The notes under the pieces were generated by a model, which did not search any database, was not told the DNA's origin, and saw only the letters and a list, made by a program, of their open reading frames with translations. Positions 1-64,000 of a stretch of 64,000 bases of DNA are shown here, one piece after another (positions within the stretch are counted from its first letter, which is position 1; each line of letters starts with the position of its first letter). The translations under genes and the position numbers were made by a program. Origin of the DNA: Limosilactobacillus coleohominis 101-4-CHN (GTDB taxonomy: Bacteria > Bacillota > Bacilli > Lactobacillales > Lactobacillaceae); the NCBI RefSeq assembly GCF_000161935.1, contig NZ_GG698803.1, positions 82,888 to 146,887 on the forward strand, written 5' to 3'.

Positions 1-63
1 CGGAACGTGGCGCTTGAGAACTCACTCATTCTGATTACTAAAAATAAGTAACATAAAGTGGAA

Positions 64-91
64 AACCCGTTCCACAATTAGGGAACGGGTT
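64..91 (-). terminator. Rho-independent terminator of the nucleoside hydrolase gene
   Basis: A 10-bp perfect inverted repeat (AACCCGTTCC at 64-73 with GGAACGGGTT at 82-91) around an 8-nt loop lies just past the stop codon of the minus-strand nucleoside hydrolase. On the minus strand it is followed by a T-rich stretch. Upstream of it, positions 1-60 show nothing I can assign. Confidence 0.8.
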
Positions 92-95
92 GCTT

Positions 96-1058
96 TTAAT
101 GTTGGCTAAATAACTTAGTGAGGTAGTTCATGAAGGTTTGTAGATAACGGTCTTTATCGACGTTGACAGCAACTTTAACGTTTGGATTTGGATCATTTAA
201 CTTGGCGTTATTCCCAATTGTCCGTCCATAATTTGGTCCTTCGTGAACCACCTTCATGAAAAGACTGATGGTTTTAACGAAACTTGGATCTAATGAGACC
301 CCTACCGCTAATGGATCATGCAGGGCACAGCCATTTTTATCAATATCAAGATTGTAGTAAGCATCAATGTAGAAATCGGTGATGTCAGCGTATGCTTTAC
401 CAGCAGCAGTTCCTAGATCACGCCATTTCTGTGTTTCCCGCTTGGTTAATAGTGTCCGCAGTGTGACGTCCAAGCCAACCATTGTTAATGGTAAATCAGG
501 ATTGGATAACACAGTGTTGGCCGCTTCAGCGTCTTGATGGATATTTGCTTCAGCCGCTCCAGTCACGTTACCTTCAACGGTTAAAGCACCACCCATGAAT
601 GTAACATTGCCAATCAATTTGGCAATTTCTGGATCCTTTTTTAATGCTGCCGCAAGGTTCGTCATTGGACCGGTCGGTACGATAATTAAATCTTGACCAT
701 ACTTGTGGGCAGCTTCAATGTAAAAGTCAACACCAGATTGGCTTTCAACTTGACGTTGCGGAGCTGGCAACTGAACTTCACCAATTCCATTCTTACCATG
801 AATATCAAGTGAAACCTGCATAACGTCAAAATGATCAGTCGTACTTGAATGAGCCAATCCCTTAAAAACAGGGACATCAGTCTGGCCAAGCAGTTCTAAT
901 AACTTGAGACTGTTTTGTGCACAAACGTCGATTAAATTATTACCATATGATGAAACGATCCCGATCAGATCCACATCTGGGGCCGCAGTTGCGTATGCAA
1001 TGGCTAAAGCATCATCAACCCCAGTATCCAAATCTAAAATCATTTTTTTCTTTGCCAT
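96..1058 (-). CDS. Nucleoside hydrolase (IunH family)
   Basis: A 320-aa protein of the inosine/uridine-preferring nucleoside hydrolase family, which cleaves the N-glycosidic bond of ribonucleosides to give free base and ribose in the cytoplasm. The N-terminal calcium/ribose-binding motif DLDTGVDDA is at residues 9-17 and the HDP motif with its conserved His and Asp is at 247-249. Length is typical. The ATG at 1058 has an upstream GGAGGT ribosome site. It is a single-gene unit ending in the terminator at 64-91. Base preference cannot be read from sequence. Its ribose product could feed the ribokinase genes near 16-18 kb, but no shared regulatory site is visible. Confidence 0.93.
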   Translation of the reverse strand: MAKKKMILDLDTGVDDALAIAYATAAPDVDLIGIVSSYGNNLIDVCAQNSLKLLELLGQTDVPVFKGLAHSSTTDHFDVMQVSLDIHGKNGIGEVQLPAPQRQVESQSGVDFYIEAAHKYGQDLIIVPTGPMTNLAAALKKDPEIAKLIGNVTFMGGALTVEGNVTGAAEANIHQDAEAANTVLSNPDLPLTMVGLDVTLRTLLTKRETQKWRDLGTAAGKAYADITDFYIDAYYNLDIDKNGCALHDPLAVGVSLDPSFVKTISLFMKVVHEGPNYGRTIGNNAKLNDPNPNVKVAVNVDKDRYLQTFMNYLTKLFSQH

Positions 1059-1225
1059 AACCGTACCTCCATTGGAATTAAATATACTTTTATTTTAAGC
1101 GACTCATAGAGAAAAGACAATCGAAACTGAGCGATAGCGTTTTCGATGTTCGGATTATTCGTTAGCAATGAACATGATACAATGATGATAAAATAGGTCA
1201 CAGATTAATAAGGGAGAATGATGAG

Positions 1226-2221
1226 ATGACAGACCAACTTCATGACGTTAGTGTAATCGGCGGGGGACCCGCAGGAATGTTTGCGGCCTTTTATGCTGGA
1301 TTGCATGAATTAGATACGCAATTAATTGAAGCACTGCCTCAATTAGGTGGACAGGTGCGCGCCTTATATCCGGAAAAGCAAATTTGGGATGTTGCTGGTA
1401 AAGCGGGGGTGACAGGAGAACAGTTAATTAGTGATTTAGAAGAGCAGCTAACTCATGCGAAAATTAACTATCAGTTGTCAACGAAAGTGACGGAAGTCGT
1501 TAAAGACCAGGATGGCTACTTTACGATCATTAGTAACCAGGGGAATTTTCGTTCCAAAGCGATTGTGATTGCGATGGGGAATGGTGCCTTTGCGCCACGA
1601 CCATTCAAAGTAGAAGGCATTGAACAGGTTGATGAACAGCGGATTAATTATTTTATTCAACATAAAGCTCAGTTCAAGAATCAACGAGTAGCAGTTCTCG
1701 GTGGTGGCAATTCAGCAATGGATATGGCTTTAATGTTGGAACCGTTAGCCAGCGAGGTGTATTTAGTTCACCGTCGTGACCAATTTCGGGGGTTACCAGC
1801 GACATTAACGCAGTTACAAGAATCACGAGTTCATTTACAGACCCCATTTTTACCAAAGAAGATTAGTCAAGCTGAGGATGGAACGGTTACTTTACAGCTA
1901 AAAAAGATGCGGAGTGATGAGGAAACTTTGCTGAATGTGGACCAAGTAGTCGTCAATTATGGATTTACATCGAATAATGCGGCTTTAAACGAATGGTCAT
2001 TGGATTTAGCAACGGAGCGTCATTTAATTAAAGTCGATTCTACCATGATGACCAGTATTGAGGGTGTCTACGCAATTGGAGACGGAAATACTTATCCTGG
2101 GAAAGTACCGTTGATTGCAAGCGGTCTGGGCGAGGCTCCTGTGGCTATCAACGATTTGGCAAAACGGCTCTATCCAGATAAACGGATGGCCACGCATAGT
2201 TCGTCAATGAAGATTAAATAA
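1226..2221 (+). CDS. Ferredoxin/flavodoxin-NADP(+) reductase, thioredoxin-reductase-like type
   Basis: 331 aa. The FAD-binding motif GGGPAG is at residues 12-17 and the NADP(H)-binding motif GGGNSA at 159-164, followed by a C-terminal AIGDG flavin motif near residue 283. The CxxC pair that defines true thioredoxin reductases is absent from the middle domain, which places it with the YumC-type ferredoxin-NADP reductases. It shuttles electrons between NADPH and ferredoxin or flavodoxin. The ATG at 1226 follows an AGGGAGA ribosome site. It is monocistronic and convergent with the nitroreductase, sharing the terminator at 2246-2287. Confidence 0.93.
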   Translation: MTDQLHDVSVIGGGPAGMFAAFYAGLHELDTQLIEALPQLGGQVRALYPEKQIWDVAGKAGVTGEQLISDLEEQLTHAKINYQLSTKVTEVVKDQDGYFTIISNQGNFRSKAIVIAMGNGAFAPRPFKVEGIEQVDEQRINYFIQHKAQFKNQRVAVLGGGNSAMDMALMLEPLASEVYLVHRRDQFRGLPATLTQLQESRVHLQTPFLPKKISQAEDGTVTLQLKKMRSDEETLLNVDQVVVNYGFTSNNAALNEWSLDLATERHLIKVDSTMMTSIEGVYAIGDGNTYPGKVPLIASGLGEAPVAINDLAKRLYPDKRMATHSSSMKIK

Positions 2222-2245
2222 GAATGATTAATGATCAAGAAAATA

Positions 2246-2287
2246 AATAACGACCTAGAATGGACTCAGCCATCCTAGGTCGTTATT
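2246..2287. terminator. Bidirectional terminator between convergent genes
   Basis: A 13-bp perfect stem (AATAACGACCTAG with CTAGGTCGTTATT) and a 16-nt loop, with T/A tracts on both sides. It separates the plus-strand ferredoxin-NADP reductase from the minus-strand nitroreductase. Confidence 0.88.
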
Positions 2288-2296
2288 TTGTAGGTA

Positions 2297-2962
2297 TTAA
2301 TTTAATTCTTGGTAAATGTCCGATAATGGTTGCCGGACTTTGGGAGTGATCTCTTGATCACGATAACCAAAGCTGACCATGACTGCAACGCCCCATTCTT
2401 TAGGATCCATGTAATGGTGATCAGCTAAGTATTCATTCAGTTGCGCATAGTTAAATCCTTCAATTGGACAAGAATCAATATCCAGTGCTGCCGCAGCAGT
2501 TATCATATTTGCCATTGCAATGTAACACTGCCGAACCGCCCATTCAAAAACATCATGAGAATTTTTAAGACCCAAGTCTTGTTCTTGAAATTTCTTGAAC
2601 TTTTGAGAAACGGTTGAGGTTGGTGAATAGTTTTTATGTTTAATATCATCAACCAAATGTTGAACGTACTGACTGTCGTAAGTCACGTTTTTATGTGCGA
2701 GGATGATCAATAATTTGTCAGCGCCGTTAATACTGTTTGCGGCACCCCACGCAAACGGCTTAATTGCTTCTTGGTCGTGTCGATTATTTAATAACAGGAA
2801 TTTCCACGGTTCATATCCGAAGGAGCTTGGCGATAAACGACCAACTTCGAGAATCGTTTGCCAATCATCATTTGGAATATGTTGACCCGCTCGGTACTTT
2901 TTAGTGGCATATCGACGATGAGCGTTTTGAATTAGCAACTGTTGAATTTCTGGTTTATCCAT
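2297..2962 (-). CDS. Nitroreductase-family NAD(P)H-dependent oxidoreductase
   Basis: 221 aa of the FMN-binding nitroreductase fold. The N-terminal R-R-A-T-K-K-Y region and the segment around SPSSFGYEPW are the usual FMN-phosphate-binding features; the C-terminal GYRDQE is the common family ending. Such enzymes reduce nitro compounds or quinones; the physiological substrate is unknown. The start has a GAAAGGAG ribosome site. It begins 45 bp after the LTA synthase gene with no terminator between, so the two may be co-transcribed. Confidence 0.88.
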   Translation of the reverse strand: MDKPEIQQLLIQNAHRRYATKKYRAGQHIPNDDWQTILEVGRLSPSSFGYEPWKFLLLNNRHDQEAIKPFAWGAANSINGADKLLIILAHKNVTYDSQYVQHLVDDIKHKNYSPTSTVSQKFKKFQEQDLGLKNSHDVFEWAVRQCYIAMANMITAAAALDIDSCPIEGFNYAQLNEYLADHHYMDPKEWGVAVMVSFGYRDQEITPKVRQPLSDIYQELN

Positions 2963-3007
2963 TTTTGATGATCTCCTTTCAAGAACACTGAGGTATTTCC
3001 TGGGAAA

Positions 3008-5137
3008 TTAATTATTTCCATCGGGATTAGTAATCTTGATCCGGTTAGAATCAGTTCGTGAGTGATTTTGCTCTGGAGCATTAGTAGAGTAATCACTGAC
3101 GGTGGATTGATTACCATTTTCACTATAGATACTAGTAGAGCGATTGCCTTTCTTCTTTTCAATTGCTTTGGCCTTCTTAAGACCGTTGGAGTAATTATAA
3201 TTCTTTGGATTAACCTTCTTGAAGCCCTTTGGTGTGTAAAAGCGCAGTAAATTCTTTTCATTTAAAGAGTCTGAAAGACTTAACTCTTTATTAACGAGCT
3301 GGGCCTGTTTTTTGAGCCGTTTCTTTTGTGCCGTGGTTAAGTGAGCTTCTTTGCCCGTTTGATTATCATAAATTGTCCCACTAATACTCGTGTATTTAGG
3401 CGTTACAAAGTCGTGATTCCGGAAGGCAACCGTCTGGCTATGTTTGGAACTAAAGAGGTCGGTTCCAAACATAATGTAGCGCTTCGAACTAATACCGAGC
3501 AGGTGGAGGAGGGTTGATAAGACATCGATTTCACCACCATAAGTATGTGAAATACCGCCATGCCCCCCAGAACCAGGGATTACAAACATCATTGGAACCC
3601 GTTGGAGTTGGGCATTGTCAAAGTCTGTCCACGTATCAGCGCTCTTGCCCAGGACGCTGGCAAGACTCTTGTTAGCTGAATTAGAAATGCCGTAGTGGTC
3701 ACCATAAATCATGATAATGGACTTCTTATCAAGCCCTGTTTTTTGCAGGTAGGCAAAGAATTCTTGAAGTGATTGATCAAGGTAGTGCGCGGTTTCGAAG
3801 TAACCATCCACTGTTGAATCACCAGTATTAGTTGTTTGGAAATTAGAATCCTTATCTTCATCGTCAATGGTAAATGGGAAGTGGTTAGAAACAGTCAAAA
3901 ACTTTACGTAGAAAGGCTGCTGGAGTGTCTGAAGATACTTAATCGAGTTAGCAAAGAGTAGCTTATCCTTTAGCCCATATCCCATCGCCTTATCGCCAGA
4001 AGTATCGTAGTAGCTGGCATCAAAGAAGTATTGGAAACCGAGATTTTTATATACGTTATTGCGGTTCCAGAAACTAGCCACGTTACCGTGGAAAACCGCG
4101 CTGGTATAACCAGCACGTTGGTTCAAAATGGCTGGTGCAGCTTCAAAGGTATTATCACTACCCAGTGTTGCAAATAATGACCCCTGTGGTAAACCGAAGG
4201 TACTGGTTTCTAGCATGTTTTCCGCATCAGATGTCTTTCCTTGACCAACCTGATGGAAAAAGTTATCGAAAGCATAGGTATCATTACCGTGATAAAGCGA
4301 ATTCAGAAACGGAGTAACCTCTTGGCCGTTGATTTTTCGGTCAATCAAAAATTGTTGGAAACTTTCTAAGTGAATCACAATCACATTCCGGCCCTTAGCA
4401 ATTCCAAACATCTTAGGATTGGCTGGTGCGAAATGTTGATCAGTAAACTTTTTAACGGTAGTTAATTCGGAACGGGTCGCACTTTTCCGCATATTATCGA
4501 TATGTTGCGATTTAGCTAGATCATAACCGGTAAAGGCATCAATTCCTAAGTACTTAACAATGTATGATCGGTCGAAGGTCCGCCCCAAGAGTTGGGGGCG
4601 GTTAAATTCTGCGACCATTAAGTTTAACCCAAACATTAGAACCGATAACGAGGTAAATGAAAAAGCTAAGCGGTTACTAATGGCACGAGGATCAAACTTA
4701 ATTTTACGAAAGAGCATCAATAACAGGATTACGACAATGTCGGCCCAATATAATAAATCATGGACGTTAGTTAATGCTAATGAACTACCACTGAGTCCCT
4801 GATTAACCTTAGAATATCCAGTCATAGTGGCAACCGTCATAAAGTCAGTGAACTCACGGTAGTAGATAACATTGAGATATAAAAGTAACGTATTAAGAAT
4901 ATCTAGTCCCATTAATACCGGGTAGAAAAACCGGGACCGTTTAAAGTAAAAGGCGAGACTAAATAGGAAGATTGTCGTTGCTAAGGGGTTGATTAGTAAA
5001 ATTGCGTACTGGATGATTCCAGATGCCCCTAATTTAAAATCTGTGAAGTACGCGATTAACGTCTTCAACCAAAAAAGGACGACCAGGAGACCACAAAAGC
5101 CGATCCGGGTGTCCACAAGTTGACCTATTTTTTTCAT
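3008..5137 (-). CDS. Lipoteichoic acid synthase family protein (sulfatase fold)
   Basis: 709 aa. About five N-terminal membrane segments fall within residues 10-175. An extracellular sulfatase-like domain follows, with the metal-binding E258 (HLES) and the catalytic Thr302 in GQGKTSDAE, the nucleophile position known from staphylococcal LtaS; a YGDHYG metal motif lies near 480. It transfers glycerol-phosphate from phosphatidylglycerol to the growing LTA chain. After the catalytic domain there is an unusual tail of about 80 residues rich in Lys, Asn, Ser and Thr, probably wall-facing. The ATG at 5137 has a GAGGAAAT ribosome site. It could also be a primase-type LtaP; sequence alone does not separate them. 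Confidence 0.92.
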   Translation of the reverse strand: MKKIGQLVDTRIGFCGLLVVLFWLKTLIAYFTDFKLGASGIIQYAILLINPLATTIFLFSLAFYFKRSRFFYPVLMGLDILNTLLLYLNVIYYREFTDFMTVATMTGYSKVNQGLSGSSLALTNVHDLLYWADIVVILLLMLFRKIKFDPRAISNRLAFSFTSLSVLMFGLNLMVAEFNRPQLLGRTFDRSYIVKYLGIDAFTGYDLAKSQHIDNMRKSATRSELTTVKKFTDQHFAPANPKMFGIAKGRNVIVIHLESFQQFLIDRKINGQEVTPFLNSLYHGNDTYAFDNFFHQVGQGKTSDAENMLETSTFGLPQGSLFATLGSDNTFEAAPAILNQRAGYTSAVFHGNVASFWNRNNVYKNLGFQYFFDASYYDTSGDKAMGYGLKDKLLFANSIKYLQTLQQPFYVKFLTVSNHFPFTIDDEDKDSNFQTTNTGDSTVDGYFETAHYLDQSLQEFFAYLQKTGLDKKSIIMIYGDHYGISNSANKSLASVLGKSADTWTDFDNAQLQRVPMMFVIPGSGGHGGISHTYGGEIDVLSTLLHLLGISSKRYIMFGTDLFSSKHSQTVAFRNHDFVTPKYTSISGTIYDNQTGKEAHLTTAQKKRLKKQAQLVNKELSLSDSLNEKNLLRFYTPKGFKKVNPKNYNYSNGLKKAKAIEKKKGNRSTSIYSENGNQSTVSDYSTNAPEQNHSRTDSNRIKITNPDGNN

Positions 5138-5242
5138 TAGGTGATTTCCTCGCAGTTCCAGAATGTTGTTGGTAATTAAACGATCCTTATTTTAACACAT
5201 TCTGCAATTGAGAAGCGCTTCACCCTAAATTGTTGCATAATC

Positions 5243-5503
5243 TTAATCATCAATCATGACCGGCTCCGTTAGCCAATCATAACGGAAAAGATGCCGTAAT
5301 TTTGTATTGACCGGGATCCAAATTTTGTTATGCCAAATGTCTTTTAGGGCGGCACGGAAAACTTGGTCCCGTTGGTGTTTTGGTGAAAGGGAGAGGCGTA
5401 GAATCCGTCCTTGCTCCGTTTTAACGACCACGTGGGTCTTGGACATACTAATAATCTGGGCGGCAGCAATATCAGTCTGGCGATTTGGTTGTCTTAATTT
5501 CAT
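5243..5503 (-). CDS. Small protein of unknown function upstream of the LTA synthase
   Basis: 86 aa, soluble, basic in the middle and acidic at the C-terminus, with no membrane segment or recognisable domain. The start is supported by a GGGGATGA ribosome site. It lies 105 bp upstream of the LTA synthase gene on the same strand, with no clear hairpin between. I do not recognise the family. The pattern of short beta-like stretches (THVVVKTEQGRILRLSL) would suit a small beta-barrel, but that is a guess. Confidence 0.7.
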   Translation of the reverse strand: MKLRQPNRQTDIAAAQIISMSKTHVVVKTEQGRILRLSLSPKHQRDQVFRAALKDIWHNKIWIPVNTKLRHLFRYDWLTEPVMIDD

Positions 5504-5558
5504 TTAAAATCATCCCCTTCATACTGTTATAGTAATTGGCAATTGTGAAGAAAGTATG

Positions 5559-5588
5559 CCCGATTTAGTAAGTGATTCTTAAATCGGG
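5559..5588. repeat. Inverted repeat in a divergent promoter region
   Basis: CCCGATTTA at 5559-5567 is perfectly complementary to TAAATCGGG at 5580-5588 around a 12-nt loop. It sits between the divergent 86-aa gene and the histidine phosphatase gene, so it is better placed to be an operator or a leader hairpin than a terminator. There is no T-tract. Confidence 0.5.
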
Positions 5589-5626
5589 TGGTAGAATGAA
5601 CTTAAATGAGGGAGGTTGCAGAAATA

Positions 5627-6280
5627 ATGAAACGAAATATTTATCTGGTTCGGCACGGGCAAACCTACTACAACATTTATAACAAACTGCAGGGATGGAG
5701 TAATTCACCACTGACCGATAAGGGGAAAGCGGATGCTCGCCAGGCGGCCGAACGGTTAAAAAAGGTTCATTTTGCCGCGGCATTTTGTTCAGATTTACCA
5801 CGGGCAGAAGAAACGTGTCAAACCATTTTGGATCTGAATGAAGCTGATTCAACTAAAAAACCGATTGTGTCACCTTTTTTCCGGGAGGAATTTTACGGGG
5901 TGTATGAAGGAACAAATATGGATCAAGCGTGGTACCTAGCAGGAGCTCCCCATGGTCTCAAAACGTTTCAAGAGATCGTAACGAAACATTCGATCGGGAC
6001 AGCTAAGGATTGGTTGCATGACGCTGATCCTTTCCACCATGCGGAAAATAATCAGCAGTATTGGCAGCGGATGAACCAAGGAATACAATTAATTCGTGAC
6101 ACTAAATTACCAGCGGATGCGAATGTCCTATGGGTTAGCCATGGCAATACTTGTTTGAGTTTAATCGAGCGTTATGGTCAGGGAAAATATGATGTTACAA
6201 AACGTCCTGATAATGGCAGCCTCTCGAAATTAATCATGACGGATGATGACATTAAGGTCGCTTTTTATAACCAAAAATAG
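5627..6280 (+). CDS. Histidine phosphatase family protein (phosphoglycerate mutase-like)
   Basis: 217 aa. The phosphohistidine motif LVRHGQT is at residues 6-12 and the second catalytic His is in VSHGN near residue 178. The family includes cofactor-dependent phosphoglycerate mutases and broad phosphatases. The insert and the EEFYGVYEG segment suit the phosphatase branch. I chose the ATG at 5627 because GGGAGG at 5610-5615 lies 11 nt upstream; an in-frame ATG at 5606 has no ribosome site. The substrate is unknown. Confidence 0.9.
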   Translation: MKRNIYLVRHGQTYYNIYNKLQGWSNSPLTDKGKADARQAAERLKKVHFAAAFCSDLPRAEETCQTILDLNEADSTKKPIVSPFFREEFYGVYEGTNMDQAWYLAGAPHGLKTFQEIVTKHSIGTAKDWLHDADPFHHAENNQQYWQRMNQGIQLIRDTKLPADANVLWVSHGNTCLSLIERYGQGKYDVTKRPDNGSLSKLIMTDDDIKVAFYNQK

Positions 6281-6309
6281 AAAAGGCACGCAAATTGCGC
6301 GCCTTTTCT
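6281..6309. terminator. Bidirectional terminator between convergent genes
   Basis: A hairpin of AAAAGGCACGC and GCGCGCCTTTT with one mismatch and a short AT loop lies between the histidine phosphatase and the convergent DUF975 gene. T/A runs are present on both sides. Confidence 0.8.
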
Positions 6310-6311
6310 AT

Positions 6312-6956
6312 TTACATTGTTTCAAGATTATTAGTCATTTCATTAACGTCAGCTGCAGACGTACGGAATTGATCCTTAGCTAATTGACGATAATAGAGGG
6401 CGTTTGTTGTTTGCATGTAAGGACGTAACCAGAGAAACCCAATTCCACAAATAAAGATACACAGAATCGCCCAGCCCAAAAAACTAAGCTGCAAAACGAA
6501 AAATTCCCACTTATGGCCATCCATTAGTTGCTTACTTTTGGTAATAGCTTCAGTAGCTTGAACTTCTCGTCCGGAATCAACCATATCCTTGGCGATAAAA
6601 AAGGCCTGTGAGTAAGCCAAGGCTTTAATAATTCCCGGCACGATCAGTAAAATCATCCATAGCAAAACAAAGATCGTTTGTAATAACCATGTTAGAAAAA
6701 CCGGGATCAGTCGTCTGTTAGTAAATGCTGAAAACATTGCAGAAAAGTAGTTGGTTTCCTTTTTTCCTGCTACCAGATCCAGAAAAGTAAAGGCATATCC
6801 GGCGGTAATTAAGCCGGCAATAATTGAACCAATTCCTCGTGTTGCCCCCGCAATCAAGCCCCCAATGATGGCGGTCAATAATGATAAAATTACTGCCCAT
6901 TCCCAATTACCCCTTAACAAGAGCAAAGCAGTTTTTTTTAGTTTTGATCTATCCAT
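6312..6956 (-). CDS. DUF975-family integral membrane protein
   Basis: 214 aa with about five hydrophobic segments (near residues 18-35, 40-58, 88-110, 150-172 and adjacent). It matches the DUF975 pattern: a basic N-terminus, a GKK loop after the second helix, and a VPGIIKALAYSQAFFIAKD-type segment with a following Glu/Lys-rich stretch. Function is unknown. The start has a GGAGTGATT ribosome site. It is followed on its 5' side by the dipeptidase terminator at 7001-7029, so it is a separate unit. Confidence 0.85.
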   Translation of the reverse strand: MDRSKLKKTALLLLRGNWEWAVILSLLTAIIGGLIAGATRGIGSIIAGLITAGYAFTFLDLVAGKKETNYFSAMFSAFTNRRLIPVFLTWLLQTIFVLLWMILLIVPGIIKALAYSQAFFIAKDMVDSGREVQATEAITKSKQLMDGHKWEFFVLQLSFLGWAILCIFICGIGFLWLRPYMQTTNALYYRQLAKDQFRTSAADVNEMTNNLETM

Positions 6957-7000
6957 AAATCAATCACTCCTCCAATTGTTATCATTGAGTATACAAAAAA

Positions 7001-7029
7001 GGAAAAGCCACTTCAACTGTAGCTTTTCC
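7001..7029 (-). terminator. Terminator of the C69 dipeptidase gene
   Basis: GGAAAAGC at 7001-7008 pairs with GCTTTTCC at 7022-7029. On the minus strand the stem is followed directly by six Ts. Confidence 0.85.
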
Positions 7030-7047
7030 AATTATCAATGTTTAATT

Positions 7048-8484
7048 TTAAAGTCCATCGCCCAAGTTAAAGGCAATTTTAGATGATAACAAAGTTTGGT
7101 GAATGAGCTGATCGATTAAATCAGTGGTCTTTTCAGTGACGTGATCGGCCGTCTTAATATTTTCGTTTGTTAAGAACTCTTGCAATTCGTCACCGGAAAG
7201 TTTTTTAGCTTGTTCATCCACTTCATCTAAGCGACCAACAACGTAGCTTTGTGCATCATCCCGGTAAGCATTCACTTGGTTGATAAATTGGTGGTACTTC
7301 GGTTCGATGATGACCGGCAGTAATTTGTACATCCAATAAGCGCTGTCCAGGTTGAACTTGTCTGGAGCAAACTTGTAATTAGCTGGTGTATCAACGATGT
7401 TTGCGTAGAACGGAACGTATGGACTATAGCAATAGAAGCCAAACGCAATCCATTGGATCGCCGCCATATTTGCTGGAACATCATTCCGTAATTGGAGAAT
7501 GCAAGAACTTTGGTTTCGATCCAGGGCAATTGAACGGAACTTTTGTTGATCATCTTCGCTTCCAGACGAGTGAGTACCGAATGGATCGTATTGCGTGCCA
7601 TTGTAGTGGGAGCTAAGGAAGAATTGGACATCTTCAATGGCAATTTTCTTTTCTGGTTTGCGGCAGAACGGCATATTTTGACTAGTTGGTTCTTGTTCAA
7701 CACTTGGGTTAAATAGTTTTTGACCATACCATGTCCGTGGGGTGTTGTAGTAACTATCTGCTTCATTTTGGGAACCAAAGATATTGCGGAAGTTAAAGTC
7801 AAGTGGATTTGGATTTAAGTGGTATTTATCAACGAAATCACGAATCCCAGCAGCATACATGAAGTTGTCCTGGTCATCAAATTCAATGTTTTCGATCACC
7901 ATGATGTTTGGGCAGATGGCATATGCGTCATCGGGGAGCCGTTGAGCAACCCATTGGTGACCACCAGCAGTTTCCATATACCAAACTTCATTTTGATCAC
8001 TAAATGCAATCCCGTTAGTTTCAGCAGTTCCGTATTTTTCAATTAAACTTCCTAATCGTTGAACCCCTTCGCGGGCACTGTTAACGAATGGTAAAACCAA
8101 TGTGACCATCGCGTCTTCAGCAATTCCATTTTCAACCAATGGATCGTGCCCAAGCACCCGTGGATTTGTCAATTCAGTTTCAGTAGCAGACATCGCTACG
8201 TTTTGTTCGTTAATCCCGGCTTCAAACCAATCACCTTCACTTGGATTACCATTTGGGGTAGCGGTATATCGGTATCCATGACCCTTTACCGGGACCTTAA
8301 GGCCGGTATATTTTGATTCGTAAGTGAGATCATAATCTTGGGAGGGGACAACTACAAACTTCTTGGTATTGATTGCTGTATGTGCGTCTTCATCCCGTGC
8401 GATGATTGTCGAACCATCAATGGAAGCCTTCTTGCCGACAATGATCGCCGTACAATCAGAGCTGAGTCGATTAAATTTGTCCAT
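7048..8484 (-). CDS. C69-family dipeptidase
   Basis: 478 aa. The family (PepD of lactobacilli) hydrolyses a broad range of dipeptides; the catalytic Cys lies near the N-terminus, here Cys11 in SSDCTAIIVGKKASIDGS, followed by the conserved RDED segment. In several members the residues before the Cys are removed by self-processing. The ATG at 8484 was chosen because AAAGGAG lies 9 nt upstream; an in-frame GTG at 8493 overlaps that site. A consensus TATAAT lies upstream near 8522, suggesting its own promoter although pbuX lies 90 bp upstream. It acts in intracellular peptide use together with the S33 peptidase and PepX of this window. Confidence 0.92.
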   Translation of the reverse strand: MDKFNRLSSDCTAIIVGKKASIDGSTIIARDEDAHTAINTKKFVVVPSQDYDLTYESKYTGLKVPVKGHGYRYTATPNGNPSEGDWFEAGINEQNVAMSATETELTNPRVLGHDPLVENGIAEDAMVTLVLPFVNSAREGVQRLGSLIEKYGTAETNGIAFSDQNEVWYMETAGGHQWVAQRLPDDAYAICPNIMVIENIEFDDQDNFMYAAGIRDFVDKYHLNPNPLDFNFRNIFGSQNEADSYYNTPRTWYGQKLFNPSVEQEPTSQNMPFCRKPEKKIAIEDVQFFLSSHYNGTQYDPFGTHSSGSEDDQQKFRSIALDRNQSSCILQLRNDVPANMAAIQWIAFGFYCYSPYVPFYANIVDTPANYKFAPDKFNLDSAYWMYKLLPVIIEPKYHQFINQVNAYRDDAQSYVVGRLDEVDEQAKKLSGDELQEFLTNENIKTADHVTEKTTDLIDQLIHQTLLSSKIAFNLGDGL

Positions 8485-8574
8485 AAAAAGCACTCCTTTA
8501 GTTAGATCTGTACAAAAACTATTATACGCTCTTTAATCGCTTCGTGATCTAAAAATAAGGAGTGTTCGTAAATA

Positions 8575-9888
8575 TTAATCTTTAGTTGATGATTTAAATT
8601 CATCAAAATTAAGGATGAGGTTCAGAATTACCGCTGCCAGACTCCCCATCACAACCCCATTGCCCAAGATGATTTGTAATTCTGTGTTGAGGTGTTGGAA
8701 GATTTGTGGATAGACCGTGACGCCGAGTCCAAGACCAATTGATAGGGAAGCCACCATTAAATTGCTGTTTTTAGAAAAATCAACCTTATGGAGAATTTGC
8801 ATCCCTTGAATACCGACCATGCCAAACATCACGACCATGGCACCACCAAGAACCGGGTCGGGAATCATAGTGGCTAACGCACCGGCTTTAGGAAGCAAAC
8901 CAAGGATTAGTAATAAGACAGCAGCATAGTAAACTGGCCGTCGTGACCGCACCCCTGACATTTTCAAGACCCCAACGTTTTGAGAGAAAGTTGAATATGG
9001 GAAGGTATTGAAAAGTCCTCCCAGGATAGCGGCAATTCCTTCTGCACGGTAACCCCGTTTCATGTCATTCTCGGTAATCTTTTGGTGCGTGGCTTCGGCC
9101 AGGGCAAAGTAAACTCCGGTTGATTCAATCATGGTGGTGAGGGCCACCAAAATCATAGTAATAATTGCACCAGAGTTAAATGTTGGCACACCAAAGTAGA
9201 AGAAGCGTGGGAGGTGGAACCAGGCGGCACTAGTAACGGGCTGGGTCGAAACCATCCCCCAGGCTGCGGCCGCAAAAGAACCAATTAAAATACCAAGCAA
9301 GATGGCAATCGATTTAATAAAACCCTTACCAAAGCGGTTAATGAGCACGATCACGATAATTGTTAAAAAACCGATAATTAGGTCTTGCGGACTCCCGAAT
9401 GATTTTGCGGTGGCAGTCCCACCACCAAGATTTTGAAAACCAACGGGTACTAACGTGAAGCCAATTACAGTAATGAGGGATCCAGTCACGACTGGTGGAA
9501 ATAGTTTCTTCATTTTGGCGAAGTAGCCAGCGATTAAAAAGATGAAGATCCCGGCGCAAATAATGGCCCCATACATATAAGTGATGCCCATCTTACTGCC
9601 GATGGATTCTAGAGGCGCAACCGACTGGACAGCACAACCAAGAACGACCGGTAAACCAATTCCCATGAGTGGGGTGCGATGGAGTTGGAGCAGGGTGGCA
9701 ATCCCACACATAAAGATGTCGATGGAAACGAGGTACGTCATTTGCGCAGTTGAAAAATGTAAGAAGTTACCAATCAATAATGGAACTAAAACGTCTCCGG
9801 AATACATTGCCAAAAGGTGTTGAAAACCAAGGATGAGGTTTTTGCCAAAATTAGCGGTTGGTGCTGGCTGAGTGGTTTGTTGTGTCAA
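8575..9888 (-). CDS. pbuX: Xanthine/uracil-type (NCS2) purine permease
   Basis: 437 aa with about 13-14 membrane segments, of the nucleobase:cation symporter-2 family. The N-terminal LGFQHLLAMYSGDVLVPLL and the signature around NTFPYSTFSQNVGVLKMSGVR place it in the xanthine/urate branch. It takes up xanthine or related purines. The start is a TTG at 9886-9888 with GGGAGG six bases upstream. The leader holds a guanine-class riboswitch and terminator, which supports a purine substrate and predicts repression when guanine or hypoxanthine is plentiful. Confidence 0.93.
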   Translation of the reverse strand: MTQQTTQPAPTANFGKNLILGFQHLLAMYSGDVLVPLLIGNFLHFSTAQMTYLVSIDIFMCGIATLLQLHRTPLMGIGLPVVLGCAVQSVAPLESIGSKMGITYMYGAIICAGIFIFLIAGYFAKMKKLFPPVVTGSLITVIGFTLVPVGFQNLGGGTATAKSFGSPQDLIIGFLTIIVIVLINRFGKGFIKSIAILLGILIGSFAAAAWGMVSTQPVTSAAWFHLPRFFYFGVPTFNSGAIITMILVALTTMIESTGVYFALAEATHQKITENDMKRGYRAEGIAAILGGLFNTFPYSTFSQNVGVLKMSGVRSRRPVYYAAVLLLILGLLPKAGALATMIPDPVLGGAMVVMFGMVGIQGMQILHKVDFSKNSNLMVASLSIGLGLGVTVYPQIFQHLNTELQIILGNGVVMGSLAAVILNLILNFDEFKSSTKD

Positions 9889-9910
9889 GATAGTCCTCCC
9901 TGAAATAAAA

Positions 9911-9937
9911 AACGGGTCCCCATCTGGTGGACCCGTT
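9911..9937 (-). terminator. Riboswitch-controlled attenuator of the purine permease
   Basis: AACGGGTCC at 9911-9919 and GGACCCGTT at 9929-9937 form a 9-bp stem, followed on the minus strand by a T-run. It lies between the purine aptamer and the permease start, so it is the expression platform: ligand binding should favour this hairpin and stop transcription. Confidence 0.88.
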
Positions 9938-9948
9938 CATTGTAACGA

Positions 9949-10015
9949 TGCTTATAGTCTCATATTTACGGCATGAGGTAGAAACGTCCGACCATATTAC
10001 GGAAATATATAGGCA
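9949..10015 (-). promoter_or_regulatory. Purine riboswitch aptamer, guanine class
   Basis: Read on the minus strand, the segment holds the conserved purine-riboswitch blocks in order: a P1 strand with TATA, TATGG, GTTTCTACC, CCGTAAA and GACTA, then the closing P1 strand. The specificity base in GACTA is C, which marks guanine/hypoxanthine/xanthine rather than adenine sensing. It precedes a terminator and a purine permease, the textbook arrangement. Confidence 0.93.
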
Positions 10016-10031
10016 ATATTTAATTGTAAGT

Positions 10032-10060
10032 ATCTTAACATAATTAACGAACAATCTCAA
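10032..10060 (-). promoter_or_regulatory. Predicted promoter of the purine permease leader
   Basis: On the minus strand TTGAGA (10055-10060) and TAAGAT (10032-10037) are separated by 17 bp, placing transcription start just ahead of the riboswitch aptamer. Confidence 0.6.
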
Positions 10061-10063
10061 TGA

Positions 10064-10984
10064 TTATTTCCACCAATGTCGGTTAAAAACGAACCAGATG
10101 GAAAGTGCCATCAAAATTAATGTGATAATAATGGTGATTTGCCATGCAAAGTCGTTTTGAGCGAACGGCAATGTTTTAACATTTTCACCATAAAAGCCGG
10201 AAACAATTGGTGGAATTGCTAGCACAATGGAATAGACGGTTAAGAATTTCATGGTTTGGTTTAGGTTACTATCTAGAACCTTACTGTATGCATCGGAAAC
10301 GCGGGCCGACACATCCGAAGTCATCTGGGCCATTTCCAGTCCCTGTTGGGCTTCAACAATGACATCATCGAGATCGTTACGTTGCTTGCGCGTCATCAGG
10401 TGGTTAAATCGACGTTTAAATTCTTGTAGCAAGGAGACATTTCCCTGTAAAGAAGTCAGAATATAAACTAAACCAGTTTCGATTTCCATAAATTCGGTGA
10501 TGGCTTTTCGTTCAGTATGCTTTTGCAGGTTTCGTTGAATTTCTCGTCGCTGTTGATCAGCCCGACGGATGGGCCCAAAGTACGCTGTCGAAAGTTGATA
10601 TAAAATCGGCAAAATAAAGTCAAACTGGTCGGTTTGACGATCCCGCTGCTTGAGTTTCTCGAGCTGACGGGCAATGATACCGTTGACGAAGTTGGTTTGT
10701 GCGTTCGTGAAGGTGAGCACATTATTGGTAGTCAACATAATGCCAATGGGCGCGGTTTGTGGAGCCGATAATTCGTGGGTAGGGACGTAAACGTCGAAAA
10801 TTAAAAGGGTTACCCCCGCGTCAGGATCGACTTCCACCCGGGCTTTTTCGTAAGGGTCAATTGCGTAATCCAGTAATTCCTGAGTCACTTCATATTTTTC
10901 AAACAAGGCTTCCCGTTCATTGGGAAGTGGTTCAAAGACACTGACCCAGTAACCATGATCGTTAATTTTAACTGAACTAAGCAC
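10064..10984 (-). CDS. CorA-family divalent metal transporter, GEN variant
   Basis: 306 aa with a long cytoplasmic N-terminal domain and two C-terminal membrane helices, the CorA layout. The first helix ends in FYGEN (Gly266-Glu267-Asn268) where magnesium channels normally carry YGMN. The C-terminus RHWWK is basic as usual. The changed residue sits in the selectivity loop, so magnesium as substrate is not certain; zinc- or cobalt-moving relatives with altered loops are known. The start overlaps nothing; no M-box riboswitch is visible in the 85-bp gap upstream. Confidence 0.85.
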   Translation of the reverse strand: MLSSVKINDHGYWVSVFEPLPNEREALFEKYEVTQELLDYAIDPYEKARVEVDPDAGVTLLIFDVYVPTHELSAPQTAPIGIMLTTNNVLTFTNAQTNFVNGIIARQLEKLKQRDRQTDQFDFILPILYQLSTAYFGPIRRADQQRREIQRNLQKHTERKAITEFMEIETGLVYILTSLQGNVSLLQEFKRRFNHLMTRKQRNDLDDVIVEAQQGLEMAQMTSDVSARVSDAYSKVLDSNLNQTMKFLTVYSIVLAIPPIVSGFYGENVKTLPFAQNDFAWQITIIITLILMALSIWFVFNRHWWK

Positions 10985-11068
10985 AATTTCACCTCCACAA
11001 ATTAATCATTTATAATTCATTATACGCTATTATAATATCAGGATTGAAGTAGAAATGAGGAGAATCTT

Positions 11069-11986
11069 TTGATAAAACCACGATGGATAATAAAGGAACA
11101 ATTGGGCTCACAACAAGCGCGATGCTCGGTCCGCCATTTACTACAACAGCAATGGTCTTTACCAAGCCGATTAGTTCACTATTTACGGATCCGTCGTCAG
11201 GTATTAATTAATGGAGACTACCGGAATATGAACGAGCCAGTCGCTCCGGGTGAGCAGGTGACACTCAAGTTTGTTGGAGATGAATTTCGAACGCCGACTT
11301 CTAATTATCAGCCGACATCATCACCAATGCTGGACATTCTTTTTGAAAATCGTGATCTACTGGTTGTGAATAAGCCTGCGGGACAGAAGACGCACCCCAA
11401 CCAGCCGCTAGAAACGGGAACATTAATGAATGACGTGGCAGGGTATTTAGAAGGCAGTTCTGCGGCGGCTTACATGGTGCACCGCATCGACCAAGCAACC
11501 AGTGGGGCAGTGATTGTCGCAAAAAATCCTGTGGTGGTGCCGATTTTAGATCACTATATCGCAGCAGGAAAAATTCATCGCCGCTACGTTGCCGTCGTCG
11601 AAGGAACCTTTGCCCAAAAAGGTGGCCGATTTAACTGGCCAATTGGTTTCAACCCGACTGATCAGCGGAAACGATGTGTGAATGGTTTAAAGGCAAAGCC
11701 AGCAGTAACAGACTATCAGGTATTACAAACATCTGATAATTTAAGTTTGGTTCAGTTACAATTGCAGACCGGACGGACGCACCAAATCCGGGTCCACTTA
11801 GCCCATAGTGGGCACCCAATTGTCGGTGATCCCTTATACAATGGTCAACCTAATTCACGGATGCTCCTCCATGGGATCGCTCAGCAACTAATTGTGCCCT
11901 TTAAGAAAACTTTACGTGAGATTTACGCCCCGCTCCCTAACTATTTTCCGCCAGCTCTGGTAAAATATGACCAGAAAGAATCATAA
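11069..11986 (+). CDS. RluA-family pseudouridine synthase
   Basis: 305 aa. An S4-like RNA-binding N-terminus (residues 15-75) is followed by the RluA catalytic domain with HRIDQATSG and catalytic Asp141; the LQTGRTHQIRVHLAHSGHPIVGD-type motif near 235-260 is conserved. It converts uridine to pseudouridine in rRNA or tRNA; the exact site is unknown. The start is TTG at 11069 with GAGGAGA at 11057-11063. The terC gene follows by 12 bp, so the two form an operon. Confidence 0.92.
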   Translation: MIKPRWIIKEQLGSQQARCSVRHLLQQQWSLPSRLVHYLRIRRQVLINGDYRNMNEPVAPGEQVTLKFVGDEFRTPTSNYQPTSSPMLDILFENRDLLVVNKPAGQKTHPNQPLETGTLMNDVAGYLEGSSAAAYMVHRIDQATSGAVIVAKNPVVVPILDHYIAAGKIHRRYVAVVEGTFAQKGGRFNWPIGFNPTDQRKRCVNGLKAKPAVTDYQVLQTSDNLSLVQLQLQTGRTHQIRVHLAHSGHPIVGDPLYNGQPNSRMLLHGIAQQLIVPFKKTLREIYAPLPNYFPPALVKYDQKES

Positions 11987-11998
11987 GGGGGATATTAA

Positions 11999-12796
11999 TT
12001 GTCACTTTTAGGAGAACTCTATGGACCGTTTTTTGATGGTCATAATTGGTTAACTGTTATTGAGTCCGGTCAGGACTGGCTAATTATTTTATCGCTAGTA
12101 TTAATTGAATGTCTGCTGTCTGTTGACAACGCCATTGTTCTGGCTGCCCAAACCAGAGTTCTGCCAACGTTAAAGGAACAAGAAGAGTCACTGTTTTACG
12201 GTATTTGGGGCTCATACCTTTTCCGGTTTTTAATTATTGGAATTGGAACGTTTCTGATTAATTTTTGGGAAATCAAGGTGCTTGGTGCAATTTACCTGAT
12301 GTACCTTTCATACCGCTTTTTTAAGAATCAACTAACCGGACAGCACCATCGTCGGCAACGAAAGAGTCGTGCGGCGGGGTTAACTGGTCGGAAACGATTT
12401 TGGGCAGTTGTCGCTCAAATTGAATTTATTGATATTGTGTTCTCAATCGATTCAGTTCTGGCATCATTAGCCGTTTCATCTAATCCCGTCATTGTTTTGA
12501 TTGGTGGTTGTATCGGGATTGCCTGCATGCGGGGAGTGGCTGAAATTATTATGCGTTTAATGCGTAAGATTCCAGAGTTGGAGCCAATGGCATATGTCTT
12601 AATTTTCTTGATTGCAATTAAACTCTTCTTGACGATTCCAATGATTGATATTGAGATTCCTTCGGGACAGTTTGGAATTTTCATAGTTGGGGTATTTATT
12701 GCAACCTTTATTGTTCACTTTATTCGAAATCCGAAGGGTAAGGGTGAGCAACCACAAGTAAAGGAGGATGATAATGATGATCGAAGCCACCGTTGA
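11999..12796 (+). CDS. TerC-family integral membrane protein
   Basis: 265 aa with about seven membrane helices. The diagnostic acidic motifs of the TerC family are present: LIECLLSVDNAIVLA near residues 36-50 and EFIDIVFSIDSVLA near 140-155, whose Glu/Asp residues are thought to bind metal. Members such as Bacillus MeeF/MeeY export manganese during metalation of secreted proteins. The start is TTG at 11999 behind an AAGGGGG ribosome site. The C-terminus is charged. Its end overlaps the thioredoxin gene by 23 bp. Confidence 0.9.
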   Translation: MSLLGELYGPFFDGHNWLTVIESGQDWLIILSLVLIECLLSVDNAIVLAAQTRVLPTLKEQEESLFYGIWGSYLFRFLIIGIGTFLINFWEIKVLGAIYLMYLSYRFFKNQLTGQHHRRQRKSRAAGLTGRKRFWAVVAQIEFIDIVFSIDSVLASLAVSSNPVIVLIGGCIGIACMRGVAEIIMRLMRKIPELEPMAYVLIFLIAIKLFLTIPMIDIEIPSGQFGIFIVGVFIATFIVHFIRNPKGKGEQPQVKEDDNDDRSHR

Positions 12797-13100
12797 TAAT
12801 TTTGACCAGTTAACTGCGGGTAAGTTAACAGTCGTTGATTTCTGGGCACCCTGGTGTGGGCCATGTAAAATGATGGCGCCGGTAATGGAAGAAATGGCCC
12901 AAAAGTATGGCGAGCGAATTCAATTCGTTAAATTTAACGTTGATGATAATAAGGAAATTCCACAACGATACAAAGTGATGAGCATTCCGAGTCTTGTTTT
13001 GTTTCGGGATGGGCAAGCTAAGGAAAAGGTGACGGGTTTTTATAATGCCGCCCAGCTTAGTCACTATTTCGAACGGAAATTAGGGGAAAACGAGCAGTAA
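12774..13100 (+). CDS. trxA: Thioredoxin
   Basis: 108 aa with the WCGPC active site near residue 30 and the cis-proline loop SIPS; full thioredoxin fold length. It reduces protein disulfides. AAAGGAGG ends at 12767, so the ATG at 12774 (6 nt away) or 12777 (9 nt away) is the likely start, rather than the ATG at 12768, which touches the ribosome site. It overlaps the end of the terC gene, so translation is probably coupled. Confidence 0.93.
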   Translation: MMIEATVDNFDQLTAGKLTVVDFWAPWCGPCKMMAPVMEEMAQKYGERIQFVKFNVDDNKEIPQRYKVMSIPSLVLFRDGQAKEKVTGFYNAAQLSHYFERKLGENEQ

Positions 13101-13110
13101 TCTGAATAGT

Positions 13111-13155
13111 AACAGCCTTCCGAAAACGACTTCGCTTTCTGAAAGGCTGTTTTTT
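13111..13155 (+). terminator. Terminator of the rlu-terC-trxA operon
   Basis: AACAGCCTT and AAGGCTGTT form the base of an imperfect long hairpin followed by six Ts. Confidence 0.85.
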
Positions 13156-13181
13156 ATATGGATATGAATGATGGCAGCAAA

Positions 13182-14135
13182 TCACATTTTCAATAATTTT
13201 TCCGCATTATTTAAATCTGTAATTAAAACGTTTGCGTAACCACCAGTTAAGACCGCATGGATCGCTGGTAATTTTTCAATTCCACCAGCGACTAAGATCG
13301 ATTGGCGTTTATGTTTGAGATCCGCAAGTGGTAATGAGACGGTCCGTTGGGCGATTTTAGGTGCCGCAATCGTCCCGTTTTTGGTAATGAATTGAGAGAG
13401 AACATCACCAACTGCATGGGTCTCTAAAAAGTTAATTTGCTGCTGTGTGAAGTAGCCAAGTTGGAACAGCATCGCTTCAGGCCGGGTAGTACCAACGGTA
13501 AAGAGGGCAATTTGGGCATCCTGTCCCTGCTTAATAATGCGCTTAATGAATTGATCCTGGAGTACGAGATCACGGGTCTTTTGGTTGTCAAAAATAACTG
13601 GGACGGGCAGAATCTCCGTCTGGGTGTGGAAGGAGGCATTAAACTGCTGGGTAATAATACTCGAATAGTTATTTCGTGATGAATTAGACACGGTTCCCTT
13701 CAGATAAACCGTTTGAACGTTCTTTTTCGTACTTGGCTGAAGATATTTTGCAATTGCAGCCATGGTGGTTCCCCAAGTCAAACCAATGGTATCGTTATCC
13801 TCGACGATTGTGCCTAAGTAATTAGCAGCGAGTTCGCCAATTTGGTTCAAAATACTTTGGTAGGAGTCGCCAACTTGGTCAGCAACTAGGACTTTTTGGA
13901 GATGATATTTTTGGGCCAGTTTTTGCGGCAGACTGGAAACCTGTTCAAAGGGATTATTAATGGTAATTTGAACGATATTTTGATCTTGAGCCAGCTGCAG
14001 GAGGCGTGAAACCGTGGGCCGGGATAAAGATAACCTTTTTGCAATTGCTGTTTGACTGATTTTATCAATGTAATACAACCGACTAACCGTAACGGCCGCC
14101 TTTAATTGGGCGGCATTTTTATTTGTTGTGACCAT
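13182..14135 (-). CDS. deoR: SorC/DeoR-type sugar-binding transcriptional regulator
   Basis: 317 aa. A helix-turn-helix spans roughly residues 20-45 (QTAIAKRLSLSRPTVSRLL) and is followed by a sugar-phosphate-binding domain with the GLTWG and ILVAGG motifs typical of Bacillus DeoR and SorC regulators. It should respond to deoxyribose-5-phosphate or a related phosphate and control the divergent deoC operon. I chose the ATG at 14135 because GGGGGTG lies seven bases upstream; an in-frame ATG at 14180 has no ribosome site. A TTTACA-AA-TGTAAA palindrome in the divergent gap is a candidate operator. Confidence 0.88.
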   Translation of the reverse strand: MVTTNKNAAQLKAAVTVSRLYYIDKISQTAIAKRLSLSRPTVSRLLQLAQDQNIVQITINNPFEQVSSLPQKLAQKYHLQKVLVADQVGDSYQSILNQIGELAANYLGTIVEDNDTIGLTWGTTMAAIAKYLQPSTKKNVQTVYLKGTVSNSSRNNYSSIITQQFNASFHTQTEILPVPVIFDNQKTRDLVLQDQFIKRIIKQGQDAQIALFTVGTTRPEAMLFQLGYFTQQQINFLETHAVGDVLSQFITKNGTIAAPKIAQRTVSLPLADLKHKRQSILVAGGIEKLPAIHAVLTGGYANVLITDLNNAEKLLKM

Positions 14136-14188
14136 TGGTTTCACCCCCGCTAACAAGCATTGATTTTTACTATTTTTCATTTTAGCTA

Positions 14189-14202
14189 TTTACAAATGTA
14201 AA
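14189..14202. promoter_or_regulatory. Candidate DeoR operator
   Basis: TTTACA-AA-TGTAAA is a perfect 6+6 palindrome with a 2-bp spacer in the divergent deoR/deoC region. Its position suits an operator, but no direct evidence links the regulator to it. Confidence 0.5.
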
Positions 14203-14215
14203 AGCAAGGATTAAT

Positions 14216-14230
14216 ATGAAAGCGTATTCA
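14216..14230 (+). promoter_or_regulatory. cre site upstream of deoC
   Basis: ATGAAAGCGTATTCA matches the cre consensus WTGNAANCGNWNNCW at every position. It lies 48 bp ahead of deoC, so CcpA should repress the deoxyribose operon when preferred sugars are present. Confidence 0.75.
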
Positions 14231-14277
14231 AGAAATAGGAACGTAATCATTGTGATTGTTGAGGAGGACTATTAGTT

Positions 14278-14931
14278 ATGGAATTTAACAAGTACATTGA
14301 TCATACATTATTAGCACCCGACGCTACTGAAGAACAAGTTGATACGGTGATTAAGCAGGCAATTGATAACCACTTCCACACCGTGATGATTAACCCATAC
14401 TGGGTTGCTAAGACGCACAAGGCAGTTGCCGGGACTGATGTTAAGACTGCTTGTGTGATTGGATTCCCTCTCGGGGCTAACACCACCAAGATTAAGGTCG
14501 CAGAAGCACAGGATGCCATTGACAATGGCGTTGATGAATTAGACATGGTAATGAACATTGGTGAAATGAAGTCTGGTCATTACGATAAAGTTGAAAAAGA
14601 CATTCAGGCAGTTGTGGATGCCGGACACGCAGCCAATAAGGTTGTCAAAGTTATCATTGAAACCTGTCTCTTAACTGATGATGAAATTACCAAGGCTTCA
14701 GAAATCGTTGCTAAGACTGGGGCTGACTTTGTGAAGACTTCCACGGGCTTCTCTACTGAAGGTGCTACCGTTCATGCAGTTAAATTAATGTCGGCTGCAG
14801 TCAAAGGTAGCAACACAGCCGTTAAGGCTTCCGGTGGAATTCACAGTGCCGAAGAAGCACAAGCAATGATTGATGCCGGGGCAACTCGTTTAGGGGTCAG
14901 CCACAGTATGGCAATTATTGGTAAAGAATAA
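14278..14931 (+). CDS. deoC: Deoxyribose-phosphate aldolase
   Basis: 217 aa, full length. The Schiff-base lysine is in VKTSTGF near residue 153, with the supporting KASGGI near 180 and the ELDMVMNIG strand near 87-95. It splits 2-deoxyribose-5-phosphate into acetaldehyde and glyceraldehyde-3-phosphate. The ATG follows GAGGAGG. It heads an operon with the DUF4432 gene 20 bp on and a ribokinase-family kinase, and has a perfect cre site upstream. Confidence 0.96.
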
Positions 14932-14951
14932 TTAAACGAAGGTGAAAAATC

Positions 14952-15968
14952 ATGAAACGTTTTAATTTAAGTCATGCAATGTTCTCTGATGCTAAGTATC
15001 TCCTTTATGAAGACGACAATTTTAAGGCAGAAACGTATAAGTTTCCTGATGGTATCGAAGCCTTAAAGGTTTCCAACAGTCGTGGTTACCTAACATTATT
15101 ACCATTTTACGGTTTGATCATTTGGGATGCCGTATTTGATGGTATTAACTTAAAGGAAAAGGATGGCTTTAAGCAGCCTCACTGGGGAAAGCAAATTGCG
15201 GATACCTATGGTGCTTTTGAATTTACTTCTGGTTTACTGGCTAATGGTAACCCTGGTCCAGAAGACCACCATGTACAACATGGGGAAGCCGCCACTGCAC
15301 GGATGGACCATGCTTACTTAGAAATTGGCGATGATACCATCACTGTGCAAAGCGACTACGAATACATCAAGGGCTTTGGTGATCACTACATTGAAAAGCC
15401 ATCAGTCACAATGCACAAAGACAGTGGTTTATTCGATATTCGTCAACACGTCAAGAACTTATCTGGTTGCGCACCGATGACTTTACAATACATGTGCCAC
15501 CTTTGCTATGCATATGTTGACGATGCCGTTATGACTTCTAATATTCCAGACGAAGCCTTCCAATTACGGACTTCAGTACCGGATCACGTTCACCCAACTC
15601 CTGAATGGACTAAGTTTACGGATGAACTGGAGAAGAGTGGCAAGATGATTGACAAATTGGACGATGCCAGTCACTATGACCCAGAAATTGTCTTCTTCTC
15701 CAAAGATTTACGGAAGTACACAGACAAAGCTGAATTCCGGATGGACTTAGGAAATGGTCATAACTTCTTGACAACTTATGAAACAGAAAACTTGCCGATT
15801 GTTACTCGTTGGATTCTCTACAATGCTGACCAACAAGTCGCTGCTTACTGTCTTCCAGGAACTTGTACCCCAGAAGGCCAAGCAGCAGCGAAGAAGGCTG
15901 GAACATTAATTATGCTCCAACCAGGTGAAGAAAAAGACTTCCACGTTGTAACTGGACTTGAAAAATAG
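14952..15968 (+). CDS. DUF4432/aldose-epimerase-like protein of the deoxyribose operon
   Basis: 338 aa, resembling the galactose-mutarotase fold (DUF4432). Visible features are a TSGLLANGNPGPEDHHVQHGE stretch near residues 92-112 with clustered His residues, and a late HNFLTTYETENLPIVTRW segment typical of the mutarotase beta-sandwich. It sits between deoC and a kinase, 13 bp before the kinase. I infer a role interconverting anomers of deoxyribose or ribose before phosphorylation. The Salmonella deoQKPX regulon, as I recall, also contains an uncharacterised gene of this size (deoX); homology needs checking. The reaction is unproven. Confidence 0.78.
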   Translation: MKRFNLSHAMFSDAKYLLYEDDNFKAETYKFPDGIEALKVSNSRGYLTLLPFYGLIIWDAVFDGINLKEKDGFKQPHWGKQIADTYGAFEFTSGLLANGNPGPEDHHVQHGEAATARMDHAYLEIGDDTITVQSDYEYIKGFGDHYIEKPSVTMHKDSGLFDIRQHVKNLSGCAPMTLQYMCHLCYAYVDDAVMTSNIPDEAFQLRTSVPDHVHPTPEWTKFTDELEKSGKMIDKLDDASHYDPEIVFFSKDLRKYTDKAEFRMDLGNGHNFLTTYETENLPIVTRWILYNADQQVAAYCLPGTCTPEGQAAAKKAGTLIMLQPGEEKDFHVVTGLEK

Positions 15969-15981
15969 GAGGGTGTAGAAG

Positions 15982-16932
15982 ATGACTCACGACATTACAG
16001 TAATTGGTTCCAACATGATGGAACTTTCAACAGATATTGACCGGATGCCAAAACTCGGTGAAACTGTGGCGGCACCTGATTTTCACATGGCCTTTGGGGG
16101 CAAAGGTGCAAACCAAGCTTATGCGGCCTCACAATTGGGATCAAACGTGGCAATGATTTCCAAAGTTGGTTCCGATATGCTGGGTCGTGAGTATCTAAAG
16201 CACTTTAAAGAAAGCGGCATTGATGTGGCTGGAGTTAGTGTTGGCAAAAAGAGTAACGGGGTTGCACCATGCTTCATTCAAGGAAACATGAACAGTATTA
16301 TTATTGTGCAAGGTGCTAATAGTGAATTGACACCAGATGTGCTGGAAGACTACCGCGATATTATTAAAAACTCAAAGTTGATTGTTCTACAACAAGAAAT
16401 TTCACTTGAAACGGACTACCGGGCAATTGAAATGGCCCATGAATATGGGGTGCCGGTAATGCTAAATCCGGCACCGGCTAACGATCACATTGACATTCAG
16501 CATGTGGCAATGTGTGAGTTCTACTCACCCAACGAAACAGAATTAGGTCGGCTGACCAAGATGCCAATTGATACGATTGATCAAATCAAGGCGGCGGCTC
16601 ATAAGCTTGTTGATCTGGGGGTCAAAAACGTTATTGTTACGATTGGTTCCCGGGGTGCACTCTGGGTAAGCAAGGATCACGAAGAATTAATTCCGTCATA
16701 TAAAGTCGACGCAGTTGATTCAATTGGTGCAGGTGATTCGTTTGTCGGGGCCTTCTCGCATTACTACACACAAGGTGAAGACATTAGTACGGCACTCAAA
16801 CATGCGAACGCCTATGCGGCCGTTACGGTCACACGTGCTGGTAGCCAAACCTCGTACCCAACTGCCAAGGAATTACCAGCTTTGCAACGGAAGTTGGGAA
16901 TTGACGTCACCGATGAATTGGTTGGTGCATAA
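15982..16932 (+). CDS. Ribokinase-family (PfkB) sugar kinase, probably deoxyribokinase
   Basis: 316 aa. The PfkB signature 1 region GGKGANQAYAASQLG is near residues 38-52, and the ATP/catalytic motif DSIGAGDSFVGAF with the catalytic Asp is near 242-254. Its place in the deoC operon, 13 bp after the mutarotase-like gene, suggests phosphorylation of deoxyribose to feed deoC, although ribose cannot be excluded. A second, distinct ribokinase with rbsD lies 330 bp downstream, which strengthens a division of labour. The ATG follows GGAGGGT. The operon terminator is at 16945-16975. Confidence 0.88.
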   Translation: MTHDITVIGSNMMELSTDIDRMPKLGETVAAPDFHMAFGGKGANQAYAASQLGSNVAMISKVGSDMLGREYLKHFKESGIDVAGVSVGKKSNGVAPCFIQGNMNSIIIVQGANSELTPDVLEDYRDIIKNSKLIVLQQEISLETDYRAIEMAHEYGVPVMLNPAPANDHIDIQHVAMCEFYSPNETELGRLTKMPIDTIDQIKAAAHKLVDLGVKNVIVTIGSRGALWVSKDHEELIPSYKVDAVDSIGAGDSFVGAFSHYYTQGEDISTALKHANAYAAVTVTRAGSQTSYPTAKELPALQRKLGIDVTDELVGA

Positions 16933-16944
16933 CGTTGTTTTAAG

Positions 16945-16981
16945 GAGAAGCACAACGATGGTGAATGTGCTTCTCTTTTTT
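16945..16981 (+). terminator. Terminator of the deoC operon
   Basis: A 10-bp perfect stem (GAGAAGCACA with TGTGCTTCTC) followed by six Ts. Confidence 0.9.
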
Positions 16982-17039
16982 AGAGGCCAATTTGGTGTTT
17001 GACTTCACAATCAAACCGGTTTCAGTTCATTGATATTTT

Positions 17040-17054
17040 TGAATGCGCTTGCAA
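17040..17054 (-). promoter_or_regulatory. cre site 1 upstream of the rbs operon
   Basis: Read on the minus strand TTGCAAGCGCATTCA matches the cre consensus WTGNAANCGNWNNCW fully. A near-identical copy lies 123 bp downstream. This is part of the 330-bp gene-free stretch at 16933-17261, which otherwise holds the deo terminator, a promoter and a palindromic operator. Confidence 0.7.
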
Positions 17055-17162
17055 ATGTTGAAAGCATTCAAATAAAAAAATTTAAAAATTTTGCTGGAAT
17101 GTGAAAGGCCGAGCGTATACGTTTTCATGGAGTTTTCATTGTTAAACGTTAAACTTGTTGAC

Positions 17163-17232
17163 GGAATGCGCTTGCAAACGATTTCTTGGTATGGTAAATT
17201 ATGATCGTTAAGAAAATGTAAAACGGTTTACG
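17163..17232 (+). promoter_or_regulatory. rbs promoter with cre site 2 and operator
   Basis: TTGCAA (17172-17177) and TAAATT (17195-17200) are spaced by 17 bp and form a plausible promoter. The second cre copy at 17163-17177 overlaps the -35 and differs from consensus only at the last base. A GTAAAACGGTTTAC near-palindrome (17218-17231) lies just after the expected transcription start and resembles a LacI/RbsR-type operator. No adjacent rbsR gene is present, so the regulator must be elsewhere. Confidence 0.6.
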
Positions 17233-17261
17233 TGATTTTACTGAACAAGGAGGATGACAGA

Positions 17262-18191
17262 ATGTCAAACAAGATTGCTGTTCTGGGTAGTATTAATGTT
17301 GATACTACTTACCACATGGATCGCTTCCCACAACCTGGAGAAACTTTACAAGCTAAGGATAAGTCTTCAGCTCCTGGTGGAAAGGGTGCTAACCAATCAG
17401 TTGCCTGTGCACGGTCTGGTGCCAAGACCTATCACATCGGTATGGTTGGTGCTGACCAAGAAGGTCAATTTATGCGTGAATCAATGCAAGAAGATGGTAT
17501 TGACACGAAGTTTGTCGGCATTGACAAGATGCATGGTACCGGGACTGCGATGATCACTTTGGATGCTGAAGGTCAAAATGACATCATGGTTTACGGTGGT
17601 GCTAACCAAGCCATGACGACGGATGTTTTGAAGAATACTGATGATTTATTTAAAGAAATTGATTTCATCATTACTCAATTTGAAACACCACAAAAGGTTT
17701 CTGCTGAGGCCTTTAAGCGGGCAAAGGAAAATGGTGTGACCACCATTTTGAACCCAGCGCCAGCCAAGGATATTGATCCAGAATTACTGAAGTACACTGA
17801 TGTGATTGCACCTAACGAAACGGAAAGTGCTCTGCTTACGGGTATCGAAATTACCGATGAAGATTCCATGATCAAGACGGCTGAATACTTCAAAGCTAAG
17901 GGTGTACCGAACCTGCTGATCACATTGGGCTCTAAAGGGGTTTTCTACTCCACACCAAATGATCATGGCTTGGTACCAGCATTCAAAGTTAAGCCAGTGG
18001 ATACCACTGCTGCTGGGGATACCTTTATCGGTGCATTGACTTCACAATTGAAGACGGACTTGAGTAATATTGCGGATGCTTTGGTATACGCGCAACGTGC
18101 TTCTAGCCTGACGGTGCAAAAGATGGGGGCTGCACCTTCAATTCCAACTTATGATGAAGTTAAAGCAGCATTAGCCGAAAGTGGTAAATAG
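17262..18191 (+). CDS. rbsK: Ribokinase
   Basis: 309 aa. The [15 protein letters not shown] signature is near residues 42-56 and the catalytic [13 protein letters not shown] motif near 247-259. It phosphorylates D-ribose at O-5 in the cytoplasm. AAGGAGG lies nine bases ahead of the ATG at 17262; an upstream in-frame start at 17232 falls inside the operator-like palindrome and has no ribosome site. It is the first gene of rbsK-rbsD-permease and is linked to the ribose pyranase gene, hence the firmer ribose assignment than for the kinase at 15982. Confidence 0.93.
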
Positions 18192-18216
18192 AATATTACG
18201 AAAGGGGAATATTAAA

Positions 18217-18612
18217 ATGAAAAAAACAGGAATTTTAAATTCAGAAGTTGCATCAGTTGTTGCCGGAATGGGGCATATGGATTGGCTTTCAATCGGTGAT
18301 GCGGGAATGCCAGTACCAATGGGTACGAAGAAGATTGACCTTTGTGTTGACAAGGAATTGCCAAGCTTCATGGATGTTCTCAAGAATGTTTTGAAGGAAA
18401 TGAAGGTTCAAAAGATTTACTTAGCGGACGAAATTAAGGATCAAAACCCTGAACAATTAGAAAACATCAAGAAGGCATTGCCAGATGTTGAAATTGAATT
18501 TATGCCCCACGCAGACTTAAAGAAGAACTTGGCCAAGACCCACGCCTTTATCCGGACTGGGGAAATGACGCCATACTCCAACATTATTCTTGAATCTGGT
18601 GTAACATTCTAA
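18217..18612 (+). CDS. rbsD: D-ribose pyranase
   Basis: 131 aa. RbsD interconverts the pyranose and furanose forms of D-ribose so that ribokinase can act. The N-terminal [20 protein letters not shown] with the catalytic His20 and the C-terminal [11 protein letters not shown] segment are typical. The ATG at 18217 follows AAAGGGGA; an in-frame extension upstream has no ribosome site. It lies 25 bp after rbsK and 25 bp before the permease. Confidence 0.95.
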
Positions 18613-18637
18613 AGTTTAATTAGAAAGAGGTTTAATA

Positions 18638-19987
18638 ATGGATAGTACAAAAAAGCAATCATGGGTTCAATACCCCGATGGTTACCTTAGCAAAACGCCA
18701 ATTTGGCAATACATTTTAGTTACTTTAGTTTTCCCATTCTGGGCAATGGCCGCAGCCTTAAACGATATCTTAATTACCCAGTTTAAGACGGTCTTTACTT
18801 TGAATGATACTGCCACAGCACTTGTTCAATTTGCTTTCTATGGTGGTTATTTCTTACTAGCATTGCCAGCCGCAGTAATCATTCGGAAGAACACATATAA
18901 ATTTGCTATTTTAACTGGTTTAACATTCTTTATTATCGGTTGTGCATTGTTCTTCCCTGCATCTCACATGGCTACTTATGGGATGTTCTTAGGCGCGGTT
19001 TTCGTTATCGCCATTGGTTTAAGTTTCCTGGAAACTTCATGTGATACTTACTCCACAATGATTGGACCAAAGAGTACTGCAAACCTGCGGATTAACATCT
19101 CCCAATTATTGATTCCAATTGGTAACATCACTGGGATCGTGTTAGGTAAGTACTTAGTCTTTGCCGGCCACGGTAACATGGAAGACGAAGTTAAGGGAAT
19201 GAGTGCCGCTGAAAAATTGGCATACAACAAAGAAGTTCTTCAATTGACTTTGAAGCCATACAAGTACATCTTAGTTGCCTTAATTATTCTCTTTATTTTG
19301 ATTGCCATTACGAAGATGCCATACTCCAAGGCTGCACCAAAGAAGGATGCCCAAGGGGTTGAAGAAAAGAAGCCATCAACTGGCGAATCAGTTGGCTACC
19401 TAATTCATAACAAGCGCTTCATGAAGGCGGTTGGGGCACAATTCCTTTACGCCGGAATGCAGACTTGTGTTTGGTCATTTACAATTCGTTTTGCTTTACG
19501 GATTATCCCGGGCATTACTGACCACGCTGCTACTAACTACATGATTATTGGTTACGCTGCCTTCTTTATTGGTAAGCTGCCTGCTACTTGGTTAATGCAC
19601 CGCTTCTCAATTACCAAGGTTATGACTTGGTACGGAATTCTTGGGACATTGAGTCTGGTCTTCGCCTTTACTTACCATGGGACTGCTGCTATTTGGGGTG
19701 CCGTAATGAGTGACTTCTTCTTTGGACCATTCTGGCCAACGATTTACGCTCACGGTTTGGACCAAGTTCACGAAAAGAAGTACACCGAAACTGGTGGTGC
19801 CTTCATGGTTATGTCCTTGATCGGTGGTTCATTAGTTCCATTACTGATGGGTCGGGTATCTGACCTCTCTGGTTCAATGCAACTTTCCTTCGTTGTTCCA
19901 GCTGTATGTTTCGCTTTGATTGCGATCTACTTCTTCAGCGAACACCGTTGGGAACAAGCTCACCCAGACCAAGTTCAAGAACACTAA
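18638..19987 (+). CDS. FHS-family sugar:proton symporter (FucP-like), likely ribose or deoxyribose permease
   Basis: 449 aa with 12 predicted membrane helices, of the fucose-galactose-glucose:H+ symporter family of MFS proteins: LNDILITQFKTVF near residues 42-54 and the FAFYGGYFLLALPA helix are characteristic. As the last gene of rbsK-rbsD-permease it is the obvious ribose importer. A FucP-like permease also serves deoxyribose in Salmonella (DeoP), so deoxyribose is an alternative. No ABC ribose transporter genes are present in the window. Confidence 0.88.
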   Translation: MDSTKKQSWVQYPDGYLSKTPIWQYILVTLVFPFWAMAAALNDILITQFKTVFTLNDTATALVQFAFYGGYFLLALPAAVIIRKNTYKFAILTGLTFFIIGCALFFPASHMATYGMFLGAVFVIAIGLSFLETSCDTYSTMIGPKSTANLRINISQLLIPIGNITGIVLGKYLVFAGHGNMEDEVKGMSAAEKLAYNKEVLQLTLKPYKYILVALIILFILIAITKMPYSKAAPKKDAQGVEEKKPSTGESVGYLIHNKRFMKAVGAQFLYAGMQTCVWSFTIRFALRIIPGITDHAATNYMIIGYAAFFIGKLPATWLMHRFSITKVMTWYGILGTLSLVFAFTYHGTAAIWGAVMSDFFFGPFWPTIYAHGLDQVHEKKYTETGGAFMVMSLIGGSLVPLLMGRVSDLSGSMQLSFVVPAVCFALIAIYFFSEHRWEQAHPDQVQEH

Positions 19988-20014
19988 TTTGGCTGAATAA
20001 AAATGATATAATAA

Positions 20015-20050
20015 AGAGGTTTGATCATAGAGGTTTCAAACCTCTTTTTT
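20015..20050 (+). terminator. Terminator of the rbs operon
   Basis: AGAGGTTTGA at 20015-20024 pairs with TCAAACCTCT at 20035-20044 and is followed by T residues. It lies between the permease and the small membrane ORF. Confidence 0.85.
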
Positions 20051-20067
20051 GTTTAGGAGGAAAGATC

Positions 20068-20154
20068 ATGATTTGGATTTACGTGATTATCGTAATCGTC
20101 TGTTTCTTAATTGGTACGGTCTGGAGTTATCGAAAAAATCGTCACCATAAGTAG
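20068..20154 (+). CDS. 28-aa single-span membrane peptide upstream of sufS
   Basis: A short ORF of 28 codons with a strong AGGAGG ribosome site seven bases before its ATG. The peptide is a single hydrophobic helix (MIWIYVIIVIVCFLIGTVW, residues 1-19) with a basic end containing two His and several Arg/Lys. It starts just after the rbs terminator and ends 17 bp before sufS, so it appears to be the first gene of the suf unit. I do not recognise it. It could be a real membrane peptide or a leader whose translation affects sufS. Confidence 0.6.
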   Translation: MIWIYVIIVIVCFLIGTVWSYRKNRHHK

Positions 20155-20171
20155 TCAAGAAGGGATATAAA

Positions 20172-21398
20172 ATGGATGTTCGAACGGTTCGCAAGGATTT
20201 TCCTATTTTAAATCAGCGGGTCAATGGGGAGCCATTAGTCTATTTTGATAATGCTGCCACTTCTCAAACACCACTGTCAGTTTTAGATGCGGTTCGCAGT
20301 TACTATTTAACAGAAAACGCCAATGTCCATCGGGGTGTTCATACGTTGGCAGAGCGTGCCACAGAACACTATGAACGGGTTCGGCAAAAAGTAGCGCGTT
20401 TCATTAATGCCGAGACGGCTGAAGACATTATTTTTACCAGATCAACGACAGAGAGTTTGAACGTAATTGCGCGTGGTTTTGGTGATCAGGTTGTTAAAGC
20501 TGGCGATGAGATTGTCATCACCGCCATGGAGCATCATAGCAATTTAGTGCCGTGGCAAGAATTGGCAATGCGCACTGGGGCTAAGCTTAAGTTTATTGAA
20601 TTAGATACCGAACAAAAATTATCGCTTGCGAGTGCCGCTGAACAAATTACGCCGCGGACGAAGATTGTAGCTGTAACAGCCGCTTCCAACGTACTTGGGA
20701 CGGTGACACCAATCAACAAATTAGCAAAGTTGGCGCACCAGGTACAGGCCTTTGTGGTGGTCGATGCCGCGCAGCTAGTTGGTCATCAGCCAGTAGATGT
20801 TCAAAAATGGGATGCTGATTTCATGGCATTTTCTGGCCATAAGATGTTAGCACCAACAGGTATCGGCGTCTTATACGGTCGGAACGATGTTCTACAGATG
20901 ATGCGTCCAGTGCAGTTTGGGGGCGAAATGATCGAAGATGTTACCCGTACGAAGACGACTTTCAAATGCGCACCATTGGATTTTGAAGCTGGCACCCCTA
21001 ATATTAGTGGAGTGGTCGGCCTCGGCGCAGCAATTGATTATTTGAATCAAATTGGTTTTGCGGTGATTGAACAACGTGAGCAAAAATTAGTTAATTACCT
21101 TTTACCACGGCTTCGTGAAGTCACTGGTGTCACGCTATATGGACCACAATATGAGCATACGGGGGTCTTTTCTTTTAATCTTAGTGGACTTCATCCGCAT
21201 GACGTTGCAACTGGATTGGATATGGAAGGTGTCGCGGTGCGGGCTGGTCATCATTGTGCACAACCGTTGATGCAGACGCTCGGGGTAAACGCAACAGTTC
21301 GCGCGAGTGTTGCCTTTTACAATACAATTGATGAATGTCAGCGGTTTTTGGATGCCCTCGTGGCGGTAAGGGAGTTCTTTCAAAATGGGATTAGCTAA
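20172..21398 (+). CDS. sufS: Cysteine desulfurase, SufS type
   Basis: 408 aa. The PLP lysine is in FSGHKMLAPTG near residue 225 and the catalytic Cys362 is in RAGHHCAQ, the group II (SufS) arrangement. It removes sulfur from cysteine and hands it to SufU. The gene overlaps sufU by 14 bp. No sufB, sufC or sufD gene follows; a terminator comes directly after sufU. The pair therefore stands alone here. Confidence 0.93.
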   Translation: MDVRTVRKDFPILNQRVNGEPLVYFDNAATSQTPLSVLDAVRSYYLTENANVHRGVHTLAERATEHYERVRQKVARFINAETAEDIIFTRSTTESLNVIARGFGDQVVKAGDEIVITAMEHHSNLVPWQELAMRTGAKLKFIELDTEQKLSLASAAEQITPRTKIVAVTAASNVLGTVTPINKLAKLAHQVQAFVVVDAAQLVGHQPVDVQKWDADFMAFSGHKMLAPTGIGVLYGRNDVLQMMRPVQFGGEMIEDVTRTKTTFKCAPLDFEAGTPNISGVVGLGAAIDYLNQIGFAVIEQREQKLVNYLLPRLREVTGVTLYGPQYEHTGVFSFNLSGLHPHDVATGLDMEGVAVRAGHHCAQPLMQTLGVNATVRASVAFYNTIDECQRFLDALVAVREFFQNGIS

Positions 21399-21831
21399 AT
21401 TAGGATTTTTATATAAAACGTTGGTCTTAGAACATGCCAAGCAACCACACCATTATGCTCTCCACCTGCCAGAAGGGAGTCATCAAAAGACACTTCATAA
21501 TCCAACGTGTGGGGATACGGTAAATGTGGCAGTGCAAATTCGAAACGGTCAGTTACAAACGGTCTGTTTTAATGGTCAAGGATGTACGATTTCGCAAGCG
21601 GTCGCTAGTATGATGACGGATGAATTGACCGGACGAAGCGTGGACGAAGCGCGACAATTAATTCAAGCGTTTTTAGATTTGTGCATGGGAAAAGAAATTT
21701 CACCAGCAATGCAAAGAAATTTGGGCGATGCTGCGGTGATGGGAACCGTCGCGGAATTCCCGGCTCGAATTAAGTGTGCGACCCTGTCTTGGCATGCGGT
21801 TCAAGAAATTTTGATGCAAAACGATTGTTAA
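21385..21831 (+). CDS. sufU: SufU-type zinc-dependent sulfurtransferase
   Basis: 148 aa. The conserved zinc/sulfur ligands are Cys42 and Asp44 (TCGD), Cys67 (GQGCTISQ) and a Cys in IKCATL near residue 130. SufU accepts sulfur from SufS; in Gram-positives it acts as a zinc-dependent transferase rather than as a true scaffold. The start lies inside the end of sufS, which suggests coupled translation. Confidence 0.93.
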   Translation: MGLAKLGFLYKTLVLEHAKQPHHYALHLPEGSHQKTLHNPTCGDTVNVAVQIRNGQLQTVCFNGQGCTISQAVASMMTDELTGRSVDEARQLIQAFLDLCMGKEISPAMQRNLGDAAVMGTVAEFPARIKCATLSWHAVQEILMQNDC

Positions 21832-21840
21832 CATATATAA

Positions 21841-21886
21841 GTAAAGAGGCCGAGAGCGCGATTACCACACTCTCGGCCTCTTTTAC
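21841..21886. terminator. Bidirectional terminator between sufU and msrA
   Basis: AAGAGGCCGAGAG pairs with CTCTCGGCCTCTT around a 13-nt loop, followed by TTTT on the plus strand. On the minus strand it also lies just past the msrA stop codon. Confidence 0.9.
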
Positions 21887-22408
21887 TTACCTATTCCAAT
21901 ATTGATCTTTAAATTGTTCACGACCACCAGCTTCTTGGGCTGCATAAACGTCCGGATTTTTCTTGTAAAAGTCCTGATGGTAATCTTCAGCTAGGTAAAA
22001 TGGTTGTGCATCTTCAATTTGCGTGACAATCGGTTCATCAAACAGGCCGCTGTCTTGAAGCTTTCGCTTGGATGCTTCCGCAATTTGACGTTGCTGGTCG
22101 TCTTTAACAAAAATAACGGGACGGTAGTTATCTCCCCGGTCCTGAAACTGACCGCTAGCATCGGTGGGATCAGTTTGGTGCCAATAAATTTCCACCAATT
22201 CTTGATAGGAAATTACCTGGGAATCAAAAGTAATTTTTACCGCCTCAGTATGGCCAGTTGTGCCAGATTTGACCTGTTCATAGGTCGGATTGGCGACATG
22301 ACCACCAGTATAGCCGGATTCAACCTTTTCAATTCCTGGATGGGTATCGAATGGTTCGACCATGCACCAAAAACAACCACCAGCAAAAATTGCAGTATCT
22401 AAACTCAT
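21887..22408 (-). CDS. msrA: Peptide methionine sulfoxide reductase A
   Basis: 173 aa. The catalytic GCFWC motif has Cys12, followed by the conserved E-Y-tail segments [15 protein letters not shown] and FWHQTDPTD-like region. It reduces methionine-S-sulfoxide, free or in proteins, using thioredoxin. The gene begins 13 bp after metQ on the same strand, so both should be expressed from the T-box leader at 23285-23590. Confidence 0.95.
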
Positions 22409-22421
22409 TTTTCATTCCTCC

Positions 22422-23267
22422 TTAATTTTTACCAAAGATTGGCCAAGCGGCAACTTCAGAACCTTTGTAGGTTTTTTCGATGGCTTGCTTGGTTTCTTCA
22501 GTTTGGTAAGCAGCGACGACTTTTTTGTAGACTTTGTTATTTTTGTTCTTTTCTTGCACCGCAATGATATTAACGTATGGCTTGGCCTGTTTGTTAACAG
22601 GTTCGAGGTAGATAGAATCTTTCTTTGGATTCAAATTAGCGGCTTCGGCGTAATTCCCGTTAATGATTGAAGCATCAACAGAATTTAGCGCACGGGCGGC
22701 AGTGGCCGGGTCGACTTCCTTAAACTTCAAATTTTTAGGGTTATCTGTAATATCGTTCAATGATGGTTTAATTCCAGAACCTTTTTTTACTTTGATCAAA
22801 CCGGCGGATTGCAGGACATTTAAACCACGGCCCAGCGTTGTCGGCTCATTTGGAATTGCAATCGTAGCGCCGTTGGGCAGATCTTTAATGCTTTGGAATT
22901 TTTTGGAATAAACCCCTAGCGGTGAAATAACGGTGTTCCCGATGGAAGTGAGGTGGGCATTTTCCTTTTTGTTGTAAGAATCAAAGTAGTAACGGGTTAG
23001 ACAAGAGTGCATATCAATCTTACCTTCTTTTAGTGCTACGTCGGGCTGGACATAGTCATTAAAAGTGACGTACTGAATAGTAATTCCTTGTCTCTTTAAT
23101 CGTTTGCGGACGTTATTCCAAACGGGTTGTGAATCAGTACCAACTAATCCTAACCGAACCACTTTATTTTGTTGGGCAGTTCGGTGATGAATAAACCCAA
23201 TGAGACCACCAATAACAATAATTGCGACAATGATTAATGTAATAATCCCAGAATGACGTTTTTTCAT
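22422..23267 (-). CDS. metQ: MetQ/NlpA-family methionine-binding protein, membrane-anchored
   Basis: 281 aa. An N-terminal membrane helix (about residues 7-27) is followed by a NlpA-type solute-binding domain. There is no lipobox Cys, so the protein is tethered by its signal anchor rather than as a lipoprotein. The ATG at 23267 has AAGGAGGAATTC upstream. It stands behind a methionine-type T-box and before msrA; no MetN or MetI genes are in the window, so it must work with a transporter encoded elsewhere, or bind a related ligand such as methionine sulfoxide. The last point is inference. Confidence 0.85.
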   Translation of the reverse strand: MKKRHSGIITLIIVAIIVIGGLIGFIHHRTAQQNKVVRLGLVGTDSQPVWNNVRKRLKRQGITIQYVTFNDYVQPDVALKEGKIDMHSCLTRYYFDSYNKKENAHLTSIGNTVISPLGVYSKKFQSIKDLPNGATIAIPNEPTTLGRGLNVLQSAGLIKVKKGSGIKPSLNDITDNPKNLKFKEVDPATAARALNSVDASIINGNYAEAANLNPKKDSIYLEPVNKQAKPYVNIIAVQEKNKNNKVYKKVVAAYQTEETKQAIEKTYKGSEVAAWPIFGKN

Positions 23268-23284
23268 AAGAATTCCTCCTTGAT

Positions 23285-23590
23285 TAGAAAAGAAAAAACG
23301 TCCCAAAGAACAAGTTATACTCATTCTTTGGGACGTCTGTAACGTGTTACCACCCTAATTTAGTATCTCAAGATACCCTCAGTCGGTTCACATGTGGTCA
23401 CCATTTTTAATTAGGTCAACAGTAAACCGCAGCTCTGAATAACGGTTGCCACCCCGTAACCAACTTACTAGTGCTCGTTAGTTAGATTTTCACAAGACCA
23501 TCTTCATCAACCATTTCAGGATCGTTTTTCAGCAAGCCACGACTCTCTTTGCCAGAAATTAGTGATTACTCATCTTTTCTAATCATTTTT
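23285..23590 (-). promoter_or_regulatory. T-box riboswitch leader, probably methionine-specific
   Basis: Read on the minus strand the roughly 300-nt leader shows T-box landmarks: an AGTAA motif, AGAGAG and GCTGAAAA in Stem I, a GTATC-TTGA-GATAC Stem III, the T-box core AGGGTGGTAAC near 23344-23356, and a terminator stem ACGTCCCAAAGAA. A candidate ATG specifier at 23512-23514 is followed by a purine as expected, implying sensing of uncharged tRNA-Met. This agrees with metQ and msrA downstream. Confidence 0.85.
23296..23337 (-). terminator. T-box terminator ahead of metQ
   Basis: AACGTCCCAAAGAA and TTCTTTGGGACGT form a long stem followed on the minus strand by a T-run. The T-box core lies just upstream so that binding of uncharged tRNA can open this hairpin. 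Confidence 0.88.
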
Positions 23591-23639
23591 TAATTAAGTT
23601 GACATCATCATAACGAAACGATTTACGTCTGTCAACCCT

Positions 23640-24146
23640 TTAAAGTGATTTTCCTAATTCATAGGCGACTTCTGGATAGAAGCGGAGGTGATCGGGTCCC
23701 GTAACTTTACCGGCTAAAACTTGGCCACCGAAACGCCAGCCAAGATCGTCAAAAATTTCTTTGAATTCTGATTTGATATTATCAAAGTTATCGGTTTCTG
23801 CAACCGCAATCAAGACGGCTGTCTTTTCCTTGCGCAGCTCTTTGGTCCAAAATTGCATATAGTCGATAACTGTTTTCATTTGGGCCGACATCCCGAAAAA
23901 GTAGAGGGGCGTGGTAAAGACGATGGTATCAGCTTTAATCATTTGCTCTTTTAATTCGCTTAATCGTTGGTTGGTTAACTGAAAATTTTGCTCGTGATCA
24001 ACGTGTAGCATGGGCAAAGGATCGCTACCAGCATTAAATTGGATCACTTCATGTCCTGCTTCTTGCGCCCCAGCACTAAACCGATTGGTAATTGCCCGGA
24101 CTGCCCCATCTTTGAGTGGGCTGCCGTTAATAATCAACATGCGCAC
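23640..24146 (-). CDS. NADPH-dependent FMN reductase / flavodoxin-fold oxidoreductase
   Basis: 168 aa of the flavodoxin-like fold. The FMN phosphate loop NGSPLKDGAVR is at residues 7-17 and TTPLYFFGMSAQMKTVIDY near 79-97 is the second flavin motif. Such proteins reduce flavins, quinones or metals; the substrate is unknown. It lies upstream of the metQ T-box on the same strand, but the T-box terminator suggests separate control. The start has a GGAGGGAC ribosome site. Confidence 0.88.
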   Translation of the reverse strand: MRMLIINGSPLKDGAVRAITNRFSAGAQEAGHEVIQFNAGSDPLPMLHVDHEQNFQLTNQRLSELKEQMIKADTIVFTTPLYFFGMSAQMKTVIDYMQFWTKELRKEKTAVLIAVAETDNFDNIKSEFKEIFDDLGWRFGGQVLAGKVTGPDHLRFYPEVAYELGKSL

Positions 24147-24285
24147 CGTGAGTCCCTCCTTGATTTATACATTGCTAAACGTTCTAACTTCTATCTTAGC
24201 ACTTCTCAAACGTTTTTGTTGTCTTCTTTATCGTAAATTGTTATGATTAACAGTATTTGATTAAATTATACGGAGATGAAAATAG

Positions 24286-25836
24286 ATGGCCGTTTTAGAT
24301 GTTTCGGGACTGACGATGAGTTTTGCAGATAAAAAACTGTATGAAAATGCCAGTTTTCAGCTCGAAAAGGGTGAACATATGGGAGTGGTTGGCCAAAATG
24401 GGGCTGGTAAATCGACCCTCATTAAGATTTTGATTGGCACTGAGTTGCCGGTTGCGGGTCAGATCAAGTGGCAGAAAAATACCAAAATCGGCTATTTAGA
24501 TCAATACGTTGATATTCCGCACGGGATGACACTAATTGAATTTTTACATACCGCTTTCAGTCAGTTATATAAGATAAATGACGAGATGAATCAATTGTAT
24601 TCTGACTATGCCACTTCGCTGGATGATCAGCTATTGACGAAGGCCGGGCGACTTCAAGAAAAATTAGATGCCAATAATTTCTATGAAGTAGAGACAGAGA
24701 TTGAACGTGTAATGTCGGGGTTAGGACTAAATGAAATTGGTAAAGATCACGTCGTTTCCGAGATGAGTGGTGGTCAACGCTCCAAAATTATTTTGGCCAA
24801 AATGTTATTGGAAAAGCCTGATGTCATTTTGCTCGACGAACCGACAAACTATTTGGATACTGCCCATATCGAATGGTTGATTGATTATTTAAATGATTTT
24901 ACTGGTGCTGCGATGATCATTTCTCACGATTATGACTTTTTGGAACGAGTCACAAATTCAATTGTGGACGTGGCATTTGGTAAAATTACGAAGTACCGTG
25001 GGAGCTTCCAGCAGGCCATGCGGCAAAAGGAAGAACGTAAAGAGACGCAGCAACGAGAGTACGAAAAACAACAGGAAACGATTGAGAAGGCTGAACGTTT
25101 TATCCGGAAGAATAAAGCGGGTTCTAAATCGACGATGGCTAAGTCACGGGAGAAAATGCTGGCGCGGATGGACCGGATTGATCCGCCTTCGGATAATTTA
25201 AAAGCGACATTTAAGTTTCCCTATGAAAATACGGGATCAGCTAATGCGCTGCGGGTAACTGAACTAGCGGTGGGTTATGGACGACCACTATTGAAGCCGG
25301 TCACGTTCTCCATGACGATGGGTGAAAAGTTACTCTTGACCGGATTTAATGGGGTCGGTAAATCGACGCTGATCAAATCGATTCTCGGTAAGATTCCTTC
25401 TTTAGCAGGGAAGGCGACTTTTTCGCCGTCTGCAATTGTGAACTATTTTGATCAGGACCTGGAATGGGATGACCCGACACTGACGCCGCTCCAAACCATT
25501 CAGAACCTATTTCCCACCATGCTCCCGAAAACAATCCGTCAACGGTTAGCAGGAGCGGGAATTAACGCTGCCAATACCCAAAAATCGCTGCATTTGTTAT
25601 CCGGTGGTGAGCAAACCAAGGTGAAATTAGCAATTCTCGAATTAACACCCAGCAACTTTTTGGTAATGGATGAGCCGACTAACCACCTTGATGATGAAAC
25701 GAAGGAGGGACTCAAACGAGCGTTACAACAATTCCCGGGGAACCTCATTCTGGTGAGTCACGAAGCAAGTTTTACAGATGGCTGGCTTGATAAAGTATTA
25801 AATGTGGAAAAATTAAGTTTAAAAGAGCGGAAGTAG
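24286..25836 (+). CDS. ABC-F family ATP-binding protein
   Basis: 516 aa with two ABC ATPase domains and no membrane segments. Domain 1 has Walker A GQNGAGKST near 36-44 and signature MSGGQ; domain 2 has Walker A GFNGVGKST near 362-370 and signature LSGGE. A charged linker of about residues 235-300, rich in Arg/Lys/Glu, joins them. ABC-F proteins act on ribosomes in translation or antibiotic protection; which of the two cannot be told. Single gene with its own terminator. Confidence 0.92.
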   Translation: MAVLDVSGLTMSFADKKLYENASFQLEKGEHMGVVGQNGAGKSTLIKILIGTELPVAGQIKWQKNTKIGYLDQYVDIPHGMTLIEFLHTAFSQLYKINDEMNQLYSDYATSLDDQLLTKAGRLQEKLDANNFYEVETEIERVMSGLGLNEIGKDHVVSEMSGGQRSKIILAKMLLEKPDVILLDEPTNYLDTAHIEWLIDYLNDFTGAAMIISHDYDFLERVTNSIVDVAFGKITKYRGSFQQAMRQKEERKETQQREYEKQQETIEKAERFIRKNKAGSKSTMAKSREKMLARMDRIDPPSDNLKATFKFPYENTGSANALRVTELAVGYGRPLLKPVTFSMTMGEKLLLTGFNGVGKSTLIKSILGKIPSLAGKATFSPSAIVNYFDQDLEWDDPTLTPLQTIQNLFPTMLPKTIRQRLAGAGINAANTQKSLHLLSGGEQTKVKLAILELTPSNFLVMDEPTNHLDDETKEGLKRALQQFPGNLILVSHEASFTDGWLDKVLNVEKLSLKERK

Positions 25837-25867
25837 CTTCATCATAAGGGCTTCGGCTCTTTTTTTG
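25824..25867 (+). terminator. Terminator of the ABC-F gene
   Basis: AGAGCGGAAG pairs with CTTCGGCTCT apart from one mismatch and is followed by a run of seven Ts. The stem overlaps the end of the coding region. Confidence 0.7.
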
Positions 25868-25875
25868 TCGCTTAC

Positions 25876-25956
25876 ATGTAAACGTTTTCTTAAAAATGGT
25901 TGCAAATTGGTCAAAAGATGTTAGGATAAGAATTGTAGTTAATGTAAACGTTTACA
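25876..25956 (+). promoter_or_regulatory. Promoter with two cre/LacI-type sites upstream of the maltose-type permease
   Basis: ATGTAAACGTTTTCT (25876-25890) and ATGTAAACGTTTACA (25942-25956) each match the cre consensus fully; the second is a perfect TGTAAACGTTTACA palindrome. Between them TTGCAA (25900-25905) and TAGGAT (25922-25927) could form a promoter with a 16-bp spacer. The palindrome would then sit downstream of the start, a repressor position. The same core occurs upstream of the GH31 gene at 35127-35140, so the sites may also serve the broken LacI regulator at 34049-35037. Confidence 0.65.
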
Positions 25957-26056
25957 AGAGTTAGCTGTCTACAGAAAATAACCTTTGCATTATTTAGCAA
26001 TTATTCATTTATTCGTGTAAAAGTTAGATTCTGCTGTCAATTAGGGGAGTGTAAAC

Positions 26057-27454
26057 ATGGATATGACACACAAGGGTAACCAGCTACACCAAGTTAAACC
26101 CGTGAAGAAAACACGGGTGGACCTCGATGCTGGTCTACCAGATTTACCGAAGCGCGTGATCTTTGCAATTACGTTTGGCTTCTTGGGAATTAATATGGGA
26201 TTCTCACTACAGAGTTCCCAAATGAGTCGGATTTTCCAATCAATTGGTGCTAATCCGAACACGTTAGGTTTCTTCTTCATTTTCCCACCGTTAATGGGAA
26301 TGATTGTCCAACCATTAATTGGTAAGTATTCGGATCGGACCTGGAATCGGTTTGGTCGGCGGATGCCATACTTACTGTTTGGGGCGCCAATTGCAGCACT
26401 AGTTTTGCTAATGCTACCATTTTCTGGATCCTTCGGCTTTGGTTATGGTTCGCTGGCTGCGATGATTTTTGCAGCGTTTGCTGTTTGCTTTATGGATCTG
26501 TTCAATAACATTTGTATGCAACCATTCCGGATGATTGTCGGTGACATGGTGAACAACAAGCAAAAGAATTTTGCCTGGTCATGGCAACAGATTTTCTTTA
26601 ATACTGGTGGTATTTTAGCATCACTGTTACCATTCATCTTTACCGCATTCGGTATGCACAACACCGCTAAAAAAGGGGTGGTCCCAAATACCGTTATTTG
26701 GGCATACATCGTTGCGGCAGCAGTCTTACTGATTACTAGTATGTGGACCGTCTTTAATGTTAAGGAATACGATCCCGCTACTTACGCTAAGTATCATGGT
26801 ATTGATCCGGCTGCTAATAAGAAGTCGGTTTCGCTCTGGCACTTATTGAAGACGGCACCAAAGGCCTTTTACGAAATTTGTTTGGTTCAATTCTTCAGTT
26901 GGGTTGGTGTAATGTACGTCTGGACTTATTCAACTGGAACCCTTGCAAAGAACGTTTGGGGAACCACGAACCCAACCAGTGCGGGCTTCCAAGCAGCTGG
27001 TAACTGGTACGGTGTGTTGACGGCAATTTTGAGTGTTGCCGGAATTTGCTGGGGCTTCCTTTACTCCAAGTCGAAGGCGAATGCGCGGAAGCAATGGTAT
27101 ACTCTAGGTTTGACTCTTGGGGGAATTGGCTTAATCTTGGTATCATTAGCGCACAATCAAGCATTAACAATTGTGGCCTTCATTCTCTTTGGGATTTCAT
27201 ACTTTACGATTCACACGATTCCATTTACCCTGTTAACTTCATCGTTAAATGGTGAAAACGAAGGTGCCTACATGGGATTGTTTAATATCGGAATTTGTTT
27301 ACCACAAATTGCAGCTTCATTATTGAGCTTTGTGATCTTCCCAATGACGGGTAAGAGCCAACCAACAATGATGCTAATTGCGGGAATCTCCTTAATTATT
27401 GGTGCCATCGCGGTTCACCAAATTCATGAAGGGGTGGCCGCTGCTAAAGCATAA
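26057..27454 (+). CDS. MFS sugar permease of the maltose/SLC45-like group (paralog 1)
   Basis: 465 aa with 12 predicted helices. The conserved GFSLQSSQMSRIFQSIGA region near residues 50-68, the loop GKYSDRTWNRFGRRMPY, and GDMVNNKQ near 162 are shared almost motif for motif with the permease at 47425, next to maltose phosphorylase. Maltose or a related alpha-glucoside is the likely substrate. It is a single gene here, with cre/LacI-type sites upstream and no enzyme gene next to it. Confidence 0.87.
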   Translation: MDMTHKGNQLHQVKPVKKTRVDLDAGLPDLPKRVIFAITFGFLGINMGFSLQSSQMSRIFQSIGANPNTLGFFFIFPPLMGMIVQPLIGKYSDRTWNRFGRRMPYLLFGAPIAALVLLMLPFSGSFGFGYGSLAAMIFAAFAVCFMDLFNNICMQPFRMIVGDMVNNKQKNFAWSWQQIFFNTGGILASLLPFIFTAFGMHNTAKKGVVPNTVIWAYIVAAAVLLITSMWTVFNVKEYDPATYAKYHGIDPAANKKSVSLWHLLKTAPKAFYEICLVQFFSWVGVMYVWTYSTGTLAKNVWGTTNPTSAGFQAAGNWYGVLTAILSVAGICWGFLYSKSKANARKQWYTLGLTLGGIGLILVSLAHNQALTIVAFILFGISYFTIHTIPFTLLTSSLNGENEGAYMGLFNIGICLPQIAASLLSFVIFPMTGKSQPTMMLIAGISLIIGAIAVHQIHEGVAAAKA

Positions 27455-27545
27455 GCGATGACTAAATTTAAACGGGTGCGGAACAACTAGCCGTTGTTCC
27501 GTGCTTTTTGTATAATGAAGAAAAAATAACAAAGGAATTGAGCAA

Positions 27546-28625
27546 ATGGTACAGCGACAAATAAAAGTTTTTTCACATAATGATTTAGACGGTTTTGGCG
27601 CGCCCTTTTTACTAACGGCAGTGCAGGAATTAGTGTTCCCGGACGAACAATTTGAGATTACCAACATTGGAGCAGGCAAGATTGATGAAGAATTGGATTA
27701 TTGGTTTACCCATGCCGATTTAGGGGCTTACACTGATGTCTACATTATGGACATGACGCCCGAAAGTGCGCACACTTTTCAGCAATTGAACACTAATTTT
27801 GCCAACCACTGGTTAGTGTTCGACCATCATGAAACGGCGGCGGCTTCCCGGCAGCAGTATTCTAATAACATGGCGACTTTTGATAATGGTCAGAACCAAA
27901 GTGCCACTAGTTTAGTTTGGAATTGGGTTCAGCAACAGGACAGGGCGGATCGCTTGGCTCCAGAACGGCAGACGACCTTAGCGAAAATTGTGGAATTGAT
28001 TCGGGCCTACGATACTTGGGATTGGCAAAATGATCCAACCTTAACGACGGAGATTAAAACGGGGGCGGATGAATTGGACCAACTCTTTTGGTTTTATCCG
28101 TTAGATCACTCCGCAGAATTTATTCAAAAAGTGTATTTAAAGGGCTGGTCGCAATATCGTGAAGAAAACGCGCTCCTGATTCAAACGTTAAATGATCGCC
28201 GTCAACACTACCTTCACCATCACTTAAAAGACGTTTTAGTTGATGAATTAGATGGTCATAAATGGGGCTTTGTATACGCTGACGATTACAAGTCTGAAAT
28301 TGCGCATGAGTTATTAGAAGAGCATCCCGAAGTCGTAGCAGCAATGGTGATAAGTCCAACTAGTTTATCGTTGCGGAGTAATGGTCAGATTGATGTGGCA
28401 AAATTTGCTGAAAAATACTTCCGTGGCGGTGGCCACGCAGATGCTGCAGGTGGTCGAATTGATATTAATATGATTCAAGTTGGGGAACGTGCAGTGATTG
28501 AGCATGTGCAAAATCAAGTTCAAGAAGCAGCGGAAGACCAGGCGGCAAATCAGGAAACGGTAGCAGATAATTTAGATCCAGCAGTGGCAGCAAAATTGGC
28601 TGCTTTGTTTGGTGATCAGAAATAA
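27546..28625 (+). CDS. DHH-family phosphoesterase, NrnB-like
   Basis: 359 aa. The DHH signature is FDHHETA near residues 91-97, preceded by FSHNDLDGFGAP (9-20) and MDMTPE (near 70), the metal-binding Asp/His set of the RecJ/NrnB superfamily. A C-terminal DHHA1-like part contains FRGGGHADAAGG near residue 294. NrnB degrades short oligoribonucleotides. The ATG has an AAAGGAATTG ribosome site. After the DHHA1 part there is an Ala/Gln-rich tail of about 50 residues. Confidence 0.88.
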   Translation: MVQRQIKVFSHNDLDGFGAPFLLTAVQELVFPDEQFEITNIGAGKIDEELDYWFTHADLGAYTDVYIMDMTPESAHTFQQLNTNFANHWLVFDHHETAAASRQQYSNNMATFDNGQNQSATSLVWNWVQQQDRADRLAPERQTTLAKIVELIRAYDTWDWQNDPTLTTEIKTGADELDQLFWFYPLDHSAEFIQKVYLKGWSQYREENALLIQTLNDRRQHYLHHHLKDVLVDELDGHKWGFVYADDYKSEIAHELLEEHPEVVAAMVISPTSLSLRSNGQIDVAKFAEKYFRGGGHADAAGGRIDINMIQVGERAVIEHVQNQVQEAAEDQAANQETVADNLDPAVAAKLAALFGDQK

Positions 28626-28626
28626 A

Positions 28627-28780
28627 GGGAGCGTGACAGAAGTCATTTATGACTTCGTTTTCACGCCCCCCCACAAGCACAAATAGGCCTCCAGAGTTCG
28701 GCTTTGCCGAGCACTGGAGGCCATTTGTGTACTGCGCTGTTTGCTTTTTTTTAAAGTAATCGGGTTTGTGTCACAGCCCC
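28627..28780. repeat. Structured non-coding element with several hairpins and imperfect terminal inverted repeats
   Basis: A 154-bp element between two convergent genes. It begins GGGAGCGTGACA and ends TGTCACAGCCCC, which are imperfect inverted repeats. Inside are a hairpin GAAGTCAT-TT-ATGACTTC (28639-28656) enclosed by outer pairing GGGAGCGTGA/TCACGC, and a second long hairpin closed by CACAAA..GGCCTCCAG (28678-28694) and CTGGAGGCC..TTTGTG (28714-28729). A related start, GGGAGTGAGACA, occurs at 62988. It could act as a bidirectional terminator or be a small dispersed repeat. Confidence 0.7.
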
Positions 28781-28782
28781 TT

Positions 28783-29649
28783 TTATAATGATGATTTTTG
28801 GTAATTAGCGTGCAAAAAGCGGTCCATTGTAACTGGATCTTCACCCGTAAGACGGCGGAAATCATTACTAGTGGCGCTCATTAAGCCACGTCCACCAGCA
28901 TCATACATAGAAGCTAGTTCAGCACCGCCATCATGCTGATAGATTCTTCCGAATTGCTCCACCGTCACTGGCCGATAGGAAATCGACTGCCCAGTGACGT
29001 CAGTCATGATTTTGGCTAGCTCAATCATATTGTAATTTTGTGGCATCGAGAGGAGATAACTTTGTCCATGATTCCGCATGGTTGGTTGCACTGCTAGACT
29101 AGCAATTGCTTTAGCACTGTCGTCACGACTGATAAAGCTGAGTGGTTGGTCACCAACTGGGTAGATAAGATGACCACGTTCGATTAATTCCGGTAAGTAC
29201 GGCACTAGCGGATCTGCATAGAGGGTATTGCGGACATAAGCGTAGGCTAAACCACTTCCTGCAAGACGCCGGGGAACGTAGGCGTAGAATGGTGACATTT
29301 GAAATGGATTATTAATTTGATCGGCAAAGAAGCTAACGAAAATGAAGCTTTCGATTTCGTTACGCTTGGCACCGGCCAACACATTTTCAAATTCTTGAAC
29401 CCGTTGTATTAAGTTATAGGTGATACTTGGAATGTATATAAGGACGTCGATACTAGTAAAACTTTGGTCAATTGTTGTTGGATCGGTGTAATCCAAGTGG
29501 GTAACGGTCATATTGGTTTCATCGAAAAGGGAAGCCTTTTTCATGTTATGAACACCAACGCGAATGTCGGCTTCATCAACATAATTCCGCAGGTGACGAA
29601 CCACTTTTTGTCCAAGATGGCCGCTAGCGCCAGTAACTAAGTATTTCAT
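28783..29649 (-). CDS. NmrA-like/SDR-family NAD(P)-binding protein
   Basis: 288 aa. The N-terminal TGASGHLG motif (residues 7-14) is the dinucleotide-binding loop of atypical short-chain dehydrogenases of the NmrA/QorB group; no YxxxK catalytic pair is obvious. Such proteins are NADPH-dependent quinone reductases or redox sensors. Its start overlaps the end of the Rrf2 regulator gene by 4 bp, so the two are translated together and probably regulate each other. Confidence 0.86.
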   Translation of the reverse strand: MKYLVTGASGHLGQKVVRHLRNYVDEADIRVGVHNMKKASLFDETNMTVTHLDYTDPTTIDQSFTSIDVLIYIPSITYNLIQRVQEFENVLAGAKRNEIESFIFVSFFADQINNPFQMSPFYAYVPRRLAGSGLAYAYVRNTLYADPLVPYLPELIERGHLIYPVGDQPLSFISRDDSAKAIASLAVQPTMRNHGQSYLLSMPQNYNMIELAKIMTDVTGQSISYRPVTVEQFGRIYQHDGGAELASMYDAGGRGLMSATSNDFRRLTGEDPVTMDRFLHANYQKSSL

Positions 29650-30086
29650 TGCTGATTTTCCTCCTTTGTGTGAGCAACTAAAATGTCATTAATGATGTCT
29701 TCTAAAGTAATGCGGGATAACCGACCAAATGCGGCGTTTTGAACTTCTTGGTAGGTCTGGTCGAGAACTTTTTGAATATTACCGCCCACGATACATTCTG
29801 GATTGGTTGTGGGGTCGACGCTAAAAAGCTGGCGATTACCTTCTACCGCATAATAAATATCCAGTAAAGAAATCGCGCTCGGCTGCTTAGCAAGATGGGG
29901 ATTCGGTGAACCGTGGGTGGTCTGGATTAGACCAGCCTTTTGTAATGCCCCCATGATGCGACGAACCACGACCGGCGACGTCATGACACTTGCCGCGATA
30001 TTTTCACTAGAGAGTTTAGTATCTTGATAAATATTTAAGTAGGCTAGGATGTGGATAGCATCACTAAACCGAGTAGAAACTTTCAT
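29646..30086 (-). CDS. Rrf2-family transcriptional regulator
   Basis: 146 aa. The N-terminal winged helix (residues 1-65, with MTSPVVVRRIMGALQKAGLI as the recognition segment) is typical of Rrf2/YwnA. Only one Cys is seen, in PECIVGG near residue 94, so an iron-sulfur cluster of the three-Cys IscR/NsrR kind is unlikely; a thiol redox switch is more plausible. It precedes and overlaps the NmrA-like gene. The start has a GAGGTGAG ribosome site. Confidence 0.88.
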   Translation of the reverse strand: MKVSTRFSDAIHILAYLNIYQDTKLSSENIAASVMTSPVVVRRIMGALQKAGLIQTTHGSPNPHLAKQPSAISLLDIYYAVEGNRQLFSVDPTTNPECIVGGNIQKVLDQTYQEVQNAAFGRLSRITLEDIINDILVAHTKEENQQ

Positions 30087-30236
30087 AAACTCACCTCAAC
30101 CAAAAAATATGATTGACTATAATATACTCTATTAATCGTAACTTTTCAAGTTACAAAATTTGCCATCATACTTGACAACTAAGCGACTAAAGATATAATT
30201 GACGTAACTAAAGCAATTATGACTAGGAGGGCTGAA

Positions 30237-31184
30237 ATGATTAGATACGATCACGTAGCGAAAACCTATTCCTCCGTTCCGGTCATTCGGGATGTTTCGT
30301 TTGACATTGACGAAGGGGACCTCTTTGTGTTAGTTGGCCCTAGCGGGAGCGGGAAAACTACTTTATTGAAAATGTTCAATCGATTAACGGTCCCCACAGA
30401 AGGGAACGTCTATTATCAAGGAAAAAAGATTAAAGATTATGATCTCCAACAATTACGGTTACAAACTGGCTATGTTTTACAAGACAGTAGCTTATTTCCT
30501 AATTTAAATTTGCAGGATAATATTGCGATTCAATTAGAACAGCAAGGGATTGCGAAAACAAAACGTCACCAGCGGGCGTGTGAACTATTACGGGCAGTCG
30601 ATATGGATCCCGAAAAGTACGCTCAACGGATGCCAAATGAACTGTCCGGTGGTGAGCAACAACGGGTCGGGATTATTCGAGCACTAGCTGCTAAACCGGC
30701 GGTAATTTTAATGGATGAGCCATTTAGTGCTTTGGATCCAGTGGTTCGTCGTCAACTGCAAGATCTAGTGTTGAGACTACAGAAGCAGACTAAAACCACC
30801 ATCATTTTTGTGACGCACGACATGCATGAGGCATTAAGGATGGGGACTAAAATTGCCGTACTCAAGGATGGTGTTTTACAGCAGGTCGGGACACCCCAAG
30901 AAATTATTAACCAGCCTGCAACTAAATTTGTGAAAGAATTTTTCTATGGGCATGGCTTTCAATTTTCACTTAATGCGGTTCTTGATGGTGGGCTAGGCAA
31001 GAAGGTCAGCGCGGCTTCTGATGATTTACCCGTGGTTACTGCCAAAAAGCTAGAAGAGTTATTGGCGTTTTGTCGTGACCGTCAAGCACAACGGTTTGTT
31101 GTCCAGACTGACGATGGTCAATACATCGTTAATCAGCAGGATGTTTGGAATTATTTGATTAGGAGGGAAGAGAATCGTGCTTAA
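30237..31184 (+). CDS. Osmoprotectant/betaine-type ABC transporter ATP-binding protein
   Basis: 315 aa. Walker A GPSGSGKTT near residue 37, signature LSGGEQQR near 140, Walker B ILMDEPFSALDP near 160 and the H-loop VTHD near 195 are intact. The OpuCA/ProV-like core is followed by a C-terminal part of about 80 residues rather than two full CBS domains. AGGAGGG precedes the ATG at 30237; an in-frame ATG at 30219 lies before that site. It overlaps the permease gene by 8 bp. Confidence 0.92.
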   Translation: MIRYDHVAKTYSSVPVIRDVSFDIDEGDLFVLVGPSGSGKTTLLKMFNRLTVPTEGNVYYQGKKIKDYDLQQLRLQTGYVLQDSSLFPNLNLQDNIAIQLEQQGIAKTKRHQRACELLRAVDMDPEKYAQRMPNELSGGEQQRVGIIRALAAKPAVILMDEPFSALDPVVRRQLQDLVLRLQKQTKTTIIFVTHDMHEALRMGTKIAVLKDGVLQQVGTPQEIINQPATKFVKEFFYGHGFQFSLNAVLDGGLGKKVSAASDDLPVVTAKKLEELLAFCRDRQAQRFVVQTDDGQYIVNQQDVWNYLIRREENRA

Positions 31185-32709
31185 CTCAATTGCAGAAACG
31201 CTTCACACTCAGCAGGGAGCGATTATCAAGGCAACCGAGCAACACATCAGCATTTCTTTACTGGCCCTGCTAATCGCGATAGTGATTGCTATTCCATTAG
31301 CGATCCTATTAAAGGACCATCGCCGAATTGCCGAAGCCTGTTTGCAAGTTGCGGGAATTGTTCAAACGATTCCTAGTTTAGCCATTTTAGGGTTATTAAT
31401 TCCGTTGGTGGGGATCGGTACGGTACCGGCTGTAATTGCCCTCGTGTTATATGCCATTATGCCAATTTTTCAAAATACCTATGCCGGACTTACGCAGATT
31501 GCACCAAATTTAGAAGAAGCAGCGACGGCATTTGGCCTCACTAAATGGAAAAAGTTGCAACGGCTTGAATTACCATTGGCGATGCCGATGATTTTATCAG
31601 GAATTCGAATTTCACTCGTGATGATTATTGGTACCGCGACCTTGGCAGCCTTAATTGGCGGTGGTGGTCTCGGAACCTTTATCTTGACGGGAATTCAATC
31701 TAATAATAATACTTACGTTATTATTGGAGCAGTGTTGTCAGCGATTCTAGCTTTTTTCTTTAGTTGGTTATTAAAGTTTGTCGGCAGTAATACCAAACGT
31801 CTGCGGGTCGGGATGCTCGCGATTGTAATTTTACTAGTTGGATTTAGCGGTTATCAAGGGTATCAAGCATTGCGTCCTGCTCCAACTGAGATTGTGATTG
31901 CTGGAAAAATGGGTAGTGAACCCGATATCTTGATTCATATGTATAAGGACTTAATTCAGCAGGAAGATCCCCGTGCGGAGGTTACCTTGAAACCCAATTT
32001 TGGTGGTACGACATTCCTGTTTAAGGCGCTGCAGAGTAATCAAATTGATGTTTATCCGGAATTTACGGGAACGGTCAACCAACAAATCATTAAGTCCAAG
32101 CAAAAAACAGGCACTAATCCCCAAAAGACGTATCAGTTGGCCAAGCGGGAATTAGCACGCCGTTATCAAATGCGTTATCTGAAGCCAATGCAATATCAAA
32201 ATGGGTATGCATTAGTGGCAAGTCCGCAGTTTGCCCAAACTCACCAGTTAACCAAGATGAGCCAGCTCGCTAATTATAATAATGAAATTACTGCTGGCTT
32301 TGATCCAGATTTCTATCAATTGCACGATGGTTATCAAGGATTGAAGCAACCATATGGTTATCATTTTAAGAATGTTAAAACCATGGAACCGGCCATTCGT
32401 TATCAAGCCATTGCCAATGGACGGGTGAATGTGGTCGATGGTTATACCACGGATCCGCAAATTCCTCAATATCATTTGAAAATGTTGCGGGATGATCGGC
32501 ACTTCTTCCCACCATATCAAGGGGCACCACTAATGAAGGAGAGCTTTGCTAAGCGGAATCCACGGGTGGTTACTGCCCTCAACAAGTTGGCAGGAAAAAT
32601 TACCACGAAAGAAATGCAGCAGATGAACTATGAAGTAACGGTTAAAAAGAAAAGTGCAGCGACAGTGGCTCGGCAGTATTTGATAAAAAATCATTTATTA
32701 GATCACTAA
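31177..32709 (+). CDS. Fused permease and substrate-binding protein of an OpuC-type ABC transporter
   Basis: 510 aa. Residues 1-220 form a BPD-type permease with six or so helices and an EAA-loop segment near EEAATAFGLTKWKKLQRLELPLA (split by family consensus); residues 235-510 are an OpuAC/glycine-betaine-type binding domain, starting TEIVIAGKMGSEPDI. Fusion of the two parts is known for quaternary-amine transporters of Gram-positives. Likely ligands are glycine betaine, carnitine or choline. The start is a GTG at 31177 overlapping the ATPase gene. Confidence 0.9.
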   Translation: MLNSIAETLHTQQGAIIKATEQHISISLLALLIAIVIAIPLAILLKDHRRIAEACLQVAGIVQTIPSLAILGLLIPLVGIGTVPAVIALVLYAIMPIFQNTYAGLTQIAPNLEEAATAFGLTKWKKLQRLELPLAMPMILSGIRISLVMIIGTATLAALIGGGGLGTFILTGIQSNNNTYVIIGAVLSAILAFFFSWLLKFVGSNTKRLRVGMLAIVILLVGFSGYQGYQALRPAPTEIVIAGKMGSEPDILIHMYKDLIQQEDPRAEVTLKPNFGGTTFLFKALQSNQIDVYPEFTGTVNQQIIKSKQKTGTNPQKTYQLAKRELARRYQMRYLKPMQYQNGYALVASPQFAQTHQLTKMSQLANYNNEITAGFDPDFYQLHDGYQGLKQPYGYHFKNVKTMEPAIRYQAIANGRVNVVDGYTTDPQIPQYHLKMLRDDRHFFPPYQGAPLMKESFAKRNPRVVTALNKLAGKITTKEMQQMNYEVTVKKKSAATVARQYLIKNHLLDH

Positions 32710-32752
32710 AGCGAGAACTCAGAATGTGAATTCTGAGCTCCCGCTTTAGTTT
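32706..32752. terminator. Bidirectional terminator after the osmoprotectant transporter
   Basis: CTAAAGCG..CTCAGAAT pairs with ATTCTGAG..CGCTTTAG with small internal mismatches, giving a long stem with a 4-nt loop and a short T-tract. It separates the transporter from the convergent L,D-transpeptidase. Confidence 0.85.
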
Positions 32753-33320
32753 ATGAATTGGTAATTACGACCTTAGTCCCTTGTTTGATATTTTGGTATA
32801 ACCAGCGAGCATCTGGTATGGAGAGGCGGACACAGCCATGTGAGTTGGCAGTTTTACCTAGTTCTTGAGCTTCGCTAACCAGGTATTGACCTTGGCGATT
32901 AACCGGGACAGAGTGGAAAAGGTACTCACCGTGATTCTTCCAAGAAACCCAGTAACGGGCGCCCTCGCCACTTTTAGCGTTGAAAAATGATTGTCCGCGT
33001 TCGGCTTGAATATGATAAGTACCAGTAGGTGTATTATTGTCCTTACCAGAACCCGTCGATGCATACATTGTGTATAGGGTTCTTCCGTGATTGATTAAGT
33101 AGACCCGTTGGCGCTTTTTTGAAACGAGGATCCACAGATGAGGGTATTGACTAACGTTCGGATAAGGTTTGGTTTCGGATGAATGTTGCCATTGATTGCT
33201 GGTTGGCGTTTGATGAGTGATTGAAGTGTTTTCAAGATGCTGGTGGAAAAAGTAGCGTCCCCCCAAAAGCACCATGCACACCAGCACGATCAAAATAATC
33301 AAACGACGGGTAAATTTCAT
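32751..33320 (-). CDS. L,D-transpeptidase (YkuD domain), membrane-anchored
   Basis: 189 aa. An N-terminal membrane anchor (residues 7-23) and a YkuD catalytic domain with SHGCVRL and catalytic Cys163, plus an upstream FHSVP segment near 135. The family makes 3-3 cross-links or attaches proteins to peptidoglycan outside the membrane. It is adjacent to a paralog of similar length in the same orientation. Confidence 0.92.
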   Translation of the reverse strand: MKFTRRLIILIVLVCMVLLGGRYFFHQHLENTSITHQTPTSNQWQHSSETKPYPNVSQYPHLWILVSKKRQRVYLINHGRTLYTMYASTGSGKDNNTPTGTYHIQAERGQSFFNAKSGEGARYWVSWKNHGEYLFHSVPVNRQGQYLVSEAQELGKTANSHGCVRLSIPDARWLYQNIKQGTKVVITNS

Positions 33321-33411
33321 GATGAACTTCCTTAATTATTAATGATTAGCCATGAGTTTAGCACAAAAAACTGTCAGAGAAGTAAGTTTAACCAGAATTT
33401 AAATGATTATC

Positions 33412-33444
33412 AAAAACCGATCAGCATCAAACAAGGCTGACCGG
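33412..33444 (-). terminator. Terminator after the second L,D-transpeptidase
   Basis: CCGATCAGC pairs with GCTGACCGG (one G-T type mismatch) around a 10-nt loop and is followed on the minus strand by five Ts, so the two L,D-transpeptidase genes are separate units. Confidence 0.82.
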
Positions 33445-33460
33445 GTTATTAGTTTATTAG

Positions 33461-34000
33461 CTAATCTTTTGAAATGACAACTTTCGTGCCGGTAGGGATG
33501 TTTTTGTACATCCATTGTGAATCCGGAATTGATAGACGGATACAGCCGTGCGACATTGGCTTCTTTCCTAAGTAGGAAGCCTGCTTCTTGTCGTATTGTC
33601 CCTTATCGTTAATTGGGACAGAGTGGAAGAGGAAGTCGTTTCCCTTCCAAGCCACGTAGTAATTGGCTCCCGCCTTTTCCTCTTGGTTGTAGAAGGTATC
33701 CCCACGGACGTCTTCAATGTGGTAAGTACCAGTTGGCGTTGCGTTATGGGCACCAGATGAACAGTACATTGTGTAGAGCTTTTTGTTCTTATTGCTCATT
33801 AAGTAAACACGTTGTTTTTTCAAATTGACGTGAATCCACATTCCTGGATTTTTTTGGACATCTGGGTATGGTTTGTTTTCTGAAAGCTTCCGGTAATCAA
33901 TCTTGGCAGCCTTCGCAGATCCGGCGGTTCCACCCCAAATCATCATTAGTAGTGCTGCCACAAGCGTGGTTGCTAATAATAATTTACTAAATTTCTTCAT
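33461..34000 (-). CDS. L,D-transpeptidase (YkuD domain), secreted
   Basis: 179 aa. A signal peptide (about residues 1-31, cleavage after AKA) precedes a YkuD domain with SHGCIRL and catalytic Cys153. It is shorter at the N-terminus than the neighbour and probably cleaved rather than anchored. The ATG at 34000 is preceded by AAGGGAGC; the reading frame extends upstream but without a ribosome site. Confidence 0.92.
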   Translation of the reverse strand: MKKFSKLLLATTLVAALLMMIWGGTAGSAKAAKIDYRKLSENKPYPDVQKNPGMWIHVNLKKQRVYLMSNKNKKLYTMYCSSGAHNATPTGTYHIEDVRGDTFYNQEEKAGANYYVAWKGNDFLFHSVPINDKGQYDKKQASYLGKKPMSHGCIRLSIPDSQWMYKNIPTGTKVVISKD

Positions 34001-34048
34001 TTTAATTCGCTCCCTTAATAATACAGGGAACATTCTAACACATTTGGG

Positions 34049-35037
34049 TTACAGAGACTGAAGATTTTTGACACTTTTCCGTTCGGTAATGTCCACAGGA
34101 ATAAACTCAGCATCTGCATCCTTAATTAAATTGGTGACACTTTGCTGCCCCATTAATTTAAATTGCTGTGAAACACTGGTAATGGTTGGTGATGTGATAT
34201 CACAAATAAAAGTACCATCAATACTGATGATGGAGAGGTCTTTCGGAATGGATATCCATACTGATTGGCCGCTTTGATGAGCCCAGCGGCAACCATATCA
34301 CTGGCGGCAATGATGGCTGTTAAACCGAGGTTACGTACCCGTTTAAATAATTTCTGCGCATTTTCAAAACTGTAATCGCCATATTGCACCCAGTTTGGAT
34401 CGACCACCAGGTTGGCGTTAGTCATTACTTTTTCATAACCAAGTAGCCGTTGCTTTCCAGTTGTGGACTGGTCGATTCCTAATAAACCAATCTTGGAATG
34501 ACCATGGTCAATTAAGTACGAGGTTGCCAATTCACCAATTTTAATGTTATCAGAACTAATAAACTTGGTTTCTTGATCATCGCTACCGTAAATAGAAACA
34601 AAGCGGTAAGGGAGACCAGAATTATTGAGCAGTCTTAATTGACGGGTAGTGGCTTTGGCAGAGATGAGCAAAATTCCTGAAACGGAGCGGGCTAAAACGT
34701 TATTGATCGCCTGCGTAAGCATTGCGTCATCGTTATTTCCTGCATAAAAGATAATCGAGTTCCGGTGAGCCTTCTGCAGCGCTTCTTGAATACCGTCAAG
34801 AACCTCCTGCCAGAAATGAGTCTTTGTATTATTAATGATAATGGCAATGGTTTTAACTTCATTGGCGGCTAATTCCGCAGCTGAGACATTACGGTGATAG
34901 CCTAATTGGTCGGCAACTTTTCGAACGACTTTAGCGGTCGCTTCACGATAGGTGCCCTCTTTATTTGAGAGAACCCGGGAAACGGTTGCCGTAGATACGT
35001 GGGCCGCTTTGGCAACATCTTTAATTGTGGCTTTCAT
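34049..35037 (-). pseudogene. LacI-family regulator broken by a one-base frameshift (MalR-like)
   Basis: The first 265 or so codons encode a LacI regulator: helix-turn-helix TIKDVAKAAHVSTATVSRVL at residues 4-23 and a sugar-binding domain. At about 34254-34258 the frame breaks: read in frame it continues with a foreign tail and stops at 34153, whereas the next frame restores a normal C-terminus (SIPKDLSIISIDGT, then SPTITSVSQQF and ending ITERKSVKNLQSL) and stops at 34049. The span of 989 bp is one base short of 330 codons. It lies divergent from the GH31 gene, so it is likely its regulator, now truncated, unless this is a sequencing error. Confidence 0.8.
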
Positions 35038-35094
35038 TTAAGTACTTCCTCCACATATTTTCATTACTACCATTATAGTGCAATTTTATTAACT

Positions 35095-35140
35095 AGCAAG
35101 CGTTTACATTATCATTAAATAGCTATTGTAAACGTTTACG
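35095..35140. promoter_or_regulatory. Two cre/LacI-type operators upstream of the GH31 gene
   Basis: On the minus strand ATGTAAACGCTTGCT (35095-35109) fits the cre consensus fully. TGTAAACGTTTACG (35127-35140) carries the same core as the palindrome ahead of the permease at 26057. A weaker copy, TGTAAACGAATTACA, lies at 35160-35174. They sit between the divergent LacI gene and the glucosidase and probably serve both CcpA and the local repressor. Confidence 0.65.
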
Positions 35141-35206
35141 TGATGTGATACAGTGAACACTGTAAACGAATTACATTTAACTTCACGTCAACTGAAAGGG
35201 AGTTTC

Positions 35207-37540
35207 ATGACAATGAGTAATCAATTAACAGGGTATCAGGATGATAATCAAACAATTACATTAAGTTTTGCCTCCAGCAAGGACTTAATTTTAAAAGTTT
35301 TAACTAACGAGATTATTCAGGTTTTTCAAGACCATGGTTGCCCAACTAATTCGTATGCGATTGAGGGCAATAAACAGCGGAAAACTAATTATACAGTCGA
35401 AAATAAGGGCGATCACATTGAAGTTCGAACTGGTGCATTGATCGTTAAAGCATACGATGATGCTAAGCTTGATGTTTATGACGCGGATGGTAATCCTCTG
35501 GTACTTGACTATCGAGGAAAACGGGAACCATTACCGACTGACATGGATGATGAACACCGGAAGACAGTGATGTCAGAAGGACATGCGGTTCATGCTAAGG
35601 CCAATCCAGATAATGTTAATTTTGAAGTCATTAAGTCATTGGCTAAGGATGAAGTCTTCTATGGACTAGGTGGTAAAACTGGCTTTTTGAACAAGCGTGG
35701 GTATGAATACGATAATTGGAATAGTGACGTACCAGTCCTCCATAATGAAACGGAAACCCACCTCTATAAGTCGATTCCCGTGATGTATGGTTTGAAGAAT
35801 GGGCATCCGTACGGTTTATTCTTTGATGATACCTATAAGAGTCATTTTGACCTCGGTAAGGAAAGCGACAATTACTATTACTATTCTGCAGTTGGTGGAA
35901 ACGTTGATTACTACATTTTAGGTGGTCACACGCTGAAGGATGTTGTTGCTAACTATACCTACTTGACAGGGGTTGTTCCTTTGCCACAAAAGTGGATGTT
36001 AGGTTACCAGCAATCTCGCTGGGGATACAGTACTAGTGATCAGCGAGTAGAAAGCATTGCGGACGGCTTTGCGGAGCACAATCTGCCAATTGATGTCATT
36101 CACCTGGACATTGATTACATGTACGGCTACCGAGACTTTACTTGGGACACTACTAAATATAAGGATCCGAAAGCCTTTGTTCAAAAGATGAAGCAACGTG
36201 GAATTCGTTTAATGCCCATTTTGGACGCTGGAGTTAAGGTCGACGATAAGTATGACATCTATAAAGAAGGAATGGAGAAGGGCTACTTCGTAACCAACCC
36301 TGATGGGAGTGTTTACGTTGGCTCCGTTTGGCCAGGCGACTCGGTCTTTCCTGACTTTGGTAACGAAGATGTGCGCAAGTGGTGGGCAAAGCACGTGAAG
36401 TTCTTTGCTGACATGGGCGTGTGCGGAGTTTGGAATGACATGGATGAACCCGCTAATTTCCGGGCAAAAGGGCAATTGCCAGACGACCTGGTTTTCCATG
36501 ATGGGGTCAACATTAGTACCCACGCTAAAATGCACAACGTCTTTGGCCACTTGCAAGCTCAGGCAACTTATGAGGGAATGAAGCAAGCAACTGGAAAGCG
36601 GCCGTACATTATTACTCGCGCTGCCTACGCAGGAACCCAAAAGTATTCAACGGTTTGGACCGGTGATAATACAGCGGTTTGGTCTCACCTCCAATTGGCG
36701 ATTCCACAGTTAAACGGCCTTGGCTTGAGTGGTTTTGCCTTTGCTGGAACCGACATCGGTGGGTTCCAAGAAGATACCACGCCAGAGTTGTTAACCCGGT
36801 GGATTGAAGCTTCGTTGCTAGTTCCGCTATTCCGGAACCACTCGATTTTAGGGTCACGGTACCAGGAACCATGGGCATTCGATAAGCAAACGTTGGATAT
36901 TTACCGTAAGTACTTGAACCTGCGATATCGGTTCATCCCGTACTTGTACGATCAATTCCGCCACGAAACGGAATCGGGGTTACCAGTAATGCGTCCATTG
37001 GTTCTGAATTATCCTGATGACCAAGAAACGCGGAATTTGAATGATGAATACATGATTGGTACCAACATCTTGGTTTCCCCAATCGTTAATCAAGGAGCCA
37101 CAAAACGGTTGGTTTACTTACCAGCAGGTAACTGGATTGACTTCTGGAACCATGCCGAATATTCAGGTCAACAGTACATCATGGCGGATGCACCAATTGA
37201 TAAGCTACCACTCTTTGTTAAGGCTAATACGGTCTTACCATGGGGCAACAAGGTAATGCACGTAAGTGATGATCCAGAGAAGGTCATGACGTTCCGGCTC
37301 TTTGGTGAATGTGGTTCGACCAAGCACTATCAGGATAATGGTCAAGACTTTAAGTATCAACAGGGTGAATTTAATGAATACTATGTTGAGGTAACCGAAG
37401 ATGGTCATGTGGCCGTGAAGTTAACGAAGCATGGTTACAAGCCAACGTATGAAAAGATTTACGTTGAAACTGATCGAAGCCGCTATGAGTTTACTTATCA
37501 TGCTGATACTGATGAATATGAATTAGTGAATGAACGATAA
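35207..37540 (+). CDS. GH31 alpha-glucosidase
   Basis: 777 aa. The GH31 nucleophile is Asp411 in VWNDMDEP, with the acid/base Asp in TVWTGDN about 90 residues later; a beta-sandwich N-terminal part precedes the barrel. It hydrolyses terminal alpha-glucosidic bonds of malto- or isomalto-oligosaccharides, intracellularly since no signal peptide is present. The ATG at 35207 follows AAAGGGAG; an in-frame GTG at 35153 lacks a ribosome site. It is divergent from the frameshifted LacI gene and single in its unit. Confidence 0.93.
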   Translation: MTMSNQLTGYQDDNQTITLSFASSKDLILKVLTNEIIQVFQDHGCPTNSYAIEGNKQRKTNYTVENKGDHIEVRTGALIVKAYDDAKLDVYDADGNPLVLDYRGKREPLPTDMDDEHRKTVMSEGHAVHAKANPDNVNFEVIKSLAKDEVFYGLGGKTGFLNKRGYEYDNWNSDVPVLHNETETHLYKSIPVMYGLKNGHPYGLFFDDTYKSHFDLGKESDNYYYYSAVGGNVDYYILGGHTLKDVVANYTYLTGVVPLPQKWMLGYQQSRWGYSTSDQRVESIADGFAEHNLPIDVIHLDIDYMYGYRDFTWDTTKYKDPKAFVQKMKQRGIRLMPILDAGVKVDDKYDIYKEGMEKGYFVTNPDGSVYVGSVWPGDSVFPDFGNEDVRKWWAKHVKFFADMGVCGVWNDMDEPANFRAKGQLPDDLVFHDGVNISTHAKMHNVFGHLQAQATYEGMKQATGKRPYIITRAAYAGTQKYSTVWTGDNTAVWSHLQLAIPQLNGLGLSGFAFAGTDIGGFQEDTTPELLTRWIEASLLVPLFRNHSILGSRYQEPWAFDKQTLDIYRKYLNLRYRFIPYLYDQFRHETESGLPVMRPLVLNYPDDQETRNLNDEYMIGTNILVSPIVNQGATKRLVYLPAGNWIDFWNHAEYSGQQYIMADAPIDKLPLFVKANTVLPWGNKVMHVSDDPEKVMTFRLFGECGSTKHYQDNGQDFKYQQGEFNEYYVEVTEDGHVAVKLTKHGYKPTYEKIYVETDRSRYEFTYHADTDEYELVNER

Positions 37541-37550
37541 TCAAATGTAA

Positions 37551-37597
37551 AAATACGGCGTAGAGTTCTGATGCATCGGACTCTGCGCCGTATTTTT
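37551..37597. terminator. Terminator after the GH31 gene
   Basis: AAATACGGCGTAGAGT pairs with ACTCTGCGCCGTATTT with one mismatch, followed by Ts on the plus strand; the convergent HAD gene ends 17 bp beyond. Confidence 0.9.
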
Positions 37598-37613
37598 ATG
37601 TTCAAGAATCTGG

Positions 37614-38258
37614 TTAGCACTTTTCTAGATCGGTCGGTGTTTGGAGTAAGTAATCTGCTGCTTCTTTAATTGAATCTGGATCTGCAGAACCGTATAATGC
37701 CGTAGCAAATTTAACCCCAGCAGCGTGGGCGGCCTTTAAGTCGTTAATGGTATCGCCAACATAGACGGTCGTATTTGGGTCAGCATCGAGTGCCTTGACC
37801 GCCGCAAGAATAGGGTCGGGAGCTGGCTTGTGCTTTTTGGTATCTTCAGAGGTGATGGCAACTTTGAAAAGATCGGCAAAATAATATTTTCGTTGAAACT
37901 TGGCATACTCATAAGCCAACTTTGAAGTTGCAACGGCCAGTTGAGTGCCGGCACGTTTAGAAAGGTCATCCAGCATTTCTTTGATTTCAGGGAACACCGT
38001 TACTCGGTCTTGCCGAGTATAGGAAAGGTGAAACCATTCTTCTTGGATGGGCCGAATATCTGCTTCCTTGACTTTGGCGAGTCGAAGAGCATCGTCAGCA
38101 GTAATCCCGAAACCTTCCTTATTGAGACGATCCGTTTCCTCTTCTGTATATTGGTAACCGTGCTTGGCTAACACTTCAAACATGGCGGGCATGTACATAT
38201 CGATCGTATTGATTAATGTTCCATCAATATCAAAGATAAAGTTTTTCATTTGTGCCAT
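37614..38258 (-). CDS. HAD-superfamily hydrolase (phosphoglycolate-phosphatase/PpaX-like)
   Basis: 214 aa. Motif I FIFDIDGTLINT at about residues 6-17, a helical cap, and C-terminal motif YVGDTINDLKAAHAAG near 160-175 are those of subclass I HAD phosphatases. The substrate is unknown. A reading frame reaches upstream to 38432 but overlaps the S33 peptidase gene; the GGGAGGA site supports the ATG at 38258 (another ATG lies one codon upstream). Confidence 0.87.
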   Translation of the reverse strand: MAQMKNFIFDIDGTLINTIDMYMPAMFEVLAKHGYQYTEEETDRLNKEGFGITADDALRLAKVKEADIRPIQEEWFHLSYTRQDRVTVFPEIKEMLDDLSKRAGTQLAVATSKLAYEYAKFQRKYYFADLFKVAITSEDTKKHKPAPDPILAAVKALDADPNTTVYVGDTINDLKAAHAAGVKFATALYGSADPDSIKEAADYLLQTPTDLEKC

Positions 38259-38312
38259 CATAATTCCTCCCAGTTGATAATAACTATATTTTACGCCCTT
38301 TCGGGATAAACC

Positions 38313-38356
38313 AAAAGGGACAAAAGATGACCATTGCTGTAGTCGTCTTCTGTCCC
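38313..38356 (-). terminator. Terminator of the S33 peptidase gene
   Basis: GGGACAAAAGATGAC (38317-38331) pairs with GTCGTCTTCTGTCCC (38342-38356) with two mismatches, followed on the minus strand by TTTT. Confidence 0.8.
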
Positions 38357-38367
38357 CCCTTGAAAAA

Positions 38368-39279
38368 TTATTTATTAAAGGTTCCGGCTTCCACTTGACG
38401 AAGGAAGTCAGCAAGGTGTTTGTAGTATACATCAGGGTTATCTAGCATGTGGTGATGGCCACCATTTGGCGTGGTAACGAGCTGAGCGTTTGGAATCAAC
38501 TTTTCCATTCGCCGAGCGGCACTTAGTGGCATCGTTTCGTGTTCACCAAAGGTCAGGAGAGTTGGCACCTTGATGTTATGAAGTTGGTCAGTGAAGTGCC
38601 AGCTGGCCAGTTTTCCAGTGATGACAAATTCATTATCTCCTTGGAAAGCGTGGTAAACGGCATCGCCATCTAAACTGCGAACGTGTTCCAGTTTGGATGG
38701 TTGTTTACGGTCAACGTAGTTTTCGTTTAAGACCTGCACGTCAGCTTGATAACGGTCGTTATCCCAGTTGCCATTATCTTCACACTCTTTCATAAAGGTC
38801 ACTTCTTCAGCAGGCAGGACGTCTTCCCGAATTTTATTGACGTGTTCTACGTAATCGTCAACGTCATCAACCATTGAGGAGATGATTGCGCCCTTCAGAT
38901 GTTGTCCATATTTAACGGCATATTCTTGAACGAGGAGGCCACCCCAGCTTTGTCCAATGAGGTAGAAGTTATCAAGACCAAGCTTTTGGCGCACTTCTTC
39001 CACTTCGTCGAGAAAATATTCATAGGTTAAATATTTTTTCGCAATCTCTGGGTCGGAATAATCAGGCTGATCAGAATATAGGGAGCCTAATTGATCATAC
39101 ATGTGGACTTGAACGTTCAGCCCCTGTTTCTTTAATTGTTCAGCGGTATCTTCCCAGTATTCATGATTGCCACCAGGGCCACCATGCAGGGCAAGAAGGT
39201 GGATGTCGCCCTCGCCTTGGGTATTGGTCCAAAGGTGGTAGCCGTTATCTAGGGTTAAGATTTTGGTTCCTTGCTTCAT
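38368..39279 (-). CDS. Proline iminopeptidase-family (S33) alpha/beta hydrolase
   Basis: 303 aa. The oxyanion motif HGGPGG at residues 33-38, the nucleophile elbow GQSWGG near 109-114, and a terminal HHH region with the catalytic His near 275 are typical of prolyl/leucyl aminopeptidases (PepI/PepL of lactobacilli). It removes N-terminal proline or similar residues from short peptides. It begins after a AGGGAGATTC ribosome site and is not linked to PepX by transcription, since terminators separate them. Confidence 0.9.
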   Translation of the reverse strand: MKQGTKILTLDNGYHLWTNTQGEGDIHLLALHGGPGGNHEYWEDTAEQLKKQGLNVQVHMYDQLGSLYSDQPDYSDPEIAKKYLTYEYFLDEVEEVRQKLGLDNFYLIGQSWGGLLVQEYAVKYGQHLKGAIISSMVDDVDDYVEHVNKIREDVLPAEEVTFMKECEDNGNWDNDRYQADVQVLNENYVDRKQPSKLEHVRSLDGDAVYHAFQGDNEFVITGKLASWHFTDQLHNIKVPTLLTFGEHETMPLSAARRMEKLIPNAQLVTTPNGGHHHMLDNPDVYYKHLADFLRQVEAGTFNK

Positions 39280-39337
39280 AATGAATCTCCCTCTCTCGTC
39301 TCTATTAGAATATGATAAATGTTAACTCATTTTTCTT

Positions 39338-39378
39338 TAAAAAACAAACGCCTGTGATGGTGACCATCATCAGACGTT
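39338..39378 (-). terminator. Terminator of pepX
   Basis: AACGCCTGTGATGG and the partner CCATCATCAGACGTT form an imperfect stem, followed on the minus strand by a T-run. Confidence 0.75.
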
Positions 39379-39396
39379 GTGGAATCAAAAAACTAA

Positions 39397-41796
39397 TCAA
39401 TTATTCGGCAAAACTAATGTGCAATTTTGTGGATCAATCTGGTAGGAAATTGCTTCATTTCCCCGGAGAGTCATTTCATAATCCGTCGCAAAGAGGATTA
39501 ATTCTAACTGATGACCTGCTGATAAAGTGTGGAAAATCGGTTGAAGGGGAAGTTCAACGTCGACGAATTTTCCAGCAGTTAAGTCATCAACGCTTGAAGC
39601 ATCCCGGCGGTTTTGTAAGTTAATGTGACCATATGAAATAACCTTGGCATCCGTAGTTTCCTTTTGCAATTGGAATTCACGGAGGTCATCCTTACCAAAA
39701 TGATAAGCGAGTTCCAAACCATCTTTGGCTAAAATAACTGGTGAAACGGTTAAACGTTTGGCACTTCCCCGGTCAACCAGACGGGCACTAAGCAGTCCGT
39801 GATCAGCAGAGGAGGCAACTCGCACTTTCAACGTTGGGGTACCGCGTAATAGCCAGTCTTTTTTCAGAGGAGTGCTAACAAAGTGAGCGCTAAAGTGACC
39901 ATCGAAATCATTTAGCAAGGCCTGAGACCATTCGGCAGGCTTTTGACACCACTTTTGGTAGGTTGCATCATCTTGGTGGTCATTAAATTTAACACGGCCA
40001 GAAGCAGTAGCATTTTCCGTAGTCAGACTATTATTCGTTAGATTCAGAGTTGTACTTTGGTTACCCGACCAGTTAGTGTAGGTTGTCCAAGTTTCGGGGT
40101 GGACGTTATCCTGAACTAAGACATCCGGAAGCAGTTCGTCAGCATGGTTATCCAGTTCCCATAATTTATTAGCAAACCAGAGATTGATCATTTCAGAAAA
40201 ATCAAGGGAACGGAAGGCATTGATATAAATGTGCTGACCTTGGTGAAGAATTAATTTACTAGTGTTGGGCATTCCGGAGAGGGCATCGTAGAGGTTCTTC
40301 ACATTGACCGGTTTAACGTTCCAATCATTTAAACCATGGACCATCATTACGGAACACTTAATATTATCGACGTTTGGCAGGTAGTTACGGTGAGCCCAGA
40401 AACCGTTATAGTTACCAGTTGTACGGTCTTCGGCAGCGGCTAAACCTTTCATATAGCGATTATTAGTTGCTTCAATTCGCCGATAGTCTGCAGGTGACTT
40501 GGTCCGACTGAAAGTTTCAGCTGCCAAAACATCCGCGTCTTCCCCTTGGAAACCACCCGGCGCCATGACCAAACCATTTTCCCGGTAATAGTCATACCAG
40601 TTGGAAATGGCTGCTTCACTAACAATGGCCTTTAAGCCAGCCACCCCGGTTGTGGCAACGGCAGTGGCCAAGGTGCCAAGGTAGGAACGACCGGTCATCC
40701 CCACGTTACCATTGCACCAGTCCGCACGGATAGCAATGCCGCTTGTGCGGTCGGTAAAGGCGCGACGATCACCATGCAGCCATTCGACAACGGCTTTCAT
40801 GGAATCAGTTTGTTCTGGCGAACCACAAGTTTGCAGGCCATCGGAGTCCTTGGTACCAATCCCAGAGGCATAGACAATGGCATAACCGCGCACGCTCAGG
40901 TAAGTGTTAAGGGTATATGCAGGTGTGGTACTGAATGATTCGGCCGCAGTTTGGCTCTCACCGTTGACGGTTTGCTTAGTAAAGGTCATTGGAAAATCAG
41001 GTTCAGCAGGGGATTGATCGTGAGGATCCTTATGGGTCAGTGGAATATTAACGTTGTGGGTAATTTCTTCACCCCACTTGTCATTGGTACCCTGATTGTA
41101 CGGACTCGCTGTGAAGGCTGCCGGCACTTTAAGGCCGTCATTACTATCTGCTGGGCGCATAATTTCAACCTTCACTAGATCAGCTTTTCCATCGTAATCA
41201 GTGTCCATGTCGGTTTCAACATAGACCACTTCACGGATGAAACGCGTGGGGTCAAAGCTGGCGATGGGCTTACCGTTAAAGTAAATTGGTTTTTGATTAG
41301 CGGGCAATGCGTAAGTCCACGTGAGCATTCCTTGACTAGTTAGTCGATCGAGCAGATTTTGACCGAGTTTCGTGCGCGTGTTTAATAACAGGTAGAAAGC
41401 GTCGATAACGTTGGCGGTAGTCCAGTGCTCATGGTGCTCCATTGGTAGTTGGATTTTTTCCATGCCGGTGAGGGGATCATCAATCGCAAAATCAATTGCT
41501 GGTTCAAATTGAAGCAACTGCAGTGCGACCAGGTAGAATACGCGGTTAGTTAAAGGCAGATTCTGGTTTAGCCAATCAGTAATTGATTGGTCAGGAGTAG
41601 CAAGCAGGCTATTTAACCATTCGTGATCCAAAGCGGGTGTGTGGTCGGCAATGTGGATGCGAGTTAACAGCTTGACCCAAAGCTGATTAGGGCTTAATTG
41701 TTGTTCTTCATCAGGATGCAACAAATGAATGGTTTGCAGTTCAGTCACGCGCTGCTGATGATCGGCAGGAGCAATGGCAAATTGATTGTTTTTCAT
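39397..41796 (-). CDS. pepX: Xaa-Pro dipeptidyl-peptidase
   Basis: 799 aa, the usual size for lactobacillal PepX (family S15). The catalytic Ser lies in GMTGRSYLGT, and an N-terminal helical domain of about 150 residues, used for dimerisation, precedes the hydrolase. It releases Xaa-Pro dipeptides from casein-type peptides in the cytoplasm. The ATG at 41796 has a GAGGTG ribosome site; the open frame extends to 41904 without one. Confidence 0.95.
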   Translation of the reverse strand: MKNNQFAIAPADHQQRVTELQTIHLLHPDEEQQLSPNQLWVKLLTRIHIADHTPALDHEWLNSLLATPDQSITDWLNQNLPLTNRVFYLVALQLLQFEPAIDFAIDDPLTGMEKIQLPMEHHEHWTTANVIDAFYLLLNTRTKLGQNLLDRLTSQGMLTWTYALPANQKPIYFNGKPIASFDPTRFIREVVYVETDMDTDYDGKADLVKVEIMRPADSNDGLKVPAAFTASPYNQGTNDKWGEEITHNVNIPLTHKDPHDQSPAEPDFPMTFTKQTVNGESQTAAESFSTTPAYTLNTYLSVRGYAIVYASGIGTKDSDGLQTCGSPEQTDSMKAVVEWLHGDRRAFTDRTSGIAIRADWCNGNVGMTGRSYLGTLATAVATTGVAGLKAIVSEAAISNWYDYYRENGLVMAPGGFQGEDADVLAAETFSRTKSPADYRRIEATNNRYMKGLAAAEDRTTGNYNGFWAHRNYLPNVDNIKCSVMMVHGLNDWNVKPVNVKNLYDALSGMPNTSKLILHQGQHIYINAFRSLDFSEMINLWFANKLWELDNHADELLPDVLVQDNVHPETWTTYTNWSGNQSTTLNLTNNSLTTENATASGRVKFNDHQDDATYQKWCQKPAEWSQALLNDFDGHFSAHFVSTPLKKDWLLRGTPTLKVRVASSADHGLLSARLVDRGSAKRLTVSPVILAKDGLELAYHFGKDDLREFQLQKETTDAKVISYGHINLQNRRDASSVDDLTAGKFVDVELPLQPIFHTLSAGHQLELILFATDYEMTLRGNEAISYQIDPQNCTLVLPNN

Positions 41797-41883
41797 GGAA
41801 ACGACACCTCGTATCAATATTGTTATTCTTTTCCATTGTACTCTCCGTCGGTGGTCAGAGACCAAATTATTTGTAATAAAAAA

Positions 41884-41922
41884 GAGCCGGACAGCAATCA
41901 TCACTGACTTTGCTGTCTAGCT
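41884..41922 (-). terminator. Terminator of the amino acid permease gene
   Basis: GAGCCGGACAGCAA pairs with TTGCTGTCTAGCTC (internal mismatch) and is followed by a T-run on the minus strand. Confidence 0.85.
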
Positions 41923-41935
41923 CCCGAAGCGCAAA

Positions 41936-43330
41936 TTATTTTTCTGATGAAATTGTACTGTGGTGGTAACCATAGCTGAAGTAAATAATAATGCCAATTA
42001 CGAACCAGATTCCGGCGCCAATAAAGGTAGTCTTACCCAGCTGGCAAATCATCCAGATACAAGCCAGACCGGAGATGATTGGCAGAAGCGGGTAAAGTGG
42101 TACCTGGAAGCCATCTCGATTATCAATGTCTTGTCGGTGGCGGAGCGGAATAATCCCAAATGAAACAAAAGTAAATGCTAACAAGGTCCCAATATTAACC
42201 AGACTAGTTAATTCGTCAAGGAAAACCAGCCCACCCATGATTGCGATAATGATCGTTACGAATAGCAAGGCGTTTTCTGGAGTTTCACCCTTTTGAGCAT
42301 TTAACTTACTGAGTGGCTTTGGTAATAAACCATCCCGACCAATTGAGTACACTAACCGTGAACTAGCAAAAATGGTGGTAATCATCATGGTGAACATCCC
42401 AATTAGGGCACCAATGGCTAAGGTATCTGCTAACCAGCCTTGGTTAACGAGATTCAAAGCATAGGAAACGGGGTTGGCAACGTCTAACTTAGTGTATTTC
42501 ACCATTCCCACTAATACTGCTGAAACCCCCATGTAGAGAATTGCCGCAATCAACAACGTTCCGAGAATCCCGATTGGCATGTTCTTTTTAGGATTTTTAA
42601 CTTCGGCGGCGGAACTCGAAACGGCATCAAAGCCCAGGAAGGCAAAAAAGACGGTTGTTGCTCCCTTTAAGATGCCACCAATCTTGTGGGGCATAAATGG
42701 GTGATAGTTAGCCGGCTTGATAAAGAAGAATCCAACACCAATGAATAGTAAAATGATGACAATTTTTAAGATCACCATGGCATTGTTAACCCGTTTGGAT
42801 GATTGCATTCCTCGTGAAAGGATTAAACTGACCACGAGCACCACCAGCACGGCCACCAGGTTAAAGTAGGTTCCGTGAGCGGGATTAAAGGGCCCAGAAA
42901 TGGCTTTTGGAATGTGAATGCCAAAGCTGGCCAACAATGCATTAAAGTATGCGGACCAACCAGTCGAAACGGTCGCCACCGCCAACATGTATTCGAGCAC
43001 TAGGGCCCAACCGAGAATCCAGCCAATAAATTCACCGAAAATAATATTTCCATAAGAGTAGGCACTTCCGGCGACGGGTAGAGCGGATGAGAATTCTGCG
43101 TAACACATTGCCGCGAGCGCACAAACAATTGCGGCTAACAGAAATGAAACAATGACGCCGGGACCAGCAGCGTTGGCTGCAACCGTCCCTGGTAGGATAA
43201 AGATCCCCGTCCCAATGACCGCACCAACACCCATTGTCATTAAATCGAAAGCGGAGAGCGATTTAACGAAGTGCTGGTCGGCTCCTAAGTAATTTGAAAG
43301 ACTTTCCTTTCTGAAAATCTTTAAGTGCAT
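41936..43330 (-). CDS. APC-superfamily amino acid permease (cationic-amino-acid-transporter type)
   Basis: 464 aa with 12 or more helices. The N-terminal GVGAVIGTGIFILPG near residues 36-50 and the following LAAMCYAEFSSALPVAGSAY helix are the APC hallmark; the arrangement resembles YfnA and the CAT group. The substrate is unknown. The ATG at 43330 is nine bases from AAAGGTGG; the in-frame GTG at 43336 is too close to it. Divergent from the Nudix gene. Confidence 0.9.
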   Translation of the reverse strand: MHLKIFRKESLSNYLGADQHFVKSLSAFDLMTMGVGAVIGTGIFILPGTVAANAAGPGVIVSFLLAAIVCALAAMCYAEFSSALPVAGSAYSYGNIIFGEFIGWILGWALVLEYMLAVATVSTGWSAYFNALLASFGIHIPKAISGPFNPAHGTYFNLVAVLVVLVVSLILSRGMQSSKRVNNAMVILKIVIILLFIGVGFFFIKPANYHPFMPHKIGGILKGATTVFFAFLGFDAVSSSAAEVKNPKKNMPIGILGTLLIAAILYMGVSAVLVGMVKYTKLDVANPVSYALNLVNQGWLADTLAIGALIGMFTMMITTIFASSRLVYSIGRDGLLPKPLSKLNAQKGETPENALLFVTIIIAIMGGLVFLDELTSLVNIGTLLAFTFVSFGIIPLRHRQDIDNRDGFQVPLYPLLPIISGLACIWMICQLGKTTFIGAGIWFVIGIIIYFSYGYHHSTISSEK

Positions 43331-43442
43331 AATCACTAACCACCTTTGTTATAATGTTCTATAATATAGATTCCATATTAGGACTATGATAAAGTCAGTT
43401 AATATTAAAAGTCAATTAAAAAATCATTAAGGGGTGTTCAGA

Positions 43443-43862
43443 ATGGCAATTGAAGTGACTGCTGGAGCAGTCGTTTACCGCTGGAACAATGGTGAACTGC
43501 AATACCTATTACTGGAAAGTACAAATAAGGGAAACTTCTGGGGCTTTCCGAAGGGCCATGTTGAGGTGAACGAAACCTTGGAAGCAACTGCCCATCGGGA
43601 AATTAAAGAAGAAACTTCATTAGATCTACCGATTGATACCAGTTTCCATGTGTATACGGAATATGATTTGCCAAATGGTAATCGGAAGCAAATGACCCTT
43701 TATACTGCAGCCCTTTCAGAACCAGAAGGATTGGACCTTCAGGCTGCAGAAATTAAGGATGCGGGTTGGTTTAACTATGATGCAGCCCGGCAACGACTAA
43801 CTTATAGTAACCTCAAAGAACTTTTAGATAAGGTTCACGCCCACCTAGTTAATCAGCAGAGC
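43443..43862 (+). CDS. Nudix hydrolase, probable Ap4A pyrophosphatase
   Basis: About 140 aa. The complete Nudix box lies near residues 37-59: GHVEVNETLEATAHREIKEE with the catalytic REIKEE. A GAVVYRWNNGE start and the short length fit asymmetrical diadenosine-tetraphosphatases. The ATG at 43443 has AAGGGGTG upstream. Its stop codon overlaps the start of the guanylate-kinase-like gene by one base (TAATG). Confidence 0.9.
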
Positions 43863-43864
43863 TA

Positions 43865-44419
43865 ATGGAAAAGAAAAAAGTATTTGTCATCACCGGTGCA
43901 ACGGGATCGGGAAAGACAACGGTCGCCCGTTATTTAAAGAAAAAGTATGACATGTTTAAGGTAATCACCCATACGACCCGAACACCGCGATCCAATGAAA
44001 AAGATGGTGTTGATTACTATTTTGAAAATCGTGATTCAATGCAAAAATTACATTTATTGGAGCAGGTTGAATATGACCACCACTGGTATGGTTCTTCATT
44101 AGAAGGGCTAAAGCAGGGGTGGCGGAATCATCAATTTGATGTCATTGTGTTGGATACCAAGGGTGCGATTACCTATAAAGAAAAACTTGGTGATCAAGCA
44201 GTCATTATTTTCCTGACGGTTTCCCATCTTAAAAAACTGGCAGAACGGCTCAAAGCACGGGGCGATCTGAAAAAGGCGATTACTTCCCGGCTAAATAGTG
44301 CTGAATATGAGCGTGACCTGACTTTACCACCAGAACTGAAGGGGAAAGCTCATGTGATTGTGAATGACCGGTGGAAAGAAACAACTGCTAAATTGGACCG
44401 GATTCTTCGTCAAAAATAG
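43865..44419 (+). CDS. Guanylate kinase paralog
   Basis: 184 aa. The P-loop GATGSGKTT at residues 10-18 and the GMP-binding HTTRTPRSNEKDGVDYYF near 36-53 are intact. It is shorter than the usual 200-205-residue GMK and lies in an operon of Nudix and Fur genes rather than near rpoZ/priA. It may therefore be an accessory nucleotide kinase. Its ATG overlaps the Nudix stop codon, so translation is coupled, and it is followed 12 bp later by the Fur gene. Confidence 0.85.
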   Translation: MEKKKVFVITGATGSGKTTVARYLKKKYDMFKVITHTTRTPRSNEKDGVDYYFENRDSMQKLHLLEQVEYDHHWYGSSLEGLKQGWRNHQFDVIVLDTKGAITYKEKLGDQAVIIFLTVSHLKKLAERLKARGDLKKAITSRLNSAEYERDLTLPPELKGKAHVIVNDRWKETTAKLDRILRQK

Positions 44420-44430
44420 GGAGTAATAAT

Positions 44431-44874
44431 ATGACGGAAAATTTAAGACATGCCAAACAGTTAATTAAGCAGCAGGGATTGCGCTGGACTAAGCAACGAG
44501 AATCTTTGATTAATATTTTGGATTCTTTCTTAGAACGGTACGTTGATATTACGGAAGTTGACCGTCAAATGCGTCAGCAATATCCAAGTATTAGTCACGA
44601 CACGATTTACCGTAATTTGCAGGAATTTAAAGAGCTCAAGTTAGTGGAAACCAAGCAGGGTACGAATGGTTTGATGGTCAAATTAGAATGCGATCCGCAC
44701 CATCATCACCACTTTATTTGCCAAAACTGTGGTAAAGTGCAAGAAATTAAAATGCCCAATTTTGATTATGCTGCCTATCAAGCTCAGCTACCGGGAGCTA
44801 AGATTACTGGTCATAGTTTTGAACTATATGGCTATTGCGCAGAATGTCAGCGAAAACTCAAGCGAAAATCTTAG
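44431..44874 (+). CDS. Fur-family metal-responsive transcriptional regulator
   Basis: 147 aa. The winged-helix part holds TKQRESLINILDSF and SHDTIYRNLQ; the dimer/metal part contains DPHHHHHF near residue 89-96 and two CxxC pairs (CQNC and CAEC), the structural zinc site. It could be Fur, Zur or PerR; the extended HHHH favours metal sensing but does not tell which. It follows the guanylate-kinase-like gene by 11 bp. No Fur box was identified nearby. Confidence 0.9.
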   Translation: MTENLRHAKQLIKQQGLRWTKQRESLINILDSFLERYVDITEVDRQMRQQYPSISHDTIYRNLQEFKELKLVETKQGTNGLMVKLECDPHHHHHFICQNCGKVQEIKMPNFDYAAYQAQLPGAKITGHSFELYGYCAECQRKLKRKS

Positions 44875-44938
44875 AAGATCCTTAACATTCATCAGGGGGA
44901 AAGTTGATTATAATTGGGTACTAAAAGGAGCGTCGAAT

Positions 44939-45355
44939 ATGTTAAAAACACCACCATTTGTTACCCCATTTGCGCTAGTGTCATTAGTGTTAGCATTAGG
45001 TGCAACGAACGTGGTGGTTAACAAAACCACCCATACGAATGAAGGGGCAAAAGTAACTAATACGCGGACTGATCGTCGGACCACTAATGATCAGCAACGC
45101 CGCGATGATAGTAACCGTAACAGTAGCAGTGATGATCGGGACCGTGACGATCAATCGTCGTCATCATCAGTAACACGCCAGAGTCAATCTAGCACAGCAA
45201 CGAATAATAATACCGGGACGACTGGTCAAAACGAAACCACGACGAATAAGTCGAATTCCACCAACGAAAATACTACGACTACAAATAATGGAACTAATGA
45301 TAGTACCAATAATACCCAAACTAATACTACTGGTGGAACAGAAAGTAATAACTAA
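44939..45355 (+). CDS. Asn/Ser/Thr-rich membrane-anchored or secreted protein of unknown function
   Basis: 138 aa. A single hydrophobic segment (residues 8-27) is followed by about 110 residues of low complexity: Asp/Arg-rich, then Ser-rich, then Asn/Thr-rich repeats. No domain is recognised. AAAAGGAG precedes the ATG at 44939 (an ATA-free, in-frame extension from the Fur gene region exists but lacks a ribosome site). The gene precedes the DUF6681-like gene by 12 bp. I cannot state a function; it could be a flexible surface protein. Confidence 0.7.
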   Translation: MLKTPPFVTPFALVSLVLALGATNVVVNKTTHTNEGAKVTNTRTDRRTTNDQQRRDDSNRNSSSDDRDRDDQSSSSSVTRQSQSSTATNNNTGTTGQNETTTNKSNSTNENTTTTNNGTNDSTNNTQTNTTGGTESNN

Positions 45356-45367
45356 GGAGGGTAGTGA

Positions 45368-46237
45368 ATGTTTAGTTTTCTTGATATGATCAACCATTCA
45401 CTTGGTTACTTTAATATCAATACCAAGTTGAAAAATAAAATCTATACAGTTGTTGCTCTCCTTGGTGACTTTTACCTAATTTATGTCACCTACCGGTTAC
45501 TCGCTAACCACGTTTGGATGCGGGGATTGCTGTACTGTTTAGCAGTTATTGCCATTACCTACTATGTTTACCTGAATGCAGTTTATTATTTCCTAAATCG
45601 TACTTCGCGGTTTGACGTCTTATCACCATGGCTGGTTAAAATTACGGGTTATGATCAGAGCAATGAGAATCGTGGACAAATGCGTGCCGATCGCGCAGCG
45701 GCCATGATTAGTAATCAAGCCAATGGCTACTTTACTGATAGTAATCTGATTAGTGCAGACGTATCAATTGATCGTGAGGAGCAGTATAACCTACGTCATT
45801 TAGTAGATCAGCTAGTTGAAGAAGGAATCTTTACGGCTGACTATAACGGCAAGGACGCGTCGGCAATTATCGATGAATACAATCAGACTCACCAGCCGGT
45901 AAATGCGTTGAATGATCATCAAACACCACCATACTTTGATTTAGTAAATGATGAATTTGGCCACCGCTTGGAAATTTATGCTGGTTTGAACCAAATGGAA
46001 CGGGTACGGGTTGGTCACATTACCAAGGTCGGTTTGACTGATGTGCACGCGGCGCATGAAAAGTACCGCCTATATTTAGCAAACGTCTTTGTTACTGGCG
46101 GGCCGCATAAGATTCCGGGACGGCGGGGAACCACTATCTTGACGGACGGTGATTTTGGTTTAGTTGCCCACGTGGCATATAAAAATCGTGAGTCACAAGA
46201 TGCCGTGGGACAGCAACGGCGTAATTTATATCAATAA
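45368..46237 (+). CDS. Membrane-anchored unknown protein (DUF6681-like)
   Basis: 289 aa. Two to three N-terminal hydrophobic segments (about 25-47, 50-72) are followed by a soluble part of about 200 residues. It resembles the lactobacillal DUF6681 family as far as I can recall, whose function is unknown. The ATG has an AAGGAGGG site overlapping the previous stop. It is the last gene of the run from 43443, ending at a terminator. Confidence 0.75.
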   Translation: MFSFLDMINHSLGYFNINTKLKNKIYTVVALLGDFYLIYVTYRLLANHVWMRGLLYCLAVIAITYYVYLNAVYYFLNRTSRFDVLSPWLVKITGYDQSNENRGQMRADRAAAMISNQANGYFTDSNLISADVSIDREEQYNLRHLVDQLVEEGIFTADYNGKDASAIIDEYNQTHQPVNALNDHQTPPYFDLVNDEFGHRLEIYAGLNQMERVRVGHITKVGLTDVHAAHEKYRLYLANVFVTGGPHKIPGRRGTTILTDGDFGLVAHVAYKNRESQDAVGQQRRNLYQ

Positions 46238-46245
46238 AGTCATTA

Positions 46246-46291
46246 CAGGCGATGGTGACCAAAAAACGGTCAGTCATAGCCTGCTTTTTTT
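46246..46291 (+). terminator. Terminator after the DUF6681-like gene
   Basis: CAGGC..ATG..GACC pairs with GGTC..CAT..GCCTG in an interrupted stem, followed by a run of Ts. Confidence 0.8.
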
Positions 46292-46329
46292 GTTAAAATA
46301 ATATTATTACGTTTGTGGAGGAAAATAGG

Positions 46330-47265
46330 TTGGTTACGATTAGAACAATTGCTGCTAAAGCTGGTGTTTCAACGTCGACAGCGTCACGCGCATTAAATGA
46401 TAATCCCCGGATTAGCAGCAAAACTCGTCAGCATGTTAAACAAATCGCCCGTGCATTAGGCTATCGGCCTAATTTTTCGGCCCGCAATTTAAGTCGTGGG
46501 GAAGCGAATATCATTGGGGTGGTTTTCCCAATTCCAGATGCAAAGACGACCCAACCCGCCAACCCATTTCATATTGAAATTATGTGGGGAATTGGTAAGG
46601 CCATTCGACGTAAAAACTATGAAATGATGGTGGCGATGGGAACGAATCAAGCGGACCTAGTCCGTCAGGTTGAAGCAATGGCGCAGCAAGCCAAAGTTCA
46701 TAAATTTGTCCTCCTGTACTCCCAAAAGGATGACCCCGTTGTGGATTACCTGCGACAGCATCAATTGTCTTATGTCATTGTCGGTCATCCATATAATGAC
46801 TTGGACAGCTTTGTTGATAACGATAATGTTGCGGTCGGTCAGGCGGCCACCCAACGATTGTGTACACTGCACAAGTTACACCAACCCGTGTTTGTCCAAT
46901 CCACAACTGACCATTCCTTTGAAACTGATCGACGAAAGGGATATGAACAAGCAATGCAAAGCAAGTCTTTGCCACCAATGGTCATCAAACTCTCCCCACA
47001 GGATGATTTGATGAGATGGCTAGCTAGTCATCCGGAAGCGGATGGTTTAGTTTTTGCGGATGACGTGATTTACCTGCGCTATGCCCGTCAGTTAAAAGAA
47101 ACCGAACTACCAGTGGCTTGTTTTAATAACAGTCAGTGGATTAAAGTCGTCTTTAGCGACCAAAGTGTCATTGATTTGCAGCCACAGAAGTTAGGGGCAG
47201 AAGCCGTAAAGCTATTGTTTAATCCGCGTCACCACCATATTTATGTGCCGTACCAAGTCAGCTAA
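46330..47265 (+). CDS. malR: LacI-family transcriptional regulator of the maltose cluster
   Basis: 311 aa, complete. The helix-turn-helix TIRTIAAKAGVSTSTASRAL is at residues 3-22; a sugar-binding domain follows. The TTG at 46330 lies eight bases after GTGGAGG and gives a standard LacI N-terminus, so the in-frame GTG at 46315 is unlikely. It is followed by a terminator and then the permease-malP-pgmB operon, whose promoter carries a GCAAACGGTTGC palindrome that is a candidate operator. This is the intact regulator, in contrast to the broken one at 34049-35037. Confidence 0.88.
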   Translation: MVTIRTIAAKAGVSTSTASRALNDNPRISSKTRQHVKQIARALGYRPNFSARNLSRGEANIIGVVFPIPDAKTTQPANPFHIEIMWGIGKAIRRKNYEMMVAMGTNQADLVRQVEAMAQQAKVHKFVLLYSQKDDPVVDYLRQHQLSYVIVGHPYNDLDSFVDNDNVAVGQAATQRLCTLHKLHQPVFVQSTTDHSFETDRRKGYEQAMQSKSLPPMVIKLSPQDDLMRWLASHPEADGLVFADDVIYLRYARQLKETELPVACFNNSQWIKVVFSDQSVIDLQPQKLGAEAVKLLFNPRHHHIYVPYQVS

Positions 47266-47318
47266 ATCCAGTTAACAGGAGTGCTAATGCACGTGATCCA
47301 GGTTAGCTGGATTTTTTA
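47264..47318 (+). terminator. Terminator of the malR-type gene
   Basis: AAATCCAGTTAAC pairs with GGTTAGCTGGATTT with one or two mismatches around a 24-nt loop, followed by Ts. Confidence 0.8.
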
Positions 47319-47331
47319 TTTTAAATTTTGC

Positions 47332-47395
47332 GCAAACGGTTGCATTAAATAATGATGTTTGGTATATTATTAGGCGTAATGTAAAAGCGCTTTCA
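47332..47395 (+). promoter_or_regulatory. Promoter, LacI-type operator and cre-like site of the maltose operon
   Basis: TTGCAT (47340-47345) and TATATT (47363-47368) with a 17-bp spacer form a good promoter. The near-palindrome GCAAACGGTTGC (47332-47343) covers the -35. TGTAAAAGCGCTTTCA (47380-47395) lies just after the expected start and differs from the cre consensus by one base. The setup suggests repression by the adjacent LacI regulator and by CcpA. Confidence 0.7.
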
Positions 47396-47424
47396 AAAAA
47401 CGCAGATTTTAAGGAGTGTTTGTT

Positions 47425-48771
47425 ATGAGTCAAGAGAATTCACAAACTGCTGGTTTGCCAACGCTCTCCAGTAGCATGATTTGGATGATCAACTTTGGCT
47501 TTTTGGGTGTGCAAACGGCATTTACCCTGCAAAGTTCGCAAATGAGTCGAATTTTCCAAACCATTGGTGCTGATCCCAATAACCTTGGTTGGTTCTTCAT
47601 TTTGCCACCATTGGCTGGACTGATCGTTCAACCAATTATTGGTTATTATTCTGATCGAACCTGGGCACCTAAATTAGGTGGTCGGCGGCTTCCTTACTTG
47701 TTGTTAGGAACAATCGTGGCGGTGATTGTTATGCTTTTGCTGCCTAACTCAGGAAGCTTCGGCTTTGGTTATGGTTCGCTAGCCGCACTTTGGTTTGGGG
47801 CAATTACGGTTGCCTTTCTTGATTTATCTTCCAATGTTGCAATGCAGCCATTCAAGATGATGGTTGGTGACATGGTAAATGATGATCAAAAGAGCTATGC
47901 CTACGGAGTGCAAAGTTTCTTGTCGAACACCGGGGCGGTGCTGGCAGCAATCTTCCCATTCCTATTAACTTTGATGGGGGTTGCTAATAAAGCACCGAAG
48001 GGTGTGGTACCACAATCAGTTATCATTTCCTTCTACGTGGGTGCTGCTTTACTAGTGATTACGAGCCTCTTCACGATTTTCCGGGTTCATGAATATGATC
48101 CTGCAACTTATGCTAAGTATCATGGCATTTCCGAAGCGGATAACAAAGAAGGCGGTAACTGGTTGACGTTGCTGAGACATGCACCAAAGGCTTTCTGGAC
48201 GGTAACTCTAGTTCAATTCTTCTGCTGGTTTGCTTTCCAATACCTATGGACTTACTCAGCTGGTGCCATTGCAAGTAACGTTTGGGGAACGACGAATGCT
48301 TCAAGTGTTGGTTACCAAGATGCTGGTAACTGGTATGGGGTTCTGGCGGCCGTTCAATCCATCGCTGCCGTAATTTGGTCATACGTCTTAGCTAAGGTAC
48401 CGAACAAGTATCATAAATTAGGATATGCTGGCAGCCTTTTGCTTGGGGCCATCGGCTTTATCTCCGTCTTCTATATCCATGACAAGTGGACGTTAATTAT
48501 TTCATACACCTTAGTCGGAATTGCCTGGGCCGGCATGAATACCTACCCACTAACAATTGTGACGAATGCATTATCTGGTAAGCATATGGGAACCTACCTT
48601 GGCTTATTCAACGGCTCCATTTGTCTGCCACAAATTGTTGCTTCACTGTTGAGTTTTGTGCTCTTCCCAATGCTGGGTGGTTCACAAGTCCACATGTTCC
48701 TGCTTGGTGGAGTGGTAATGATTTTAGCTGCCTTGTCAGTTGGAACAATTCACGAAACGTATGTCCGCTAG
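47425..48771 (+). CDS. MFS sugar permease of the maltose operon (paralog 2)
   Basis: 448 aa with 12 helices. It shares the QSSQMSRIFQTIGAD, YYSDRTW and GDMVNDDQ motifs with the permease at 26057-27454, so the two are paralogs. Its position directly ahead of maltose phosphorylase makes maltose the probable substrate. The ATG at 47425 is eight bases after AAGGAG; the in-frame GTG at 47416 overlaps it. The next gene begins 52 bp on. Confidence 0.92.
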   Translation: MSQENSQTAGLPTLSSSMIWMINFGFLGVQTAFTLQSSQMSRIFQTIGADPNNLGWFFILPPLAGLIVQPIIGYYSDRTWAPKLGGRRLPYLLLGTIVAVIVMLLLPNSGSFGFGYGSLAALWFGAITVAFLDLSSNVAMQPFKMMVGDMVNDDQKSYAYGVQSFLSNTGAVLAAIFPFLLTLMGVANKAPKGVVPQSVIISFYVGAALLVITSLFTIFRVHEYDPATYAKYHGISEADNKEGGNWLTLLRHAPKAFWTVTLVQFFCWFAFQYLWTYSAGAIASNVWGTTNASSVGYQDAGNWYGVLAAVQSIAAVIWSYVLAKVPNKYHKLGYAGSLLLGAIGFISVFYIHDKWTLIISYTLVGIAWAGMNTYPLTIVTNALSGKHMGTYLGLFNGSICLPQIVASLLSFVLFPMLGGSQVHMFLLGGVVMILAALSVGTIHETYVR

Positions 48772-48823
48772 AAAATTACTAAGAGAATTGAGTTAAAAGG
48801 TTTAAATAAGAAAGGAATTTACC

Positions 48824-51076
48824 ATGAAAAGAACATTTGATATTGCGCCATGGCACGTTGCAACTAAACAATGGGATCCAGAAGATAAGCGTCTTCAGGA
48901 ATCAATGACGTCATTAGCAAACGAAAACTTGGGAATGCGGGGCTTCTTTGAAGAAGGCTACACCGGTGACCATATGCAAGGAGTCTACCTCGGTGGGGTT
49001 TGGTTCCCTGACAAGACACGTGTTGGTTGGTGGAAGAACGGTTATCCAAAATACTTTGGTAAGATGATCAACGCAGTTAACTTTATGAAGTTAATCATTA
49101 AAGTTAACGGTGAACAACTGGACTTAAACAAACAAACACCAAAAGATTTTAAATTAGATCTTGATATGAAACGGGGCGTCTTAACTCGTGAATTTACCGT
49201 TGAAATCGGTGGTACTGAAATGTACTTCAACTTTGAACGGTTCGTCTCGGTCGTCCAAAAGGAATTAGTAGGTCAACGGTTACACATTAAGAATCGCGGT
49301 AATGATGGTGCAAAGGTAGAAATTACCAGCATGATTGATGCGGATGTCTACAATGAAGATGCCAATTACGATGAACAATTCTGGAACGTTTTGGGTAAGA
49401 ACGCTAGTGATGAACATGCCGAATTAACTTCTGAAACGAAGCCGAACGACTTTGGCACGCCACAGTTTACTGTTGGAATGAAGACGACCACGAAGACGGA
49501 TTTAGCCCACGTCGGTGATGGTACTGATGAGAAGGATGCTTACAATAACTTTGCGGGCACAGTAGCTGCTGGCCAAGAAGTAACGATTGAAAAACGATCC
49601 GTTGTCGTTACTTCCCGGGACTTTGATTCTCAAGCAGCGATTGAAAAGCGTTTAGATGATTTAACTGATCAATTAGATGGTCAAAGCTTCGACGATTTAT
49701 TAGCTCCCCATGTCCAAGAATGGGCAGACCGGTGGACAAAGTCCGATGTTGAGATTGAAGGGGACGAAGGGGCCCAACAAGGGATTCGCTTTAACCTCTT
49801 CCAACTCTTCTCAACTTACTATGGTAATGATTACCGGCTGAATATTAGTCCAAAGGGCTTCACTGGTGAAAAGTACGGTGGTGCTACTTACTGGGATACC
49901 GAAGCTTACTGTATTCCAGTCTACTTAGGGGTTGCCAACCCAGAAATTGCCCGTAACTTATTAATGTACCGGTATAAGCAACTGGATGGGGCCTTTGTAA
50001 ACGCTAAGGAACAAGGCTTGAAGGGTGCATTATTCCCAATGGTGACCTTTAACGGGATCGAATGCCACAACGAATGGGAAATTACCTTTGAAGAAATTCA
50101 CCGGAATGGTGACATTGCCTTTGCGATTTACCTATACACTAAGTACACGGGTGACAAGTCATACGTACTCAACGAGGGTGCGGAAGTCCTAACCGAAATT
50201 TCGCGGTTCTGGGCAGACCGGGTTCACTACTCACAACGGCAAAACAAGTACATGTTGCACGGGGTAACCGGTCCAGATGAATACGATAACAACGTCAACA
50301 ACGACTGGTACACGAACCTACTTTGTCAATGGACATTGAAGTACACACTGGAAATTTTGGCGGAAGTTGATGACGATGTTGCCAAGAAGCTCAACGTTTC
50401 CGAAGATGAAAAGCGTTACTGGAAGGGTATCGTGGATAATATGTACTTGCCATACGACAAGCAAAAAGATATTTTCCCAGAAAATGATGGCTTCTTAGAT
50501 AAGGACCTGACCCCAGTTTCTGAAATTCCAAGTGATCAACTACCACTGAACCAAAATTGGTCATGGGACAAGATTCTTCGTTCACCATATGTTAAGCAAG
50601 GGGACGTTATTCAAGGACTATGGGACTTTATTGATGACTTTACCAAGGAAGAAAAGAAGAATAACTTTGACTTTTATGAACAATTTACGGTTCATGAATC
50701 AAGCCTCTCCGCTTCGGTTTACTCCATTATCGCGGCTGACATTGGCTATGAAGACAAGGCTGTTGAATTATACGAACGTTCAGCCCGCCTTGACCTTGAT
50801 AACTACAACAATGATACTTCTGATGGTTTGCACATCACTTCCATGACGGGTTCATGGTTGGACATTGTTCAAGGATTTGCTGGCATGCGGGTTCGTGATG
50901 ATCAACTCCACTTTGCCCCATTCTTACCAAAGAAATGGGATTCATACCAATTCCGTCAGATGTTCCGTGGTCGGATCTTGAAGGTTAAGGTTGACAAGCA
51001 CGGTACGAAGATCGACTTAGTATCTGGTGACCCAATTACGATTGATTTAGATGGTCAAAAGTTAGAATTGAAGTAA
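48824..51076 (+). CDS. malP: Maltose phosphorylase (GH65)
   Basis: 750 aa, full length for GH65. The catalytic region contains NGIECHNEWEITFEEIH with the conserved Glu, and KYGGATYWDTEAYC ahead of it. It splits maltose with phosphate into glucose and beta-glucose-1-phosphate without using ATP. It lies between the maltose permease and beta-phosphoglucomutase, the classic arrangement. AAAGGAATTTACC precedes the ATG. Confidence 0.96.
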   Translation: MKRTFDIAPWHVATKQWDPEDKRLQESMTSLANENLGMRGFFEEGYTGDHMQGVYLGGVWFPDKTRVGWWKNGYPKYFGKMINAVNFMKLIIKVNGEQLDLNKQTPKDFKLDLDMKRGVLTREFTVEIGGTEMYFNFERFVSVVQKELVGQRLHIKNRGNDGAKVEITSMIDADVYNEDANYDEQFWNVLGKNASDEHAELTSETKPNDFGTPQFTVGMKTTTKTDLAHVGDGTDEKDAYNNFAGTVAAGQEVTIEKRSVVVTSRDFDSQAAIEKRLDDLTDQLDGQSFDDLLAPHVQEWADRWTKSDVEIEGDEGAQQGIRFNLFQLFSTYYGNDYRLNISPKGFTGEKYGGATYWDTEAYCIPVYLGVANPEIARNLLMYRYKQLDGAFVNAKEQGLKGALFPMVTFNGIECHNEWEITFEEIHRNGDIAFAIYLYTKYTGDKSYVLNEGAEVLTEISRFWADRVHYSQRQNKYMLHGVTGPDEYDNNVNNDWYTNLLCQWTLKYTLEILAEVDDDVAKKLNVSEDEKRYWKGIVDNMYLPYDKQKDIFPENDGFLDKDLTPVSEIPSDQLPLNQNWSWDKILRSPYVKQGDVIQGLWDFIDDFTKEEKKNNFDFYEQFTVHESSLSASVYSIIAADIGYEDKAVELYERSARLDLDNYNNDTSDGLHITSMTGSWLDIVQGFAGMRVRDDQLHFAPFLPKKWDSYQFRQMFRGRILKVKVDKHGTKIDLVSGDPITIDLDGQKLELK

Positions 51077-51095
51077 TTCAGGAAGGAGAATAATC

Positions 51096-51755
51096 ATGAA
51101 CTTTTCTGAGATTAAAGGCTTTGCCTTCGATATGGATGGGGTAATTGCTGATACCGCCCGGTTCCATGGCCAGGCTTGGCATCAATTGGCTGATAAAGTG
51201 GGAACAACGTGGACTCCTGAATTAGCTGATGCACTTAAGGGAGTTAGCCGAATGGATTCTCTTGAGTTGATCCTCAAGGCCGGTGGTCATGAAAATGACT
51301 ATTCACAGGACGAGAAAGTAGCGTTGGCGACGGAAAAGAATGATAACTATGTTAAGTTAGTGGAAACTTTAACGCCGGCTGATATTTTACCGGGAATGAA
51401 AGCATTCTTAGATGAACTAAAGGCCGCAGGTTATCACTTAGTGTTAGCTTCTGCTTCGAAGAATGCCCCGAAAGTTTTAAAGTACCTGCAATTAACGGAC
51501 TATTTTGAGGGGATTGTTGATCCAGCAAAGCTTTCTAAAGGAAAACCGGATCCAGAAATTTATGTTGAAGCGGCCAAGACAATGAATCTGCCAGTTAACG
51601 AAGTAGCTGGGGTTGAAGACGCGCAGGCCGGAATTCAGGCCATCAACGGCGCCGGAGAACTCTCCATCGGGATTGGCAGTGGTCTGAAGGACGCAGATGT
51701 TAAGTTTAATGAGACGAGCGAAGTTTCATTAGACGCAATTAAAGCACAACTATAG
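51096..51755 (+). CDS. pgmB: Beta-phosphoglucomutase
   Basis: 219 aa of the HAD superfamily. Motif I has FDMDGVIADT with Asp12 as phosphate-accepting nucleophile and Asp14 as acid/base; GVSRMDSLE and the C-terminal VEDAQAGIQAI motif are typical. It converts the beta-glucose-1-phosphate made by malP into glucose-6-phosphate. AAGGAG precedes the ATG; the gene lies 19 bp after malP. Confidence 0.95.
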   Translation: MNFSEIKGFAFDMDGVIADTARFHGQAWHQLADKVGTTWTPELADALKGVSRMDSLELILKAGGHENDYSQDEKVALATEKNDNYVKLVETLTPADILPGMKAFLDELKAAGYHLVLASASKNAPKVLKYLQLTDYFEGIVDPAKLSKGKPDPEIYVEAAKTMNLPVNEVAGVEDAQAGIQAINGAGELSIGIGSGLKDADVKFNETSEVSLDAIKAQL

Positions 51756-51787
51756 TTATAACTATTCACTCATCGCAACAATCATCA

Positions 51788-51818
51788 AGGAGGCCGGGAG
51801 TTACCCAGCCTCCTTTTT
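51788..51818 (+). terminator. Terminator of the maltose operon
   Basis: AGGAGGC pairs with GCCTCCT through an interrupted loop-side stem, followed by five Ts. Confidence 0.85.
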
Positions 51819-51885
51819 AAGTGGAAGATGATAATGTAATTAATGGTTGTTCGGCGTAAGATATTAATCAAAGAGGAGGATCACG

Positions 51886-52713
51886 ATGAAATTTATTTCT
51901 TGGAATATTGATTCAATTAATGCTGCGTTGACTGGAACATCGACTCGGGCTGGAGAAACCCGGGATGTTTTGCACAAAATTGCTGATTTAGTGCCTGATG
52001 TGATTGCCATTCAAGAAACGAAACTTTCCAAAAATGGCCCCACCAAGAAGCATTTCACGGTTTTGAATGAACTTTTCCCAGACTACCAAGTTGCCTGGCG
52101 GAGTTCAGTTGAACCCGCCCGGAAAGGGTACGCAGGAACAATGTATCTTTATCGGACAGGTCTCACACCAAAGATATCTTATCCGCAAATTGGTGCTCCA
52201 GAACCGATGGACAATGAGGGCCGGATGATTACTTTAGAATTTCCATACTTTTTTGTTACGGAAGTGTATACACCAAACTCAGGGACTGGGCTCCGCCGCT
52301 TGGCCGAACGGCAAATTTGGGATGATCGTTACCGAGAATATCTCCAACAATTGGATCAGCAAAAGCCAGTGATTGCCAGTGGCGATTTTAACGTTGCTCA
52401 TGAGCCGATCGACCTGGCCCATCCAGAAAATAATCACCATTCAGCTGGCTTTACCGACGAAGAACGTGAGCATTTTACTAAATTATTAAAGGCCGGTTTT
52501 ACGGATAGTTTCCGTCACCTTCATCCGGAAGAAAAGGGTGCCTATTCCTGGTGGGCACAACGGGTCATTACCAGTAAGCAAAATAACTCTGGATGGCGGA
52601 TTGACTACTGGTTGGTTAGTGATCGGATCGCCGATAAGGTAGTTAAATCATCGATGATTGATACCGGAGCACGCCGTGATCATACGCCGATTGAATTAGA
52701 CATTGATTTATAA
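51886..52713 (+). CDS. Exodeoxyribonuclease III family AP endonuclease
   Basis: 275 aa of the exonuclease/endonuclease/phosphatase superfamily. SWNIDSINAAL (5-15), IQETKLS with the metal-binding Glu (45-51), SGDFNVAHEPIDL (167-178) and the terminal RRDHTPIEL His are the ExoIII set. It acts on abasic sites in DNA repair. The ATG has an AGAGGAGG ribosome site. It is a single gene, or is followed by the DUF308 gene after a 73-bp gap. Confidence 0.9.
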   Translation: MKFISWNIDSINAALTGTSTRAGETRDVLHKIADLVPDVIAIQETKLSKNGPTKKHFTVLNELFPDYQVAWRSSVEPARKGYAGTMYLYRTGLTPKISYPQIGAPEPMDNEGRMITLEFPYFFVTEVYTPNSGTGLRRLAERQIWDDRYREYLQQLDQQKPVIASGDFNVAHEPIDLAHPENNHHSAGFTDEEREHFTKLLKAGFTDSFRHLHPEEKGAYSWWAQRVITSKQNNSGWRIDYWLVSDRIADKVVKSSMIDTGARRDHTPIELDIDL

Positions 52714-52786
52714 TTAATTTAGTATAGTGGTCATCCACAATCGTGGTATACTGAATTTGTGATTATAAATGAGAGAAGGAATAATT

Positions 52787-53308
52787 GTGGAACGAGCAAA
52801 TAAGCGGTTTGATTGGGCAGCCTTTATTTTAGGTGTCCTATTGGTCATTTTAGGGTGTGTTTCGATGTATCATATCGATAAAACCCTACGGTTAGTGGCA
52901 ATTTTGATGGGGATTGGTGCCATCGTAAAGGGAATTTATGAAATTTGGCTTCGTCAGACGGTGAATAATTTGTTGAATCACCGATCCGCTTGGTTGTTAA
53001 TTATGGCCATCTTAGATATTATCGTTGGTTTGATCTTCCTGTTTGTACGGGGCGTTGGTGCACTAACGATTGCTTACCTGTTTGCTATTTGGTTTATTAT
53101 TGACAGTATTGGTCAATTGCAAGTTTCCAACTTCTACCGGCAATTTGGTAAAGGCTACTACTGGCTGCTAGTTGTTTTGAACGTCATCGGCGTGATTGTC
53201 GGGGTTATTTTATTGTTTAACCCTGCACTTTCGGCAATTACCCTTGTTTGGTTAATCGCTGCTGCGCTGATTCTGCTAGGGGTAATTGCAATTGTTGCTG
53301 CCTTTTAA
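52787..53308 (+). CDS. DUF308/HdeD-like membrane protein
   Basis: 173 aa with six hydrophobic segments, as in the HdeD family of small membrane proteins, whose function in lactobacilli is unknown (HdeD of enterobacteria relates to acid stress). I chose the GTG at 52787 because AGAGAAGGA lies eight bases upstream; the ATG at 52769 has no ribosome site. Confidence 0.84.
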   Translation: MERANKRFDWAAFILGVLLVILGCVSMYHIDKTLRLVAILMGIGAIVKGIYEIWLRQTVNNLLNHRSAWLLIMAILDIIVGLIFLFVRGVGALTIAYLFAIWFIIDSIGQLQVSNFYRQFGKGYYWLLVVLNVIGVIVGVILLFNPALSAITLVWLIAAALILLGVIAIVAAF

Positions 53309-53323
53309 AGGTGCTAAATTTTT

Positions 53324-53356
53324 AAAAAGACGTGAGCTAGTGCTCACGTCTTTTTT
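53324..53356 (+). terminator. Terminator of the DUF308 gene
   Basis: AAAAAGACGTGAGC pairs perfectly with GCTCACGTCTTTTT around a 4-nt loop, then Ts. Confidence 0.92.
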
Positions 53357-53404
53357 GTTGAATCATGCTAAAATAAAAGAAATCGTGATGAAAGAGGAAT
53401 GATT

Positions 53405-53971
53405 ATGGGGACAGTAGTGGTATTGCCATCATTCAAACTGGAACACAGTGATTGGCAACAAGTAAATATTGGGCACCGTCAGTTGCAAGTGCTTGATTAT
53501 CAACAATTTCAGCTCCACCCGTACACATTTGACCAATTAGTTCAAGCGGTCGTTGATCATCTACGAACCGTGGCCCAACCAGTCATTCTGATTGGAGAAG
53601 ACTTTGGTGCGTTAGTGGCGTTACGAGCAGCAGTTGATCTTTTGGGGCGGCTTGATCGGCTCATTTTAGTCCGGCCACATTGTCAAGCTTCAACGAATCT
53701 GCTCAATTCAGGACTATTTCAACCGACTCCATTAGATCGTCATCAGCTTAAATCGCTTAAACAGTCACTTCAAGGGGTGGATTTAACGGGCGAATTGATG
53801 CATGTTCAGGGATTAACCTACCTCTTTGCTGGGGAACAAGATCGTAAAAATCGACGAGTTGCTCAAGAACTCAAGAATCGGTTAATTGATGGGCACTTAG
53901 AAGTAGTGCCGAAAATGGGCAAGACGTTGAATGAAGCGGGAATTAAGGCATTAAGCGAGAACTTGCGGTGA
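53405..53971 (+). CDS. Alpha/beta-hydrolase-like protein with altered nucleophile elbow
   Basis: 188 aa. The order of short strands and the LIGEDFGALVALRAA segment (about residues 64-78) resemble the nucleophile elbow of alpha/beta hydrolases, but the GxSxG Ser is replaced: the sequence is GEDFG. No catalytic His is clear near the C-terminus (KMGKTLNEAG). It may be a non-catalytic member, or it may use Asp as some dehalogenases do. The ATG at 53405 has AGAGGA upstream. Its stop overlaps the start of the next hydrolase-like gene, so the pair is translated together. Confidence 0.65.
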   Translation: MGTVVVLPSFKLEHSDWQQVNIGHRQLQVLDYQQFQLHPYTFDQLVQAVVDHLRTVAQPVILIGEDFGALVALRAAVDLLGRLDRLILVRPHCQASTNLLNSGLFQPTPLDRHQLKSLKQSLQGVDLTGELMHVQGLTYLFAGEQDRKNRRVAQELKNRLIDGHLEVVPKMGKTLNEAGIKALSENLR

Positions 53972-54792
53972 TGAAAATGCTTTGCAATCGTGACTTAAAT
54001 GATCGCGAACGTTTGCTGGTTGCTCAAATGGAATATCAGTTACTCCAGAATGGACAAGTAGTCAAAATCGGTCCGGAATCGTTTGGAAGGGTGATACAGC
54101 ATTGTCAAATGGCGGATGGTTTTCAAATGTTTGTGATCGAAAACCGGCCACAAAAGGAATATACACTGCTGTTTAAAGGTTCATCTGGGCTTATTAAGGG
54201 CACCATGGAGACTTGGAATCATGAATGGCTAGCAACTAATTTACCAATTGGTTGGTCCTTATTTGTCCAACGCGGGGTAATTCCGAGTCAATTGCGGACG
54301 GCGGCTCGTAAGTTAAATGGAATTTTACGTAAGTATCCAGGAGCGAAATTCTATTTATATGGTCATTCACTAGGATCGATTAATATTCAGTATGCCTTAG
54401 CGAATTGTGACAAGCTGGGACAGATTAAACGGGCCGATATTTATGAGGGACCGAATATTTACTGGTTACTCAGTCGTCGGCAACAACGACGGGTCCGTAA
54501 ATTTAAACATAAGGTTAATAATTATATTGACGTTTATGACCCGGTGACTGCTGGTTTTGTTGATGGACGGCATCTGATTGGTCGACTTTGTTATGTGAAA
54601 AGTAGGTTACTACCACCAATTCGGCAACACATGTGGGGTGGTTATCAATTTACCAAGGCTGGTCGATTGTTAGTACAGCCAATCAATGAACGTTTTAAAA
54701 TTCGCGCTGATTTTAATCGCCGGGTAATGTTTCGCCACTCATCGGTGGCGATTCGCTCAATAACTACAAAACGACCAGGAAAGCTAGGTTAG
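53971..54792 (+). CDS. Lipase-like alpha/beta-fold protein of unknown function
   Basis: 273 aa. A GxSxG elbow GHSLGS is near residue 134-139, in a setting (YLYGHSLGSINIQYALA) typical of lipase-3/DUF2974-type hydrolases; a YDPVTAGF Asp near 192 and a C-terminal His (FRHSS near 258) could complete the triad. There is no signal peptide. The start is coupled to the previous gene by TGATG. The family is not one I can name. A terminator follows. Confidence 0.68.
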   Translation: MKMLCNRDLNDRERLLVAQMEYQLLQNGQVVKIGPESFGRVIQHCQMADGFQMFVIENRPQKEYTLLFKGSSGLIKGTMETWNHEWLATNLPIGWSLFVQRGVIPSQLRTAARKLNGILRKYPGAKFYLYGHSLGSINIQYALANCDKLGQIKRADIYEGPNIYWLLSRRQQRRVRKFKHKVNNYIDVYDPVTAGFVDGRHLIGRLCYVKSRLLPPIRQHMWGGYQFTKAGRLLVQPINERFKIRADFNRRVMFRHSSVAIRSITTKRPGKLG

Positions 54793-54812
54793 CGGCTTTC
54801 CTGGTCGTTTTT
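54771..54812. terminator. Terminator between convergent hydrolase genes
   Basis: ACGACCAGGAAAGC pairs perfectly with GCTTTCCTGGTCGT around a 10-nt loop; it overlaps the end of the lipase-like gene and is followed by Ts. Confidence 0.92.
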
Positions 54813-55720
54813 TAATTTTTATCCATAATTTTTTTAGTAGAGCGGGCCAGTTTTTCGATCAATTCTTCTCCAGAGTTCATGGATGAATTGTCGTCAGAGT
54901 AAACTGCGATCGTATAATCGTTTTGGTCTTTGCCACTAACGTAACCAATACTATTAACAATCCATTTGTCTGAATCATCTTGATCAAGCCAGCCGTTTTT
55001 CAGAGCGTAATTACTACTGCCGGCAGAAATTCCCCATTGCTGGTCGCTTTCCACATTTTTCATGAGGGATTGGATATAATTTTGTTCACTTTCGGTTAGC
55101 TTATTGGAACTAAAGAAAATATTGTTAAGTAATTTAATTTGGTCGCTCGGTGTGGTGGTCGTCATTCCCCAAGCACTTTCGGCATGGGTGTTGGTCATTT
55201 GAAATTGATTAAACGTATCCTGAAGACCGTCTGTGCCACCAAGGTAATCGTTAATGAGGGAGGTCGTAGAATCATTATCGGAATTTTCAATCATGGCTTT
55301 AGCATATTCACGACCCTGACTATCTAAATCGCCATCATTTTTAAGGAGAGTTCCTGCGAGAACAGCCACTTTAACGGTACTGGCGGTGTGATATTGATGT
55401 CTTGGGGTAGTGTTGTACGTGTATGTTTCACCAGTCTTGGTGGAGTACACTGCGATGGCAACATTGCTATCAACACCTTTGAGATCCGCTTTCCATTGGT
55501 GCTTTAGTTGACTACTCAAGCTTGTGGAACGGAATAGGTTGGGAACTATATTGATGGGGTTAGCGTTTTTAGCTTGAGTGAGAGGATTGTGGCTTTGGAA
55601 GATTAAGCCGACGTTAAGCAAGAGCGCAAACCCAATAAAGAGTAAGCTGACGATAATAGTTTTTTTATGAAATGTCCGACGTTGCTGATGTCGAATTTCT
55701 CGTCGTGATGGTTCACGCAA
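54812..55720 (-). CDS. Class A beta-lactamase-like serine hydrolase, membrane-anchored
   Basis: 302 aa. A basic N-terminus and one membrane helix (about 21-42) precede a penicillin-recognising domain with STVK (Ser114, Lys117), SDN (147-149) and a KNG box near 242. It could be a peptidoglycan-interacting enzyme rather than a resistance factor; sequence alone cannot show lactam hydrolysis. The start is TTG behind GAGGGA. The region upstream to 55921 holds the divergent promoters of this gene and yjeM. Confidence 0.87.
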   Translation of the reverse strand: MREPSRREIRHQQRRTFHKKTIIVSLLFIGFALLLNVGLIFQSHNPLTQAKNANPINIVPNLFRSTSLSSQLKHQWKADLKGVDSNVAIAVYSTKTGETYTYNTTPRHQYHTASTVKVAVLAGTLLKNDGDLDSQGREYAKAMIENSDNDSTTSLINDYLGGTDGLQDTFNQFQMTNTHAESAWGMTTTTPSDQIKLLNNIFFSSNKLTESEQNYIQSLMKNVESDQQWGISAGSSNYALKNGWLDQDDSDKWIVNSIGYVSGKDQNDYTIAVYSDDNSSMNSGEELIEKLARSTKKIMDKN

Positions 55721-55920
55721 AATCGTTCCCTCCTGACCAGTAAAATGAGTAACATAATGAGCTTATCATAATTATCGGCCGATTTGTATGAAATAAATGT
55801 GAACAATTCATTTCAATCGTAGCAAGCGTGATAATTAAATTGCTTTTTTTGAAATAATATCCACAACCGCACGAAAAAGTTGTATAATTATTAATATTAT
55901 TCAAAGAAAGAAGTTTTGAC

Positions 55921-57411
55921 ATGGAAAAGAAAACCACCCAAATTGGTTTGAGTGCCTTAGTATTGATGATTTTCTCATCAATCTTTGGTTTTAGTAATTC
56001 ACTGACGGCCTTTTATCAAATGGGGTACGCCAGTATCATTTGGTACATCGTTACGGCGGTGCTTTTCTTCCTCCCATCTGCATTAATGTTTGCAGAATAT
56101 GGGGCCTCATTTAAGGCTGCCAAAGGGGGGATTTTTTCTTGGTTACGGGGTTCCGTAAGTGAGAAGACAGCGTTTATTGGGACCTTCATTTGGCTTGCAG
56201 CGTGGGTTGTTTGGCTGGTTTCATCAACCCAATACTTTTTAGTGTCAGTTTCCACTATGATTTCAGGAACTGACCGTACTCAGACCTGGCGGTTGTTTGG
56301 GTTGCCCGCTAATGAGACTTTGGGGATTTTAGAAATCATTTTTATGATTATCGTTACCTGGATTGCCTCCCGGGGAATTAATAAGATTGCTAAGATTGCT
56401 TCCGTTTGTGGGGTGGCAACCTTAGGAATTTCCGTGATTTTTATTCTGGCGAGTCTCTTATTATGGATGATGAATCACGGCCAACTAGCTGAACCAGTGA
56501 CGGCACTGAGTTTAGTAAAATCACCCAACCATGCCTTTGTTACACCGATTGCGGTTATTTCGTTCATTGTCTATGCCCTATTTGCTTATGGTGGTTTGGA
56601 AACGATGGCTGGTGTGATTGACTCCGTGAAGAAGCCAGAAAAGACTTTCCCGCGGGCATTAATCATTGCCATGATCATTATGACCTTGATTTATATTTTG
56701 ACAATTTTCTTGTGTGGGGTTAGCGCTAACTGGGAACAGGTTTTAGGTAAAAGCCATGTTAACCTGGCCAATGTTGAATATGTTTTGATCAATAATATGG
56801 GGCTGACGGTTGGTGCTAAACTCGGCTTAAGTCATTCCGGAGCCGTGATGCTGGGCCGGATTTTCTCCCAAATTACGGCGTTAAGTGATGTTCTTGGGGG
56901 CTTAGGGGCCGCTTTTGTGATGGTGTACTCACCAATTAAATCCTTTATTGAAGGTTGTGATCCGCGGCTTTTGCCAAAGCGGCTTACAAAGATGAATGAT
57001 GTGAATATGCCAGCATTTGCAATGTGGTGCCAAGCCATCTTAGTCAGTGCAATTATTCTCTTTATTTCATTTGGTGGAAACGCAGCAACACAGTTTTATA
57101 CCATTTTAACTGATATGATGAACGTTTCGTCATCAGCACCATACCTGTTTTTGGTCGGAGCGTTCCCATTCTTTAAAATGAAAAAAGATTTAGATCGGCC
57201 GTTTGTCTTTTATAAGAGCATGACCTGGACGTGGGTGGTTTCCATCGTCGTTTGGCTGGTTGTGGCAGTCGGTATTCTCTTTACTTGTGTTGAGCCAATT
57301 TTGGAAGGCCAATACGCGACTGCGTTCTGGACGGCATTTGGACCAGTCTTCTTTGGCATTATCGCTTGGGCATTCTACACCCACGCTGAGCATAAGAATA
57401 TTTTAAATTAG
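55921..57411 (+). CDS. yjeM: YjeM-like amino acid transporter (glutamate/GABA-type APC)
   Basis: 496 aa with 12-14 helices. It follows E. coli YjeM motif by motif: the N-terminal LMIFSSIFGFSNS, FIGTFIWLAAWVVW, ASRGINKIAKI, IFAYGGLE-like FAYGGLETMAGV, SANWEQVLG, and the C-terminal LDRPFVFYK. It belongs to the glutamate/GABA family; substrate unproven. A gene encoding a 54-aa protein follows in the same direction. Confidence 0.9.
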   Translation: MEKKTTQIGLSALVLMIFSSIFGFSNSLTAFYQMGYASIIWYIVTAVLFFLPSALMFAEYGASFKAAKGGIFSWLRGSVSEKTAFIGTFIWLAAWVVWLVSSTQYFLVSVSTMISGTDRTQTWRLFGLPANETLGILEIIFMIIVTWIASRGINKIAKIASVCGVATLGISVIFILASLLLWMMNHGQLAEPVTALSLVKSPNHAFVTPIAVISFIVYALFAYGGLETMAGVIDSVKKPEKTFPRALIIAMIIMTLIYILTIFLCGVSANWEQVLGKSHVNLANVEYVLINNMGLTVGAKLGLSHSGAVMLGRIFSQITALSDVLGGLGAAFVMVYSPIKSFIEGCDPRLLPKRLTKMNDVNMPAFAMWCQAILVSAIILFISFGGNAATQFYTILTDMMNVSSSAPYLFLVGAFPFFKMKKDLDRPFVFYKSMTWTWVVSIVVWLVVAVGILFTCVEPILEGQYATAFWTAFGPVFFGIIAWAFYTHAEHKNILN

Positions 57412-57419
57412 GCGGATCA

Positions 57420-57584
57420 ATGCAGTTAAAAGAGTTGAAGGACCGCTGCTTAAAAAATTTGTGGGCACTATTGGATCTTTTCGCACAAGAAAGCGACTTT
57501 ATTAATGGCGATCGTCGCCAACGGATCCATGCTCAAGCACAAAGGCAAACTCGGGAGTCGACTAAGCGTTCCAAAAAAGATTGA
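57420..57584 (+). CDS. Possible 54-aa basic protein downstream of yjeM
   Basis: An ORF of 54 codons begins eight bases after the yjeM stop with a weak AGGCGG site. The protein is soluble, with an N-terminal amphipathic segment (LKNLWALLDLF) and a C-terminal end rich in Arg, Lys and Gln. It overlaps the end of the convergent 206-aa gene by 23 bp. Codon use looks ordinary for the region, but this is a tentative call. Confidence 0.42.
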   Translation: MQLKELKDRCLKNLWALLDLFAQESDFINGDRRQRIHAQAQRQTRESTKRSKKD

Positions 57585-58182
57585 GTTCCGTTGGGGTTTG
57601 CGTTCGTGGATTGTGATCCCAAATGGTTTCTTCTAAATATTGATCGGCGACATCCCAGTAAAAATTTAATAGCTGTTGCCCGCTTTCTGAGAGAAAGACA
57701 CGTTTGGTGGAATGCTGAATCACAAGTAATTGATGGGTTAGCAAGAAGTCTAATGTGATGATGAGCGTTGGTGAAGTAATGGGGTGTTGGCTGTTCCAAA
57801 ATTGTTCATTACGATATTTGAGTGGGCAATCATTAAACTGACCAAGTTTTTCAATCAGTGAGAGGGCAGCAAAGTGTTGGTACGTTAATGGGATTCCTTG
57901 TCGACGATATCGCAGAAGCTGACGGAGCTTCTGAATGAGGACCGTATCATGAGGATAGGATCGGAGATTGAATGAGTAAAGATCGGGATTATTTTCCTGT
58001 CGGTCGTGAAACGCAAAGCGCAGTTGATACAGGAGATTTTCAAAGAGAATGTCAACGTATAAACTTTCACTAGATTTTGATTGATGAAAGCAGACCACTT
58101 GATAGTCAGCATTGGGTAACGCTTGGTCAATAAGGTAGTGGATGGCTGATTGCCAATTAGCCTTGTCAACACTGTTCTTCAT
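57562..58182 (-). CDS. Hypothetical protein of 206 aa
   Basis: 206 aa, soluble, without recognised domains. The N-terminal part (VVCFHQSKSSESLYVDILF) has alternating strand-like residues; the C-terminal half (ITLDFLLTHQLLVIQHSTKRVFLSESGQQLLNFYWDVADQY) has a possible winged-helix-like look, so a DNA-binding role is conceivable but not shown. The start has GGGGAGG, a strong ribosome site. Lies between yjeM and the sucrose hydrolase on the minus strand. Confidence 0.72.
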   Translation of the reverse strand: MKNSVDKANWQSAIHYLIDQALPNADYQVVCFHQSKSSESLYVDILFENLLYQLRFAFHDRQENNPDLYSFNLRSYPHDTVLIQKLRQLLRYRRQGIPLTYQHFAALSLIEKLGQFNDCPLKYRNEQFWNSQHPITSPTLIITLDFLLTHQLLVIQHSTKRVFLSESGQQLLNFYWDVADQYLEETIWDHNPRTQTPTELNLFWNA

Positions 58183-58219
58183 TATTAGTCCTCCCCGTGA
58201 ATTTAGCTATATTCTAAAT

Positions 58220-58252
58220 AATCCCCGTTCACAAGTCACGTGAACGGGGATT
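58220..58252 (-). terminator. Terminator of the GH32 gene
   Basis: AATCCCCGTTCAC pairs perfectly with GTGAACGGGGATT around a 7-nt loop. It lies after the minus-strand GH32 gene; the downstream T-tract is interrupted (TTATTT). Confidence 0.82.
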
Positions 58253-58256
58253 TTGT

Positions 58257-59732
58257 TTAGATATTTTTAAGCTGATATAGACTTCCAGTCGCATTAATTG
58301 GTTGGGCAAACGCGATCTTTTGATGTTGTTGATCAGCAAAGTAACGAAGAGTCAGTACTTGCTCACCATCATTCACAAATATTTCAGCAAGTGAATGGTC
58401 CAAGAAAATTTGTAATTTGAGATCTTGGTGCGCTGGTAACTTAATGGAACGGGTCGTACCATACTTTTTGGCAACTGTAGCCCCGACTCTTGATCGATCT
58501 ACAGTTAGTGCACCAGTATTCGTATCAAATTGGATTTGTAAACTAGCACTCAAATCTTCATTGGCGGCAAGGTGTAAGACACCTGTTTGATCGGCACTAA
58601 TTGTCAGATTTAATTCACATTGTTGACCAGCGTGATCATCAATGATGCTCGTACGATTGGAGAACACTTTCGTGCCCTTTGGATCACGGAGGTTGGTCAT
58701 TGCTGCGACCGGTTGTTGGTAAAGTTGACCGTTACGGATGTGCAATTCCTTAACTTGACTCAAACAGTTAGCCCAAGTTTGTTCATCAGTTGGATAATTG
58801 ATGTCAGGGAGGCCAACCCAACTAATAGCATAAGCTGTGCCATCCGGAGCGTTAAATGCCTGAGTGGCGTAGACATCAAAACCTTCATCCAGATTTACTG
58901 GGACTTGAGAACTACCCTTTAACGTAGCGTTTTCAAAATCAAATTCATCCCCGATGATGTAGGTGTTGGGGTAAATATTATCGTAATGGGTGATCTTTTG
59001 CTCTAATCCCTGCGGACAGAAAATCAGGACAGCATGATCATCAATCATCACTAAGTTTGGACATTCAATCATGTAGCCCATTGGGTACGGTGTGAAATTA
59101 GTCAAACCAACATCATGCCAGCCATCTTGCAAGTCGTCGCTGGCCCATAGTGCCAAGTGGCCAGTTTCTGTTTTAGCATCCTGTGCTCCTAAGAGGGCAT
59201 AGTACTTACCATCATATTCCAGTAGTTGGGGGTCACGGAAGTGTTCACTAATGTAGTCCGGATTCCGGAACAGGGGCTGTTTTAGTTTAGTAACCTGATT
59301 ATTTTGGTTCATCCAAGCACCCAGTTGGAAAGGTGTTCGATTCCAATCCTGATCACGGTGGTTACCGGTGTACATCAAAAATAGCCGATCGCCAATTTGC
59401 TTTGCAGATCCAGAGTAGGCACCGTGGCTATCGTACTCATTATCAGGAGTGAGAGCTAAGCCACGAGAGTGCCAATGCACTAGATCGGTTGATTGCATGT
59501 GCATCCACGATTTAAGCCCATGGGTGGCACCAAAAGGAAATGATTGGTAAAAAACGTGCCAGGCATGATTAAAATATGAAAACCCGTTTGGATCATTGAG
59601 TAATCCAGAACTTGGCCGGATGTGATACCGAAGTTGTTCAGGTGAATTATCAGCCGCTGCTTGTAGGTGCAGTAATTCAAGGGCGGAATATTGTTGGTAA
59701 GGTCGGTAGCGTTCTTCCCGTGTCCATTCCAT
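58257..59732 (-). CDS. scrB: Sucrose-6-phosphate hydrolase (GH32)
   Basis: 491 aa. The GH32 catalytic set is complete: LNDPNG with nucleophile Asp47, FRDPQ near 165-169, and ECPN with the acid/base Glu near 226. It hydrolyses sucrose-6-phosphate made by the sucrose PTS to glucose-6-phosphate and fructose. It is intracellular (no signal peptide). The promoter region carries ATGTAAGCGCTCTAA at 59748-59762, sharing the TGTAAGCGCT core with the site ahead of the PTS gene. AAAGGAG precedes the ATG. Confidence 0.93.
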   Translation of the reverse strand: MEWTREERYRPYQQYSALELLHLQAAADNSPEQLRYHIRPSSGLLNDPNGFSYFNHAWHVFYQSFPFGATHGLKSWMHMQSTDLVHWHSRGLALTPDNEYDSHGAYSGSAKQIGDRLFLMYTGNHRDQDWNRTPFQLGAWMNQNNQVTKLKQPLFRNPDYISEHFRDPQLLEYDGKYYALLGAQDAKTETGHLALWASDDLQDGWHDVGLTNFTPYPMGYMIECPNLVMIDDHAVLIFCPQGLEQKITHYDNIYPNTYIIGDEFDFENATLKGSSQVPVNLDEGFDVYATQAFNAPDGTAYAISWVGLPDINYPTDEQTWANCLSQVKELHIRNGQLYQQPVAAMTNLRDPKGTKVFSNRTSIIDDHAGQQCELNLTISADQTGVLHLAANEDLSASLQIQFDTNTGALTVDRSRVGATVAKKYGTTRSIKLPAHQDLKLQIFLDHSLAEIFVNDGEQVLTLRYFADQQHQKIAFAQPINATGSLYQLKNI

Positions 59733-59747
59733 AATAAAATCTCCTTT

Positions 59748-59762
59748 ATGTAAGCGCTCTAA
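59748..59762 (-). promoter_or_regulatory. cre/ScrR-type site upstream of scrB
   Basis: ATGTAAGCGCTCTAA differs from the cre consensus by one base and shares TGTAAGCGCT with the site at 60975-60992 ahead of the sucrose PTS. Confidence 0.55.
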
Positions 59763-59883
59763 GATGGTTCCATTTTAAAGTGACGACTGCTGACTGTCAA
59801 ACGTCTAGCAAAAAGAAATTGATCATCTTTTCACAAAAGGACTACAATGAAGATAAATTGGATAAAGGAGAGGTTTAAGAATG

Positions 59884-60915
59884 ATGATTCCAAAAACAAT
59901 GCGGGCTTGGGAAGTCACAACACCGGGATCAATTGAACAGGATCCTTGCCCACTGCAATTGGTTGAGAAACCAGTTCCTGAACCACAAGCTGGGGAAGTT
60001 CTGGTTAAAATTTTAGCGTGTGGAGTTTGTCACACAGATTTACACGTTACCGAAGGCGACTTACCAGTTCATCGGCAGCATGTTACTCCCGGCCATGAAA
60101 TTATTGGCCGGGTCGTTAAGCAGGGGCAACAAACTCAGCGATTTAAGATTGGTGACAAGATTGGAATTCCGTGGTTTAGAAAAGCGTGCGGAGTTTGTCG
60201 ATTTTGTCGTTCCGGTCGGGAGAATTTGTGTCCCCATTCCATTTACACAGGATGGGATCATGATGGCGGTTATGCAGAGTATGTGACGGTTCCGGAGGGC
60301 TTTGCCTACCACCTTCCAGAGGATACTGATCCAGTCAAATCTGCACCATTACTTTGTGCGGGAATTATTGGTTATCGTTCTTATCTACGCGCCAACGTAC
60401 CAGCTGGAGGCACACTGGGCCTCTATGGTTTTGTCGGTTCCGCACATTTAACTGCCCAGTTAGCACTTAAGCAGGGGATTGAAGTTCATGTTTTCACACG
60501 TGGTCATGATGCTCAAAAGTTTGCGTTGCGATTAGGTTGTGCGTCTGCGCAAGGTGCCTATGATAATTCACCAGTGCAACTTGATTCCGCCATTATGTTT
60601 TCACCTGCTGGAGAGATGGTTCCCAATGCATTAGCTAACCTCGTTCCTGGAGGGACACTTGCGTTAGCCGGCATTCACTTGAGCGATGTTCCAGAACTAA
60701 ATTACCAGCAGCATCTTTTCCATGAAAAGAACTTAACAAGTGTGGAAAGCAATACGCGCCGCGATGGGGAAGAATTTTTAAAGTTAGCCCACCGTTTGCA
60801 CATTCAGCCAACGGTGACTGAATACCCGTTTGACAAGGCTGACGAAGCACTGAGACGAGTTGCCAAGGGAAATATCGATGGGGCCTGTGTCCTGAAAATT
60901 AGTGAAGATCAGTAA
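59884..60915 (+). CDS. Zinc-dependent alcohol dehydrogenase
   Basis: 343 aa of the medium-chain dehydrogenase family. Catalytic-zinc ligands are in CGVCHTD and GHE; the structural-zinc lobe is CGVCRFCRSGRENLC near 107-121. The cofactor loop reads LGLYGFVGSAH rather than the usual GxGxxG, so cofactor preference is uncertain. ATG codons lie at 59881 and 59884; GGAGAGG upstream is compatible with either. It lies between the divergent scrB and the PTS gene and may be expressed alone. Confidence 0.87.
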   Translation: MIPKTMRAWEVTTPGSIEQDPCPLQLVEKPVPEPQAGEVLVKILACGVCHTDLHVTEGDLPVHRQHVTPGHEIIGRVVKQGQQTQRFKIGDKIGIPWFRKACGVCRFCRSGRENLCPHSIYTGWDHDGGYAEYVTVPEGFAYHLPEDTDPVKSAPLLCAGIIGYRSYLRANVPAGGTLGLYGFVGSAHLTAQLALKQGIEVHVFTRGHDAQKFALRLGCASAQGAYDNSPVQLDSAIMFSPAGEMVPNALANLVPGGTLALAGIHLSDVPELNYQQHLFHEKNLTSVESNTRRDGEEFLKLAHRLHIQPTVTEYPFDKADEALRRVAKGNIDGACVLKISEDQ

Positions 60916-60940
60916 GGCTAAAAGAAAAATTGATAAACGC

Positions 60941-60992
60941 TTGACATTTAATCTAAATCTAGTATTATCAAATGTGTAAAAAGCGCTTACAA
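60941..60992 (+). promoter_or_regulatory. Promoter and cre/ScrR-type operator of the sucrose PTS gene
   Basis: TTGACA (60941-60946) and TATTAT (60963-60968) with a 16-bp spacer form a strong promoter. TGTAAAAAGCGCTTACAA (60975-60992) immediately follows; on the minus strand it carries the TGTAAGCGCT core shared with scrB and is close to the cre consensus. Confidence 0.7.
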
Positions 60993-61032
60993 TTCAAGTG
61001 CAAATATCTAGATGAGATAGGGAGTAATACTC

Positions 61033-62982
61033 ATGGATCACAAACAAGTTGCGACCGACGTCGTTAACGCCGTCGGCAAAGACAATTTAGTTGCTGCTGC
61101 GCACTGTGCAACGCGGTTACGGTTAGTTTTAAAAGACGATGCCAAAGTTGACCAAAAAGCATTGGATAACAATGGTGACGTTAAGGGAACGTTTAAGACC
61201 AATGGTCAGTACCAAATTATCATTGGCCCTGGAGACGTGAACAACGTTTATGATGAATTAATCAAGCAAACTGGATTGAAGGAAGTTTCCACTGATGATT
61301 TGAAGCAAATTGCTGCGAAAAATCAAAAGTTCAATCCAGTCATGGCGTTCATTAAGCTCTTATCTGATATCTTTGTACCAATTATTCCAGCATTGGTTGC
61401 TGGTGGTTTGCTGATGGCCCTTGATAATGTGCTGACAGCCAAAGGATTATTTGGTCCCCAATCCGTTATTCAAATGTGGCCCGCTTTGAAGGGCATTGAA
61501 GGAATGGTCAATGTCATGTCGGCAGCACCATACGTATTCTTGCCGATTCTGGTTGGGATTTCTGGTGCGAAGCGGTTTGGTGCTAACCAATTCTTAGGGG
61601 CATTTGTCGGAATGATGATGACCGCGCCGGCTTTAGCGGATGGCGGTTCTTGGAATATCTTCGGCTTAACTGTTCATATTCAGTCTTACACGAGTCAGGT
61701 TATTCCAGCATTAGCCGCAGTTTGGATGCTTTCCATTTTCGAAAAGTGGTTGCATAAACGCCTGCCAGCTGCTGTTGACTTTACATTTACTCCACTGATT
61801 TCTGTCCTCTTAACTGGTTTCCTAACATTTATCGTGGTCGGACCGGTAATGAAGGATCTTTCCGATTTACTGACTAACGGAATTGTTTGGTTATATGACA
61901 CGTTAGGATTTGTCGGAACAGGTATCTTTGGGGCTTTGTACTCACCAATTGTTTTAACTGGTCTACACCAAAGTTTCCCGGCAATCGAAACGCAATTAGT
62001 GACCGCCTTTAAAGCTGGTAAGGGTGCGGGTGATTTTATTTTCATCGTGGCTTCAATGGCCAACGTTGCCCAAGGGGCCGCAACCACCGCGGTTTACTTC
62101 TTAACACGGAATGAAAAGATGAAGGCCCTCTCCAGTTCTTCCGCGATTTCTGCTTTGCTTGGAATTACTGAACCAGCAATCTTTGGGGTGAATCTGAAAT
62201 TACGGTTCCCATTCTTCTGTGCGTTAGTTGGTTCATGTGTGGCTTCTACGATTGCTGGATTAATGCATGTGGTTGCCGCTTCAATGGGTTCAGCCGGTTT
62301 CATTGGTTTCTTATCCGTATACGCTAAATCAATTCCTGGTTACCTATTATGTGAAGTTATCTCATTCGTAATTGCTTTCTTAGTAACCTTCTTCTATGGT
62401 AAAGCACACGACGAGCTAGTTAACCCTGCAACGGCGGGCGCAGATGCAGCGGATGGCGCATCTCAAGCAGCGGAAGCATCTGCACCAGTTCAACATGCTT
62501 CAGCCCCAGCTGACGAAAATGCTAAGAACGAAGTAATTGCCAGCCCGGTTTCTGGAACTGCCGAAGACATTACTGCAGTAAATGATGAAGTCTTCTCCCA
62601 GAAGATGATGGGGGATGGTGCAGCAGTTGTCCCTAATGATGGTACGATTTATGCACCCGTTGACGGTACAATTACAGTTGCTTACGCTACAAAGCATGCG
62701 TATGGTTTAACTTCAGATGATGGTGCCGAGGTCTTGATTCACGTTGGTTTGGATACGGTGAACCTCAAGGGAGAACACTTTGAAAGCTTTGTTGAACAAG
62801 GTCAAAAGGTTAAGAAGGGTGATCGCCTTGGCACCATTGACCTAGCTGCGGTTAAGGCAGCTGGTTATGATACCACCGTGATGGTCGTAGTCACAAACAC
62901 GACTAATTACACGCAAGTCAAGCGCGTTGCCGACGGTGAAATTAGCCATGGTGATGACTTGATTGATGTTGTCAGTAAATAA
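61033..62982 (+). CDS. scrA: Sucrose-specific PTS enzyme IIBCA
   Basis: 649 aa in the order IIB-IIC-IIA. IIB carries the phosphorylated Cys25 in HCATRLR; IIC spans about residues 100-480 with the membrane helices; IIA near 500-649 has the His pair 555 and 570 (LIHVGLDTV), the latter being the phosphorylation site. It imports sucrose as sucrose-6-phosphate for scrB. The linker before IIA is Ala-rich. Closely related glucoside IIBCA proteins exist, so sucrose rests on the shared operator with scrB. Confidence 0.92.
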
Positions 62983-62987
62983 TAATT

Positions 62988-63089
62988 GGGAGTGAGACAA
63001 AAGTCCTCAAATCGGCTGGCAAGTCCGATTCGAGAACTCTGCATTCGAACCCCGTAAGGATGGCTGGAAAAACTCCAGCCTCTTTTTTG
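62988..63089 (+). terminator. Terminator and repeat-like element after scrA
   Basis: The 102-bp stretch starts GGGAGTGAGACAAAAGTC, similar to the start of the element at 28627. It contains an inverted repeat CTCAAATCGG/CCGATTCGAG and ends with the terminator hairpin GGCTGG/CCAGCC followed by a T-run (63082-63088). Confidence 0.75.
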
Positions 63090-63147
63090 CTTTAAGCCAT
63101 GCTAATCATGATATAATCAACTCCAGAATAAATAGGAGGCGGAACTA

Positions 63148-63735
63148 ATGAGTGATTTTCCACAATTAAACTTAGCATCACAAACGGGTACTAAGGCAAT
63201 AATTCACACTAATCACGGGGATCTGGAGGTTCAATTATTTGATCAACTTGCTCCTAAGACGGTGAAAAATTTTGTTGAATTGGCTAAAAAGGGATACTAC
63301 GATGGGGTCCTTTTCCACCGAGTTATTCCAGACTTTATGATCCAAGGCGGTGACCCAACAGGGACCGGTGCTGGTGGTGAAAGCATTTATGGTCAAGCCT
63401 TCGAAGACGAATTTAGTGACCAGCTGTTTAATTTTAACGGGGCGTTATCAATGGCCAACGCTGGTCCTAATACCAACGGGAGCCAATTTTTCATCGTGAC
63501 GAACGAAAACCTTACTACTAACTTGGCTGATCAAATGAAGGCGGCTGGTTATCCGCAAGCAGTCATTGACCATTATGTGGCTAATGGTGGAACACCGTGG
63601 CTCGATCACCATCACACTGTCTTTGGTCAAGTCGTTGATGGAATGAAAGTGGCGAAAGAGATTAGCCGCGTTGACCGTGATCTGAGTGATCGTCCAAAGG
63701 ATGACGTTGTCATTAAGTCAATTAGTGTTGATTAA
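63148..63735 (+). CDS. Peptidyl-prolyl cis-trans isomerase, cyclophilin type
   Basis: 195 aa. VLFHRVIPDFMIQGGDPTGTGAGGES, the FxxANAGPxTNGSQFFI stretch and a closing W-H-x-V-F-G set (LDHHHTVFG) give the cyclophilin active site with the catalytic Arg. It accelerates proline isomerisation during folding in the cytoplasm. A 40-residue insertion between the QFFI strand and the HTVFG strand is seen in many lactobacillal members. AGGAGG precedes the ATG. Confidence 0.94.
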   Translation: MSDFPQLNLASQTGTKAIIHTNHGDLEVQLFDQLAPKTVKNFVELAKKGYYDGVLFHRVIPDFMIQGGDPTGTGAGGESIYGQAFEDEFSDQLFNFNGALSMANAGPNTNGSQFFIVTNENLTTNLADQMKAAGYPQAVIDHYVANGGTPWLDHHHTVFGQVVDGMKVAKEISRVDRDLSDRPKDDVVIKSISVD

Positions 63736-63745
63736 GGGTGCTGGT

Positions 63746-64000
63746 ATGACAGAAATTGATTATGATTTAATTGTAATTGGCAGTGGTGGTGCCGGATTGA
63801 CCACAGCTGTTCAGGCACGTGAACTAGGACTGACGGTTGCTGTTTTAGAAAAGAATCCCCAAGTTGGTGGCAATACTAAACGGGCGTCTTCCGGGATGAA
63901 CGCAGCGGAAACAACAGTCCAAGCTCGTAAGCAGATTGCGGACCGTATGCAAGATTTTTATCAGGAAACTTACCGGGGTGGTGGTAAGCTGAATGATCCG
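63746..64000 (+). CDS. FAD-dependent fumarate reductase/flavocytochrome-type flavoprotein (partial)
   Basis: Only the first 85 codons are in the window. They read a FAD-binding motif VIGSGGAGLTTAVQARELG, then VLEKNPQVGGNTKRASSGMNAA, the start of soluble fumarate reductase/FrdA-like flavoproteins. In lactobacilli such proteins reduce fumarate or related acids. The ATG at 63746 lies eight bases after AAGGGTG. The gene runs past the right edge. Confidence 0.85.
   Translation, partial: MTEIDYDLIVIGSGGAGLTTAVQARELGLTVAVLEKNPQVGGNTKRASSGMNAAETTVQARKQIADRMQDFYQETYRGGGKLNDP

Follow-up and report, generated by a model that had tools for sequence, protein, structure and literature searches.

A methionine-type T-box leader precedes msrA and a gene for an altered MetQ, a candidate methionine sulfoxide binding protein, in Limosilactobacillus coleohominis

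Limosilactobacillus coleohominis 101-4-CHN (genome 1.73 Mb) carries a T-box leader RNA followed by metQ, for a MetQ/NlpA-family binding protein, and msrA, for a peptide-methionine (S)-S-oxide reductase, on the minus strand of the 64,000-nucleotide stretch of DNA analysed here (the window). The binding pocket of this MetQ is changed at two positions, the pairing of the two genes is conserved within the genus, and the same layout is found in the enterococci. We propose, and give it an even chance, that the unit is a methionine-starvation salvage operon, whose MetQ would capture methionine sulfoxide for a MetNI permease and whose MsrA would reduce it.

The elements follow each other in the order T-box leader, terminator, metQ, msrA and terminator, with 13 bp between the two genes. 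This is the arrangement given in the preliminary description, and both gene assignments hold against Pfam. Of the named relatives found, Candidatus Limosilactobacillus excrementigallinarum is the nearest, with a MetQ that is 99% identical. The features are listed in the direction of transcription:

23607..23635, minus strand: sigma-70-like promoter, TTGACA-17-TATGAT, 11/12 matches, 14 bases from the start of the T-box
23326..23592, minus strand: methionine-type T-box leader RNA (cmscan, RF00230, 86.5 bits, E 1.8e-19)
23499..23501, minus strand: specifier codon AUG, in model columns shared with other T-boxes
23349..23352, minus strand: UGGU of the T-box sequence, which fits the ACCA 3' end of tRNA-Met (A73)
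23296..23338, minus strand: intrinsic terminator of the leader (-27.9 kcal/mol, z -7.25, 0/200 shuffles as stable)
22422..23267, minus strand: metQ, MetQ/NlpA-family binding protein of 281 aa with an N-terminal signal anchor (PF03180, E 1.2e-80, 270.5 bits)
21887..22408, minus strand: msrA, peptide-methionine (S)-S-oxide reductase of 173 aa (PF01625, E 5.4e-64; TIGR00401)
21843..21883, minus strand: intrinsic terminator between msrA and the convergent sufU gene

The promoter match alone is weak, since the stretch contains three sites of this kind against 4.0 expected from shuffles. The leader match spans the full covariance model (1-219 of 219), and because its score lies below the Rfam gathering score of 93 bits, a default scan of the window leaves it out. 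All motifs that had been named beforehand were located, namely AGTAA at 23570, AGAGAG at 23548-23543, GTATC-TTGA-GATAC at 23376-23363 and GGGTGGTAACACG at 23355-23343, and the claim of a complete leader with its terminator is thereby confirmed. A purine riboswitch (65 bits) lies elsewhere in the window, at 9935-10032 on the minus strand.

The specifier was read by comparison with other T-boxes of the same genome, the genes behind which were named by Pfam. In the model alignment, the specifier columns hold AUG in the leader of the window, AAC in that of asnA (L003), CUC in that of leuS (L006), AUC in that of a gene for a branched-chain amino acid carrier (L011) and, again, AUG in that of a metQ-metN-metI operon (L008). 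This calibration is incomplete, in that the leader of a class-I synthetase gene (L007) gave no clean alignment and that of pheS (L009), the sequence of which reads GAA-U-UUC, could be aligned to the model only with an insertion. Altogether, the genome yielded 24 T-box matches and one fragment, and specifiers were assigned for part of the 24. The motif GAAGATGG occurs in two further leaders, L013 and L014. The T-box L013 precedes a gene of the cobalamin-independent methionine-synthase type according to Pfam, and the frame tested behind the AUG T-box L014 had no Pfam match. AUG T-boxes in this genome therefore precede metQ-msrA, metQ-metN-metI, the methionine-synthase-type gene and the unplaced gene behind L014. 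Another T-box (L005), whose specifier columns read AUC (Ile), precedes a gene for a family-5 (OppA-type) binding protein.

Leaders of orthologous units were aligned with that of the window (20 in all, the window and 19 orthologs, from 25 in the genus; L061, which is nearly the same as that of the window, L068, which lies at a contig end, and L071, L076 and the frame-broken L086 were omitted). The codon, ATG at 23501-23499 in the DNA, is invariant in all 20, whereas G, A and C all occur immediately 5' of it; a different codon had been named in advance as evidence against a methionine-type leader. Folding, which had been suggested as a check, gave a divided result: in the consensus fold, two-sided changes in at least one sequence preserve 36 of the 51 predicted pairs, and the terminator is far more stable than its shuffles, but stem I folded alone is no more stable than shuffles (z 0.06), and the same is true of the antiterminator alone. 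Three tRNA-CAU sequences were found, all with A73 in the ARAGORN output, as judged by comparison with B. subtilis tRNAs. Taken together, the codon and the fit of UGGU to A73 support the proposed control by a T-box of the methionine class with an AUG specifier. The AUG T-box of metQ-metN-metI (L008, 1501-1745; contig 7, 9056-9300) has UGGC instead of UGGU, and since all tRNA-CAU found have A73, its discriminator pair would mismatch.

The product of msrA scores above the cut-offs of both PF01625 and TIGR00401 and contains GCFWC, which includes the active-site motif GCFW of MsrA. No signal peptide was recognized by eye. No further msrA was found in this genome, so that the product of this one must serve protein repair as well; one msrB lies elsewhere. 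Among 50 Limosilactobacillus genomes, msrA is present in 46.

To describe the pocket of MetQ, we used the Neisseria protein, in which the ligand is held by its amino and carboxyl groups through R156, N213 and N238, and its thioether is enclosed by Y81, F98, H100 and Y103 (PMC6739813). Mapped through the family alignment and an alignment with E. coli MetQ, rather than by direct alignment with the Neisseria chain, the equivalents in the window MetQ are Y72, C89, T91, Y94, R147, N203 and N233. From Y72 to R147 they are spaced 17, 2, 3 and 53 residues apart, as in the Neisseria protein. The head-group residues R147, N203 and N233, together with Y72, are invariant over the 23 rows of an alignment that leaves out L096, L100 and L105. 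The thioether site is altered: F98 is replaced by C89 and H100 by T91, and every intact protein in the clade of the window MetQ has the same two substitutions. All eight distinct solved structures whose alignments were inspected have FQH at this site. The window MetQ also scores below the cut-offs of all three NCBIfam MetQ/NlpA models that it matched. Its AlphaFold model (pLDDT 89.3) has the MetQ fold, and the best matches in a shape comparison with the PDB are MetQs, the closest by TM-score among the matches listed being substrate-free Neisseria MetQ (6cva). Judged by its sequence, the protein is thus a member of the family but not an ordinary methionine-type MetQ.

The preliminary description had called this MetQ lipobox-free and anchored by its signal sequence. 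No Cys occurs in its N-terminus, and the AlphaFold model has a helix at residues 6-27. What did not hold is that this is special: the other MetQ of the genome, encoded on contig 7, likewise has no lipobox, and among 40 distinct Limosilactobacillus MetQ frames examined, a lipobox was found in L149 alone, which belongs to another species and is encoded next to metNI. The missing lipid therefore does not mark the window MetQ, and its loss was rejected as a trait peculiar to this protein. As to function, the pre-protein form of Neisseria MetQ, with its signal sequence retained and no lipid attached, stimulates the ATPase of MetNI, although less than lipo-MetQ does, and secreted MetQ hardly does so (PMC8416018). 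By analogy, an uncleaved N-terminal anchor may do the work of the lipid in L. coleohominis.

We looked for a transporter that could be served by the window MetQ. Neither metN nor metI is present in the unit itself or in 25 loci of the genus with flanks of 1.5 kb. In 11 named orthologous loci, taken with flanks of up to 4 kb, MetI had no match, and MetN had only weak ones (72-81 bits, three loci) on the opposite strand, which fit the ABC-F gene adjoining the unit. A metNI pair next to metQ in relatives, which would have spoken for an ordinary transporter operon, was thus absent from all these loci. In the genome as a whole, however, the claim of no metN or metI fails: contig 7 carries metQ-metN-metI behind its own AUG T-box, so the statement is true only locally, and a missing transporter is ruled out. 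The suggestion that MetQ serves a transporter at another locus is supported indirectly by this operon. Its MetQ shares 46% identity with that of the window, and a gene for an M20-type peptidase, named by eye, lies 3' of it. In this genome and in two other pair-bearing genomes (L132, L144, L145), the pocket of the second MetQ is the ordinary FQH.

In a survey of 50 Limosilactobacillus genomes, MetQs of the window type (at least 66% identity) were found in 25, and msrA lies downstream on the same strand in all 25. The distance between the two genes is about 340 bases in one genome (L068). The motif GAA-N-ATG-G and a GGTGG box were found upstream in 23 of the 25 pairs, the exceptions being L068, at a contig end, and L086, where a frame break offsets the search. 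Some copies of the pair are damaged (metQ is broken in L086, and msrA is split into two frames in L083), which means that the unit can be lost. In L073, msrA genes stand on both sides of metQ. A second MetQ match, of a type with 40-46% identity, is present in 24 of the 25 pair-bearing genomes, the exception being a genome that is 66% complete, and it adjoins metN in all three pair-bearing genomes examined (L132, L144, L145). A third MetQ-like type was seen in other Limosilactobacillus (L146, L147, L148); it has FQS, lacks the Tyr at Y81, has Gly at N213 and has no metN nearby, and it perhaps binds yet another ligand.

As a control, 60 other msrA regions of about 4.5 kb from 59 Lactobacillaceae genomes were picked from the msrA matches listed. 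They contain msrA in 60 cases, msrB in 41 and a MetQ homolog in none; because known metQ-msrA pairs were deliberately left out, this zero describes the remaining msrA genes and not all of them. The usual partner of msrA in Lactobacillaceae is msrB, and in the clade of the window it is metQ. The conservation in 25 of 25 genomes, together with the control loci, rules out a chance neighbourhood.

The same layout was found outside the genus. Enterococcus pallens (L050) has metQ-msrA, with Thr at H100. When its MetQ was compared with 105 Enterococcaceae genomes, 21 matches of at least 66% identity were obtained, and msrA adjoins in all of them; four of the 21 (L163, L168, L169, L170) are flagged with in-frame stops and were counted. 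All 21 have an FST pocket, the branch keeping Phe at F98, and all have the GAA-N-ATG and GGTGG motifs upstream. RF00230 matched in each of the five leaders tested at 97.9-107.5 bits, above the gathering score. A lipobox is present in 20 of these 21 MetQs. Nine further enterococcal matches that we fetched (58-64%) belong to metN-metI-metQ, have FQH and have no msrA. In a tree built without the pocket columns, the enterococcal branch groups with metNIQ proteins and is separate from the Limosilactobacillus branch, and the pairing thus seems, from these sequences, to have arisen separately in the enterococci. Two genomes (L133, L135) of a third genus, which belongs to the Lactobacillaceae, also have metQ-msrA with an FQT pocket, followed by a gene for an M20-type peptidase, named by likeness. 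An AUG T-box lies upstream of metQ in L135, and no T-box motif was found within 420 bases of metQ in L133. The link between uptake and repair drawn in the preliminary description gains from the conservation in the genus, the control loci and the second lineage alike. Lone MetQs of enterococci and their relatives (L039, L040, L122, L128) have ALT or TLT, like the CLT of the window MetQ, and have no msrA.

To relate the pocket to the gene neighbourhood, we scored the residue at H100 and the presence of msrA within 400 bases in 157 MetQs (172 frames minus two pieces from L086 and duplicates of the last 240 residues). Thr was found in 47 linked and 20 unlinked MetQs, and neither the 81 proteins with His nor the nine with other residues are linked; the proteins were collected for their similarity to pair-bearing MetQs, together with some controls, and form an uneven survey. 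Reduced to 114 MetQs under 90% identity, the tree has three changes of msrA state, all with Thr, and ten changes of Thr state. A sign test over independent pairs gave p 0.25-1, and with only three changes of msrA state it cannot reach 0.05. The simple rule that Thr at H100 means msrA was rejected, since 20 of the 67 MetQs of the Thr type lack msrA at a distance of up to 400 bases, and some of these 20 lie inside metNIQ operons. Thr alone therefore does not mean sulfoxide and is not specific to the pair.

Considering these observations, we suggest how the operon may work. Uncharged tRNA-Met would let the leader, as predicted from its sequence, pass transcription into metQ and msrA. The uncleaved N-terminal helix of MetQ would tether the protein to the outside of the membrane. 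The kept head-group residues argue for an amino acid as ligand, the changed thioether site argues against ordinary methionine, and the adjoining msrA points to the sulfoxide; a pocket with Cys for Phe and Thr for His would suit a more polar methionine derivative, and the ligand is most likely L-methionine sulfoxide. The earlier suggestion that MetQ may bind the sulfoxide thus receives new support from the pocket, and binding itself is what we infer. The ligand would then be handed over to the MetNI permease encoded elsewhere under an AUG T-box, and cytosolic MsrA would reduce the S-sulfoxide to methionine, so that a flux from external sulfoxide to methionine might result. Somewhat more tentatively, just below an even chance, we generalize this to other genomes: a Thr-type MetQ beside msrA would be a dedicated methionine sulfoxide binding protein that evolved at least twice, once in Limosilactobacillus and once in the enterococci, and together with a methionine T-box it would form a stand-alone module using a remote MetNI.

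Known systems share parts of this arrangement. The MetQ of the MetNPQ/MetNIQ transporters (PF03180) has the fold and the head-group residues in common with the window MetQ, which differs by its operon without metNI, its adjoining msrA and the changes at F98 and H100; its signal anchor replaces the lipid, as in the other MetQ of the genome. The metNPQ system of B. subtilis is reported to move methionine sulfoxide as well as D- and L-methionine (PMC10057886, citing Hullo 2004) and likewise ties a MetQ transporter to the sulfoxide. It is, in contrast to the lone altered MetQ of the window, a complete transporter operon whose MetQ has FQH (alignment of 4got), and an ordinary pocket therefore need not exclude the sulfoxide. 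For Bifidobacterium BB-12, the same article suggests, as a suggestion only, a second binding protein for uptake of methionine sulfoxide that feeds MsrAB (PMC10057886); the notion of an additional binding protein that supplies an Msr is common to both, and the part of the article covered mentions neither a T-box nor a metQ-msrA operon. Lacticaseibacillus paracasei FAM18149 has metQ1 and metQ2, which are likewise solitary MetQ genes preceded by AUG T-boxes, and its metNP lies at another locus (PMC6004538); msrA, the partner of metQ in the window, has 0 occurrences in the accessible text of that article. In L. reuteri, a methionine T-box group of co-expressed genes has been named (PMC10949432). 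In the literature on T-boxes with msrA and on MetQ with methionine sulfoxide, no title or abstract covered deals with a metQ-msrA operon, and many subscription papers lie outside this coverage.

The ligand of the window MetQ could instead be plain methionine, the protein serving MetNI as a reserve scavenger or as one of higher affinity. In that case msrA would belong to the operon because repair of oxidised methionine likewise saves methionine during starvation, and the pocket change would be neutral or would tune affinity. The kept head-group residues, the Thr at H100 in MetQs of ordinary metNIQ operons, and the other placeable AUG T-boxes, which serve methionine import and synthesis, would all agree with this, as does the reading of the lone metQ1 and metQ2 of L. 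paracasei as methionine transport under methionine T-boxes (PMC6004538). Against it, msrA joins Thr-type MetQs alone (all 47 linked proteins have Thr, and the 81 with His are all unlinked) and does so in lineages standing apart on the tree, and the FQH-pocket MetQ is already there in this and two other pair-bearing genomes. We regard the methionine scavenger as less likely than the salvage operon, but as a serious rival.

The ligand could also be another methionine-like solute, such as a methionine dipeptide, D-methionine, S-methylmethionine or homocysteine, with msrA linked only through the shared switch. The MetQ family has varied ligands; the S. aureus member 1p99 holds the dipeptide Gly-Met. 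The M20-type peptidase genes after the contig 7 operon (by eye) and after the pair of the third genus (by likeness) would also fit a dipeptide. This explanation, however, accounts neither for the direct pairing with msrA, 13 bp apart here and repeated in a second lineage, nor for an operon without a peptidase, and we consider it improbable. Least probable of all, and by our estimate very much so, is a MetQ that does not act in transport but as an anchored surface trap, sensor or adhesin. The absence of metNI from the locus would be explained in this way, and MetQ of N. gonorrhoeae and N. meningitidis has been described as surface exposed. Control by a methionine T-box and the co-occurrence of the second MetQ type in 24 of 25 genomes speak for transport, however, and so does the stimulation of MetNI by the Neisseria pre-protein without lipid, weaker than that by the lipoprotein (PMC8416018).

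A sulfoxide-binding MetQ, the reading that we prefer, would matter for several reasons. Free methionine sulfoxide is a likely source of methionine for bacteria in oxidising niches, and the literature covered shows no binding protein specialised for it. The recurring combination of a methionine T-box, an altered MetQ and MsrA offers a testable candidate, together with a marker residue by which it may be sought in other genomes. It would also be an example of a binding protein that has parted from its permease and has been paired anew with the enzyme that treats its cargo.
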